Source of the DNA: Candidatus Gastranaerophilales bacterium | GTDB taxonomy: Bacteria; Cyanobacteriota; Vampirovibrionia; Gastranaerophilales; Gastranaerophilaceae | Assembly (NCBI GenBank): GCA_944324435.1 | Contig: CALUWH010000018.1 | Span: forward strand, 1 to 41,696 | DNA: 41,696 bases | Reading direction: 5' to 3' | In this document: positions 1 through 41,696 of the stretch, in pieces | Layout of the letters: every line of letters starts with the position of its first letter | Numbering within the stretch: position 1 is the first letter of the stretch | The notes under the pieces: generated by a model | Told to the model about the DNA's origin: nothing | Databases searched by the model: none | Seen by the model: the letters and a program-made list of their open reading frames with translations, nothing else | Position numbers and translations under genes: made by a program

Positions 1-1
1 T

Positions 2-1726
2 GTACAGTTTATGGTAATCACAAAGGGTGCTGAACGTATCGCAGAAGTTGCAGCTCGTTTTGCATTGGATGCTATGCCCGGTAAACAAATGACTATTGAC
101 GCGGACTTTAACGCAGGACTGATTTCTCCGGAAGAGGCTGTAAAAAGACGTGAAGATTTGCAGAGAGAATCAAGCCTCTTCGGTTCTATGGACGGTTCTA
201 TGAAGTTCGTAAAAGGTGATACTATTGCAGGTATCATCATTGTATTAATAAACATTATAGGCGGTTTAGCAATCGGATGTCTTGTAAACCAGATGCCAAT
301 TGCAGATGCCGTCAGTAAGTATACTGTATTAACAATAGGTGACGGTTTAGCCTCACAGCTTCCGTCTCTTTTGATGTCAATTGCAGCCGGTATCGTAATG
401 ACACGTGCTTCTGCAGGTAATACTTCATTGGGCGGTGACTTAACTAACCAGATTCTATCCAAACCGTATTCACTGTTTTTTGCAGCGCTGTTTTTGGGCT
501 TAATCACGGTAACTTCTCCAATAACAGGACTTCCGTTCCTGCCGTTCTTAATGTTTACAATAATCCTTGCAATAGCAGGCTTCTCTGTATTAGTTAATGC
601 AGACGTCCAGTCTCAATTGGGACAATTGGAAAGCGTACGTCAGAATATGCAGGATTTGGTTAACCCGAATAAGATGTACGAAAGACTTGGTGTTGACGTT
701 TTAAGTTTACAAGTCGGTGCAGGCCTGCTTGTTATTGCAGACCCTGATCAGGAAGGTCAATTACTCGCAAAAATCGCAGCTCTCCGTCAGAGAGTTACGG
801 ACGAGTTGGGTTATATTATCCCGAATATCCGTATCATGGACTCATCTGCCCTTGAGGCCAATGAGTATGTAATTTCTATACGTAATAATGTTGTTGCATC
901 AGGATACGTTTATCCGGGTAAATATATGGTTATTGCAGACCAGTGGGATTCTGTTAAGAAAACGATTCCGGAAGATGCTATTGTCGGTGTTGATCCTACG
1001 TACCAAACTCAAGCTTATTGGATATCTGCAGAGGATGCTAAATCCGCGAAGAGTGTAACTGCAGTTGACGCAACTGATGTTCTTGTTACACACCTGCAGG
1101 AATGCGTAAGAAAACACGTTGATGAAGTAATGACAAAAACAGATGTGCTCAAGCTTATGGAACTTGTCCGTTCACAAGACCCGACGCTGGTCAATGACCT
1201 TGTTCCTGCAATTATTTCAACATCAGATTTACGTAAGATTTTTGTTAACCTGATTAGAGAAAAGGTCTCCATCAAAGATATCATATTTGTATTTGAGCGT
1301 CTTTGTGATTACGCAAGATTCTCAAAAGAACCTGACATCTTATCAGAACGTCTGCGTGCTGCATTAGGAAGACAAATTTGCTTGAACAACGTTGACAGAG
1401 ATAAAGTTCTATACGCACTAACACTTTCTCCTGAATGGGAAAAAACGCTTGATGACAGCTGTCAGAGAACTGAGCTTGGTACAATGTTCCTGCTTAATCC
1501 AATGCAAGTTCAGGATTTGATTGAATCAACCGCTATGACGCTTATGAGGGCGCATCAGGCTATTGGACAGCAGCCGGTTATATTATGTTCACCAAGAATC
1601 AGACTTCCACTTTACCAGCTGCTTGAACGTCATATCCCGACTATTGTTGTTATTTCATATTCCGAGTTAATCACGGATATAAAGGTCGAAGCGGTTGACA
1701 CTATTGGCGAAAACAGCGGATATTAA
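2..1726 (+). CDS. flhA: Flagellar/type III export gate protein FlhA, 5'-truncated by window edge
   Basis: The reading frame is open to the left edge, so about 110-120 N-terminal residues are missing and 574 remain. FlhA forms the nonameric export gate of the flagellar type III secretion apparatus in the inner membrane. The visible part starts in the conserved FHIPEP-family cytoplasmic loop (KGAERIAEVAARFALDAMPG, then QMTIDADFNAGLI), followed by MDGSMKFVKGD and about four membrane helices (residues ~75-200 of the fragment). After these comes the large cytosolic ring domain up to the C-terminus. The loop and the GDGLASQLPSLLMS stretch fit FlhA well; a non-flagellar SctV homologue cannot be excluded without the rest of the locus. 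No other canonical flagellar gene lies in the window. The next gene has its own promoter. Confidence 0.93.
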   Translation, partial: VQFMVITKGAERIAEVAARFALDAMPGKQMTIDADFNAGLISPEEAVKRREDLQRESSLFGSMDGSMKFVKGDTIAGIIIVLINIIGGLAIGCLVNQMPIADAVSKYTVLTIGDGLASQLPSLLMSIAAGIVMTRASAGNTSLGGDLTNQILSKPYSLFFAALFLGLITVTSPITGLPFLPFLMFTIILAIAGFSVLVNADVQSQLGQLESVRQNMQDLVNPNKMYERLGVDVLSLQVGAGLLVIADPDQEGQLLAKIAALRQRVTDELGYIIPNIRIMDSSALEANEYVISIRNNVVASGYVYPGKYMVIADQWDSVKKTIPEDAIVGVDPTYQTQAYWISAEDAKSAKSVTAVDATDVLVTHLQECVRKHVDEVMTKTDVLKLMELVRSQDPTLVNDLVPAIISTSDLRKIFVNLIREKVSIKDIIFVFERLCDYARFSKEPDILSERLRAALGRQICLNNVDRDKVLYALTLSPEWEKTLDDSCQRTELGTMFLLNPMQVQDLIESTAMTLMRAHQAIGQQPVILCSPRIRLPLYQLLERHIPTIVVISYSELITDIKVEAVDTIGENSGY

Positions 1727-1766
1727 TGTTTTAATTATATACACTTTTACAAAACATTACATTATG

Positions 1767-1795
1767 TTGGCATTTAAATATGTTTAAAATATAAT
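1767..1795 (+). promoter_or_regulatory. Sigma70-type promoter for the 194-aa gene
   Basis: TTGGCA (1767-1772), a 17-nt spacer, then TATAAT (1790-1795) lie just ahead of the gene at 1827, which also has a GAGGGAG-like ribosome binding site. The gene can therefore be transcribed independently of flhA. A TTTTACAAAA stretch lies upstream of the -35. Confidence 0.6.
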
Positions 1796-1826
1796 TATTT
1801 CAGTAAACTTATGAGGGAGTACAGAA

Positions 1827-2411
1827 ATGCCTAATAACGAAAGTGTTGGAAAAAAAATAGTCGAAGCCTTAAAAAAACAAGCTGAAAATATGGATATTCA
1901 AGAAGATATAAATTTCGAGTCAACTCCGGTGACAAATCCGATGAATAATGATATTTTTGCTTCATCGGATGATATATTTGCGGAACCGGTTAAACCGTCA
2001 AAGACAACAAATTTCTTTGATGATATTGAACCAGAAAAAGAGCCGTTTTTTGCGGAACCAAAACCTGTACAAACTCCTGTTGTCGAAACAATGAGTGAAG
2101 CGTTTGAAATGCCTGCAAATATAACCGTGCTAAAGAAACTTATCTCACAACTTCCTAGTGGTGTCTCAAGACATACCGGAGCTCAGATTATTAAACAAAC
2201 GATGGAAGCGCTGGGAATTTCAATGAAGAGTGTTCTTCAGGATGCACAACAGGTACAGGAAAATTTAAAAGTTTCAGCCCGAGAGTGTCAAGCCTCAATA
2301 CAAGAGTACAAAAAACAAATTCTAACTCTTGAAAAACAATCACAAAGCTACCAAAAACAATATTCAGCTTTGAATGACCTGATAAGCTTATTTATACAAA
2401 CAACGAAATAG
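1827..2411 (+). CDS. Uncharacterised protein with C-terminal coiled coil, downstream of flhA
   Basis: This 194-aa protein is not recognised as a named family. The first ~90 residues are acidic, low in complexity and probably disordered (repeated DDIFAEP / FFAEP segments). Residues ~97-135 form a compact helical segment (ITVLKKLISQLPSGVSRHTG), and residues ~135-190 are a Gln/Lys/Leu heptad-rich coiled coil. There is no signal peptide or membrane helix, so it is probably cytosolic. It follows flhA by 100 bp but has its own promoter and a terminator, so a functional link with the export apparatus is only suggested by position. The start is supported by the purine-rich TGAGGGAG ahead of the ATG. 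Confidence 0.8.
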   Translation: MPNNESVGKKIVEALKKQAENMDIQEDINFESTPVTNPMNNDIFASSDDIFAEPVKPSKTTNFFDDIEPEKEPFFAEPKPVQTPVVETMSEAFEMPANITVLKKLISQLPSGVSRHTGAQIIKQTMEALGISMKSVLQDAQQVQENLKVSARECQASIQEYKKQILTLEKQSQSYQKQYSALNDLISLFIQTTK

Positions 2412-2436
2412 CTTTTATAAAATTACAAACTTAAAT

Positions 2437-2475
2437 AACAATAGCCGGTGTTTTTCAAGAATATCGGCTGTTGTT
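2437..2475. terminator. Bidirectional terminator between convergent genes
   Basis: Arms AACAATAGCCG (2437-2447) and CGGCTGTTGTT (2465-2475) pair with one G-U/mismatch position and are followed by TTTTAAT on the plus strand. On the minus strand the hairpin is followed by ATTTAAG. It sits between the 194-aa gene (+) and the 150-aa gene (-). Confidence 0.6.
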
Positions 2476-2519
2476 TTAATATGTATGAGTTGTAGAGGCG
2501 GATGGATAATTCCCTGTAT

Positions 2520-2972
2520 CTATGCAAGAAGCTCAAATTTGTCTGCTCGTGTTTTAATTAATGATATAGCTGCTTGAGAATTTAAAAAATTTAATGCTCC
2601 CATAAAGCTCTGTTTATTACTTAGGGTGTTCCTTGCTTCTATCATATTATTCTGTACTGTAGCTTGAGTAATTTGTTCTTCGAGAGATTTGCTCTGCAAT
2701 TTTATCTGAAAAGAAGTCGGACGTTCTTTTTGGGTAAATCCTATCTCCGATGCCGGTTTTTCAGAGTCGGCCGGCAAACTCTCCGTTTGTTCTATTATTC
2801 TGGAAAAAGGATTATCCTTGCTAACAAAAGAATCCCGGGCTAAATCCATGACATCCGATTGGACCTCCTCTGTCATAGACTCCGAACGTTCACGAGCACG
2901 CTGAAATATCATCTCCTTTAAGGCTTCTGCCTCACTTCTTGTTACTATGGAATCAAACTTGTAATTGTTCAT
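2520..2972 (-). CDS. Uncharacterised 150-aa soluble protein
   Basis: I do not recognise this protein. It is helical, polar and lacks a signal peptide or membrane segment. Residues ~10-50 are charged helix (SEAEALKEMIFQRARERS), residues ~60-90 look disordered, and residues ~95-148 form a Gln/Asn/Leu-rich helix ending in KTRADKFELLA. It stands alone between a convergent terminator and a divergent, 360-bp regulatory region shared with the sigma-factor gene. Its upstream region has CTTTACAT and TGTAACAA motifs like those ahead of the other orphan coiled-coil genes here, but not the conserved GAATTCAAGAAGC core. The start is supported by AGAGGACG ahead of the ATG. Confidence 0.75.
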   Translation of the reverse strand: MNNYKFDSIVTRSEAEALKEMIFQRARERSESMTEEVQSDVMDLARDSFVSKDNPFSRIIEQTESLPADSEKPASEIGFTQKERPTSFQIKLQSKSLEEQITQATVQNNMIEARNTLSNKQSFMGALNFLNSQAAISLIKTRADKFELLA

Positions 2973-3015
2973 AGATCGTCCTCTTATATATATTAAAACT
3001 CAAATGTAAAGAAAA

Positions 3016-3045
3016 TTGACATTTTTTATATACTGTTTATATAAT
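3016..3045 (+). promoter_or_regulatory. Distal sigma70-type promoter upstream of ECF sigma gene
   Basis: Consensus TTGACA (3016-3021), an 18-nt spacer and consensus TATAAT (3040-3045). It would give an mRNA leader of about 280 nt before the sigma-factor ATG. Confidence 0.5.
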
Positions 3046-3148
3046 TGTTACATCTCTTAACATTTAAATGTTTATGCCAAAGTCGCTGATATCAAAGCTA
3101 TAATGCCATTTTAAAGACATGATTTAGAATAAAAAAGACTTTTATTAT

Positions 3149-3177
3149 TTGTATTTTTTCCAATTTTGGTGTACAAT
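3149..3177 (+). promoter_or_regulatory. Proximal promoter upstream of ECF sigma gene
   Basis: TTGTAT (3149-3154), 17-nt spacer, TACAAT (3172-3177). The expected start near 3184 leaves a leader of about 150 nt that contains the alternative hairpins at 3215-3279. Confidence 0.5.
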
Positions 3178-3332
3178 AGAATTGCTATTTATATTTCGGC
3201 TAGTGTAAAATCTTAACAGGAAGGATATAACCGACCTGTTTTCTTTTGCCCAACCCCTCTGAAGAATTCCCCTGACAGGCAATTCATTTTGCAGCATAAG
3301 CCAATAATAATTAAAACTGCAAAGGGTTTTGT

Positions 3333-3902
3333 ATGTCTAAAACTAAGTATAAAAAAGGGGATATATATACGCTTATAGTTTGTGCCCAAAAGGGCGATAT
3401 GAAAGCGCTTGAAGAACTTATCAGGCGTGTACAGAAAAACGTCTTTACTATGTTCAGCTATCTTACGAACAAAAGACAGGATATTGCCGATTTAACTCAG
3501 GAGGCCCTTCTAAAGATGGCGAGGGGGCTGCCAAGGTTGAAAGACCCGAAAAAGTTCAAACCCTGGCTCAACCAGATTGTCACAAATATTTTTTATGATT
3601 ACATAAAAAAGCATGCCGGAGACAAGCATTTGGACGTTGATAATAACAAACTTTTAGAAATTAAAGATAAAATCGGATGCGAGCCGGGAGAAAAATGTCT
3701 TTTTTCAGAGATGGAGAAGCTTATAAAAGCTGCACTTTTAAGTCTTCCTGAGAATCTGAGAATTGCAATAATTCTTAGGGAATACGAAGGGATGAGTTAT
3801 AATGACATCTCAAAAATTACCAATACAACGCTCGGAACCGTAAAATCCAGAATTTCACGAGCGCGGCTCAAACTGCAAGAAGAACTTATAGAATTTATTT
3901 AG
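3333..3902 (+). CDS. ECF-type RNA polymerase sigma factor
   Basis: This 189-aa protein has the two-domain layout of group 4 (ECF) sigma factors. Region 2 covers ~residues 22-92, with the core-binding and -10-recognition segment containing DIADLTQEALLKMARGLPRL and a KPWLNQIVTN motif. Region 4 covers ~135-187, with LPENLRIAIILREYEGMSYN and a helix-turn-helix ending KSRISRARLKL. Regions 1.1 and 3 are absent, as expected for this class. It is followed 11 bp later by a membrane anti-sigma factor, the usual arrangement for envelope-stress or signal-responsive regulation. AAAGGG precedes the ATG. Which promoters it reads is unknown. The orphan genes with shared upstream motifs are possible targets, but that is speculation. 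Confidence 0.93.
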   Translation: MSKTKYKKGDIYTLIVCAQKGDMKALEELIRRVQKNVFTMFSYLTNKRQDIADLTQEALLKMARGLPRLKDPKKFKPWLNQIVTNIFYDYIKKHAGDKHLDVDNNKLLEIKDKIGCEPGEKCLFSEMEKLIKAALLSLPENLRIAIILREYEGMSYNDISKITNTTLGTVKSRISRARLKLQEELIEFI

Positions 3903-3913
3903 GAGGAGTATTA

Positions 3914-4456
3914 ATGGAAATAACATGCGCTCAAATGGATGTATTATTGTCATTTTATATAGACGGCGACCTTAGCAGGGCGTTGAAGCTTAAAGTTGAA
4001 GAGCATTTGAAAAGATGTTCGGCCTGTCGTGCGAAATATGAGATTATTAAATCTATGCTAAACGACTTGAGAAGCTCTTTTGAGGATTCTGAGCAGGAAG
4101 AAATGGCAGGTAATGCAGTCTCCGGACAATATAAGGTATTTCAAAACAATCTCTCTGCATACGTTGATAATGAACTTAGTCCGGAAGAAAATGTGAAAAT
4201 TAAAAAATTTACCATAAATAACAAAAATGCGCGTAAAGATTTGGAAAACGCTTACAACATAAGAAAACTTATGTGCGATTCATTTAACAAAACCAAATCT
4301 GATGCAAGACACGATTTCTCTCGAAGTATTATGAAGCAGCTTGAACCGTCGGAAGATTACAGCTTTTCGTTTCATCCGGTCTTAAAAGTCGCAATAGCAT
4401 TTGTTATGACTGTACTGATTCTATCCGCAATTATTATTTTTTCACTTACTCTTTAA
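3914..4456 (+). CDS. Membrane anti-sigma factor with zinc-binding ZAS domain
   Basis: This 180-aa protein starts with a ZAS anti-sigma domain: C5 and then H31-x3-C35-x2-C38 (HLKRCSAC), the metal site that binds and holds an ECF sigma factor. Residues ~75-125 look like a second, degenerate copy of the same fold (LSAYVDNELSPEENVKIKKF), without the His/Cys ligands. Residues ~156-178 form a single membrane helix near the C-terminus, with almost nothing after it, so there is no large periplasmic sensor. The ribosome binding site AGGAGG overlaps the 3' end of the sigma gene, which indicates coupled expression. The last 4 bp overlap the convergent gene at 4453. Confidence 0.88.
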   Translation: MEITCAQMDVLLSFYIDGDLSRALKLKVEEHLKRCSACRAKYEIIKSMLNDLRSSFEDSEQEEMAGNAVSGQYKVFQNNLSAYVDNELSPEENVKIKKFTINNKNARKDLENAYNIRKLMCDSFNKTKSDARHDFSRSIMKQLEPSEDYSFSFHPVLKVAIAFVMTVLILSAIIIFSLTL

Positions 4457-4926
4457 CGTATTGTACTTCTCTCAAGAGCTCTGACGATTTTGGTCGGCAA
4501 ATTTTCTTTCGGGTTAATTGAGCCGACCAATATTGTTTTGCATCCCAGAAGTTTTCCGGCAAGAATATCCGTTAACGGTCTGTCACCGACCATCACAGCA
4601 CATTTAGGTTCAATTCCAACAGAATCAAGATAATTCTTCATTATCTTAGGATTAGGCTTGTCTGCATGTCCTATAACTCTGCAAGGGGCAAGTTTGGAGA
4701 CATTCTCTATATAATCTCGATTTTTGTTATTAGAAATTATGGCTACATTAAAATCTTTTATAAATGTGTTAAACCATTCTACAGTCTCGGGAAGAAATGT
4801 TGCAGACTTGGAAACCATTGTTGTGCTGTCCAAATCAAACATTACGCATTTTACTCCTTGGCATTTCAGTTCGGAAAAGTCAATTTCATAAATATTTTTT
4901 AAGTTATAATCCGGTTTTAAAAACAT
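4453..4926 (-). CDS. YqeG-family HAD IIIA phosphatase
   Basis: This 157-aa single-domain HAD hydrolase has the nucleophile motif D31-L-D33-S-T (CVMFDLDSTT), motif II in VAIISNN and motif III/IV in KPNPK and VGDRPLTDI. Length and layout match YqeG, a family related to phosphatidylglycerophosphatases. Whether this copy acts on phosphatidylglycerophosphate is not shown. The ATG is preceded by AAAGGAAG. The gene is convergent with, and overlaps by 4 bp, the anti-sigma gene. It is separated from the methyltransferase gene upstream by ~130 bp and probably has its own promoter (TATAAT at about 4943-4948, minus strand). Confidence 0.87.
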   Translation of the reverse strand: MFLKPDYNLKNIYEIDFSELKCQGVKCVMFDLDSTTMVSKSATFLPETVEWFNTFIKDFNVAIISNNKNRDYIENVSKLAPCRVIGHADKPNPKIMKNYLDSVGIEPKCAVMVGDRPLTDILAGKLLGCKTILVGSINPKENLPTKIVRALERSTIR

Positions 4927-5059
4927 ATATCTTCCTTTCGTTTATTATAGCATAAAGTTAACAAGTGAATTTAAAAAGAGCACTTTGTCCGATTTGCGGC
5001 TAATTCAGTACAACAATATATTTAATATTTCTCCAGACGTTTGTGCGTGACTGATATTA

Positions 5060-5626
5060 TCAATCACTCTCTGCCGCTCTATATGCCGTAAGTACACCGC
5101 CGGGGACTTCTATTATTTCATATTGAAAATCTTTGTCAGCTTCAACAGCATCAATAAATGTTTGAACTTTTTCTCTATGAGATGTTATATTATCCGCTGC
5201 TATCATAACTTTGGGTGTTAAATGCGGTTTTATAAGGTTAAAATATTCTACATATTCTCTTTTATTTGCATCAATAAATACGAAATCGAATTTTTCATTT
5301 TCACCAAAAGACTTAATAACATCACACGCAGACCCTTGCAGTGGACGGATTATATCAAAAACTCCGCATTTTTTAAAGTTTTCTATAGCAATACTCTGTC
5401 TTTTTTCATAAAACTCTATTGTAGTAAGCCTTCCACCGGTCTCTTTCAAGGCCTTTGCAAGCCAAAGCCCTGAATATCCATTTGAAGTTCCGATTTCAAG
5501 GACATTTTGTGCGTTCAGCATTTTTACAAACATATTCAATAATACGCCCGTTGTGCGCGGAATATTCCAAAACTCTTTCTGTGTTTTTTCAAGCTCCGCC
5601 ATAACTTCTGATGTTATTTTATCCAT
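5060..5626 (-). CDS. Class I SAM-dependent O-methyltransferase (family 3, CCoAOMT-like)
   Basis: The 188-aa protein carries the SAM-binding glycine loop VLEIGTSNGYSGLWLA (residues ~42-57) and an acidic strand-2 end (TTIEFYEKR). It also has FIDANKREY (~115-123), the metal/substrate segment of caffeoyl-CoA O-methyltransferase-like enzymes, and the later ADNITS motif. The substrate is unknown. It starts 9 bp after the beta-propeller gene and is the last gene of the grpE-dnaJ operon, suggesting co-expression. GCGGTG precedes the ATG. It is the usual length for the family and looks intact. Confidence 0.88.
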   Translation of the reverse strand: MDKITSEVMAELEKTQKEFWNIPRTTGVLLNMFVKMLNAQNVLEIGTSNGYSGLWLAKALKETGGRLTTIEFYEKRQSIAIENFKKCGVFDIIRPLQGSACDVIKSFGENEKFDFVFIDANKREYVEYFNLIKPHLTPKVMIAADNITSHREKVQTFIDAVEADKDFQYEIIEVPGGVLTAYRAAESD

Positions 5627-5635
5627 AATTCACCG

Positions 5636-7075
5636 CTATTCAAATAATTCAACTTTGTTTGTAATCACAACATCTTTTATCGGAACGTTCAAAATATATG
5701 TTTTCAGAAGTTTATTTTTAGACAAATCTACAATAGAATACGCATTTTTCTTCAAATCCGTTACAACTGCGAGATTTGTATTATTAATTCTGTGGAACCC
5801 TGACGAGAATCCGCCGGTTCCAAGCTCAATACTTCCGATAACCTTATTTGTAGATGTATCAATTCTTTGGATTATATTATTCTCGGCGCCCAATACGTAC
5901 AAAACCTTGTTATATATAAGCATCGCAAGAGGTTTATTAACCGTCGTAAACTCTGTTATTAAACCAAATGTAGTATAATCTATAACCGCAATACGGCTTT
6001 TGGTTCTGCTTGAGATATAAAGTTTGTTATCAGCAAAAGCCAGCGCTGAAACATTAGGAAATTTCCCGATATCTTTTAGCTCATAACTGTTCGTTAATTC
6101 AATTGCCCAGATTTCGTTTTTCAATTTATCAACATAGAAGAGCTTATCCTCTGTCAACAAAAGTTTTTCACAGTATCCGTTAATTTTAATCTTTTGAATA
6201 AGAGACATTGTCTCCAAATCAAGAACAAAGATTGTAGATGCTTCAGGCGAGGTTATATATGCTTTTTTATTTGTCTCATCAAGCAAAATTTCAGCAGGAT
6301 TAGAGGTTAAATTTATCTGTTTGATAAATCTTGCGTCTGCAACAGATACAATATCAATAAACGGTCTGTCATAAGATGTAACCAGAAGAAATTTCCCGTT
6401 GTTTACGGCTTTTATATCAATCGGGATTGATTTTTGAGCCAAAGAGTAACTCGGGACAGCCTTGGCAGGCTCCACTACCTGTATATTTTTGGAATAGTTT
6501 GTTGAAACATAAAGAATTTTGTCTTTAAGCTGAGAAATCAAGGCTTGCTGAACTTCCGGCTCACCCTCGGAGAGAAATTGTTCATAAGAATCCTCGTTTT
6601 CAACCTTGATTATATCTTCATTTTTAATATCGATCTTGAGATTTCCAATTATCCCCTTGATATTTTCCGGGATAATTAATCCGCTCGGAACGAGCATATC
6701 CTGGGGAAGAAGCCCTGTTCTTACCTGCAGAGGCGGTGTTGTCTGGTGTAACACCGTTCTGTGACCTTCACCGTCTGTCAAAACTTTCATCAAGACAAAA
6801 TCATTATTAAAAATTATAATATCAGGCTCTTGTTTTAAATCTTTATTCGCCGGATAAGTTTCTTTTATTTTCAAAGTTGTTATATCAGAAAACAAAGACG
6901 GATATAATGGAAGGTAAATCGTATTATCAGGAAAAATGATTACGCCGTCAAAACGAATATCAGCCTGAGGAACTTTGTCCAGAATATAGGCTTTTACTTC
7001 TGCTGGAATCTTTGCCGCGAAAACATTTGTGCTGCTAATCAGTAATATTCCTAACAATAACAAAAACTTGCGCAA
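5636..7075 (-). CDS. Exported YVTN-type beta-propeller protein (TTG start)
   Basis: I place the start at TTG (7073-7075), not at the upstream ATG at 7132. The TTG has GGGAG 9 nt ahead of it and opens directly into a clean signal peptide (basic RK, hydrophobic FLLLLGILLIS, cleavage near NVFA-AK). The 479-aa product has an N-terminal domain (~30-190) of unknown fold. After it come repeated ~40-residue blades typical of YVTN/NHL propellers, such as GKFLLVTSYDRPFIDIVSV and KKAYITSPEASTIFVLDL. It should be periplasmic or surface-exposed, and its ligand is unknown. It follows dnaJ closely (44 bp from the TTG, overlapping if the ATG is used), in an operon with grpE, dnaJ and an O-methyltransferase. 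Confidence 0.85.
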   Translation of the reverse strand: MRKFLLLLGILLISSTNVFAAKIPAEVKAYILDKVPQADIRFDGVIIFPDNTIYLPLYPSLFSDITTLKIKETYPANKDLKQEPDIIIFNNDFVLMKVLTDGEGHRTVLHQTTPPLQVRTGLLPQDMLVPSGLIIPENIKGIIGNLKIDIKNEDIIKVENEDSYEQFLSEGEPEVQQALISQLKDKILYVSTNYSKNIQVVEPAKAVPSYSLAQKSIPIDIKAVNNGKFLLVTSYDRPFIDIVSVADARFIKQINLTSNPAEILLDETNKKAYITSPEASTIFVLDLETMSLIQKIKINGYCEKLLLTEDKLFYVDKLKNEIWAIELTNSYELKDIGKFPNVSALAFADNKLYISSRTKSRIAVIDYTTFGLITEFTTVNKPLAMLIYNKVLYVLGAENNIIQRIDTSTNKVIGSIELGTGGFSSGFHRINNTNLAVVTDLKKNAYSIVDLSKNKLLKTYILNVPIKDVVITNKVELFE

Positions 7076-7084
7076 ACTTTTTCT

Positions 7085-7089
7085 CTCCC
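7085..7089 (-). promoter_or_regulatory. Ribosome binding site that decides the TTG start of the propeller gene
   Basis: GGGAG on the minus strand lies 9 nt before TTG at 7075. The alternative ATG at 7132 overlaps the dnaJ stop, has no comparable site, and would put 19 extra residues before the signal peptide. Confidence 0.7.
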
Positions 7090-7118
7090 ATTTTTCTATA
7101 ATTTTACCACAAGTTTTA

Positions 7119-8243
7119 TTATTTAAAAACACCTTTCAGACGTTCTTTAACAGATTCTTTTGATTTTCTTCCGGCCTGAATCTCGTAGAGTTTCTGATAC
7201 AAGAGTTTTTCTTCATTAGAGATATGTGTAGGAGTTTTAATTCCAACAACGACTATATGTTCCCCTCTAACAGAAGGTTTTGAAAGGTTCGGAACTCCTG
7301 CCCCTCTTAGTTTCACAACTTCGCCATGCTGGATTCCTGCAGGAATCGAAACTGTTTTTTCTCCGTCAAGAGTTTTTATGGTTACAGTGTCTCCCAGGAC
7401 AGCCTGTGCAGGTGTTATATCAAGTTTTGTGTAAACATTAATACCGTCTCTCTTATAATAAAGTGATGGTTTAACGTGAATTACTATATACAAATCCCCT
7501 GCAATACCGCCGTTTATACCGGCGTCTCCCTCGTGGGAAAGTCTCATTTTTGAGCCGTTGTCTACACCTGCAGGGATTTTAACTTCAATTTTCTTTTCAA
7601 CAGTTTTTCTTCCCTGTCCACTACAGTCAGGACATGGATCTGAAATTACCGTACCTTTACCATGGCAGTGAGGGCAGGTTACTATCTGAGTGAAATGACC
7701 GAGAATAGTTTTTGTTGTCTGCTGTATTCTTCCGGAGCCTCCGCAAGTCTTACACATTGTAGGCTTTGAGCCCTCTTTTGCGCCTGTTCCATTGCAAGAT
7801 TTGCAGGTTTCAAGATGGTCAATTGTAATCTCTTTTGTAAGCCCAAAGACTGCTTCTTCAAACTCTAATTCTATGTCGAGCCTTAAATCATCACCTCTTT
7901 GCGGAGCATTAGGATCTGCTCTCCTGCTTCCGCCGCCAAATCCAAAGCCGCCAAAGAATGAGTTAAATACTTCGTCCAAATCGCCAAAACCGCCTGCAAA
8001 AGGCCCTTGAGTATTAAATCCGGCATTTTTAAGACCGTCCTCGCCAAAGCGGTCGTAGGTTGCGCGCTTCTCGTCGTCCATAAGCGTTTCGTATGCTTTA
8101 CCAAGCTCTTTGAACTTAGATTCCGCCTCCGGAGATTTGTTTACATCCGGATGCCACTTGCGCGCCATTTTCCTAAATGCGCTTTTTATCTCATCTTTGC
8201 TGGCGTTTCGGCTTACGCCAAGTATTTCATAATAATCACTCAT
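7119..8243 (-). CDS. dnaJ: Chaperone DnaJ (type I Hsp40)
   Basis: DnaJ delivers unfolded clients to DnaK and stimulates its ATPase. The 374-aa protein has a complete type I layout. The J domain (1-70) carries HPD at 31-33, and the G/F-rich linker spans ~75-110. The zinc domain has all four CxxCxGxG repeats ([32 protein letters not shown]), and the C-terminal client-binding domains follow. It lies 32 bp downstream of grpE. No dnaK is in the window. The ribosome binding site is weak. Confidence 0.97.
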
Positions 8244-8275
8244 CTTTATCTTTTTCTATTCCTTGCTATTTATTT

Positions 8276-8920
8276 CTATTCGGCAGAAGTCGCAACATTT
8301 ACCAGAGAAGGTCTAAGCACCTTATCCCCCAGTTTGTATCCCTTCTGTAATTCTGCTATAATTGTATGCTCCGGCTTATCAGCTGTAGGCGTCTGCATCA
8401 CAGCCTCATGAAAATTAGGATCAAATGTTTGGCCTTCTGCATCAATAGGCTCTACACCAACCTTTTTCATAACGTCAGTAAAGTTTTTGTATGCTAAATT
8501 GTAGCACTCTTTTACCTTGTCACAGTCTTCTACAGTTTCTATAGCTTTCAGTCCTCTGTCAAAGTTGTCGAGAACCTCAATAAATTTCTTTATTGTATTT
8601 TCTGCGCCATACTTTAGAAGAGCTTCTCTTTCCTGCTCCTGACGTTTTCTATAGTTATCAAAATCAGCGGCAAGTCTGATGTATTGATTGTTCAACTGAT
8701 TATATTTTTCTTCAAACGGATTTACATCAGAGACTGCCTCTTCAGTTTTTTCTTCTGCCTCAGCTTCTGAGTTTTCAGCCGCAAGCTTTTCTTCGTCGGC
8801 TTTTACTTCTTCTTGAACACCTTCATTATCTTTGTCTAAAAGGATTTCATTTTCCTGCAGGGTCTTGTCATTTACCCCATCATCTATGCTGTCATTTACC
8901 CCTTTGAATGGATTTTTCAT
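8276..8920 (-). CDS. grpE: Nucleotide exchange factor GrpE
   Basis: GrpE releases ADP from DnaK. The 214-aa protein has a long acidic, disordered N-terminal tail (~1-70, Glu-rich). The long coiled-coil helix follows (YNQLNNQYIRLAADFDNYRK), and then the beta domain with the family signature GVEPIDAEGQTFDPNFHEAV and GYKLGDKVLRPSLVNV at the C-terminus. GGGAG precedes the ATG. It is the first gene of the operon with dnaJ and has a strong promoter upstream. I saw no CIRCE-type operator (TTAGCACTC inverted repeat), so HrcA control is not indicated. Confidence 0.96.
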   Translation of the reverse strand: MKNPFKGVNDSIDDGVNDKTLQENEILLDKDNEGVQEEVKADEEKLAAENSEAEAEEKTEEAVSDVNPFEEKYNQLNNQYIRLAADFDNYRKRQEQEREALLKYGAENTIKKFIEVLDNFDRGLKAIETVEDCDKVKECYNLAYKNFTDVMKKVGVEPIDAEGQTFDPNFHEAVMQTPTADKPEHTIIAELQKGYKLGDKVLRPSLVNVATSAE

Positions 8921-8942
8921 GATTTTCTCCCTATTTACTTAT

Positions 8943-8970
8943 ATTATATAAGATAATTATAAAGTATCAA
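8943..8970 (-). promoter_or_regulatory. Sigma70-type promoter of the grpE-dnaJ operon
   Basis: On the minus strand TTGATA (8965-8970), 16-nt spacer, TATAAT (8943-8948), about 22 bp ahead of the grpE ATG. There is no CIRCE inverted repeat nearby. Confidence 0.6.
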
Positions 8971-9124
8971 ATCGGATTGATGGGGAAAATTTATTTTTTT
9001 TTAACAATTAGATATAAAACATTTATAACTAATCTTCAATTATTTTTTTTTAATTCATTATTTTATCCTCCAGTCGTGCTGTTAGCCTGTTATATTTTTA
9101 TTAGCATATCAATAAAATATCGTT

Positions 9125-9337
9125 ATGACAAATAGCACGATAAATATAGGGAAAAATATTGCTTTCTACAGAATTCAAAATGGTTTGACTCAAGATATGC
9201 TGAGTGAAATGAGTAAAATTTCAAGTGATTATTTGTCAGAAATTGAGAGAGGTAAAAAGGTTCCCAACATAAAATGCTTAATAATGATAGCGAATGCTTT
9301 GAATATTGAAGCTTATAAATTATTAATGGATAGATAA
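9125..9337 (+). CDS. Small XRE-family helix-turn-helix regulator
   Basis: This 70-aa protein is essentially one Cro/CI-type DNA-binding domain: IGKNIAFYRIQNGLTQDMLSE, then the recognition helix region ISSDYLSEIERGKKVPN and the closing helices. There is no ligand or dimerisation domain. It stands alone; the next genes are the EF-hand protein 380 bp downstream and the RAYT unit. There is no Shine-Dalgarno sequence, and a TAAAAT hexamer (9113-9118) lies 6 nt before the ATG, so the mRNA may be leaderless. It could be an orphan antitoxin-like or phage-derived regulator; no partner gene is visible. Confidence 0.85.
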   Translation: MTNSTINIGKNIAFYRIQNGLTQDMLSEMSKISSDYLSEIERGKKVPNIKCLIMIANALNIEAYKLLMDR

Positions 9338-9717
9338 TCAGGCTTACTCTTTGGTCAGACACTTGGTATTATACAAAATACTGAGTTAACAACAGTTCAG
9401 CCGCATTCGCCTTATCTTCTTACCTAATTCTTCTTTTATACCCATAATAACCTTTTACTACATAATAGCTTATACATTTAATTTCATAAAATCTAATATT
9501 TATGACCTTAAATGTATTTTATATTAAGTTTTGTAAATCTATAACGAGGCGTTATTTCTATATCTCAGCTTTTAAGAAATTTAATCTCATAGATTTGAGC
9601 AATTTTATAAAAGAAAAATACTTTATATAAACATAACACGCGAGGATTTGCAAATCTAGAATAGCACGAGGAGATTAAGAACAACACGCATTAGACAATT
9701 AAGAAAGGAAAATTATT
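9338..9717. other. 380-bp AT-rich intergenic region
   Basis: No supported gene lies here. It holds a 10-bp inverted repeat (ATACATTTAA at 9472-9481, TTAAATGTAT at 9508-9517), a TTTTGTAAAT motif near 9529, and a 12-bp palindrome at 9645-9656. There is also a set of CACGC/CACGA words at roughly 9637-9690 before the EF-hand gene. Confidence 0.6.
9645..9656. promoter_or_regulatory. Perfect 12-bp palindrome upstream of EF-hand gene
   Basis: GATTTGCAAATC is its own reverse complement and lies about 60 bp before the ATG at 9718. It is a plausible dimeric regulator site; the neighbouring XRE protein is one candidate. This is inference. Confidence 0.35.
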
Positions 9718-10104
9718 ATGGAACCCAAAATAGAAACATCAATCTCAATTAAAAATGGGAAAATGTATGAAACTCAAAGCAAAAATGGTAAGCCAATACG
9801 TATTGCTGTTTTTGAAGATTTAAATCATGATGGAAAATATAGTGCAAATGAAGTGACTACCGTTTATAAATATGAATACAAAAATGGCGGAAATTATAAA
9901 GAAACTATGTATCTTGACAATAATAACGATGGTACATTAGATGTTATACGTTTGCAAGATTATAATCAAAATGGTCAAAAACTAGGCGCTACTACCTGGA
10001 AAGAAATTATCGACAAATGCTGTGATTTCCATAGTAATATGCAAAATATTAGAGATTCACACGGTTTGTCAGTCTTCCATCTTCCTTCTTGGGAAATAGA
10101 GTAA
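9718..10104 (+). CDS. EF-hand-like calcium-binding protein, uncharacterised
   Basis: The 128-aa protein contains one textbook EF-hand/dockerin-type loop, DLNHDGKYSANE (residues 34-45, acidic ligands at loop positions 1, 3, 5, 9 and 12). Two degenerate loops follow: DNNNDGTLDVIR (67-78) and DYNQNGQ (81-87). The rest is short beta-rich sequence. It has no signal peptide, so an intracellular or non-classically exported role is open. AAGGAAA precedes the ATG. The gene ends 9 bp before a REP palindrome that may double as its terminator. Function unknown; calcium binding is inferred from the loops. Confidence 0.8.
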   Translation: MEPKIETSISIKNGKMYETQSKNGKPIRIAVFEDLNHDGKYSANEVTTVYKYEYKNGGNYKETMYLDNNNDGTLDVIRLQDYNQNGQKLGATTWKEIIDKCCDFHSNMQNIRDSHGLSVFHLPSWEIE

Positions 10105-10113
10105 GAAAGCTAA

Positions 10114-10141
10114 GTAGGGTGCGCAGGTGTGCGCACCCTAC
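10114..10141. repeat. REP palindrome 1 (RAYT-associated)
   Basis: Perfect 12-bp arms (GTAGGGTGCGCA / TGCGCACCCTAC) surround a GGTG loop. The RAYT stop codon (10138-10140) lies inside the right arm. It also sits between two convergent genes and may act as a terminator. Confidence 0.85.
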
Positions 10142-10665
10142 TCTAAGTTCATTTCTGTTATTTTATATTTGTCCTCAAAATTGCACCAGCTCTTTTCATA
10201 TAATCCGACTTTTATAAACTTACTAAAGGAAGAATACTTCCACTCAATAGGTGCACTTACTAATTTATGCTTTACCGGATTGTAATGAATATAATCCAAA
10301 TGCCTGTTGAGATCAGCTTCATTTCTTATTACATGGTCGTAATAACGTCTCTGCCAAACACCCTTTTCTCGTCTATTAATCTGTGACTCACGTCTGTTTA
10401 TCTCTGCATTGACAAGGTTTCTGGAAAAATAATATTTTATCGAACTAATAATTTTGGGAAATTCTTCTATGTTTTCGGGCGATAAAATAATATGTAAATG
10501 CTCCGGCATAACAACACCGGCATAAATTTGAAAATTATATCTAGTTGTCCGTATAGCTTCCTTTAATAAGTCTATATTTTCAATCAGGACAGGCAATCTT
10601 TTATTAGTTACAATCGTTATAAACACCATAGAGTTAGGAATATAGTATCTTTTATAATTTGGCAT
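10138..10665 (-). CDS. REP-associated tyrosine transposase (RAYT, IS200/IS605-like Y1 family)
   Basis: RAYTs are single-domain HUH endonucleases that act on REP palindromes. I choose the start MPNYKRYYIPNS (ATG 10663-10665), typical for the family, giving 175 residues; the upstream ATG at 10707 adds 14 unlikely residues. Visible motifs are the metal-binding H-x-H in MPEHLHIIL, the WQRRYYDHVIRNEADLNRHL segment with the likely catalytic Tyr region, and YIHYNPVKHKLV. TATAAT (10672-10677) lies 6 nt before the ATG with no ribosome binding site. REP-like palindromes with matching GTAGGGTGCGC arms flank the gene on both sides. It looks intact. Confidence 0.93.
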   Translation of the reverse strand: MPNYKRYYIPNSMVFITIVTNKRLPVLIENIDLLKEAIRTTRYNFQIYAGVVMPEHLHIILSPENIEEFPKIISSIKYYFSRNLVNAEINRRESQINRREKGVWQRRYYDHVIRNEADLNRHLDYIHYNPVKHKLVSAPIEWKYSSFSKFIKVGLYEKSWCNFEDKYKITEMNLE

Positions 10666-10713
10666 GAATACATTATATCTCAAAAGTAGAATGCACCAAT
10701 TACACAATAAAAA

Positions 10714-10741
10714 ATAAGGCGCGCTGGTGAGCGCACCCTAC
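10714..10741. repeat. REP palindrome 2 (degenerate left arm)
   Basis: The right arm AGCGCACCCTAC and GGTG loop match REP 1. The left arm reads AGGCGCGCT with mismatches. It lies just upstream of the RAYT gene and in the same orientation as REP 1. Confidence 0.8.
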
Positions 10742-10804
10742 GTTAGTTGACCTTAATATTCACTTATACATAACTTTTTCTTCTTGGTAATATAGATTTA
10801 TCTC

Positions 10805-10842
10805 AAGAACAAGACCCGAAAATATTCTCGGGTCTTGTTCTT
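10805..10842. repeat. 15-bp inverted repeat, likely adhE 3' hairpin
   Basis: Arms AAGAACAAGACCCGA (10805-10819) and its exact complement (10828-10842) around an 8-nt loop. It lies downstream of the adhE stop (10881), between REP 2 and REP 3. No U-tract follows in either direction, so it may work as a factor-dependent terminator or mRNA 3' stabiliser. Confidence 0.6.
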
Positions 10843-10866
10843 GTAGGGTGCGCTCACCAGCGCACC
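10843..10866. repeat. REP palindrome 3, inverted relative to REP 1 and 2
   Basis: GTAGGGTGCGCT, loop CACC, then AGCGCACC; the last four arm bases are replaced by ATTA. The CACC loop (complement of GGTG) shows the opposite orientation, so REP 2 and REP 3 face each other as in a BIME-like pair. Confidence 0.8.
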
Positions 10867-10880
10867 ATTAATTTTTGTCT

Positions 10881-13538
10881 CTATACATTACCATAGTAAG
10901 CGTCAATGTAGATTTTCTTGATGTCGGACATCAACGGATATGCAGGGTTAGCACCTGTACATTGGTCATCAAATGCCAATTCAACAAGTTCATCCAAGTT
11001 ATCCATAAATGTCTTTTCATCTACGCCGAAGTCTTTGATAGATTTCGGTAATTCAATCTTATCCATCAATTCATCAACGGCTTTAAGAAGCAATGCAACC
11101 TTTTCATCGTCATTGTTTCCGCCCAAACCTAATTCATCAGCAATCTGACCGTATTTAGCCTTAGCATTCGGGAATTTATATTGTGGGAAGATTGCTTGTT
11201 TGTGCGGAGCATCAGATGAGTTGTATTTAATGATTTGTCTGAATAACAAAGCATTAGCAACACCGTGAGGTACGTGATACATTGCACCAAGTTTGTGAGC
11301 CATTGAGTGGCATAATCCTAAGAACGAGTTTGCAAATGCCATACCTGCAATTGTAGCAGCATAGTGCATTTTTTCTCTTGCCATAGGATCATTAGCACCT
11401 TCTCTGTATGATCTTTCTAAGTATCTAAAGATTAACTTAGTTGCTTCTAAAGCGTTTGAGTTAGTGAAGTTAGTTGCCATATTTGAAACATAAGCTTCAA
11501 ATGCGTGAACTAGAGCATCAATACCTGAAGCTGAAGTTAAACCTTTAGGCATACCGTCTACAAAGTTCGGGTCAACGATTGCCATATTAGGTGTCAGAGC
11601 GTAATCTGCGATTGCGTATTTTACGTGAGTTTCGTCATCAGTAATAATAGCAAACGGAGTTACTTCAGAACCTGTACCTGATGTGGTCGGGATAGCAACC
11701 ATAGTAGCCTTCTTACCTAATTCAGGAATAGAGCAGATTCTCTTTCTGATATCCATAAATCTCATAGCAATATCTTCGAAGTTTGTATCAGGTTGTTCAT
11801 ACAATAACCACATAATCTTAGCAGCATCCATCGGAGATCCGCCGCCAACAGCGATAATTACATCCGGTTCAAACGGTTTCAAGATAGACATTGCCTGATC
11901 AATTGTAGATAATGTCGGATCCGGTTTAACATCAAAGAATACTTCGTGTTCGATTCCGATTTCGTCAAGAACGTTAGTAATAGTGTTTACTGCACCTGAA
12001 TTGAATAAGAATCTGTCAGTTACGATAAATGCACGTTTTTTACCTGCAAGTTCTCTAAGTGCTAAATCAGTAGCACCTCTCTTGAAGTAAACTTTTGAAG
12101 GAACCTTAAACCATAACATATTTTCTCTCCTTTCAGCAACAGTCTTGTAGTTCAATAAGTTTTCAACGCCGATATTACCAGATACAGCGTTTTTACCCCA
12201 AGAACCGCAGCCGAGTGAAAGTGACGGTTCAAGTCTAAAGTTATATAAGTCACCAATACCGCCTTGTGATGATGGAGAGTTAATCAAAACTCTGCAAGTT
12301 GGCATTAATTCTGCATATCTGTTAATTCTATCACTCTTACGTTCATCTGTATAAAGAGCTGATGAGTGGCCGGCACCACCTTTGATTACAAGGTGATGAG
12401 CCTTTTGAGCAGCATCTTCAAAGTCAGAAGCTCTGTACATTGTTAATACAGGTGATAATTTTTCTCTTGAGAACGGATCTTCCCAATCTACTTCCGGTCT
12501 TTCAACAAGAAGAATTTTAGCATCTTCAGGAACTTCATTACCGAAACCTGCAAGTTCTGCAATTCTGTGCGGCTTTTGACCAACAACGTCAGGATGTGCA
12601 GTTCCTCTTTTTGGATCGATAAGAGGAAGGTCGATTAATTTTTGTTTTTGGTTATCATTTACAAGATATGCGCCTCTGTAGATGAATTCGTTTTTAACTT
12701 CCTCATATACACTGTCAACAACGATAACAGATTGTTCAGAAGCACAAATCATACCGTTATCAAATGATTTTGACATAAGAATTGATGATACAGCCATCTT
12801 GATATCAGCAGTTTCATCAATAACTGCAGGAACGTTACCGGGACCTACACCTAATGCAGGGTTGCCTGATGAGTAAGCAGCCTTAACCATACCAGGACCG
12901 CCTGTAGCAACGATGCAGGCAATTGATGGGTGCTGCATCAATGCGCTTGAAAGTTCGATTGACGGAACATCAATCCAGCCGATGATATCATCAGGTGCTC
13001 CAGCCTTAACAGCAGCTTCCAAAACAATTCTGGCAGCTTCAATTGTACATTTTTTAGCTCTCGGGTGTGGTGAGAAGATAATACCGTTTCTGGTTTTCAA
13101 TGCAATTAAAGCTTTAAATATAGCTGTTGAAGTAGGGTTTGTTGTAGGAACAATCCCTGCTAAAACGCCTAAAGGTTCTGCAACAATTTTAATACCATTA
13201 ACCTTATCTTCTTTTATAATTCCGCAAGTTTTTGCATTTTTATGTTTGTTATAAATGTATTCTGATGCAAAGTGGTTTTTAATAATTTTGTCTTCTAAAA
13301 TACCCATGCCTGTTTCTTCAACAGCCATTCTTGCAAGCGGAATACGAGCCTTGTCAGCTGCAGCTGCAGCAGCTTTAAAGATAGCGTCAACTTTCTCTTG
13401 AGAAAAAGTTGCAAAAATCTTTTGTGCTTTGTTAACTCTTGAAATTAAACCTTCTAACTGATCAAGTGTTTCAACAACATTTGATGCATTTAGAGATTTT
13501 TCCAAAGACTCAACGTTCTTTTTTGTTTTCGTTGTCAT
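10881..13538 (-). CDS. adhE: Bifunctional aldehyde-alcohol dehydrogenase AdhE
   Basis: AdhE reduces acetyl-CoA to acetaldehyde and then ethanol, regenerating NAD+ in fermentation. The start is ATG 13536-13538 ([10 protein letters not shown]), 8 nt after AAAGGAG, giving 885 aa. The N-terminal half is the CoA-acylating aldehyde dehydrogenase, with the catalytic Cys in [15 protein letters not shown] and the glycine-rich [13 protein letters not shown]. The C-terminal half is an iron-dependent alcohol dehydrogenase with [10 protein letters not shown] (nucleotide binding), [13 protein letters not shown] and iron ligands in [19 protein letters not shown]. It is full length. A promoter and a 13-bp inverted repeat lie upstream, so expression is probably redox- or carbon-regulated. 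Confidence 0.97.
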
Positions 13539-13573
13539 AATAAAATCTCCTTTTATAGTACGGCTATAACAAC

Positions 13574-13602
13574 ATTCCAACACAAATCGAAAACATTGTC
13601 AA
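13574..13602 (-). promoter_or_regulatory. adhE promoter
   Basis: Minus strand TTGACA (13597-13602), 17-nt spacer ending in TGT, then TGGAAT (13574-13579), which reads as an extended -10. The leader to the ATG would be about 30 nt. Confidence 0.5.
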
Positions 13603-13614
13603 TAAAAGCGTACA

Positions 13615-13651
13615 GGGTAATTTGTATATAAAATATTAATACAAATTACCC
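13615..13651. promoter_or_regulatory. Inverted repeat, candidate operator of adhE
   Basis: Exact 13-bp arms GGGTAATTTGTAT (13615-13627) and ATACAAATTACCC (13639-13651) are separated by 11 bp and centred ~34 bp upstream of the adhE -35 hexamer. It does not match the Rex consensus TTGTGA-N6-TCACAA. It could bind a dimeric activator or repressor. Confidence 0.55.
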
Positions 13652-13673
13652 GAATGTGTTATCCTAAAAGCAG

Positions 13674-13704
13674 TTTAGCTAGTGTAAAGTTTACACTAGC
13701 TAAA
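13674..13704. terminator. 14-bp perfect hairpin after the 442-aa gene
   Basis: TTTAGCTAGTGTAA (13674-13687), 3-nt loop, exact complement (13691-13704). It lies 32 bp after the stop of the minus-strand gene at 13736. Only CTGCTTTT follows, so the U-tract is weak. It could also serve as an operator of adhE. Confidence 0.45.
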
Positions 13705-13735
13705 TAAAATTTAATAATTTCTTAATATTAATTTA

Positions 13736-15064
13736 TTATTTACTTGTTGTTTTAAAAATATTTGTATCAAATTCAAACTTTTTGAATATGTTTTCGGCAT
13801 CTGTATTAACAGGAGTTTCTTGTGATGCGTTGTCCTGATTCGGTTCGGTTGTTACAGGAGTTTCTTCTGCGCCCTCTGTCATTTCCGGAGGCAGCTCAGC
13901 TGCGTATTCAGTAACATAGGTCTGAAGCTGGTTGTTTGCCTCTGATACAACATCCCAAGAACCGATTGAAGTTATCATCGCATTTACGGTTGTATCATAT
14001 TGACCAACAAGTTCAGATGTACCGCCGACTACCTGTCCGATACCGTAAGCGAAATTAACAAATTCCGTCAAATAAGAGTTCATTGAACCAACTGATTGAG
14101 TTAATTTTCCTAAACCTTGGGTAGAACCTTGCATCAATGTAGCACCGGCATTGATTTTATCATTACCGCTCATGATATATTTTGCACCGGTTGAACCGGT
14201 TACTACAGAATGAATACCTGATGTCATTGCCTCACCTATTGCAATCTGGATTCCGCCTGCAGTATCTTTTGCAACTGATTCAGTGGCCATAAGCGTATTT
14301 TCTCCCTGAAGCTGCTGGGCCTTGCCAACATTTTCTTGAATGCTCAGGATACCTTGAGTAATAACTTCTGATGTTTGAGTCATAAGTTCAGAAATACTTG
14401 TAGAGGCACTTTCAACAACGGCGTTTTGTTCCTGAATCTGTTCCAGATAACCGTTTACTGTTGTTACAAGAGTATTGATTGCAGAAGTTGCGCTCAAAAT
14501 GTTCTTCAAAGCGGTCTGACGATCTTTAGAATTTGCATTGTCATCATTCAGAACTTTTTTATTATCTTCTATAATCTGTAATTGTTCATCCAACTGTTCC
14601 TGAACTTTTGCTACTTCTCCGCCGTCTTCGCCGCCAAGTTTTTGAATTTCAGCTAAAGCATCTTCAATCGTTTTTGTTCCGGCTTCGCATTGAGCAAAAA
14701 TGTCTTGAAGCTTAGAATTTATAGTCATTGATGTTTTCTGAGCTTGCGCATCGTTTTCCGCAATCTTTTTATCATTTTCTTTAACTCTTTGGTTAGCTTT
14801 TGCAGAATCTTTTGTGCCTAAGCTGGACAACAAATCAGTCAATTTATTTACAATATTGTTGACAGCATTTGCTTTTTGTGAATCATCACCATTAACAAGT
14901 TGTTCTGTACTTCCTGCCAAACCCCATACTGAATTAACATAAGAAGATGCACCATTGCTTCCGGCGGCATTTTGTCCGCCTTCGGTAGACCCTAAAAGCT
15001 GATTAAGCTGGTCTTGTGCCTGAGCTAAAAGATTTTGATAATTTACGCTTTCTAAAGGTGCCAT
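13736..15064 (-). CDS. Uncharacterised 442-aa coiled-coil protein
   Basis: I do not recognise a named family. There is no signal peptide. Residues ~1-30 are an amphipathic Gln/Leu helix (NYQNLLAQAQDQLNQLLG). Residues ~80-240 are heptad-rich coiled coil. Residues ~255-370 change to a Gly/Ser/Ala/Ile-rich segment (SGIHSVVTGSTGAKYIMSGN, NFAYGIGQVVGGTSELVG). The last 60 residues are Pro/Thr/Glu-rich and disordered, ending in FDTNIFKTTSK. A coiled coil followed by weakly hydrophobic glycine-rich helices recalls type III translocators of the IpaB kind in architecture only. The shared upstream element lies about 100 bp ahead of the start. AGGAAG precedes the ATG. Confidence 0.8.
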   Translation of the reverse strand: MAPLESVNYQNLLAQAQDQLNQLLGSTEGGQNAAGSNGASSYVNSVWGLAGSTEQLVNGDDSQKANAVNNIVNKLTDLLSSLGTKDSAKANQRVKENDKKIAENDAQAQKTSMTINSKLQDIFAQCEAGTKTIEDALAEIQKLGGEDGGEVAKVQEQLDEQLQIIEDNKKVLNDDNANSKDRQTALKNILSATSAINTLVTTVNGYLEQIQEQNAVVESASTSISELMTQTSEVITQGILSIQENVGKAQQLQGENTLMATESVAKDTAGGIQIAIGEAMTSGIHSVVTGSTGAKYIMSGNDKINAGATLMQGSTQGLGKLTQSVGSMNSYLTEFVNFAYGIGQVVGGTSELVGQYDTTVNAMITSIGSWDVVSEANNQLQTYVTEYAAELPPEMTEGAEETPVTTEPNQDNASQETPVNTDAENIFKKFEFDTNIFKTTSK

Positions 15065-15165
15065 CTTACTTAATCTTCCTATTTATACCATCTTATATAT
15101 ATAAAAAGTATTTATAAAATAGCTAATTTCAATAACACATAAAATCTTTACAAAACTTTACAAAG

Positions 15166-15203
15166 TTTTGTAGAGCGAATTCAAGAAGCAATCGCAACAC
15201 TAT
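15166..15203 (-). repeat. Shared upstream element, copy 1
   Basis: Plus strand reads TTTTGTAGAGCGAATTC followed by AAGAAGCAATCGCAACAC. The core GAATTCAAGAAGCAATCGC is repeated at 31824-31842 (inverted) and 41485-41503. It points toward the 442-aa gene; CTTTACAAA motifs (15147-15164) lie on the gene-proximal side. Confidence 0.85.
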
Positions 15204-15221
15204 GAAGTTGAAAAACTATTC

Positions 15222-15262
15222 CATCCCCCTCCAAGAAATCTTTGATTTCTTGGAGGGGGATG
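15222..15262. repeat. Perfect 19-bp hairpin downstream of clpB
   Basis: CATCCCCCTCCAAGAAATC (15222-15240), loop TTT, then its exact reverse complement (15244-15262). On the minus strand, GAATAGTTTTTC follows. It probably ends the clpB transcript, although it is far more stable than needed. Confidence 0.65.
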
Positions 15263-15322
15263 TTTAATAAACATAAAATTATACCGGTCTATGATGCCGC
15301 AAGGAAACGGTGTTTTTCACCA

Positions 15323-17917
15323 TCAACCCTTCTCAAAAGTAAGTTCGTCATCATTAAGATCAATCTTGATATGATCTCCGTCAATGAACTTTTGAGCAAG
15401 CAGGAGTTTTGACAGAGGATTCTCTACAAGCTGCATAATAACCCTTTTAAGTGGTCTTGCCCCATATACAGGATTAAAGCCGCGGCGTGCAAGAAATTCT
15501 TTGGCATCATCCGTTATCTCAAAGGTTATGTCGTGTTCTGCAAGAAGCTTTTTCAAATGATCCATCTGAATATCCACAATAGATGCAAGCTGCTGCATTG
15601 TAAGCGCCTTGAAGAATATTGTTTCATCAACCCTGTTCAAAAACTCAGGTTTGAAACGTTCTCGCATTACAGCCATTACTTTTTCTTTTGTGTCATCAAA
15701 ATTTCCGCCCGGATTATTCAAAGAATCTTCCAGAATAATTTCGCTTCCGATATTACTTGTCATAATGATTACGGTATTTTTAAAATCAACGGTTCTGCCC
15801 TTTGAATCTGTTAAACGACCGTCATCAAATATTTGAAGCATTAAGTTGAATACATCAGGGTGTGCCTTTTCGATTTCATCAAAAAGAACGACTGAATACG
15901 GTTTACGTCTTACGGCCTCCGTTAATTGTCCGCCTTCTTCATATCCTACATAGCCCGGAGGAGCTCCGACAAGTCTTGCAACGTTATGTTTTTCCATATA
16001 CTCTGACATATCTATTCTTATGACTGCGTCTTCGTCATTAAATAAGAATTCTGCAAGAGTTTTAGCAAGTTCAGTCTTACCAACACCTGTCGGACCCAAG
16101 AATATAAACGTACCAATCGGACGTTTAGGATCTTTTAAGCCGGAACGAGCACGTCTTATTGCATCTGAAACGGTCTGAACAGCTTCATCCTGACCGATAA
16201 GACGTTTATGCAGAACATCTTCCATGCGCAAAAGTTTCTGCATTTCGCTTTCCATAAGCCTATTTACAGGAATTCCTGTCCATTTGCTTACTATTTCTGC
16301 GATATCATCGCCGTCAATTTCTTCTTTCAGAAGCTGATTTTCACTTCTTTCTTTTCCTTGTATAGATTGAAGTTTCTTTTCAAGTTCCATCAATTTGCCG
16401 TACTTGAGCTCTGCGGCGGTTTGCAAATCTGTATTGCGTTCAGCCTCGGCAATCTGTGTTTTAACTTTATCGATTTCTTCTTTTAACCCGGCTTCTCCCG
16501 TAATTGTGTTTTTCTCAACTTCCCATTGAGCCTTGAGCTTTGATATCTTAGCGTCCAAGTCATCAATCTCGGAAGTCAGCTTATCTATTTTTGCAATACA
16601 TTCAGGAGAAGTCTCTTTTTTCAAAGCTTCCCTTTCTATTTCCAATTGAATTTTCTGCCTCATCATTACATCAATTTCTTCAGGCATTGAGTCGATTTCA
16701 ATTCTTAATGCTGATGCGGCTTCATCAATCAAGTCAATAGCTTTATCAGGCAAAAATCTGTCCGTTATGTACCTATCAGAAAGCTTTGCAGCAGCAATAA
16801 GCGCGCTGTCAAGGATTCTGACACCGTGGTGAACTTCGTATTTTTCTTTTAAGCCTCTAAGTATTGAAATTGTATCTTCTACAGACGGCTCATCTACCAT
16901 TACAGGCTGGAAACGACGTTCCAGAGCAGGATCTTTTTCAATATACTTACGATATTCATTAATTGTAGTCGCACCGATCGTTCTCAATTCACCTCTTGCA
17001 AGCATTGGCTTCAAAAGGTTTCCGGCATCCATAGAGCCTTCGGTAGCGCCGGCGCCCACGACGGTATGCAATTCATCAATGAACATTACAATCTCGCCGT
17101 TAGATTCTTGAACTTCTTTCAATACAGCTTTAAGACGTTCTTCAAACTCACCTCTGAATTTTGCGCCTGCAACAAGCGCGCCTAAATCAAGAGCGATAAG
17201 TTTTACATTTTTAAGGCTTTCAGGGACATCGCCCCGTATAATTCTTTGGGCTAAACCTTCAACAATTGCGGTTTTACCAACGCCCGGTTCACCTATTAAA
17301 ACCGGGTTATTTTTTGTTCTTCTGTTTAAGACCTGTATTATACGACGGACTTCTTCATCACGTCCTATAACAGGGTCTAACTTACCTTTGCGAGCTCTTT
17401 CCGTTAAGTCGGTCGAATATTTTTCAAGAGCCTTCATATTTTCTTCTGCGTTTTTTGTATCCACTTTTTTATTACCTCTAATCTTTCTCATTGCGTTCAA
17501 AACCGAATTTGTATCAACTCCGTAGCGTTTTAGTATATCCTTAATAAAGGAGCCTTCAAGTTTTGTCATAGCAATTAGTATACATTCGATTCCTATAAAC
17601 TCGTCTTTCAAAGTTTCGGCCTCTTGAGTTGCAATCTCAAGGAGAGCGTTTGTATCTCTTGATAGAAATACCTGCTGCCCTGCCGTAACTCCCGAAAGTA
17701 TCGGGTATTCCTTAATCCTTGATACAATTTGATTGATAAAGTTCTGGTTTAAAAGTTTTAATTCTTCCAAGTAATCCTTTGCGATTCCTTTATCTTCAAT
17801 CATTGCCATAACAATGTGTTCAGGCTGGACTTCAGAATTTTTATAGTAATCCTTCTTTGCATTTGCTGCAAAAATAATTTCCTGAGAATAGTTTGTAAAT
17901 TTTTCAAAATTAATCAT
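15323..17917 (-). CDS. clpB: ATP-dependent disaggregase ClpB
   Basis: ClpB is the Hsp100 hexamer that works with DnaK/DnaJ/GrpE to dissolve protein aggregates. The start is ATG 17915-17917 ([12 protein letters not shown]), 9 nt after GGAG, giving 864 aa. In order: the N domain with two repeats (1-145), AAA-1 with Walker [17 protein letters not shown] and Walker [10 protein letters not shown], and the long coiled-coil middle domain (~395-530) that distinguishes ClpB from ClpA/C. AAA-2 follows with Walker [19 protein letters not shown] and SMEYM-like DMSEYMEKH, then the C-terminal domain. All motifs are intact. It is monocistronic; a perfect hairpin follows. Confidence 0.97.
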
Positions 17918-18021
17918 AATATTAAACTCCATATATTATAATTTTAATGTTATTTTGAAAAAATCAAGGAAAATTAATTATTATTTAATTTTTGTATGAA
18001 ACTACAGGAGGTGCAAGTTTT

Positions 18022-18822
18022 TTAAAGTATGGCATTTTCAAAACAATATTTTTGCATTGCTTTTACAAATCCGTCATTTTGAACCGTATCAGTGATATCA
18101 TCTGCAAGTTGTTTTAATTCTTCTGTAGCGTTTCCCATTGCAATTTTTATTCCGCCTGCTTTCAAAAGCGCTATGTCATTGTTCTGATCCCCGATAGTAA
18201 GAGTTTCTGACCGGGAAATTCCCCAGTAATTCTGCAAAAACTGCACCGCACAATACTTAGAAGCTTCTTTATTTGAAAATTCAAGAAAATATGGAGTGGA
18301 TTTAACTATATAAAGTTCCGGGAATATGGTTGGAAGCTCTTTTTCGTACAAGTCTATTCTCTCCGGATTATTATAATCAATTGCAAGGAGTTTGTTCACC
18401 TTTATTTTGTCCACATCACAAAATTGTTTAACTTCATAGTGTGTATGTAAATTATTACAATAGCGCTCTATTTCATAGCATTTTTGTTCCGAGTACAAAA
18501 TATCGTCATTATACAAATTGAGATGAATTTTTTCTTCTTTAGCCCAGTTGATAATCTTTTCAGCCTGTTCTTTTGTGAGACACTTTTCATACAAAGTCTC
18601 GTTGTTATGCTTAATCAATCCTCCCTGATACGAAACAACCGGGGTATCCAGACCTAAATCTTTTGCGATTAAGCTTGCTGCAGCATGCATCCTGCCTGTA
18701 ACAAGAACAACTTTTATACCTTTTTCGCAGAGCTCCTTTATACAATCCCTAACATGCTCGGTAAAGGTTTTTTCCGGTATAATTATAGTGCCATCAATAT
18801 CCGTTGCTATAAGTTTTATCAT
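18022..18822 (-). CDS. Cof-type HAD-IIB sugar/nucleotide phosphatase
   Basis: The 266-aa protein has all HAD motifs of the Cof/YidA family. Motif I is DIDGTI (residues 8-13, nucleophile Asp), motif II is VLVTGRMH, then a C2B cap with SYQGGLI, then motif III Lys and motif IV IGDQNNDIALLKAGG with VGNA-like AMGNATEE. These enzymes dephosphorylate small phosphorylated metabolites in the cytosol; the substrate here cannot be told. It has no Shine-Dalgarno sequence. An extended -10 (TGCTACAAT) ends 6 nt before the ATG, immediately after the terminator of the upstream gene. Confidence 0.92.
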   Translation of the reverse strand: MIKLIATDIDGTIIIPEKTFTEHVRDCIKELCEKGIKVVLVTGRMHAAASLIAKDLGLDTPVVSYQGGLIKHNNETLYEKCLTKEQAEKIINWAKEEKIHLNLYNDDILYSEQKCYEIERYCNNLHTHYEVKQFCDVDKIKVNKLLAIDYNNPERIDLYEKELPTIFPELYIVKSTPYFLEFSNKEASKYCAVQFLQNYWGISRSETLTIGDQNNDIALLKAGGIKIAMGNATEELKQLADDITDTVQNDGFVKAMQKYCFENAIL

Positions 18823-18828
18823 ATAAAA

Positions 18829-18837
18829 ATTGTAGCA
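18829..18837 (-). promoter_or_regulatory. Extended -10 promoter of the HAD gene, probably leaderless
   Basis: TGCTACAAT on the minus strand ends 6 nt before the ATG at 18822. No -35 hexamer is possible because the region is occupied by the terminator hairpin at 18846-18859, so the extended TGn motif must carry recognition. Confidence 0.5.
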
Positions 18838-18845
18838 TAAAAAAA

Positions 18846-18859
18846 ACGCCTTTCGGCGT
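18846..18859 (-). terminator. Intrinsic terminator of the 188-aa repeat gene
   Basis: Minus strand ACGCC-GAAA-GGCGT followed by eight T residues. The GAAA tetraloop and U-tract are textbook. It lies about 35 bp after the stop at 18895. Confidence 0.85.
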
Positions 18860-18894
18860 AATATGTCGGTTAATTAATAAGGTATTTTATAAGG

Positions 18895-19461
18895 TTATTT
18901 TTTATGCTTAAACCAGTTTACGGGATTCATTTTTGTCCAAAAGCTTGTTTTGGGCTCAGGCGGTTTCTTTTTACCTTTGAGACAATATGCGATTGTCCCC
19001 ACTACTATAACGCCTGAAATAAGTCCCTTTACAAAAGTCGGAATTCTGTCAAAAAATGAAACTGTCTTTTCTAATCCGTTTGAAAAATCAGCACTGAGGT
19101 TACCTAAACCTCCCCCAAAACCATTGACTCCGGCATTTGACTCTCCGCCTATACCCTGCTCGCCAAAACCGTTTAAACCTCCTGAGGCAGTATGCCCGAT
19201 ATTCTGTTCACCAAATCCATTCATACCTGCAGAATATCCGTTTCCGTAACCTGATACTCCAAATCCGTTCATGCCGGCACTTTTGACGAATGAATCATTG
19301 ACAGTGCCTTGTGTCCGATATAATTGCCCCTGCATTGCGCTTTGCAAGTATGGATTCTGCATTCCGTACGAAGCTGAAGGAGTAATACCCAAATCATACG
19401 GAACATAGTCAATAATTCCTTGACCATACAAATTATTCAATGTAAACGGGTCAATTGTCAT
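18895..19461 (-). CDS. Small protein with 16-residue NGFG tandem repeats and a C-terminal membrane anchor
   Basis: This is an unrecognised 188-aa protein. Residues 61-124 are four exact-length 16-residue repeats, each opening with [SN][AG]G[MLV]NGFG; the NGFG cores are at 65, 81, 97 and 113. The N-terminal 60 residues are Tyr/Gln/Gly-rich. Residues ~143-161 form one membrane helix (FVKGLISGVIVVGTIAYCL), followed by a basic, Lys/Pro/Trp-rich tail (KGKKKPPEP...WFKHKK). There is no N-terminal signal peptide, so it looks tail-anchored or non-classically exported. TTTTGTAAAG lies ~45 bp before the start. The gene is divergent from the GT-C gene and ends at a strong terminator. Confidence 0.85.
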   Translation of the reverse strand: MTIDPFTLNNLYGQGIIDYVPYDLGITPSASYGMQNPYLQSAMQGQLYRTQGTVNDSFVKSAGMNGFGVSGYGNGYSAGMNGFGEQNIGHTASGGLNGFGEQGIGGESNAGVNGFGGGLGNLSADFSNGLEKTVSFFDRIPTFVKGLISGVIVVGTIAYCLKGKKKPPEPKTSFWTKMNPVNWFKHKK

Positions 19462-19520
19462 ACCAACATATACCTTTCACTAACACTTGTATTAATATAA
19501 AGTTTTTTCTCTTTACAAAA

Positions 19521-19549
19521 TTGCCTTATTTGTAACGCTTTGTTAAGAT
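19521..19549 (+). promoter_or_regulatory. Promoter of the GT-C gene, probably leaderless
   Basis: TTGCCT (19521-19526), 17-nt spacer ending TGT, TAAGAT (19544-19549), then six bases before ATG at 19556. There is no Shine-Dalgarno sequence. The same 95-bp region serves the divergent 188-aa gene. Confidence 0.5.
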
Positions 19550-19555
19550 AGGTTT

Positions 19556-21145
19556 ATGAGTATGAACTTTATTAAGAATAGTTGGCAGGTCATCGTAATA
19601 AATTTATTTATCCTTCTTGCATTTGTACTGGGATACGGAAGATTTGGCGATATTATAATAGATTCTTTCAGAGAAGCTTATATCCCTGCGCAGGTCGTAG
19701 AAGGTAAAATTTTGTATGAAAATATTTTTACTATATATGCGCCGTTTGCTTATATGTTTAACGCCTTGTTATTCAAAATCTTGGGGATAAATCTAAGTGT
19801 TTTATATTTTGCCGGATTAGCAGCTACTTTAGGGTTTTTAAATTTAATCTATTTGATATCTAATAAATTTATTGATAAGAATTTCTCACTCGCAGTTATT
19901 TTATTTACTATTGCAGGCTGCGTGCTCTCTCCAAATGTTTTTAATTTCTTTTTTCCGTATTCGTACGGAATGATATACGGGCTTTTATTTATCACTGCGA
20001 GTATTTATTTTGGTTTAGAAAAAAAATTCCCTCCGGCTTATTTGATGTACTCATTTGCCGTATGCTCAAAATATGAATTTGTATTCCTGCTTCCGCTTTT
20101 GATTTACGTAAATTACGGGTATTGGAAAAAGGATTGGCTGAAAAATATAATTTGCCTTATACTTCCGTTTATTCTTGTTTATACCCCTCTTTTACTACAG
20201 GGAGCCGAGCTTAGAAATCTGGCTGCTTCTCTGCAAATAGTTGCCGCTATGTCTACAGCCAAAACCCTGCGTTGGTTTTACTCTGTTACAGGCCTGATTT
20301 TTAGATGGGAATTGATTCCTGTCTATATTTTAAATATTGTAAAAATTGCCGTTCCGTTTTTTATTTTTGACAAATTTAAAACTTATTGGCTTCTGCCGGT
20401 TTTGCTTGTTTATCTTTATTTTACCGTAACTCCTGAAATTATTATCTTTGCGTTTCCTTTAATCCTTGTATTATTTGTTACAAGATACCGAAAACTTAAC
20501 GGTAACGAAAAATTTTTTATTCTTGCCTCAATTCTGATTTCAATAAAAGTGTTTTTTGCGCTGACCTTAAAGGCTTATGGAGTTTATTGCGTTCCGTTTG
20601 CAATGATTTCAATATATATACTAATGCCTCCAAAATACAAAAAAGCCCTTTTTGTAATGACTCTTTTGTCTGCATTAATACTTCTTTTTCAAAATACAAA
20701 AGAGCTTTCCTCCAAAAATGTAAAAATTGCAACAACAAGGGGGATTATCCGAACAACTCCATACTATGGAAATACTATTCGTGAATTTTTAAATTATATT
20801 CAAAAAAACACTTCAAAAAATGATACTGTTCTTGTTTATCCAGAAGGGCTTGCTGTCAATTTCTTATCAAACAGAGCTTCCGATAATAAGTTCTACTCTC
20901 TGATACCTCTATACGTTGAAACTTTCGGCGAAAATTTGATTATGGACAGATTATATATCAAGCAACACGAATATATAGCTATTACAAACTATGATACTTC
21001 GCTTTATTATTACTCAAAATTCGGTATTGACTATGCAGGTAGAATTATGGATTCTATCAAGACAGACTACACATTAGTAAAAACATTCGGTGATGATTTT
21101 AAAATCAGTCTTTATAGACTTAAACATCATCATCCTTCTCCATAG
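19556..21145 (+). CDS. GT-C-type membrane glycosyltransferase-like protein
   Basis: The 529-aa protein has 9-11 membrane helices spread over residues 8-385, followed by a soluble C-terminal domain (~390-525). The first extracytoplasmic loop reads GDIIIDSFREAYIPAQVVEG with KILYENIFTIYAPF. This matches the acidic Asp/Glu-containing loop of GT-C (PMT/ArnT/GT39- or GT87-like) enzymes that use polyprenyl-phosphate sugars on the outer face of the membrane. Acceptor and donor are unknown. The last 26 bp overlap the convergent membrane gene. No glycan-biosynthesis neighbours are visible. Confidence 0.82.
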   Translation: MSMNFIKNSWQVIVINLFILLAFVLGYGRFGDIIIDSFREAYIPAQVVEGKILYENIFTIYAPFAYMFNALLFKILGINLSVLYFAGLAATLGFLNLIYLISNKFIDKNFSLAVILFTIAGCVLSPNVFNFFFPYSYGMIYGLLFITASIYFGLEKKFPPAYLMYSFAVCSKYEFVFLLPLLIYVNYGYWKKDWLKNIICLILPFILVYTPLLLQGAELRNLAASLQIVAAMSTAKTLRWFYSVTGLIFRWELIPVYILNIVKIAVPFFIFDKFKTYWLLPVLLVYLYFTVTPEIIIFAFPLILVLFVTRYRKLNGNEKFFILASILISIKVFFALTLKAYGVYCVPFAMISIYILMPPKYKKALFVMTLLSALILLFQNTKELSSKNVKIATTRGIIRTTPYYGNTIREFLNYIQKNTSKNDTVLVYPEGLAVNFLSNRASDNKFYSLIPLYVETFGENLIMDRLYIKQHEYIAITNYDTSLYYYSKFGIDYAGRIMDSIKTDYTLVKTFGDDFKISLYRLKHHHPSP

Positions 21146-22136
21146 CGCGTTTGATAATATTTCTGTCTAATTTCTTACTTCCGTATTTCTTATTAGATTC
21201 TTCCATAAGTTTTTCACTGGGTCTTCTATTTCTTGTTTTCTTCTCTGTTTTTTCTGTTTGTATATTCAATTCTTTGTACCAAATAGCCCATAAAATTGAC
21301 CTCATAGGAAGGGTATACTGAATCAAAATTTGAGCAGCAAAGGTTTCAATAGTGAATCGAGCTATATCAAAATCAGAAATTGGTTTAGCACCTGATGCAG
21401 TGATTAAATTATTCAGTGCGTCTGTAGGAAGCTCTTTTACAAGCGGCAAGATGACATTTACAAGTAAGTTATTTATGCCTGTAATTTCAAATATTTTTAA
21501 GAAAACCTGTGGAATAAAGACATAAGTCAGCACTCCTGCAAGCGCCATAAGCATAAATGTTGAAGCAAAATGTCCTTTAACAAGAAGCAGACTTCTTTTT
21601 ACACATCTTAGCGGTGAAAGTTCCGGCTCGTATGTAAAAACCTGAAAAACCAGTACAAAATAAACCGCTAAAATAGCGCATATTATCCAAAAAAGCGGAC
21701 AAACGGCAAATATAGAAAATATACCAAATAAAAACCAAAGTCCGATAAATGATAACGTCCTTCTTTTTATTAATTCGGTATGGGCATTAAAATCATAAAC
21801 TTTTCCTGATTTGAGCATATTATCAACCATCGAGTTAATTGCACCATAAGCGACAAGGTATTCCCAAAAGGCTTTTACAAAAATAATCAGTCCCGGCAAT
21901 GTTATAATCAGGGAGATTAAAATTAATGAGAGAAAATTGTTCAAAACCGGAAATTTGATGATAAGAGCCGGTAAGTTTCTTGTGTAAAAAAATGTTATCA
22001 AAAATACCAACGCAAGACCGGCAATCTGCCCGAGTACAGGAAAAGACATGTACTGAACAAATTTACTGAAGTTTGAGAAATAAAGTCCGATTGATTCTAT
22101 GAAAAGACCCAAAGGTGTTTGTGTTTTTTTTGCCAT
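21120..22136 (-). CDS. Six-helix integral membrane protein, uncharacterised
   Basis: I do not recognise this 338-aa protein. It has about six hydrophobic segments (residues ~31-50, 66-95, 127-165 as a pair, 190-215 and ~265-285). The C-terminus is long and strongly basic/acidic and cytosolic (KKTRNRRPSEKLMEE ... EKDDDV). The overall style resembles glycerophosphoryl-type or DUF4013-like membrane proteins that assemble envelope lipids, but no diagnostic motif is visible. GGAG precedes the ATG. It is convergent with the GT-C gene (26 bp overlap) and divergent from the PHP gene, with only 51 bp between their starts. Confidence 0.82.
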   Translation of the reverse strand: MAKKTQTPLGLFIESIGLYFSNFSKFVQYMSFPVLGQIAGLALVFLITFFYTRNLPALIIKFPVLNNFLSLILISLIITLPGLIIFVKAFWEYLVAYGAINSMVDNMLKSGKVYDFNAHTELIKRRTLSFIGLWFLFGIFSIFAVCPLFWIICAILAVYFVLVFQVFTYEPELSPLRCVKRSLLLVKGHFASTFMLMALAGVLTYVFIPQVFLKIFEITGINNLLVNVILPLVKELPTDALNNLITASGAKPISDFDIARFTIETFAAQILIQYTLPMRSILWAIWYKELNIQTEKTEKKTRNRRPSEKLMEESNKKYGSKKLDRNIIKRAMEKDDDV

Positions 22137-22187
22137 ATTTTATCTCCGCTTCTTTTTTACAAACAATTGTAGTATAAAGATAATATT

Positions 22188-22823
22188 ATGAAAAATTTTA
22201 CAGAAGAAGATTTCCTATCAGGAAAAGTTAATCTCCATATACATTCATCCTTTTCTGATGGCAAAGCCGACTTTAAGGCCATTTTGGACGCTGCAAAAGC
22301 TAAGGGCTGCAAATGTATTTCAATAACAGATCATAATACAGTTGAAGGACACAAAATATACAAGGATGAAATCTTACTTCCCGGCGTAGAATTTGACTGC
22401 TGGTTTGGATATGTTTTTATACATCTCCTGGCATACGGGATAGATGTCTATAATAAAGACCTGGAAGTTTTCATGGCAAAAACAAAAGCGGAAACAGAAG
22501 GTGATATTATCAGGCTTTTTGCGAGAAGAAACGTAAAAAATTTAATACAAGCCATTCACAATGCCGGCGGAATTGCAGTTCTTGCCCACCCTGCTTGTTA
22601 TTGGGCATTAAATCTGGAAAAACTTGTAACAAAACTGGTTGAATACGGTCTTGACGGAATAGAGACTTACTATCCGTATCCGCGTTTTAGGAAAATAGTT
22701 AAATTTCATTCATCAAAAGATGTAATTAAAATTGCGGAAAAATACCCGAATCTAATTCGTACAGGCGGCAATGATTTTCATGGAACAAAATTTCATCCCA
22801 CTAAGCTACAGGGCTGGCCATGA
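22188..22823 (+). CDS. PHP-domain phosphoesterase
   Basis: The 211-aa protein carries the PHP metal-binding signatures. These are H17-I-H19 followed by SSFSDGKAD, ITDHNTVEG (motif II), GVEFDC, VLAHPACYW and the C-terminal GGNDFHG. The family includes RNase AM/YciV-type 3',5'-nucleotide phosphatases and histidinol phosphatase; this one is closer in layout to the YciV type. It is shorter than YciV (~290 aa), ending soon after the last His motif (HPTKLQGWP), but nothing looks broken. There is no clear ribosome binding site. TATAAA ends 9 nt before the ATG, so a leaderless or near-leaderless mRNA is possible. Confidence 0.88.
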   Translation: MKNFTEEDFLSGKVNLHIHSSFSDGKADFKAILDAAKAKGCKCISITDHNTVEGHKIYKDEILLPGVEFDCWFGYVFIHLLAYGIDVYNKDLEVFMAKTKAETEGDIIRLFARRNVKNLIQAIHNAGGIAVLAHPACYWALNLEKLVTKLVEYGLDGIETYYPYPRFRKIVKFHSSKDVIKIAEKYPNLIRTGGNDFHGTKFHPTKLQGWP

Positions 22824-22867
22824 AAAATTTAATGGAGAAAGCCCTTACAAGCTTTACCTAAAGAATA

Positions 22868-23830
22868 TTAAATTTTTATCCGAACTCCGCCCAGCTTTGA
22901 AAAAAAATCTTTTAAGTTATCAATGAGAACAAGCTCTCCCCTCAGCTTTGATGCTCCAGCAAATCCGTTTAAATAGTATGGAATAAATTTACGGCAGAAT
23001 TTTATTCCGACATCTTCCCCCCGAAATTCTACTTCTTTTAGAAGATGTTTTTTTAATATTTCAATTTTTTCTTCAGGCCCCGGCGGAGGTATGTATTCCC
23101 CCTTGTTCAAATAAGTTTCAATTCTGGAAAGCAGAGAAGGATCTCCAAGTGCGCCCCTGCCTATTGCAACCCCATCTGCCTCTGATTCTTCCAGACACTG
23201 AGCAGCCGTTTCTATAGACACAATATCGCCGTTTGCAAATACAGGAATATCAATATTATGTTTTAGCTTTGAAATCCTTTTCCAATCAGCCTTACCCCCA
23301 TACATTTGTGACCGTGTCCTACCGTGTATGGTTATAAAATCTGCTCCGGCTTCTTGCATTTTTTGACCGAATTCCACAAAATTAAGCTCGTCAAAAGTAT
23401 ACCCGAGCCGAAATTTTACGCTCAACGGAATTGATATTTCTGCTTTCACGGTTCTTACAATTTCTGCTGCCAAATCAGGATTTCTCATAAGTGCGCATCC
23501 GTCAGTTCCTTTAACAACTTTGTTCACCGGACAGCCCATATTAATATCAATCATATCTGCAAATTTTTCCAGATACTTTGCACACTCTGCAATCATTTTC
23601 GGCTTATGTCCGCTAAGTTGGTATGATATCGGAGAATGATTTTCGTCCCGAACAGTAATTGCAGTATCCTTGACTTGAGTCAAGGCCTCAGAACTTATCA
23701 TCTCCGTTGTTATTAGACATGTTTTAGAATACTCTCTGACAAGCGAGCGAAGCACATAATCAGTTATTCCTGCCATTGGAGCGAGGGAAACTCTGCTTGA
23801 TATTAATTTATATAGTTTGTTATTATTCAT
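22868..23830 (-). CDS. dusB: tRNA-dihydrouridine synthase
   Basis: This FMN/NADPH enzyme reduces uridines in the tRNA D-loop. The 320-aa TIM barrel starts with VSLAPMAGITDYVLR (FMN site). The family signature MGCPVNKVVKGTDGCALMRN holds the catalytic Cys, followed by VKFRLGY, ITIHGRTRSQMYGG, PVFANGDI and GVAIGRGALGDP, and then the helical tRNA-binding domain. The layout best fits DusB. It starts about 130 bp after the 858-aa gene and a terminator, with TACAAT 10 nt before the ATG and no clear ribosome binding site. It is convergent with the PHP gene. Confidence 0.93.
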   Translation of the reverse strand: MNNNKLYKLISSRVSLAPMAGITDYVLRSLVREYSKTCLITTEMISSEALTQVKDTAITVRDENHSPISYQLSGHKPKMIAECAKYLEKFADMIDINMGCPVNKVVKGTDGCALMRNPDLAAEIVRTVKAEISIPLSVKFRLGYTFDELNFVEFGQKMQEAGADFITIHGRTRSQMYGGKADWKRISKLKHNIDIPVFANGDIVSIETAAQCLEESEADGVAIGRGALGDPSLLSRIETYLNKGEYIPPPGPEEKIEILKKHLLKEVEFRGEDVGIKFCRKFIPYYLNGFAGASKLRGELVLIDNLKDFFSKLGGVRIKI

Positions 23831-23910
23831 GATGTTTTATATTGTACCTCACTATTATAAAATAATCATCATAGGTAACTTCAATATCTTTATCGGAAAT
23901 CTGCACAAAA

Positions 23911-23943
23911 AAGTGCGAGAAAACGCTTTGTTTTCTCGCACTT
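23911..23943. terminator. Bidirectional intrinsic terminator of the 858-aa gene
   Basis: AAGTGCGAGAAAAC (23911-23924), 5-nt loop, GTTTTCTCGCACTT (23930-23943), with A-runs and T-runs on both outer sides. On the minus strand it lies 16 bp after the stop at 23959. Confidence 0.85.
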
Positions 23944-23958
23944 TTTTTATTTATTTTA

Positions 23959-26535
23959 TTAACCGAGAACATCTTCCAAATCGCCGATAATACCCTCATT
24001 ATTACCGCCGCACTCACAGTTACACTTGAAGTTTTCCAAAATCTCAATGATTCTGTCAAGCTTAGAGCTGTAATCTGGATTTGTCCAGTCAATGTCTTTA
24101 AGAAGATTGTAGATATCGTTCAAAATTGCTGAGTTGCCTTGAATTTGTTCAAGTCTGCTGTCAATTTTAGCTAACAAAGCATCTATATTATCTGTGTTGA
24201 TGTCAACATTGATCTGCATGTTTTCAAGAAGTTCTTTATATCTATTATAATTAGCTTCATCGTGCTTCTGCCAAAGTTCTTCAAGCTGCTCTAATGTGAT
24301 ACCGCTTGAACCGCTTCCGCCATCTTCTACAGCATTCTCGATATTCTTGATTGATATTTTCAACTCGTTCAATTGAGTTTCAAAGTTCTCAAGATATTTG
24401 TTCGCAATCAATTGTGCTGAGTAAAGATTACTAATGTTAGTATCAATACTTGACAGGTAGCTCAATGCCTGATTAAACTGTTCAGAGAATTGAGAGAAGT
24501 ATGTATCAGCTTTTGATGATAAATCTCCAACCTCCTTGTAAAGCGCATCAACGGCCTGCTGAAGTTTGTCAAGAGCATCCTGTAAAGCCTTTAACTCATT
24601 TGTAATATCTTCATTACCATTGTTAACAGCAGTTGTTACATCCTTGATTGCACTTACAATCTCATCTTTTGCAAGACCGTTGAAGATTGCAAGTTCATCA
24701 AGTTTAGCCTGAATTGTCTGCATTTCTTCCAATTGCTTCTGTTCGGTTTCTATATAAGTGCCCTGGAAGTCTTGTATTGCAAGAATTAATTCAGCTTGTG
24801 ACATTTCAAGAGCTTCAGTGATAGTAATACCAAGAGAGTTGAACATAGCTTCCAAATCTGCCTTTGTTATATCTCCGTCGCCATCGCCTCCGGCGTTGAT
24901 ATTTTTGAGGGCTTCCATTAATTGATTGAACTTGGTATCATCTTTTGCAATATCAAGAAGGGCGTCTGTGTTTGTCTTGATTCCATCAAGATTTGTTGCC
25001 ATATTATCTTGAGTATTTTTCATTGACTCAAGTATTGATGTCTGAATCTGGTTGCCTTTGATGATATCTTCCAACATATCAAATTCAGTTTTTCTGTCAT
25101 TTTCGAAGTTCAATACAAATTCATTGAAGTTCTTAGACATCGTCTTTAATTGATCCAGAATTTCTGTCAATGTTCCTTGGATTGCCTCCAGCTTGTCTGC
25201 AAGTTCTTGCAATTTTGCAATCATTTCTTCTGAGTATTCACCATTGTTTGAAACAGCTTCCTTATACAGGGCATAGAATTCTTTTAACTGTTCATTTGTA
25301 ATCTGTCCATTCTGATAAATTTCCGGAAGAATATCTAACTGACCGCTAATTTTTGCTAACAATAGGTTACCGCTGTTTGTAAGTTCTGTATTCTTATCAA
25401 TTGCTGCAATAATTTGAGATGCCGTCATATTGAGAATTTCTTCTTGACTATAACCAAGTTTTGTTAATGCTTCAATGAGGGCATCTTTATTTGTATTTAA
25501 TGTACTTACAACAGTTTCAAAGTTAGCGTTGCTGTCGAGATTTGCATCTTCAATAGCTTCTTTGATTTCCTGTCTTTCTTTGCTTGCCTGTTCTGACAAT
25601 TCTATCAAAGTTGCACTCTGTTCTGAAAGCTTATCAAGCTTGTCATTAGAAATTTTACCCGTTTCGATAAGTTCTTCAAATCCTGCTTTGCTTGTTTCAA
25701 TCAATTCATCTTGTTTTGCAAGCATTTGTTCATAGTATTGGTTGAAGTTTGCAATAGCTTCTTCCAGCAGTTCCTTGATTTCTCCAAGCATGTTTTGAAT
25801 TCTATCCAATGCTTCTTGTGCAGAAATATTACCGGCACGAACTTCATCAATCAATTCCTGAATTAACTGATTTGCTTCTTCTTGAGAATGTCCGTTTTGT
25901 ACTAACTGGTCAATAATGATTTCCTGATTTGTATTGTTTATAACCATGAATTCAAACATTCGCTGATAAGCTTCTTCTGCACTTATAAAGCCGTCTCTAA
26001 CGTCTTCTATAAGCTCCATCATTAATTGATTCGACTGAGCTAACAGCTCGTTCGCTTCTTGGCTCAACTTATTATCTTCCTTTTGTAATTCTAACATTTG
26101 TTGATACATATCCATCATCTGCTGTAATACTTTTGTCAGCTCCGATGTATCAACGATCTGTTTGTTTTCAATACAAGATGTTAATGTTGTAACTGAGCCT
26201 AATGTCATTAATCCCATCAGGGCTGCCATTGCCATATTTTTAAATTTGCCTGCTTTTCCCTGAAATGCGATATTGCTCTGGTAAGGAATTGTATAATTTT
26301 CTGCTGATTCTGCAGGTTTTGGAGCATCTTCTTTCATTACTCCAAGATTTTTTGCAAGCTGAGGATTGCTTACAACATTATTTAACCCTTGAAACATCAA
26401 AGAGTTCAAGCCTGTTTGAGGTTTGTTATCACCGGATTCGGGAGTAACAATTGCTGCCGGCTTTGCAGCCTCCGGTTCTTCTCCAAACCGGATTTTTTTG
26501 TTTAGTAACAAAAGTTCGTTTGCATTAATGTTCAT
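23959..26535 (-). CDS. 858-aa coiled-coil protein with buried lipobox-like segment and CxCxC tail
   Basis: The family is not recognised. Residues 1-100 are polar and contain two FQG motifs (MFQG 47-50, AFQG 90-93). Residues 101-118 are hydrophobic (MAMAALMGLMTLGSVTTLTS), leading to C121 in a lipobox-like LTSC. Because this signal is ~100 residues from the start, it is either a membrane anchor or an unusual export signal. Residues ~125-800 are continuous Glu/Gln/Asn/Leu coiled coil with internal repeats such as LI-x2-VR-x-G-x-ISA-x-EA. The C-terminus holds C-x-C-x-C (FKCNCECGGNNEG). AAAGGAG precedes the ATG. A diverged shared upstream element lies ~126 bp ahead, and a bidirectional terminator follows. 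Confidence 0.85.
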   Translation of the reverse strand: MNINANELLLLNKKIRFGEEPEAAKPAAIVTPESGDNKPQTGLNSLMFQGLNNVVSNPQLAKNLGVMKEDAPKPAESAENYTIPYQSNIAFQGKAGKFKNMAMAALMGLMTLGSVTTLTSCIENKQIVDTSELTKVLQQMMDMYQQMLELQKEDNKLSQEANELLAQSNQLMMELIEDVRDGFISAEEAYQRMFEFMVINNTNQEIIIDQLVQNGHSQEEANQLIQELIDEVRAGNISAQEALDRIQNMLGEIKELLEEAIANFNQYYEQMLAKQDELIETSKAGFEELIETGKISNDKLDKLSEQSATLIELSEQASKERQEIKEAIEDANLDSNANFETVVSTLNTNKDALIEALTKLGYSQEEILNMTASQIIAAIDKNTELTNSGNLLLAKISGQLDILPEIYQNGQITNEQLKEFYALYKEAVSNNGEYSEEMIAKLQELADKLEAIQGTLTEILDQLKTMSKNFNEFVLNFENDRKTEFDMLEDIIKGNQIQTSILESMKNTQDNMATNLDGIKTNTDALLDIAKDDTKFNQLMEALKNINAGGDGDGDITKADLEAMFNSLGITITEALEMSQAELILAIQDFQGTYIETEQKQLEEMQTIQAKLDELAIFNGLAKDEIVSAIKDVTTAVNNGNEDITNELKALQDALDKLQQAVDALYKEVGDLSSKADTYFSQFSEQFNQALSYLSSIDTNISNLYSAQLIANKYLENFETQLNELKISIKNIENAVEDGGSGSSGITLEQLEELWQKHDEANYNRYKELLENMQINVDINTDNIDALLAKIDSRLEQIQGNSAILNDIYNLLKDIDWTNPDYSSKLDRIIEILENFKCNCECGGNNEGIIGDLEDVLG

Positions 26536-26838
26536 ACGTCTATGCTCCTTTATATTCGACTTGTGCGTTAACCTATGTAATGAGTTTAAAACAGATAAAA
26601 ATAATTTTTGCTAAAAAAATATTTTTTTTGGAAAAAAATTTTGTATAATTTTGTAAAACACTTTTGTAGAGCCGATTTAAGACCTAAATTTTAACTTTAC
26701 AATTCTTCATAAAAGACGGTAAATTTAAGAAACAATTGATTATTCAAAATATTCATTTTTGTCTTTTTATTGCATTTTTCAATTGTTTGTAATAAGTTTG
26801 TTTTGTTATAAATTTTGTATTGATAAGGAGGACGCCGA
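26536..26838. other. 303-bp divergent region between the 858-aa gene and pckA
   Basis: No gene is supported. It holds TTTTACAAAA/TATACAAAA motifs toward the 858-aa gene, the diverged shared element at 26662-26682, and a possible pckA promoter (TTGTTT, 18 nt, TATAAA with a TGT extension, about 26784-26813). The strong pckA ribosome binding site AAGGAGG is at ~26826-26832. Confidence 0.6.
26662..26682 (-). repeat. Shared upstream element, diverged copy ahead of 858-aa gene
   Basis: TTTTGTAGAGCCGATTTAAGA matches copy 1 (15166-15186) at 18 of 21 positions by eye. It has the same orientation relative to its downstream gene and lies ~126 bp before the ATG. Confidence 0.6.
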
Positions 26839-28437
26839 ATGGAAACTTATGGAATAGAAAAAATGGGAATAATAGGTCCGAAAGCTGTTTATCGGAATTT
26901 AAGTATTGCAGAGTTGACCGAAGCGGCATTAAGACTTGGTGAAGGTAAGTTGAGTAGTACAGGCGCTCTGGTTGTCACAACGGGCAAATATACCGGCCGT
27001 TCTCCAAAGGATAAATTTATTGTTGATACAGACGGTATTCATAATGAAATTGCCTGGGGAAAGGTAAATCGTCCTATCAGCAGAGAAAAGTTTAATTCAA
27101 TAAAAGGTAAAATTGCTGCATATTTGCAGAAAAGAGAAATATTTATATTTGACGGCTTTGCAGGTGCCGATAAAAAATATACACAAAAATTCCGTGTAAT
27201 TAATGAATTGGCAAGCCAAAATTTGTTTATTCACCAGTTATTAATCAGACCGACCGCTGATGAATTAAATAGCTATGGTGAGCCTGATTATACAATACTT
27301 TGCGCACCGGGATTCAAGTGCGATCCTGAAGTTGACGGAGTAAATTCTGAAGCTTGTATTGCAATAGATTACGAGGCGCACGAAATCATTATTTGCGGCT
27401 CTCAATATTCAGGTGAAATTAAAAAATCCGTATTTGCGACAATGAATTATATTATGACCAAGAAAAATGTACTTCCAATGCACTGCTCGGCAAATATGGA
27501 TCCTGAAACCGGAGAAACAGCAGTATTTTTTGGACTTTCCGGAACCGGAAAAACTACACTGTCTGCCGACCCCGGACGAAAACTTATCGGCGATGACGAA
27601 CACGGTTGGTCGCCAGATGGTGTATTTAATTTTGAAGGCGGATGTTACGCTAAGTGTATAAATCTTTCGGCTGAACACGAACCTGATATATATAACGCAA
27701 TCAAATTTGGCTCTCTGGTAGAGAATGTAGTTATGAATCCCGAAACTCGTGAATTTGACTTTAACGACGGCAGTCTAACAGAAAATACTCGCGTCGGCTA
27801 CCCGATTGATTATATTAATAACGCTCAAGTCCCTTCAATGGGCGGCATTCCAAAAGTTGTTATCTTTTTAACGGCAGACGCATTTGGTGTTTTACCTCCG
27901 ATTTCAAAATTGGATAAAAACGCTGCCATGTACCACTTCGTAACAGGTTTTACTTCAAAACTTGCAGGAACAGAACGCGGTGTTACAGAGCCGCAGCCGA
28001 CATTTTCAACATTGTTCGGCGAACCGTTTATGCCGATGGATGCGTCTGTTTACGCTAAAATGCTGGGTGAAAAACTTGATAAATACGGTACAAAAGTTTA
28101 TTTGGTTAACACCGGCTGGGCCGGTGGAAGTGCTGCTTCCGGTGCCAAACGAATGAAATTGAGCTATACCAGAGCAATGGTAACGGCAGCACTTAACGGT
28201 TCTTTGGACAAAGCAGAATTTAAGCATCATGACATATTCAATGTAGATTATCCGGTTTCATGCCCGGGTGTCCCTGCTGAAATGCTTGATGCCCGAGGAA
28301 TGTGGGCTGATAAGAATGCTTATGATGCAGCCGCAAATAAACTTGCTCAAATGTTTGCAGATAACTTTGCATCTAAATATCCGAACATGCCGGAAGAAAT
28401 TGTTAATGCAGGCCCAAGAGCTGCGGTAAACATATAA
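26839..28437 (+). CDS. pckA: Phosphoenolpyruvate carboxykinase (ATP)
   Basis: PckA interconverts oxaloacetate + ATP and PEP + CO2. In fermenters it often runs in the carboxylating, ATP-forming direction toward succinate. The 532-aa protein has the ATP-type signatures: TGKYTGRSPKDKFIV near the N-terminus, P-loop GLSGTGKTTLSADP, the kinase-2 motif LIGDDEHGWS, the metal/substrate stretch FNFEGGCYAKCI, and the adenine-binding region near NTGWAGGSAASGAKRM. The length is normal for the family. AAGGAGG gives a strong ribosome binding site. It stands alone, with its own terminator. Confidence 0.97.
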   Translation: METYGIEKMGIIGPKAVYRNLSIAELTEAALRLGEGKLSSTGALVVTTGKYTGRSPKDKFIVDTDGIHNEIAWGKVNRPISREKFNSIKGKIAAYLQKREIFIFDGFAGADKKYTQKFRVINELASQNLFIHQLLIRPTADELNSYGEPDYTILCAPGFKCDPEVDGVNSEACIAIDYEAHEIIICGSQYSGEIKKSVFATMNYIMTKKNVLPMHCSANMDPETGETAVFFGLSGTGKTTLSADPGRKLIGDDEHGWSPDGVFNFEGGCYAKCINLSAEHEPDIYNAIKFGSLVENVVMNPETREFDFNDGSLTENTRVGYPIDYINNAQVPSMGGIPKVVIFLTADAFGVLPPISKLDKNAAMYHFVTGFTSKLAGTERGVTEPQPTFSTLFGEPFMPMDASVYAKMLGEKLDKYGTKVYLVNTGWAGGSAASGAKRMKLSYTRAMVTAALNGSLDKAEFKHHDIFNVDYPVSCPGVPAEMLDARGMWADKNAYDAAANKLAQMFADNFASKYPNMPEEIVNAGPRAAVNI

Positions 28438-28451
28438 AAATTATTAATCAT

Positions 28452-28486
28452 AAAAATGCCTCATACTTTCCGTATGGGGCATTTTT
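28452..28486 (+). terminator. pckA intrinsic terminator
   Basis: AAAAATGCCTCATAC (28452-28466), 5-nt loop, GTATGGGGCATTTTT (28472-28486) with one G-U pair. A/T-runs on both sides mean it can also serve the convergent 107-aa gene. Confidence 0.85.
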
Positions 28487-28511
28487 AACTAGTCTAAAAT
28501 ACAGCGCTCTT

Positions 28512-28835
28512 TTATTTGTCTATACTTTCAGAATCATTTTGTATTTCTTTATTTTCCCTTAAATCCTCAACGACCTCTACTGCTGTATAAAAATCGACCA
28601 CTTTTTGATACAGTTTCGGACAGGCAGTTTTAATTTTATCAAGGAAGTTAGTCCTTTCCTGACCGGTAAGCTCTCCATCGGGTTTTTCCTCACCATTAGT
28701 GTTCTCAACGTCACATTCGCTGAAAATTGTGTTAATTTTGGCAGTGTCTTTGGAGTTTAACTTAACACCGTTATCACGAAAAAATTTATTCATGCCTTCA
28801 AGGTTCATTTTTAAATCACCATAATCTAAACTCAT
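28512..28835 (-). CDS. Uncharacterised 107-aa acidic protein with EF-hand-like segment
   Basis: I do not recognise this small, acidic, helical protein without signal peptide or membrane segment. Residues ~34-68 (INTIFSECDVENTNGEEKPD then GELTGQERTNFLDKI) resemble helix-loop-helix of an EF-hand. The second half of the loop is good (PDGELTGQE), but the first half has an insertion. Calcium binding is therefore only possible. Two Cys (41 and 72) are present. AGGAG precedes the ATG. A diverged copy of the shared upstream element plus TTTGTAAC/CTTTACAAA half-sites lies ~45-105 bp ahead. Confidence 0.75.
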   Translation of the reverse strand: MSLDYGDLKMNLEGMNKFFRDNGVKLNSKDTAKINTIFSECDVENTNGEEKPDGELTGQERTNFLDKIKTACPKLYQKVVDFYTAVEVVEDLRENKEIQNDSESIDK

Positions 28836-28921
28836 AATATTATCTCCTGTATTTTTACAACCAAGTTAATTAACGGCATATTAAAAAAAAACTTTAGTTT
28901 TTGTAAAGAATTTGTTACAAA

Positions 28922-28941
28922 TTTTGTCAGGGGCGATTAAG
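28922..28941 (-). repeat. Shared upstream element, diverged copy ahead of 107-aa gene
   Basis: TTTTGTCAGGGGCGATTAAG aligns with the element (AGGGCGAATTCAAG in copy 2) allowing two single-base gaps. It lies ~86 bp before the ATG at 28835, in the same relative orientation as the other copies. Confidence 0.45.
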
Positions 28942-29014
28942 TTTTGCGTCTAGTCAGAGATATCCGTATTTGATTACAATACGTAACAAAAACTGCTAAA
29001 ATGTTAAAAAAATA

Positions 29015-29043
29015 TTTACAAAAGAAACGGTCTCTGATATAAT
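29015..29043 (+). promoter_or_regulatory. Promoter of the rimP-nusA operon
   Basis: TTTACA (29015-29020), 17-nt spacer, TATAAT (29038-29043). The expected start is near 29050, just before the leader hairpin. Confidence 0.65.
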
Positions 29044-29064
29044 GAAGAAGTGAATAGTTTCTTT

Positions 29065-29094
29065 AAAAAGAACGGTAAATTCTCCGTTCTTTTT
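29065..29094 (+). terminator. Leader terminator/attenuator ahead of rimP-nusA
   Basis: AAAAAGAACGG (29065-29075), 8-nt loop, CCGTTCTTTTT (29084-29094) and more T residues. It lies between the promoter and the rimP ribosome binding site, where no gene ends, so it fits conditional termination rather than a gene end. Confidence 0.7.
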
Positions 29095-29121
29095 TTATGT
29101 AAGAAAGGAGGTTAATCTGAG

Positions 29122-29604
29122 ATGAAACAAGATGTTAACAGACATGAAATCTTGGAAAAAATAACACCGCTAATTGAAAATACCGCGATGAGATTTAACC
29201 TCATTCCCATAGAAATTGAATTTATTAAAGAAAATCACAAATGGTTTTTAAGAATTTATCTTTATTCTTACGAAAAAGACATTACTCTTGACGATTGCGA
29301 GAAGGTTACAAGAAGCCTCAATGATTTTCTGGATGAACTTATTCCGGTAAAATACTATCTGGAGGTTTCGTCACCCGGGCTTGAGAGAAAATTTAAATCC
29401 GATAAAGAGTTTTTAATTTTCAAAGGGCGCAGAATAAGCCTTAAACTCAAAACTCCGATGGAAGGCGAAACAGAGAAGATTTTTAAAGGTGAAATTCTTG
29501 ACTGGGATGATAATGAAGGACTTAAATTTTTTCGTTTTGATGACGGAGAAGAACTTCAAATCCCAAAATCCAATATTCAGTCAGCAAAGCTATATATTGA
29601 TTAA
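29122..29604 (+). CDS. rimP: Ribosome maturation factor RimP
   Basis: RimP assists assembly of the 30S subunit. The 160-aa protein shows the two-domain layout: an N-terminal alpha/beta domain with DITLDDCEKVTRSLNDFLDE (the LxDC motif) and VSSPGLERKFKSDKEF at the domain junction, then an SH3-like C-terminal barrel (RRISLKLKTPM ... LQIPKSNIQSAKL). AAAGGAGG precedes the ATG. It is followed 22 bp later by nusA, the common rimP-nusA arrangement. Confidence 0.95.
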   Translation: MKQDVNRHEILEKITPLIENTAMRFNLIPIEIEFIKENHKWFLRIYLYSYEKDITLDDCEKVTRSLNDFLDELIPVKYYLEVSSPGLERKFKSDKEFLIFKGRRISLKLKTPMEGETEKIFKGEILDWDDNEGLKFFRFDDGEELQIPKSNIQSAKLYID

Positions 29605-29626
29605 TTAATAAAAAGGAGAATAAATA

Positions 29627-30868
29627 ATGATTAAAATCGGAACAGCATTATTTGAGGCCTGCGAGGAGCTCGAAAGAGAACGCGGTATTTCAAAGGAAGT
29701 TTTAATAGCATCACTATGCGATGCAATGGTAGCAGCGTATAAAAAACACATGCACGTGAAAGATGCAGCTAATATTGAAGCAATTCTTGACGAGCAGACC
29801 GGTGAAATCGGTGTTTTCAGTACAAAGACTGTTGTTGAAAACGTTGAAGATCCTGATACACAAATTTCTCTAAAAGATGCCCAAGAAATTGACGATGAAG
29901 TTGAAGTTGATGACGAGGTAAAGATTGAAGTTACACCTGAACAATTCGGCCGCATTGCTGCACAGTCTGCAAAACAGGTTATTACACAAAGAATTCGGGA
30001 CGCAGAAAGAAATAATATTTTAAATGAATTTCTTGAAAAGAAAGGTACTTTGACTACAGGTATTATACAGAGGGTAGAAAACAGAAATGTTATTGTTAAC
30101 ATCGGAAAAACTGATGCAATTATGCCTCAAAAAGAACAGATACCGCGTGAATACTACAAACCCGGAAACAGAATCAGAGTTTTTGTTCTTAATGTAAAAG
30201 AAACAAACAGACTTCCTCAGGTAATTGTTTCTCACGCTCATGCAGAAATTGTTAAGGAATTGTTTGAACTTGAGGTTCCGGAAATTGAAGACGGAATTGT
30301 TGAAATTAAATCAATTGCTCGTGAAGCAGGATTCAGAACAAAAATTGCAGTTTGGTCAAATGATCCGGAAGTTGATTCAGTAGGCGCCTGCATAGGGCCG
30401 AGAGGTTCAAGAATCCAGACTATCGTGGGCGAACTTAAAAATGAAAAAATTGATATTGTACGATGGTCTCCAGATCCTGTAGAATACATCGTAAACGCAA
30501 TTTCTCCGGCAAGAGTTGTCTCTGTAGATATTATGACAGACGATGAAGAGACAAAAGATGCTCTTGTTGTAGTACCTGACGACCAATTATCACTTGCAAT
30601 CGGAAGAGAAGGACAAAACGTAAGACTTGCTCACAGATTGACAGGCTGGAAGATTGATATTAAGAGTGTTTCTCAGATGGAAAAAGAGGAGGCATCAAGA
30701 AATCTGGACTATGATTACGAAGCTGACTCGCAAGAAGAGGAAGAAGAACGACTAGTTGATTCTGATGAAATAGCTGAAGAAATTGAAGAAGAAATGAATC
30801 AACAGGAACTGGATGAAGACGATATCCAACAGGATGAAGTTGAAGAGGAAACCTCAGAGGAAGAATAG
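29627..30868 (+). CDS. nusA: Transcription termination/antitermination factor NusA
   Basis: NusA binds RNA polymerase and modulates pausing and termination. The 413-aa protein has the N-terminal polymerase-binding domain (1-125), the S1 domain (~135-200, GIIQRVENRNVIVNIGKTDA), KH1 and KH2 with GACIGPRGSRIQTIVGEL and LAIGREGQNVRLAHRLTGWK, and then a ~60-residue very acidic tail (Glu/Asp/Gln-rich) instead of the AR repeats of enterobacteria. AAGGAG precedes the ATG. The usual partners ylxR and infB do not follow; a terminator does. The leader hairpin upstream of rimP suggests autoregulation. Confidence 0.96.
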   Translation: MIKIGTALFEACEELERERGISKEVLIASLCDAMVAAYKKHMHVKDAANIEAILDEQTGEIGVFSTKTVVENVEDPDTQISLKDAQEIDDEVEVDDEVKIEVTPEQFGRIAAQSAKQVITQRIRDAERNNILNEFLEKKGTLTTGIIQRVENRNVIVNIGKTDAIMPQKEQIPREYYKPGNRIRVFVLNVKETNRLPQVIVSHAHAEIVKELFELEVPEIEDGIVEIKSIAREAGFRTKIAVWSNDPEVDSVGACIGPRGSRIQTIVGELKNEKIDIVRWSPDPVEYIVNAISPARVVSVDIMTDDEETKDALVVVPDDQLSLAIGREGQNVRLAHRLTGWKIDIKSVSQMEKEEASRNLDYDYEADSQEEEEERLVDSDEIAEEIEEEMNQQELDEDDIQQDEVEEETSEEE

Positions 30869-30939
30869 TCATTTGAGTAAAACTCAGTTCCACTTCCCTT
30901 TAAAATAAAAAAATATAATCTTAGTTCAAACACAACAAT

Positions 30940-30970
30940 AAATGACTTCAGAATTGTACTGGAGTCATTT
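30940..30970 (+). terminator. rimP-nusA operon terminator
   Basis: AAATGACTTCAG (30940-30951), 7-nt loop, CTGGAGTCATTT (30959-30970) with one G-U pair, about 70 bp after the nusA stop. The U-tract is short. Confidence 0.65.
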
Positions 30971-31019
30971 ACTATATTATCTCTATTTAATATTACCTTA
31001 TTAGTTATTTTAAAAATTG

Positions 31020-31036
31020 GAGATTTTGGTAATCTC
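31020..31036 (-). terminator. Probable tmRNA terminator
   Basis: Minus strand GAGATT-ACCAA-AATCTC followed by CCAATTTTTAAAAT, about 100 nt downstream of the tmRNA 3' end. Confidence 0.45.
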
Positions 31037-31137
31037 TGATTTGAGATACATTTTGTTATGGTATTTATTTTTTACAAACGACCTTCTTATTACTATTCCC
31101 TCTCTACGAAGCAGAAAGGGTTGGTCAGATACTTATA

Positions 31138-31538
31138 TGGTGGAGATGGCGGGAGTCGAACCCGCGTCCATCGTGGATAAAAGCAAACCTCTACGAGTGT
31201 AGTAATCTATTAGCTCAGCTTAATACGGAAGATTACATAACCTGAATTAAGCCAGAGACTTTTTGCGGAAGCCTAACCTCCAATGGTTAACTTGATGTGC
31301 ATACCATCATCTGCACATTGCAGCTTGCATAGTGGTCCGATACAGCCGGCAAGCTGGGCCATATCAGAGGCTGACTGCAAAGTCTGTTATGCAGCTCTAC
31401 GAGCAGCAGCTCTAGAGAAATCAGCAACTACAACATTATCTGTAGCATTTAATTTAATGTGCTCGTTGATAAGCGGGAACAGCGCCCGCACTCGCAATCC
31501 GATTCTACCGATCACGGCGTCAAAACCAGTACATCCCC
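31138..31538 (-). ncRNA. ssrA: Transfer-messenger RNA (tmRNA)
   Basis: tmRNA rescues stalled ribosomes and tags the stalled peptide for degradation. The 5' end GGGGATGTACTGGTTTTGACG (first 20 bases from 31538) matches the tmRNA start consensus. The 3' end has a T-arm GCGGGTTCGACTCCCGC and CATCTCCACCA, so GGGGATG pairs with CATCTCC (one G-U) and CCA is encoded. The tag frame opens at GCT (31446) and ends TAA at 31387. It reads ATDNVVVADFSRAAARRAA, 19 residues, ending in RRAA rather than the usual LAA/VAA. It is a one-piece tmRNA, ~401 nt, with a TATAAT box upstream. Confidence 0.95.
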
Positions 31539-31555
31539 ATATAATAAGGAAGCAA

Positions 31556-31561
31556 ATTATA
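31556..31561 (-). promoter_or_regulatory. tmRNA -10 box
   Basis: TATAAT on the minus strand, 17 nt before the mature 5' end, preceded by GGG and a TTTCGT-like -35 16 nt further upstream. Transcription would start about 10 nt before the mature end. Confidence 0.5.
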
Positions 31562-31821
31562 CCCAAAGCAATTACAAACGAAATCGCAACAGCAAGCTTT
31601 ATCTTACGAAAATTCGTTTTTTTGTGGGACATTTATATTGGTATATTTATATCTCAATGTGCGTTAATAGTAAATATAGTATAAACTATTGCATTCTCTT
31701 TTTCAAGCCTTATTCTAAATATAGTTTTGAGGCTCTCCTGAAAAAAGATATGCGCAGTGTAGATTCAAAACAATAAATTCGCGTCAGAATTTAAAGATAA
31801 AGAAATGTATTGGTTTATATA

Positions 31822-31853
31822 TTGCGATTGCTTCTTGAATTCGCCCTATTAGA
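31822..31853 (+). repeat. Shared upstream element, copy 2
   Basis: TTGCGATTGCTTCTTGAATT then CGCCCTATTAGA. It is the reverse complement of copies 1 and 3 over the core GAATTCAAGAAGCAATCGC and points toward the plus-strand 630-aa gene, 218 bp before its ATG. Confidence 0.85.
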
Positions 31854-31878
31854 TTTTGTTAACTTTTGTAAATACAAG

Positions 31879-31907
31879 TTTGTAAGCTGAAATTCAGCAA
31901 GTATAAT
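31879..31907 (+). promoter_or_regulatory. Candidate promoter of the 630-aa gene
   Basis: TTTGTA (31879-31884), 17-nt spacer containing a 6-bp hairpin GCTGAA-A-TTCAGC, TATAAT (31902-31907). It would give a leader of about 155 nt. Confidence 0.45.
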
Positions 31908-32070
31908 GGTTTAAGGATTTATTGGCATGCTGAGCCGAAAAATTTACAAAAAAAATTAGCAATTTTTATTTCTCACGTGTGTTTATATATATAAACCAGA
32001 TAAGATGTAAAGATTTATGGGATTAAATTGAATAGAAATAGTACGTTGTAAAATATAGGAGTAATTAGTT

Positions 32071-33963
32071 ATGACAGATGAATTAGCAATTCAAGCGGTA
32101 AACCCACAGGTAAAACGCAAAGACAACACAATGCCTTATGCATTAGGAGGAGCAGCTATTGGTGCTGTAGCCGGCGGTTTATCTCCGATTGGGGTTACCA
32201 AACCAAAATACTCTTCTTATGAAGATATTTTGAAAGAATCAAATGATACTTTGGAAAAAAATATCAACAAGGGCGGAGACAACAAGAGCTTTTGGGAAAC
32301 GGCAAAACAGCATAAAGAAGCTGTAGACAAAGCCGGCGAAGAGTGGGAAGCTAAGGTTAAAGAAATCAAAGAATCCCACAAAACAGCTGCAGGAGAACTC
32401 CCTGCCGATAATGAAGCTGCTAAAAAATTAAAATCAGCACAAGAAGCTTATGACAATGAGTTAAAAAATCTTGTTGAAACTGAAAAGAAAAAATTAGGAA
32501 GAGGCACTGTAGCGGATATTACAACAAAAGATATCAAAGCCTTTGATAAGATTACAACAGAACAGTTGCCGACAGAATACGCTTTTGGAAAACTAAAAGG
32601 CAAAAAGATCCCGGGTAATCAAGTAGAAGCCTTGTATAATACATTGACAAGCAACTTACGTAATGCTGAAGCTTCTCTTGAAGCAACTCTGAATGCAGGC
32701 TTGAGAGCAGATAAGGCCAATTATTCGACTAAGATTGCGCAGAGTTTTAATGCCGCAATCCACGATACCGCAGGAATGTCTGATGACAAAGTGGTAGAAT
32801 ATTTTAATAATAAAACTACCTGGTCAATTCTGGGCGGTTCAAAACCGACTGCTCAATATCAAAGAGCTATTGATGTTGCAAAACAATATTATCCTGATAT
32901 TACAAAATTATCAGATGAACAAATACTTTCAATTGGCAGAGACTTAAATCCGGGCGAAAAAGTGTCATCAGGTATGAAGACAATTGTCGTAACGGTTAAA
33001 GATGCTGCTACCGGACGTAATGTAACAAAGACAGTAATTTTTGAAGAAAAAGCTTATGATGAGCTGCTAAAAGCTGAAAAAGAGCGTATTGCAAATTTAA
33101 GAACAAAAGCCGCAGATCAGATTTTTGTTGAAACACAAAAAGCAGTTGCAATAGATAGAGAACTCAAAGCTTTTGACGGAACTTTCGAAAAAAGTATTAA
33201 GGGTAATCTAGCGCAACAGACAGGTTTATATAATACTGCCACTGATACATTGGATTTAGCTAAGATTAAGACTGAAGGTGCTCTCGGTTATGCTGATGAC
33301 ATCAAGGCATTGGAGGCGGCTAAAAAGGCAGGAAGTACCACTCTACCGGCAGGCTTGAAAGGAAACTACGGCACTGCAACAGTAGAAGAAGCTTTGACAC
33401 AAGCTCAGGCAAGACAAAGTGTTTATAAGAATTATACAAGACAACATAAGGCTATAGAAGACCGATTAGCAAATTGTGTAAGAAATAACGCGATTATACA
33501 GGAATTTGATAACAAGATAGATGATGCGATTGCTAATGATAAAGCTGTTCTCAGAGCAAGACAACAATTAGCTGAACAATTCCCTGGTGTCTATAGCGCT
33601 AAATCAACACTTTCTGCTGATGAAATTGCAACAAAAGCAGAAGAAGCAGCTAAAAAAGCGATTGAAGGTAAAAAAGCCGCAACAGACTTAAAAGCGGCAA
33701 AAGAAGCGGCTGAAAAAGAAGCTGAGAAATTAGGTCTCAAGGCTAAGGATTTGACTCAGGAAGAATTAGAAAAAATCCTTAAAGATAAAGGTCTAGCTGT
33801 TAATAAAGAAGAAGCTCTTGCTAAAACTAAGACTGCAGCTAAAGAAGCTCTTGAAAAAGACTTGAGCAAAATCAAGGGACCAAACAGATGGGTCAACGCA
33901 GCTATCGCAGCTGTAGTCCTCGGGCTTGGCGGATACGCTTTAGCTTCTTCCAAGAAAAGCTAA
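32071..33963 (+). CDS. Uncharacterised 630-aa helical protein with hydrophobic segments at both ends
   Basis: The family is not recognised. Residues ~22-42 (MPYALGGAAIGAVAGGLSPI) and ~606-625 (WVNAAIAAVVLGLGGYALAS, then SKKS) are weakly hydrophobic Gly/Ala-rich segments. Between them lies ~560 residues of Lys/Ala/Glu-rich helix, probably elongated coiled coil, with a tail very rich in AAKEA/EALAK. There is no standard signal peptide. The layout would suit a protein spanning or tethering two membranes, or an exported rod that inserts by its ends; both are inference. AGGAG precedes the ATG. Copy 2 of the shared element lies 218 bp upstream, and a strong terminator follows. Confidence 0.82.
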   Translation: MTDELAIQAVNPQVKRKDNTMPYALGGAAIGAVAGGLSPIGVTKPKYSSYEDILKESNDTLEKNINKGGDNKSFWETAKQHKEAVDKAGEEWEAKVKEIKESHKTAAGELPADNEAAKKLKSAQEAYDNELKNLVETEKKKLGRGTVADITTKDIKAFDKITTEQLPTEYAFGKLKGKKIPGNQVEALYNTLTSNLRNAEASLEATLNAGLRADKANYSTKIAQSFNAAIHDTAGMSDDKVVEYFNNKTTWSILGGSKPTAQYQRAIDVAKQYYPDITKLSDEQILSIGRDLNPGEKVSSGMKTIVVTVKDAATGRNVTKTVIFEEKAYDELLKAEKERIANLRTKAADQIFVETQKAVAIDRELKAFDGTFEKSIKGNLAQQTGLYNTATDTLDLAKIKTEGALGYADDIKALEAAKKAGSTTLPAGLKGNYGTATVEEALTQAQARQSVYKNYTRQHKAIEDRLANCVRNNAIIQEFDNKIDDAIANDKAVLRARQQLAEQFPGVYSAKSTLSADEIATKAEEAAKKAIEGKKAATDLKAAKEAAEKEAEKLGLKAKDLTQEELEKILKDKGLAVNKEEALAKTKTAAKEALEKDLSKIKGPNRWVNAAIAAVVLGLGGYALASSKKS

Positions 33964-34000
33964 GCTTACCCTAATTCATAACTAATTATATTTTACGCAT

Positions 34001-34035
34001 AAACTAATCCGCGGTCAGCAGCCGCGGATTAGTTT
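34001..34035. terminator. Bidirectional terminator between the 630-aa and U32 genes
   Basis: AAACTAATCCGCGG (34001-34014), 7-nt loop, CCGCGGATTAGTTT (34022-34035), followed by T residues on the plus strand. The U32 stop codon touches its right arm. Confidence 0.8.
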
Positions 34036-35795
34036 TATAAATTAAGAATTGCCATTTCGCAATTCCTGCAATCAAATAACAGAGGATATATTTTGCCATA
34101 TTCATCTTTAAGTACAAGTTTTTGAGGCGATTTGCACATGTTAAGTGCATATTTAATGCAATGCTTTGTCCGCATAAGCTCAACAGGTCTTTGCGGAAGC
34201 TTTGTCTCAAGGCTCATTTCATCAACCCTGCATCCGCACTGCTCGTAAAACTCCTTTGCTGTTTTGTTGTGAACATTGGCTCTGTAATCAACTGTGTCTT
34301 TGTAATATTTAACATAACTCAATTTTGGGGGAATCTCGCGTTTGTAATTTTTAAGCCGCACATCCAGAAGCTCTTTAAACGCATTCCGCCTTAAATCATT
34401 AATTTCGCTTACCGGCATGAAGGGAAGCTCCGATTCAATTTTTATATCAAGTATATAAAAATCACTTTCGCCTGTCTTTGAGAACTGTTTTATAAATGTC
34501 TCCTGCATTTTTTCGGGATTTTTTGCCTTCTCACCTTGTGCCAATCTTACCTCTATTGAATTTGAGTCCTCGTCAATAAGGCGTAATATACCGTTTTCAA
34601 ATGTAATATTTACCCCGATTTGACGCTTTGAAGGCAAGTTCAATTCTTTTTCAAATACTACATCGCTGTTCCTGAAAATCTTTGTTCCGGCCTTTATTTT
34701 GACCGGCCTGTTAGGATAAACTTTTTTCCCAATTACTTTATTAATTAAAAATCCATTCCCTTCGTAAAACAAACCGTCCTGTGGATGAAGTTCTTTTGAA
34801 GTCTCAATTTTTATATATCCGTCTTTGCATTCCTTAACCTTGCCCAGATATTCGCCCTGTGACTTTGGGGATGTAAAGTTAAAACATTCGCCTCTCTTTT
34901 CAAGAAAATAGTCGGTAAACCCTCTGTTAAAACTTTTTTCAGGATTCGGCGCGAACGGAAGAAAAACCTTGCCGGAAGAAGATTTTTGAGAATACTTATC
35001 AAGCTCCTGTCTATAATATGCCGTAATATTTTTGACATACCCTACCTCTTTCAGCCTGCCTTCTATTTTAAACGAGTAAACCCCGTTTTCAATCATTTGC
35101 TGTAAGTGTTTTGAGGCATTAAAATCCCTAAGCGAGAGCGCGTGAATATCTTTAGCCAAAACTTCTCCTTCAGAAGTTAGAACCGAATATTTTTTTCTGC
35201 AGGGCTGCGCGCATTCTCCTCTGTTAGCGGAACGTCCGCCTATATATTGACTTAAATAACACTGTCCGCTGTATGACACGCATAAAGCTCCGTGGATAAA
35301 AGCTTCCAGCTCAAGATTTGGATTTGCAGCGTGAATTTCTTTAATCTTATCCAAAGACAATTCTCTTGCCAAAACTACTCTTGATACCCCTACTTTATTA
35401 AAAAAGCTAACCTTCTCGATATCTCTGTTATCGCATTGCGTGCTTATATGAACAGGAATCCGGATTTCTTCATCAATAATACGCTTCAAAAGCCCCATAT
35501 CCTGAATTATAACAGCATCAACCCCGATTTTATCCAAATCTTTTACAAGCCTGACTGCCTCCTCAAGCTCACTGTCCGTAAGTATAGTATTTACCGTAAC
35601 AAAAACCTTTACCCGGAATTTGTGGGCGTAATTGACAACCTCTTGAATATCCTCAAGCGAGTTCGGCGCATTTTTCCTTGCTCCAAATGCTCCGGCACCG
35701 ATATAAACTGCGTCTGCGCCGCAATCAATTGCCGCAAACGCGGTTTCTTTATCTTTGGTGGGTGATAATAATTCTGTTCGTTTTAATTCTGTCAT
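34035..35795 (-). CDS. U32 family peptidase / RlhA-YegQ-type protein
   Basis: The 586-aa protein has the U32 TIM-barrel domain with ELLSPTKDKETAFAAIDCGA near the start, FVTVNTILTD, and the signature cysteines in SGQCYLSQYIGG and NRGECAQPCRKKY. A C-terminal collagenase-like/DUF3656 extension (~residues 300-586) follows, with further Cys near the end (CIKYALNMC and FDCRNCEM). The U32 group includes RlhA (23S rRNA C2501 hydroxylation) and tRNA hydroxylation proteins; the four-Cys set suits Fe-S or substrate binding. The ATG follows the antitoxin stop by 2 bp, so it is probably co-transcribed with the toxin-antitoxin pair. Confidence 0.9.
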   Translation of the reverse strand: MTELKRTELLSPTKDKETAFAAIDCGADAVYIGAGAFGARKNAPNSLEDIQEVVNYAHKFRVKVFVTVNTILTDSELEEAVRLVKDLDKIGVDAVIIQDMGLLKRIIDEEIRIPVHISTQCDNRDIEKVSFFNKVGVSRVVLARELSLDKIKEIHAANPNLELEAFIHGALCVSYSGQCYLSQYIGGRSANRGECAQPCRKKYSVLTSEGEVLAKDIHALSLRDFNASKHLQQMIENGVYSFKIEGRLKEVGYVKNITAYYRQELDKYSQKSSSGKVFLPFAPNPEKSFNRGFTDYFLEKRGECFNFTSPKSQGEYLGKVKECKDGYIKIETSKELHPQDGLFYEGNGFLINKVIGKKVYPNRPVKIKAGTKIFRNSDVVFEKELNLPSKRQIGVNITFENGILRLIDEDSNSIEVRLAQGEKAKNPEKMQETFIKQFSKTGESDFYILDIKIESELPFMPVSEINDLRRNAFKELLDVRLKNYKREIPPKLSYVKYYKDTVDYRANVHNKTAKEFYEQCGCRVDEMSLETKLPQRPVELMRTKHCIKYALNMCKSPQKLVLKDEYGKIYPLLFDCRNCEMAILNL

Positions 35796-35797
35796 TT

Positions 35798-36091
35798 TTA
35801 AGCCACTTGTACAGTATAGCCTAATTCTTTTATAATTTTTAAAGCTGTTGAAAGCTGCGGTTGCTGTTCGCCATTAAAGATAGCATAAAGATTACTTCTT
35901 GATATACCTGTTTTTTTTGAAATTCCGGATATTGAATCTTTTGCTCGAACCGCATATTCCAAGGCTTTTACAAAAGCATTCAAATCATTGTCCTGCAGGA
36001 ATTCCTGAAACCCTACATTTATCCATTCTTTTATAGCCTCATCAGTTTTTAAATCATTTAAAACATATTCACCAAAAGATTTTTTATCCAT
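35798..36091 (-). CDS. HigA-like addiction-module antitoxin
   Basis: The 97-aa protein is of the putative addiction-module antidote type. An N-terminal toxin-wrapping segment (~1-45) is followed by a helix-turn-helix (DSISGISKKTGISRSNLYAI, FNGEQQPQLSTALKIIKEL). It should neutralise the upstream toxin and repress the shared promoter. It overlaps the toxin gene by 8 bp (ATGGATAA), toxin first as in higBA. The U32 gene begins 2 bp after its stop. No separate promoter is seen. Confidence 0.92.
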   Translation of the reverse strand: MDKKSFGEYVLNDLKTDEAIKEWINVGFQEFLQDNDLNAFVKALEYAVRAKDSISGISKKTGISRSNLYAIFNGEQQPQLSTALKIIKELGYTVQVA

Positions 36092-36410
36092 TTTTAAGTC
36101 TCCATAATTTTAGAAGTTCTTTTGCGTTTTCAATATCTTTAGATTGCTTAGATTTATCACCGCCATTAAGTAAAAGTATAATTGTACTATTTGTAACGGT
36201 ATAATAAACCCTATACCCTTTGCCAAAAGAGAATCTTAATTCAAAAATTTCATCTGACAGTTTTTTATAATCACCAAAATTACCGTCTTCAATTCGTAAA
36301 ATTCGTTGAACAATACGCTTTCGTGTAATACTATCCAAAGAATTTAACCATTCAATAATCGGCGCTTTACCATTGGGCAAAGTAAGATACTCAATGCGGA
36401 ATGTTACCAT
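36084..36410 (-). CDS. HigB/RelE-like addiction-module toxin
   Basis: This is a RelE/ParE-superfamily toxin (Gp49/addiction-module killer type), probably a ribosome-dependent mRNase. I choose ATG 36408-36410 (MVTFRIEYLTLPNGKAP), giving 108 aa. The upstream ATG at 36476 would add 22 residues across the promoter and is rejected. Visible family features are LPNGKAPIIEWLNSL, RIEDGNFGDYKKL, ELRFSFGKGYRVYYT and LLLNGGDKSKQSKDIENA. The -10 ends 7 nt before the ATG and no Shine-Dalgarno is present, so the mRNA is probably leaderless. The operator for autoregulation sits inside the promoter. Confidence 0.92.
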   Translation of the reverse strand: MVTFRIEYLTLPNGKAPIIEWLNSLDSITRKRIVQRILRIEDGNFGDYKKLSDEIFELRFSFGKGYRVYYTVTNSTIILLLNGGDKSKQSKDIENAKELLKLWRLKNG

Positions 36411-36417
36411 ATTATAT

Positions 36418-36446
36418 ATTGTACTGTATACAGAACAATTAGTCAA
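36418..36446 (-). promoter_or_regulatory. Toxin-antitoxin promoter with overlapping palindromic operator
   Basis: Minus strand TTGACT (36441-36446), 17-nt spacer, TACAAT (36418-36423). The span 36418-36439 is a near-perfect 22-bp palindrome centred on CTGTATACAG with only one mismatched pair, so a bound antitoxin dimer would cover the -10 and spacer. Confidence 0.75.
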
Positions 36447-36516
36447 TCTTTGAATAATCGCTTCACACTCTATCAAAAAATTAACCTATATTCTATATTT
36501 ACCCCTTTACCCCAAT

Positions 36517-37803
36517 TTACCCCTTCATGCCTCCGCCGAACATGTTACGCAAGAATGAAAACAGGCCGCTACCATTTTCTGCAACATCTTTGATTCTTTC
36601 ATAATTATCTGCAAGAAATTTGTTTCTCGGATCAACAGCTTTAAGCCTGTCTGCAAACTCCAGAGCACCCTGATTGTCGCCGATTGATTCTCTGAATATA
36701 ACCAGCTTTTGCAAAGCATTAGAGTTTTTTGGGTCAACATCCAAAAGCCTTTCGTAAAACTCTGCAGCCTTTGTCTTGTCGCCTTCGGCCTCCAGAAGAG
36801 CGGCTATTGATTCTATTAAATCAACATCTTTGTTGTTAAAACTGTGAGCTATCATAAACTCGTTGAGCGCAACATCCTTGTTTCCGCGAACGATATTATA
36901 TTTTCCCCAGTTTAAATGCTCATTATATGAATCGTCTTTTGCCTCATATATAAGCGCTCTCATCTGGTAAATCAAAGGCGAATTCGGATCAAGTTTTGCG
37001 TACTCGTCAATCTCTTTGAACGCTTCTTCATACTTGCCTTCCTGAAAATAGTATTGTGCAAGCAGCGAGTGGAAAAGTTTGTCGTTAGAATATGCTGCCT
37101 TATTTTTCATAAGGATTTCGTAACCTTCATTATTTTGGCCCATATCAAACAACGCACGGGCTTTAGTCAACTCGCTTTGAGTAAGTTCAAACGCCTTTTG
37201 CGGCTGTGAGTTTCTTATATAATACCCGGCAAGAATTTCTTCAAACCCCTTGAACCCTCTGTCTTTTCTGCCTCTTTCAAGAGTTTCGATTGCAGCGACA
37301 ACACCTTCTGTTTTTTCGTAGAGTTCTGCAAGCTTGAGAAATACGGCAGGGTTAGTCTCATCGTAATCCGAAATCCTTAAATATTCATCAATTGCTTCCT
37401 GCAATTTGCCCTGCCCTTCGCATAGACCTGCGTAAAGATATCTTGCAGGAATTGCCTCTTTTGGGTCTTTTGCGTGGTCGATTGCTTTTTTATAATCGTT
37501 TCTCGCATGGCTCATCTGCTGCTGGAGCGCATGAAGATTTCCTCTGAGAAGATAATATTTAAAACGGTCTTCATGAACATACAAATCTATAAGCTGTTCG
37601 TGTGCGAGAATATTCGGCGGATCTATTTCCAGAATCCTGCCGTAGTATGCTTTAGCATCTTCTTTTTTCTCCAAAATGAGAGCAAGGTGGGCGAGTTTTG
37701 TTAGCAACTCCACATCACCTGATTTGTTTGCAAGCTGCTTTTTGTATTCCGCGTAAGCTTCGTCATATTTTTCATTCTGTTCAAGTTGTTCTGCTAAATT
37801 CAT
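36517..37803 (-). CDS. Tetratricopeptide-repeat protein
   Basis: This 428-aa, soluble protein consists almost entirely of TPR helices: about ten ~34-residue repeats with the G/A-Y-A-P pattern (EKYDEAYAEYKKQLAN, KKEDAKAYYGRILEIDP, GDKTKAAEFYERLLDVDPKN). It has no signal peptide or membrane segment. The C-terminus is Gly/Met-rich (LFSFLRNMFGGGMKG). It acts as a protein-interaction scaffold; the partner is unknown. GGAG precedes the ATG. The start lies 9 bp after pth, so it is the third gene of an ffh-pth-TPR operon. Confidence 0.9.
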   Translation of the reverse strand: MNLAEQLEQNEKYDEAYAEYKKQLANKSGDVELLTKLAHLALILEKKEDAKAYYGRILEIDPPNILAHEQLIDLYVHEDRFKYYLLRGNLHALQQQMSHARNDYKKAIDHAKDPKEAIPARYLYAGLCEGQGKLQEAIDEYLRISDYDETNPAVFLKLAELYEKTEGVVAAIETLERGRKDRGFKGFEEILAGYYIRNSQPQKAFELTQSELTKARALFDMGQNNEGYEILMKNKAAYSNDKLFHSLLAQYYFQEGKYEEAFKEIDEYAKLDPNSPLIYQMRALIYEAKDDSYNEHLNWGKYNIVRGNKDVALNEFMIAHSFNNKDVDLIESIAALLEAEGDKTKAAEFYERLLDVDPKNSNALQKLVIFRESIGDNQGALEFADRLKAVDPRNKFLADNYERIKDVAENGSGLFSFLRNMFGGGMKG

Positions 37804-37812
37804 TATATTCTC

Positions 37813-38370
37813 CTAATTAAACTTATTCTGCGCTGCTGCCATACCCTCTTTAAAATAACATACAATACCTTCTTTTGCCCTGCCTATTGCACCTTTCAGT
37901 GTTTCTAATTCTTCTTTTGAAAAGTTTTGAAGCACAAAGACTTCCGAAGGCAGATTCGGCTGAGGTCCGATACCGATTTTCAACCTTGCAATATTTTTAG
38001 TCCCGAGATGCTGGATTACTGACTTTATTCCGTTATGCCCACCATCCGAGCCGTCAGGGCGGAACCGTATTCTACCGAGTTCAAGCGAGATATCATCATA
38101 TACAATAAGTACATCCTCTACCGGTATCTTATAATAATCCATTACAGCACGCACCGCCTCGCCCGACAGGTTCATAAAGGTGGTTGGTTTGATAAGCAAG
38201 TAATCGTCAACTCCGTTCCTTAAATTTGTCATAAGGCATTTCAAACGGGAGTTTTCTCTAAACGTAAGATTAGAATTAAGTGCAAAACTGTCTATAAGCA
38301 TAAACCCAGCATTATGTCTGGTAAATATGTATTTGTCACCGATATTTCCTAATCCTGCAATTAATTTCAT
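37813..38370 (-). CDS. pth: Peptidyl-tRNA hydrolase
   Basis: Pth recycles peptidyl-tRNA that drops off the ribosome. The 185-aa protein shows the bacterial family set: LIAGLGNIGDKYIFTRHNAG with the catalytic His in RHN and substrate Asn nearby, KPTTFMNLSGEAVRAV, the catalytic Asp region VYDDISLELGRIR, and GSDGGHNGIKSVIQHLGT. The length is normal. Its ATG overlaps the ffh stop by one base (TAATG), so translation is coupled. Confidence 0.97.
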   Translation of the reverse strand: MKLIAGLGNIGDKYIFTRHNAGFMLIDSFALNSNLTFRENSRLKCLMTNLRNGVDDYLLIKPTTFMNLSGEAVRAVMDYYKIPVEDVLIVYDDISLELGRIRFRPDGSDGGHNGIKSVIQHLGTKNIARLKIGIGPQPNLPSEVFVLQNFSKEELETLKGAIGRAKEGIVCYFKEGMAAAQNKFN

Positions 38371-39758
38371 TATCTGAACCGTCTCATATTTTTCATCATT
38401 TGATGAGCAGTAAGTTTAGCGCCTGCAGAACCCATCTTGCCCATCATGCTGCCCATATTTTTCTTGACGTCGGAAAATCCCTTCATCATCTTGCGCATCT
38501 GCTCAAACTGATTAATAAAAACATTAATATCATGAATAGGAATCCCCGAGCCTTCTGCAATCCTCTTTTTTCTGGAGGAATTCATTAACTCTGGATGCTC
38601 ACGCTCCTGGGGAGTCATACTCTGGATAAAAACTTCAATTCGTTTAAACTGCTTTTCGCCTTCATGAGAGATCTTCTGCCTGTCATCTTTTGAAATCTTC
38701 AACCCCGGAATCATTCCCAAAAGCTGATCCATTGAACCAAACATTTTTATCTGAGACTGCATTTTAAGAAAATCATTGTAAGAAAATTCGGCTTTTGCCA
38801 TTTTCTTTTCCATTTCCTTGGCGGTCTTTTCGTCAAAAACTTCCTGTGCTCTTTCTACAAGCGAAACAATATCACCCATTCCGAGAATTCTGGTTGCCAT
38901 TCTCTCCGGATAGAAATCTTCAAGAGCATTAAGTTTTTCACCTGTTCCGGTAAGCTTAATCGGCTTATGAGTGCAGTAAACAACGCTTAATGCAGCACCG
39001 CCCCTTGAATCACCGTCAAGTTTTGTCAGAACAAGACCGGTAATGTTCAGCTGTGCATCAAAATTTTCCGCAACATTAACCGCTTCCTGCCCTGTCATCG
39101 AATCTATTACAAGCAGTTTTTCAGCCGGATGGAAAACTCTGTCTATCAATAAAAGTTCAGCCATCATCTCGGTGTCAATCTGCAGACGCCCCGCCGTATC
39201 AAGAATAAGAGTATTAAACCCTTTTTCTTTAGCGTAATTTATTGCGTTTTGGATAATTCCCTGAACATCTTTTGAGTCTTGAGCAAAAACTTCACACCCG
39301 ACTTGCTCCCCTAGAGTTTGAAGCTGGGTAATTGCGGCAGGTCTGTATACGTCACAGGCTACAAGCAAAGGATTACGGCCTTCTTTTTTAAGCTTAACTG
39401 CAAGTTTAGCCGAAGACGTTGTTTTACCACTTCCCTGAAGCCCGAGCATCATAATAAGATTAGGGTTTCCTGAAAAATCGAGCGGATTTGATTCTTTGCC
39501 CAAAAGCTCTATCAACTCATCGTGCACTATTTTAACAAGCTGCTGGGATGGGTTTACGCCCTGCAGAACATTTTCACCCTCAGCACGGTCTTTTATATTT
39601 GAAATAAAAGCTTTTACAACCCTAAGGTTAACGTCTGCCTCCAAAAGGGCTCTGCGAATTTCTCTAAGAGCTTCCTGCATATTATCCTGCGTAAGCTCTT
39701 TTTGCCCTGCGGTTTTAGCTATAATATCCTGTAGTTTATCCGATAACGAGTCAAACAT
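38370..39758 (-). CDS. ffh: Signal recognition particle protein Ffh (SRP54)
   Basis: Ffh binds signal sequences and, with the SRP RNA and FtsY, targets membrane proteins. The 462-aa protein has the N domain (1-90) and the G domain with G1 GLQGSGKTTSSAKLA, G3 DTAGRLQ and G4 TKLDGD. The Met-rich M domain (~300-462) follows, ending in MRKMMKGFSDVKKNMGSMMG and the RNA-binding helix (SGIPIHDINVFINQFEQM). GAGG precedes the ATG. It is the first gene of the ffh-pth-TPR operon; the SRP RNA gene is not in the window. Confidence 0.97.
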   Translation of the reverse strand: MFDSLSDKLQDIIAKTAGQKELTQDNMQEALREIRRALLEADVNLRVVKAFISNIKDRAEGENVLQGVNPSQQLVKIVHDELIELLGKESNPLDFSGNPNLIMMLGLQGSGKTTSSAKLAVKLKKEGRNPLLVACDVYRPAAITQLQTLGEQVGCEVFAQDSKDVQGIIQNAINYAKEKGFNTLILDTAGRLQIDTEMMAELLLIDRVFHPAEKLLVIDSMTGQEAVNVAENFDAQLNITGLVLTKLDGDSRGGAALSVVYCTHKPIKLTGTGEKLNALEDFYPERMATRILGMGDIVSLVERAQEVFDEKTAKEMEKKMAKAEFSYNDFLKMQSQIKMFGSMDQLLGMIPGLKISKDDRQKISHEGEKQFKRIEVFIQSMTPQEREHPELMNSSRKKRIAEGSGIPIHDINVFINQFEQMRKMMKGFSDVKKNMGSMMGKMGSAGAKLTAHQMMKNMRRFR

Positions 39759-39807
39759 TTACAATATCCTCTAATTTTAATGTTTTAAGGATATCATAAA
39801 TATATTA

Positions 39808-41313
39808 TTATGTGAATATGCTGAAGCTGCGTTCAATATTGTCATCTCTTACAGATTCTATACTTTTAATCATTTCATTAATTGATGATTGTTCTGTTTT
39901 TAGGTCTTCCATTTTTAAATCAATACGACTTTCTTTTTCATCAATAATTCCTTTTTCGTATTCATATTCAGCCAATGCTTTATTTTGAGCGCTGGAATCG
40001 TTGACGGAGTAAATTTTATTAAAGTTAGAAGCAATACTGCTTGAATATTCGTAATATTCTTCTCCGTCCTTATCTGTTGAACTTTCCATGGTAGTTATAT
40101 AATACTGATTGTTTTGTAACATTTGGTTCAAATAATCCGTATCTGAAACATCAGCGTTATACACCCATCCTTTTTCTGCAATTGCGGTAAATAATTGATC
40201 ATAAAATGCAATGGCAGATTCTTCTGCGGAAGTTAAGCTTTGATTGTCCGTATCTACCGAGGAAGAATATTCGGATTTAGCAGCTTGTAATTCTGCATAT
40301 TTAGCTTCATAAGCCTGATAAGCTTCAGACTCTCTGTCTACTGTTTCGTAGTAATATATATCTGTGCTGACTGAACTCTGTTCACAATGTCCTCCTGCGC
40401 TCCTGTATTGCTCAAGCAGGCATTCAATAAAATCATTAACCCCTATGCAATAGTTACCGCTGTTATTAGTCTGTTCTATGGACAACGGGCAGGTATGTGC
40501 ACAGTCAACACCAGCGGCATCGATATAATCGCTGTAAATTTGATAAGTAGCGTCTGCAGCTTCATTAAAGGCTTGAAGGTCATCATCTTTTAGATATTGT
40601 GATACGTTTGTAGTGATTTGGTCGAGGAGTTCTTGCAAACGGGTCTTTGAATCAGCCGAATTAGTAGATAAGCGCCACTGTACTGATTGGTCGTCAAGAT
40701 CGTCAATAAAATCGTCGTAAATATTGCTTTCGCCGGTTTCTGTAGAACTGTAATTAAATCCTGAAACACTTCCAAAGCATTCTTTTATAAAGTCTGTATC
40801 AGAGTATTCTTCTGTGCATGCGGCTTCCAGTTCGTCAACCTCTTCCTGCAGAGTGTTTACATTCTCTGCGGAGGTCTCTACATTAGCACTTGTTGTTTGT
40901 GCACCTTCAATCTTTTCAGCAGAAATACCTGTCAGTTCTGACAGAATCGAGGTTCTGTTCGATTCATAGTCTCCGCCGGCTTTTCCTTCCGCTGAAATCA
41001 TCTCTGCATACTTTTGATATTGGCTATCTACAACAACACGGCCGCTTGAATTTGTAAGCAAATACGGCGTGTTTTGGTTGGCATCACTAGGACGCATTAA
41101 CGTAGCATAACTCAGGTCTACATAACTTACCCCCGAATTATTAGACCATTTGAATATCTTCGTGTTGAGAGCGTTCTGGTAATTCTTTGAGACCTTATTC
41201 ATCTCACGGGTCAAAGACATTTTTTGCAATGACAGGCTGGAAAGCTGCCGCCCGATGTCATTTTTTCGGCCGGTAAGCTGCAATAGTCTAACTTGTGACG
41301 CTGCCATTCCCAT
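39808..41313 (-). CDS. 501-aa protein with conserved-looking helical ends and variable core
   Basis: There is no named family I can assign. The N-terminal ~50 residues (MGMAASQVRLLQLTGRKNDI ...) are a Gln/Ser/Leu-rich amphipathic helix without a signal peptide. The C-terminal ~50 residues form a matching coiled coil (DEKESRIDLKMEDLKTEQSS ... ERSFSIF). Paired helical ends around a Ser/Thr/Asn/Tyr-rich core are the plan of flagellin/hook-associated axial proteins exported through FlhA-type gates; sequence homology to them is not evident. The core has clustered Cys (ACTEE, ECFGS, DCAHTC, YCIG, ECLLE, HCEQ). Copy 3 of the shared element lies ~161 bp upstream. Confidence 0.82.
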   Translation of the reverse strand: MGMAASQVRLLQLTGRKNDIGRQLSSLSLQKMSLTREMNKVSKNYQNALNTKIFKWSNNSGVSYVDLSYATLMRPSDANQNTPYLLTNSSGRVVVDSQYQKYAEMISAEGKAGGDYESNRTSILSELTGISAEKIEGAQTTSANVETSAENVNTLQEEVDELEAACTEEYSDTDFIKECFGSVSGFNYSSTETGESNIYDDFIDDLDDQSVQWRLSTNSADSKTRLQELLDQITTNVSQYLKDDDLQAFNEAADATYQIYSDYIDAAGVDCAHTCPLSIEQTNNSGNYCIGVNDFIECLLEQYRSAGGHCEQSSVSTDIYYYETVDRESEAYQAYEAKYAELQAAKSEYSSSVDTDNQSLTSAEESAIAFYDQLFTAIAEKGWVYNADVSDTDYLNQMLQNNQYYITTMESSTDKDGEEYYEYSSSIASNFNKIYSVNDSSAQNKALAEYEYEKGIIDEKESRIDLKMEDLKTEQSSINEMIKSIESVRDDNIERSFSIFT

Positions 41314-41474
41314 AATGTGATCCGCTTTCCTTTATATTTTTTTCCCTTTTACTATGTATTACGGTATAATTGGGATAAATCTTTAATATTTTAGCGAAAT
41401 TGTTACAAATCTTTACAAGATTTCCCCCAAAATTGTTACATTTATTAACCAAATTGTTACTTTTCTTAATAAAA

Positions 41475-41512
41475 ATTTGTTGGTGAATTCAAGAAGCAAT
41501 CGCAACACTATG
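41475..41512 (-). repeat. Shared upstream element, copy 3
   Basis: Contains GAATTCAAGAAGCAATCGC (41485-41503) then AACACTATG, identical to copy 1 from GAATTC through ACTATG, and it continues GAGTTG against GAAGTTG-like sequence. It points toward the 501-aa gene. Confidence 0.85.
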
Positions 41513-41514
41513 GA

Positions 41515-41696
41515 GTTGGTTTAGAAGTTGAGGGGATGTTTTAGGGTTGAACAGTTGAACAGTTGAAAAGTTGAAAAGTAGTTTTAGGGTTTAGAGGTTG
41601 AGTAGTTTATAAGTTTAGGAGAAGTTATAAAGGGTTGATAAGTTGAATAGTTGAAGGGTTAAATAGTAGTTTTTGGTTTAGGAGTTGAGGAGTTTA
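41515..41696 (+). repeat. C-depleted degenerate AGTTGA repeat tract
   Basis: About 180 bases with only two C residues on the plus strand, built from variants of AGTTGAA/GTTGAACA/GTTTAGG. The tract starts right after shared-element copy 3 and runs out of the window. Confidence 0.7.

What the first reader, a model, noticed from the sequence alone, without database searches (positions are those of the whole stretch)
39808..41313. Flagellin-like architecture in a protein of unknown family
Both ends are amphipathic helices/coiled coils with no signal peptide, and the core is Ser/Thr/Asn/Tyr-rich with at least six Cys clustered in the middle. Axial proteins exported by flagellar or type III systems have this plan, and an FlhA homologue is encoded in the same window. 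The Cys-rich core is unusual for flagellin and suggests disulphide or metal stabilisation outside the cell.
Basis: inference. Interest (0 to 1): 0.6.

Follow-up and report, generated by a model that had tools for sequence, protein, structure and literature searches.

The report
Flagellar-regulated hairpin protein, variable core
A gut relative of cyanobacteria carries a large, undescribed protein family with conserved helical ends and fast-changing middles, with flagellum-type promoters even in species without flagellin; its members are probably building blocks or cargo of a flagellum-like export machine, which would explain why these bacteria keep such a machine.

Summary
The ORF at 39808-41313 (-) is real: 501 aa in a Gastranaerophilales genome, with a 48-residue N-terminal helix, a 61-residue C-terminal helix, no signal peptide, a variable S/T/N/Y-rich core and 7 Cys. 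A model pairs the terminal helices as an antiparallel coiled coil.

It is not a recognisable flagellin: no Pfam or NCBIfam family matches above cut-off, and this genome has true flagellins. It belongs to an unnamed family ("MGxAASQ" hairpins) with conserved ends and cores from nothing (109 aa) to about 900 aa. The genome has seven members; all 192 genomes of the order that were searched have one. The Cys are not conserved, so the disulphide/metal idea is not supported.

Two findings favour a flagellar-type role. In Gastranaerophilaceae, family genes carry sigma-28-like promoters (78 of 130 against 7 of 555 control ORFs), also in flagellin-less genomes, though the window copy is a weak match. 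And a second flagellar-type apparatus (FlhA2, FliP2, FliE/F/H, rod proteins; no hook found) persists where flagellin and canonical FlhA are lost.

Best reading: a late substrate (secreted or axial subunit) of that apparatus. Export, and which apparatus does it, are inferred.

The parts
39808..41313 (-). MGxAASQ-family protein, 501 aa: N- and C-terminal helices with a variable core
41167..41310 (-). N-terminal helix, residues 2-49 (MGMAASQVRLLQLTGRK...); 73% mean identity to orthologues
40324..40983 (-). variable core, residues 111-330; 26% mean identity to orthologues
40384..40503 (-). residues 271-310 with five of the seven Cys; not conserved
39814..39996 (-). C-terminal helix, residues 440-500 (...DNIERSFSIFT); 61% mean identity to orthologues
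41358..41385 (-). sigma-28-like promoter TAAAGATT-N12-ACCGTAAT, at the place of the better matches of the orthologues; weak in this copy (11 of 16)
2..1726 (+). FlhA of the second flagellar-type apparatus (FlhA2), 5' end missing at the contig edge (N-terminal part on contig C11)

Best explanation
The protein is a member of an undescribed family of helical hairpins whose two ends zip into an antiparallel coiled coil, with a fast-evolving domain inserted at the tip. It is probably made as a late gene under a sigma-28-type (FliA/WhiG) sigma factor, kept unfolded or chaperoned in the cytoplasm, and exported without a cleaved signal through a flagellar-type type III apparatus; outside, the hairpin would pack as a rod/filament-like or tip subunit (or stay a soluble secreted protein) and the variable core would face the gut environment. 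The most likely exporter is the second apparatus (FlhA2/FliP2 with FliE, FliF, FliH, FlgB/C/F/G-like rod, no hook found), because it is the one kept by the flagellin-less relatives that still have the family. Shown: family, hairpin model, core variability, promoter motif, two sets of export genes, co-occurrence with FlhA. Inferred: which sigma factor acts, export, which apparatus, assembly and function outside.
For: Family profile in 191 of 192 genomes of the order at E<=1e-5, the last (G048) with short members at E=5.6e-4. Outside the order, in families f9, f14, f15, the same family is a bare ~109-aa hairpin in several copies (profile-profile 98.1%, E=8.7e-14); so long members are hairpins with inserts, as in flagellin D0/D1 plus D2/D3. 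Orthologue identity: ends 61-73%, core 26%. Terminal helices pair in both models. Sigma-28-like promoters (>=13 of 16 with TAAA and CCG): 37 of 52 family genes of this genus against 5 of 157 controls, 41 of 78 other Gastranaerophilaceae against 2 of 398, 0 of 3020 shuffles, median 41 and 53 nt before the start. Flagellin-less genomes keep >=12 of 16 (L157/L224 of G060, L226, L229, L231, L232), and G060 has a FliA/WhiG sigma (248 bits, cut-off 189.6) 4 kb from its rod genes. Canonical FlhA (>=817 bits) in 70 of 192 genomes, all of which have flagellin; flagellin in 74; the second FlhA in nearly all. Apparatus 2 genes confirmed in the window's genome and in G060. All 161 family-positive genomes of the class sample have FlhA; 0 of 54 FlhA-negative genomes have the family.
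Against: No secretion or localisation data. Family genes are scattered and not in the export operons. Co-occurrence with FlhA rests on few independent lineages, and FlhA-positive families f10-f12 lack the family. The window copy's own promoter scores only 11 of 16, and three of the genome's seven members lack a good one. Most flagellin genes looked at lack the motif within 130 nt, so its identity as sigma-28 rests on the consensus, not on this organism's flagellins. The short members outside the order show no such promoter (1 of 19). The flagellin overlap (Z about 9) is not above generic coiled coils.
Confidence: 0.55

Rival explanations
1. A cytoplasmic or polar coiled-coil scaffold (or a chaperone-like partner) that belongs to the motility/chemotaxis regulon but is never exported; the variable core binds other cell proteins.
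For: Antiparallel coiled coils that score highest structurally include chemoreceptor cytoplasmic domains, SMC and dynein stalks; sigma-28 regulons also contain cytoplasmic proteins (established knowledge); genes are not linked to export operons; short members have the size of flagellar chaperones.
Against: Inserts from 0 to about 900 aa at the hairpin tip with 26% core identity against 61-73% at the ends look like surface-exposed variation; no conserved partner domain; retained in all genomes of the order in many copies.
Confidence: 0.25
2. A minor component of the ordinary flagellum of this genome (filament, cap or hook-associated-type protein) exported by the canonical apparatus.
For: The genome has canonical FlhA, FliP, hook-size proteins and seven Flagellin_N matches; one flagellin gene has the same promoter type.
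Against: The family and its promoters are kept in genomes with no flagellin, no canonical FlhA and no hook-size protein.
Confidence: 0.12
3. A substrate of another signal-less route (type VII/WXG100-like hairpin or type I secretion).
For: Signal-less helical hairpins with variable domains are also the plan of type VII substrates (established knowledge).
Against: No Pfam WXG100/LXG match; diderm organism; the promoter type points to the flagellar regulon. The exporters of these routes were not searched.
Confidence: 0.05

Closest known systems
Bacterial flagellin (FliC/Hag) and hook-associated proteins
   Same: Conserved N- and C-terminal helices that pack antiparallel, hypervariable middle, no cleaved signal, sigma-28-type promoters; conserved ends/variable middle described for flagellins in PMC7018530. 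The paralogue model overlaps flagellin D1 helices (104-112 residues, 1.6-2.6 A, Z 8.5-9.4).
   Different: No Flagellin_N/C match, no profile-profile similarity to this order's flagellins; exists as bare 109-aa hairpins; present where flagellin is absent; starts MGxAASQ.
Type III needle subunit SctF (related to FliC/FlgL according to PMC3459982)
   Same: Short helical hairpin, no signal, exported axial subunit; size near the 109-aa members.
   Different: No SctF match; no secretin or needle genes were looked for; long members have inserts of hundreds of residues. SctF not compared structurally here.
Retained flagellar basal bodies of Buchnera (PMC8109811)
   Same: Basal body and export genes kept without flagellin; a role in export has been proposed.
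   Different: Here it is a second apparatus that coexists with a full flagellum in flagellated relatives, no hook-size protein was found, and a candidate substrate family exists.
Partial flagellar gene sets of gut Melainabacteria (Di Rienzi 2013 PMC3787301, Soo 2014 PMC4040986)
   Same: Same organisms; MEL.A1 reported to lack filament, cap, junction and L/P rings; two flhA genes in the shared gene list.
   Different: Those papers read the partial sets as loss of a flagellum; here they fit a separate, universally kept second apparatus. The MGxAASQ family is not described in the passages read.

Membership tests
Bacterial flagellin (FliC) | Match to Flagellin_N (PF00669) and Flagellin_C (PF00700) or detectable homology to flagellins | tested here: not met
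   No flagellin model at E<=1; hhalign against eight flagellins of these genomes 0.1-0.6% probability. The genome's true flagellins are other genes.
Bacterial flagellin (FliC) | Terminal helices pack as antiparallel coiled coil | tested here: met
   Models and alignments; not specific, since many unrelated coiled coils score as high.
Bacterial flagellin (FliC) | Conserved ends, hypervariable middle | tested here: met
   Ends 61-73%, core 26% mean identity to 25 orthologues.
Bacterial flagellin (FliC) | Polymerises into a filament outside the cell | not testable with these tools
   Needs purified protein or microscopy.
Substrate of a flagellar-type type III export apparatus | No cleavable N-terminal signal or TM segment | tested here: met
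   Hydropathy profile.
Substrate of a flagellar-type type III export apparatus | Late-class (sigma-28) promoter | tested here: met
   Enriched for the family within Gastranaerophilaceae; weak in the window copy (11 of 16) and absent from the short members outside the order.
Substrate of a flagellar-type type III export apparatus | Occurs only with the export apparatus | tested here: inconclusive
   161 of 161 family-positive genomes have FlhA and 0 of 54 FlhA-negative genomes have the family, but few independent lineages.
Substrate of a flagellar-type type III export apparatus | Genetic linkage to export or rod genes | tested here: not met
   Seven members on six contigs, none within the export/rod operons seen.
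Substrate of a flagellar-type type III export apparatus | Export that depends on FlhA/FliP | not testable with these tools
   Needs a cultured or surrogate host.
Type III needle subunit (SctF) | Match to the needle family | tested here: inconclusive
   No Pfam match for 501-aa or 109-aa members, but such short families are easily missed; no structural comparison of a bare hairpin was made.

The most novel reading that the evidence does not exclude
Gastranaerophilales carry a second, hookless flagellum-derived machine, separate from the swimming flagellum and kept after the flagellum is lost, and the MGxAASQ hairpins (from a bare 109-aa form to about 1000 aa) are the subunits of a new kind of surface appendage or secretome that it exports under sigma-28 control.
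Probability: 0.3. Interest if true: 0.85.

Novelty: new variant of a known kind. Interest (0 to 1): 0.62.

Why it matters
Gut Melainabacteria keep flagellar export genes without flagellin, and this has been read as decay. A universally kept second apparatus plus a large, rapidly varying, sigma-28-type regulated family of candidate substrates makes another reading testable: a flagellum-derived secretion or adhesion organelle in common animal-gut bacteria. The series from bare 109-aa hairpins to hairpins with inserts of hundreds of residues would also show how axial-type proteins gain surface domains.

Tried and rejected
Flagellin membership: no profile match. Rod or FliE relationship: hhalign 0.1-0.3%. 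Known solved structures by sequence: only generic coiled coils. Fold search: no Foldseek match at E<=0.001 for either model; VIA-align rows are generic coiled coils, with flagellins among them at Z about 9. Weak Pfam hits HrpF (E=0.0013) and DUF4407 (0.0069) are below their cut-offs and cover core or coiled-coil stretches. Disulphide/metal core: Cys not conserved. Common promoter of all flagellins: not found within 130 nt in most. Literature: no paper holds both Gastranaerophilales and FlhA; none found that describes a type III system in this group. A phylogeny of FlhA1/FlhA2 was not built.

Full report
What is there. The window is contig C18 of a 1.95-Mb genome (98.9% complete) whose relatives in named records are Candidatus Gastranaerophilales MAGs. 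The finding is a 501-aa ORF on the minus strand, 50 bp upstream of ffh/SRP54. It has full-length relatives at 37-64% identity in more than twenty genomes of the same genus, so it is a gene.

Architecture. The AlphaFold2 model (30 aligned sequences, mean pLDDT 82.8, pTM 0.52) has a first helix 2-49, a last helix 440-500 and mixed alpha/beta between. VIA-align rows that span 1..501 align 104-114 residues to antiparallel two-helix coiled coils at 1.5-2.7 A, which means that the two ends pair. A 374-aa relative gives the same layout, and its paired ends overlap flagellin D1 helices at Z about 9, but not better than SMC, dynein-stalk or chemoreceptor coils. There is no hydrophobic signal or TM segment, and the net charge is about -50. 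Cys count is 7, but conservation of each is 1-7 of 26 sequences and the number per sequence is 0-8; the Cys part of the reading is therefore not supported.

Family. The single sequence finds two paralogues in its own genome with matching ends. A 30-row profile (A1) finds seven members there: C18 (this one), C9, C19, C26, C14 and two on C5, one of which is only 110 aa. In the order, 191 of 192 genomes match at E<=1e-5 and the last, G048, has short members at E=5.6e-4. In other families of the class (f9, f14, f15) all members seen are bare hairpins of about 109 aa, several per genome. Long and short profiles align with 98.1% probability and E=8.7e-14. Members reach about 1000 aa. Between orthologues the ends are 61-73% identical and the core 26%. 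No Pfam or NCBIfam family is matched above cut-off.

Not a flagellin. Flagellin_N rings seven times elsewhere in this genome, not here, and profile comparison with flagellins, rod proteins and FliE of these genomes gives 0.1-0.6% probability.

Two flagellar-type machines. FHIPEP finds two full FlhA types and a third, about 495-aa protein that has only the cytoplasmic part of FlhA. The canonical type (817 bits or more) is in 70 of 192 genomes by my count of the listed rows, all among the 74 with flagellin. The second type (about 700-736 bits; below the NCBIfam equivalog cut-offs of both FlhA and SctV but closer to FlhA) is in nearly all genomes of the order; the window begins inside it. FliP follows: two copies in flagellated genomes, one (the second type) in six flagellin-less genomes. 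Around the second type in flagellin-less G060 lie FliE, FliF, an unmatched FliG-sized protein and FliH; elsewhere a FliN-like protein, FlgB, FlgC and two FlgF/G-like rod proteins, and a FliA/WhiG sigma. The window's genome has the same set on contigs C11/C18, C25 and C38. In six flagellin-less genomes the rod/hook C-terminal domain occurs only in proteins of about 150 and 240 aa, and never in one of hook size. FlhB, FliI and outer rings were not searched.

Promoters. Upstream of family genes lies TAAAGTTT-N11/12-GCCGATAA or close to it, the textbook FliA/sigma-28 consensus (established knowledge). With at least 13 of 16 matches and both cores, 37 of 52 family genes of this genus and 41 of 78 of other Gastranaerophilaceae have it, against 5 of 157 and 2 of 398 other ORFs of the same loci, and 0 of 3020 shuffled upstreams; the median distance to the start is 41 and 53 nt. 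These genes are related, so the p-values (1e-23, 6e-35) overstate the independent evidence; still, the paralogues are old. Flagellin-less genomes keep it (G060, G066, G062, G100, G178). The window copy has TAAAGATT-N12-ACCGTAAT at 41358-41385 (-), aligned in place with better sites of its orthologues but only 11 of 16. One of this genome's flagellins has a comparable site, two others and most of the flagellins looked at in relatives do not, and the short members outside the order do not. That the sigma factor is FliA is therefore an inference from the consensus.

Co-occurrence. In 240 genomes of the class, all 161 with the family have FlhA, and none of the 54 without FlhA has the family. But 25 FlhA-positive genomes (mainly f10, f11, f12) lack it even at E<=10 where tested. 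By lineage this is three or four events, so it is consistent rather than decisive.

Mechanism. The plan (paired terminal helices, tip insert of any size, no signal, late-type promoter) is that of proteins which pass a flagellar-type channel unfolded and then pack outside by their helices, the insert facing out. Since flagellin-less genomes keep family, promoters and the second apparatus together, I assign it to that apparatus. Export, chaperones, assembly and outside function are inferred. A cytoplasmic role in the same regulon is the main rival.

Known context. Di Rienzi et al. (PMC3787301) and Soo et al. (PMC4040986) reported partial flagellar gene sets in gut Melainabacteria and took them as loss. 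Buchnera keeps basal bodies without flagellin (PMC8109811). Abby and Rocha (PMC3459982) derive non-flagellar type III systems from the flagellum and relate SctF to FliC/FlgL. In the searches made, no paper describes this family or the second apparatus, but the library holds only open papers.

Verdict. Observation confirmed; interpretation partly supported. An ordinary flagellin it is not; a member of a new family of candidate flagellar-type export substrates it probably is.

Noticed in passing
G000:C5:48672-49709 (L155:5646-7127, -): A 494-aa protein with only the cytoplasmic domain of FlhA (FHIPEP positions 321-655) and a new N-terminal part; present in nearly all genomes of the order that were looked at.
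   Followed up: partly
28869-28896 (-) and 28515-28835 (-): A near-perfect sigma-28-like site (TAAAGTTT-N11-GCCGTTAA) 34 nt upstream of a 107-aa ORF of no known family.
   Followed up: partly
L156:9401-10261 (own C5), L163, L165/L196, L178/L192: A 287-314-aa protein (MSYKND...ETYDRLRDLT...) lies next to a family member in this genome and in three genomes of family f9; a conserved two-gene pair of unknown function.
   Followed up: partly
L156:8405-8734 (own C5): A 110-aa bare hairpin member in the window's own genome, E=2.3e-3 to the long-form profile.
   Followed up: yes
1-1726: The contig begins inside FlhA2; its N-terminal part ends contig C11, so C11 and C18 adjoin in the genome.
   Followed up: yes
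41525-41655: Imperfect 43-bp tandem repeat (GTTGAA-rich) at the contig end, upstream of the gene; probably why the assembly breaks here.
   Followed up: no
3333-4456: ECF sigma factor and zinc-finger anti-sigma pair downstream of FlhA2.
   Followed up: no
13736-15064, 19556-21145, 21120-22136, 32071-33963: Four long ORFs with no Pfam match at E<=0.001.
   Followed up: no
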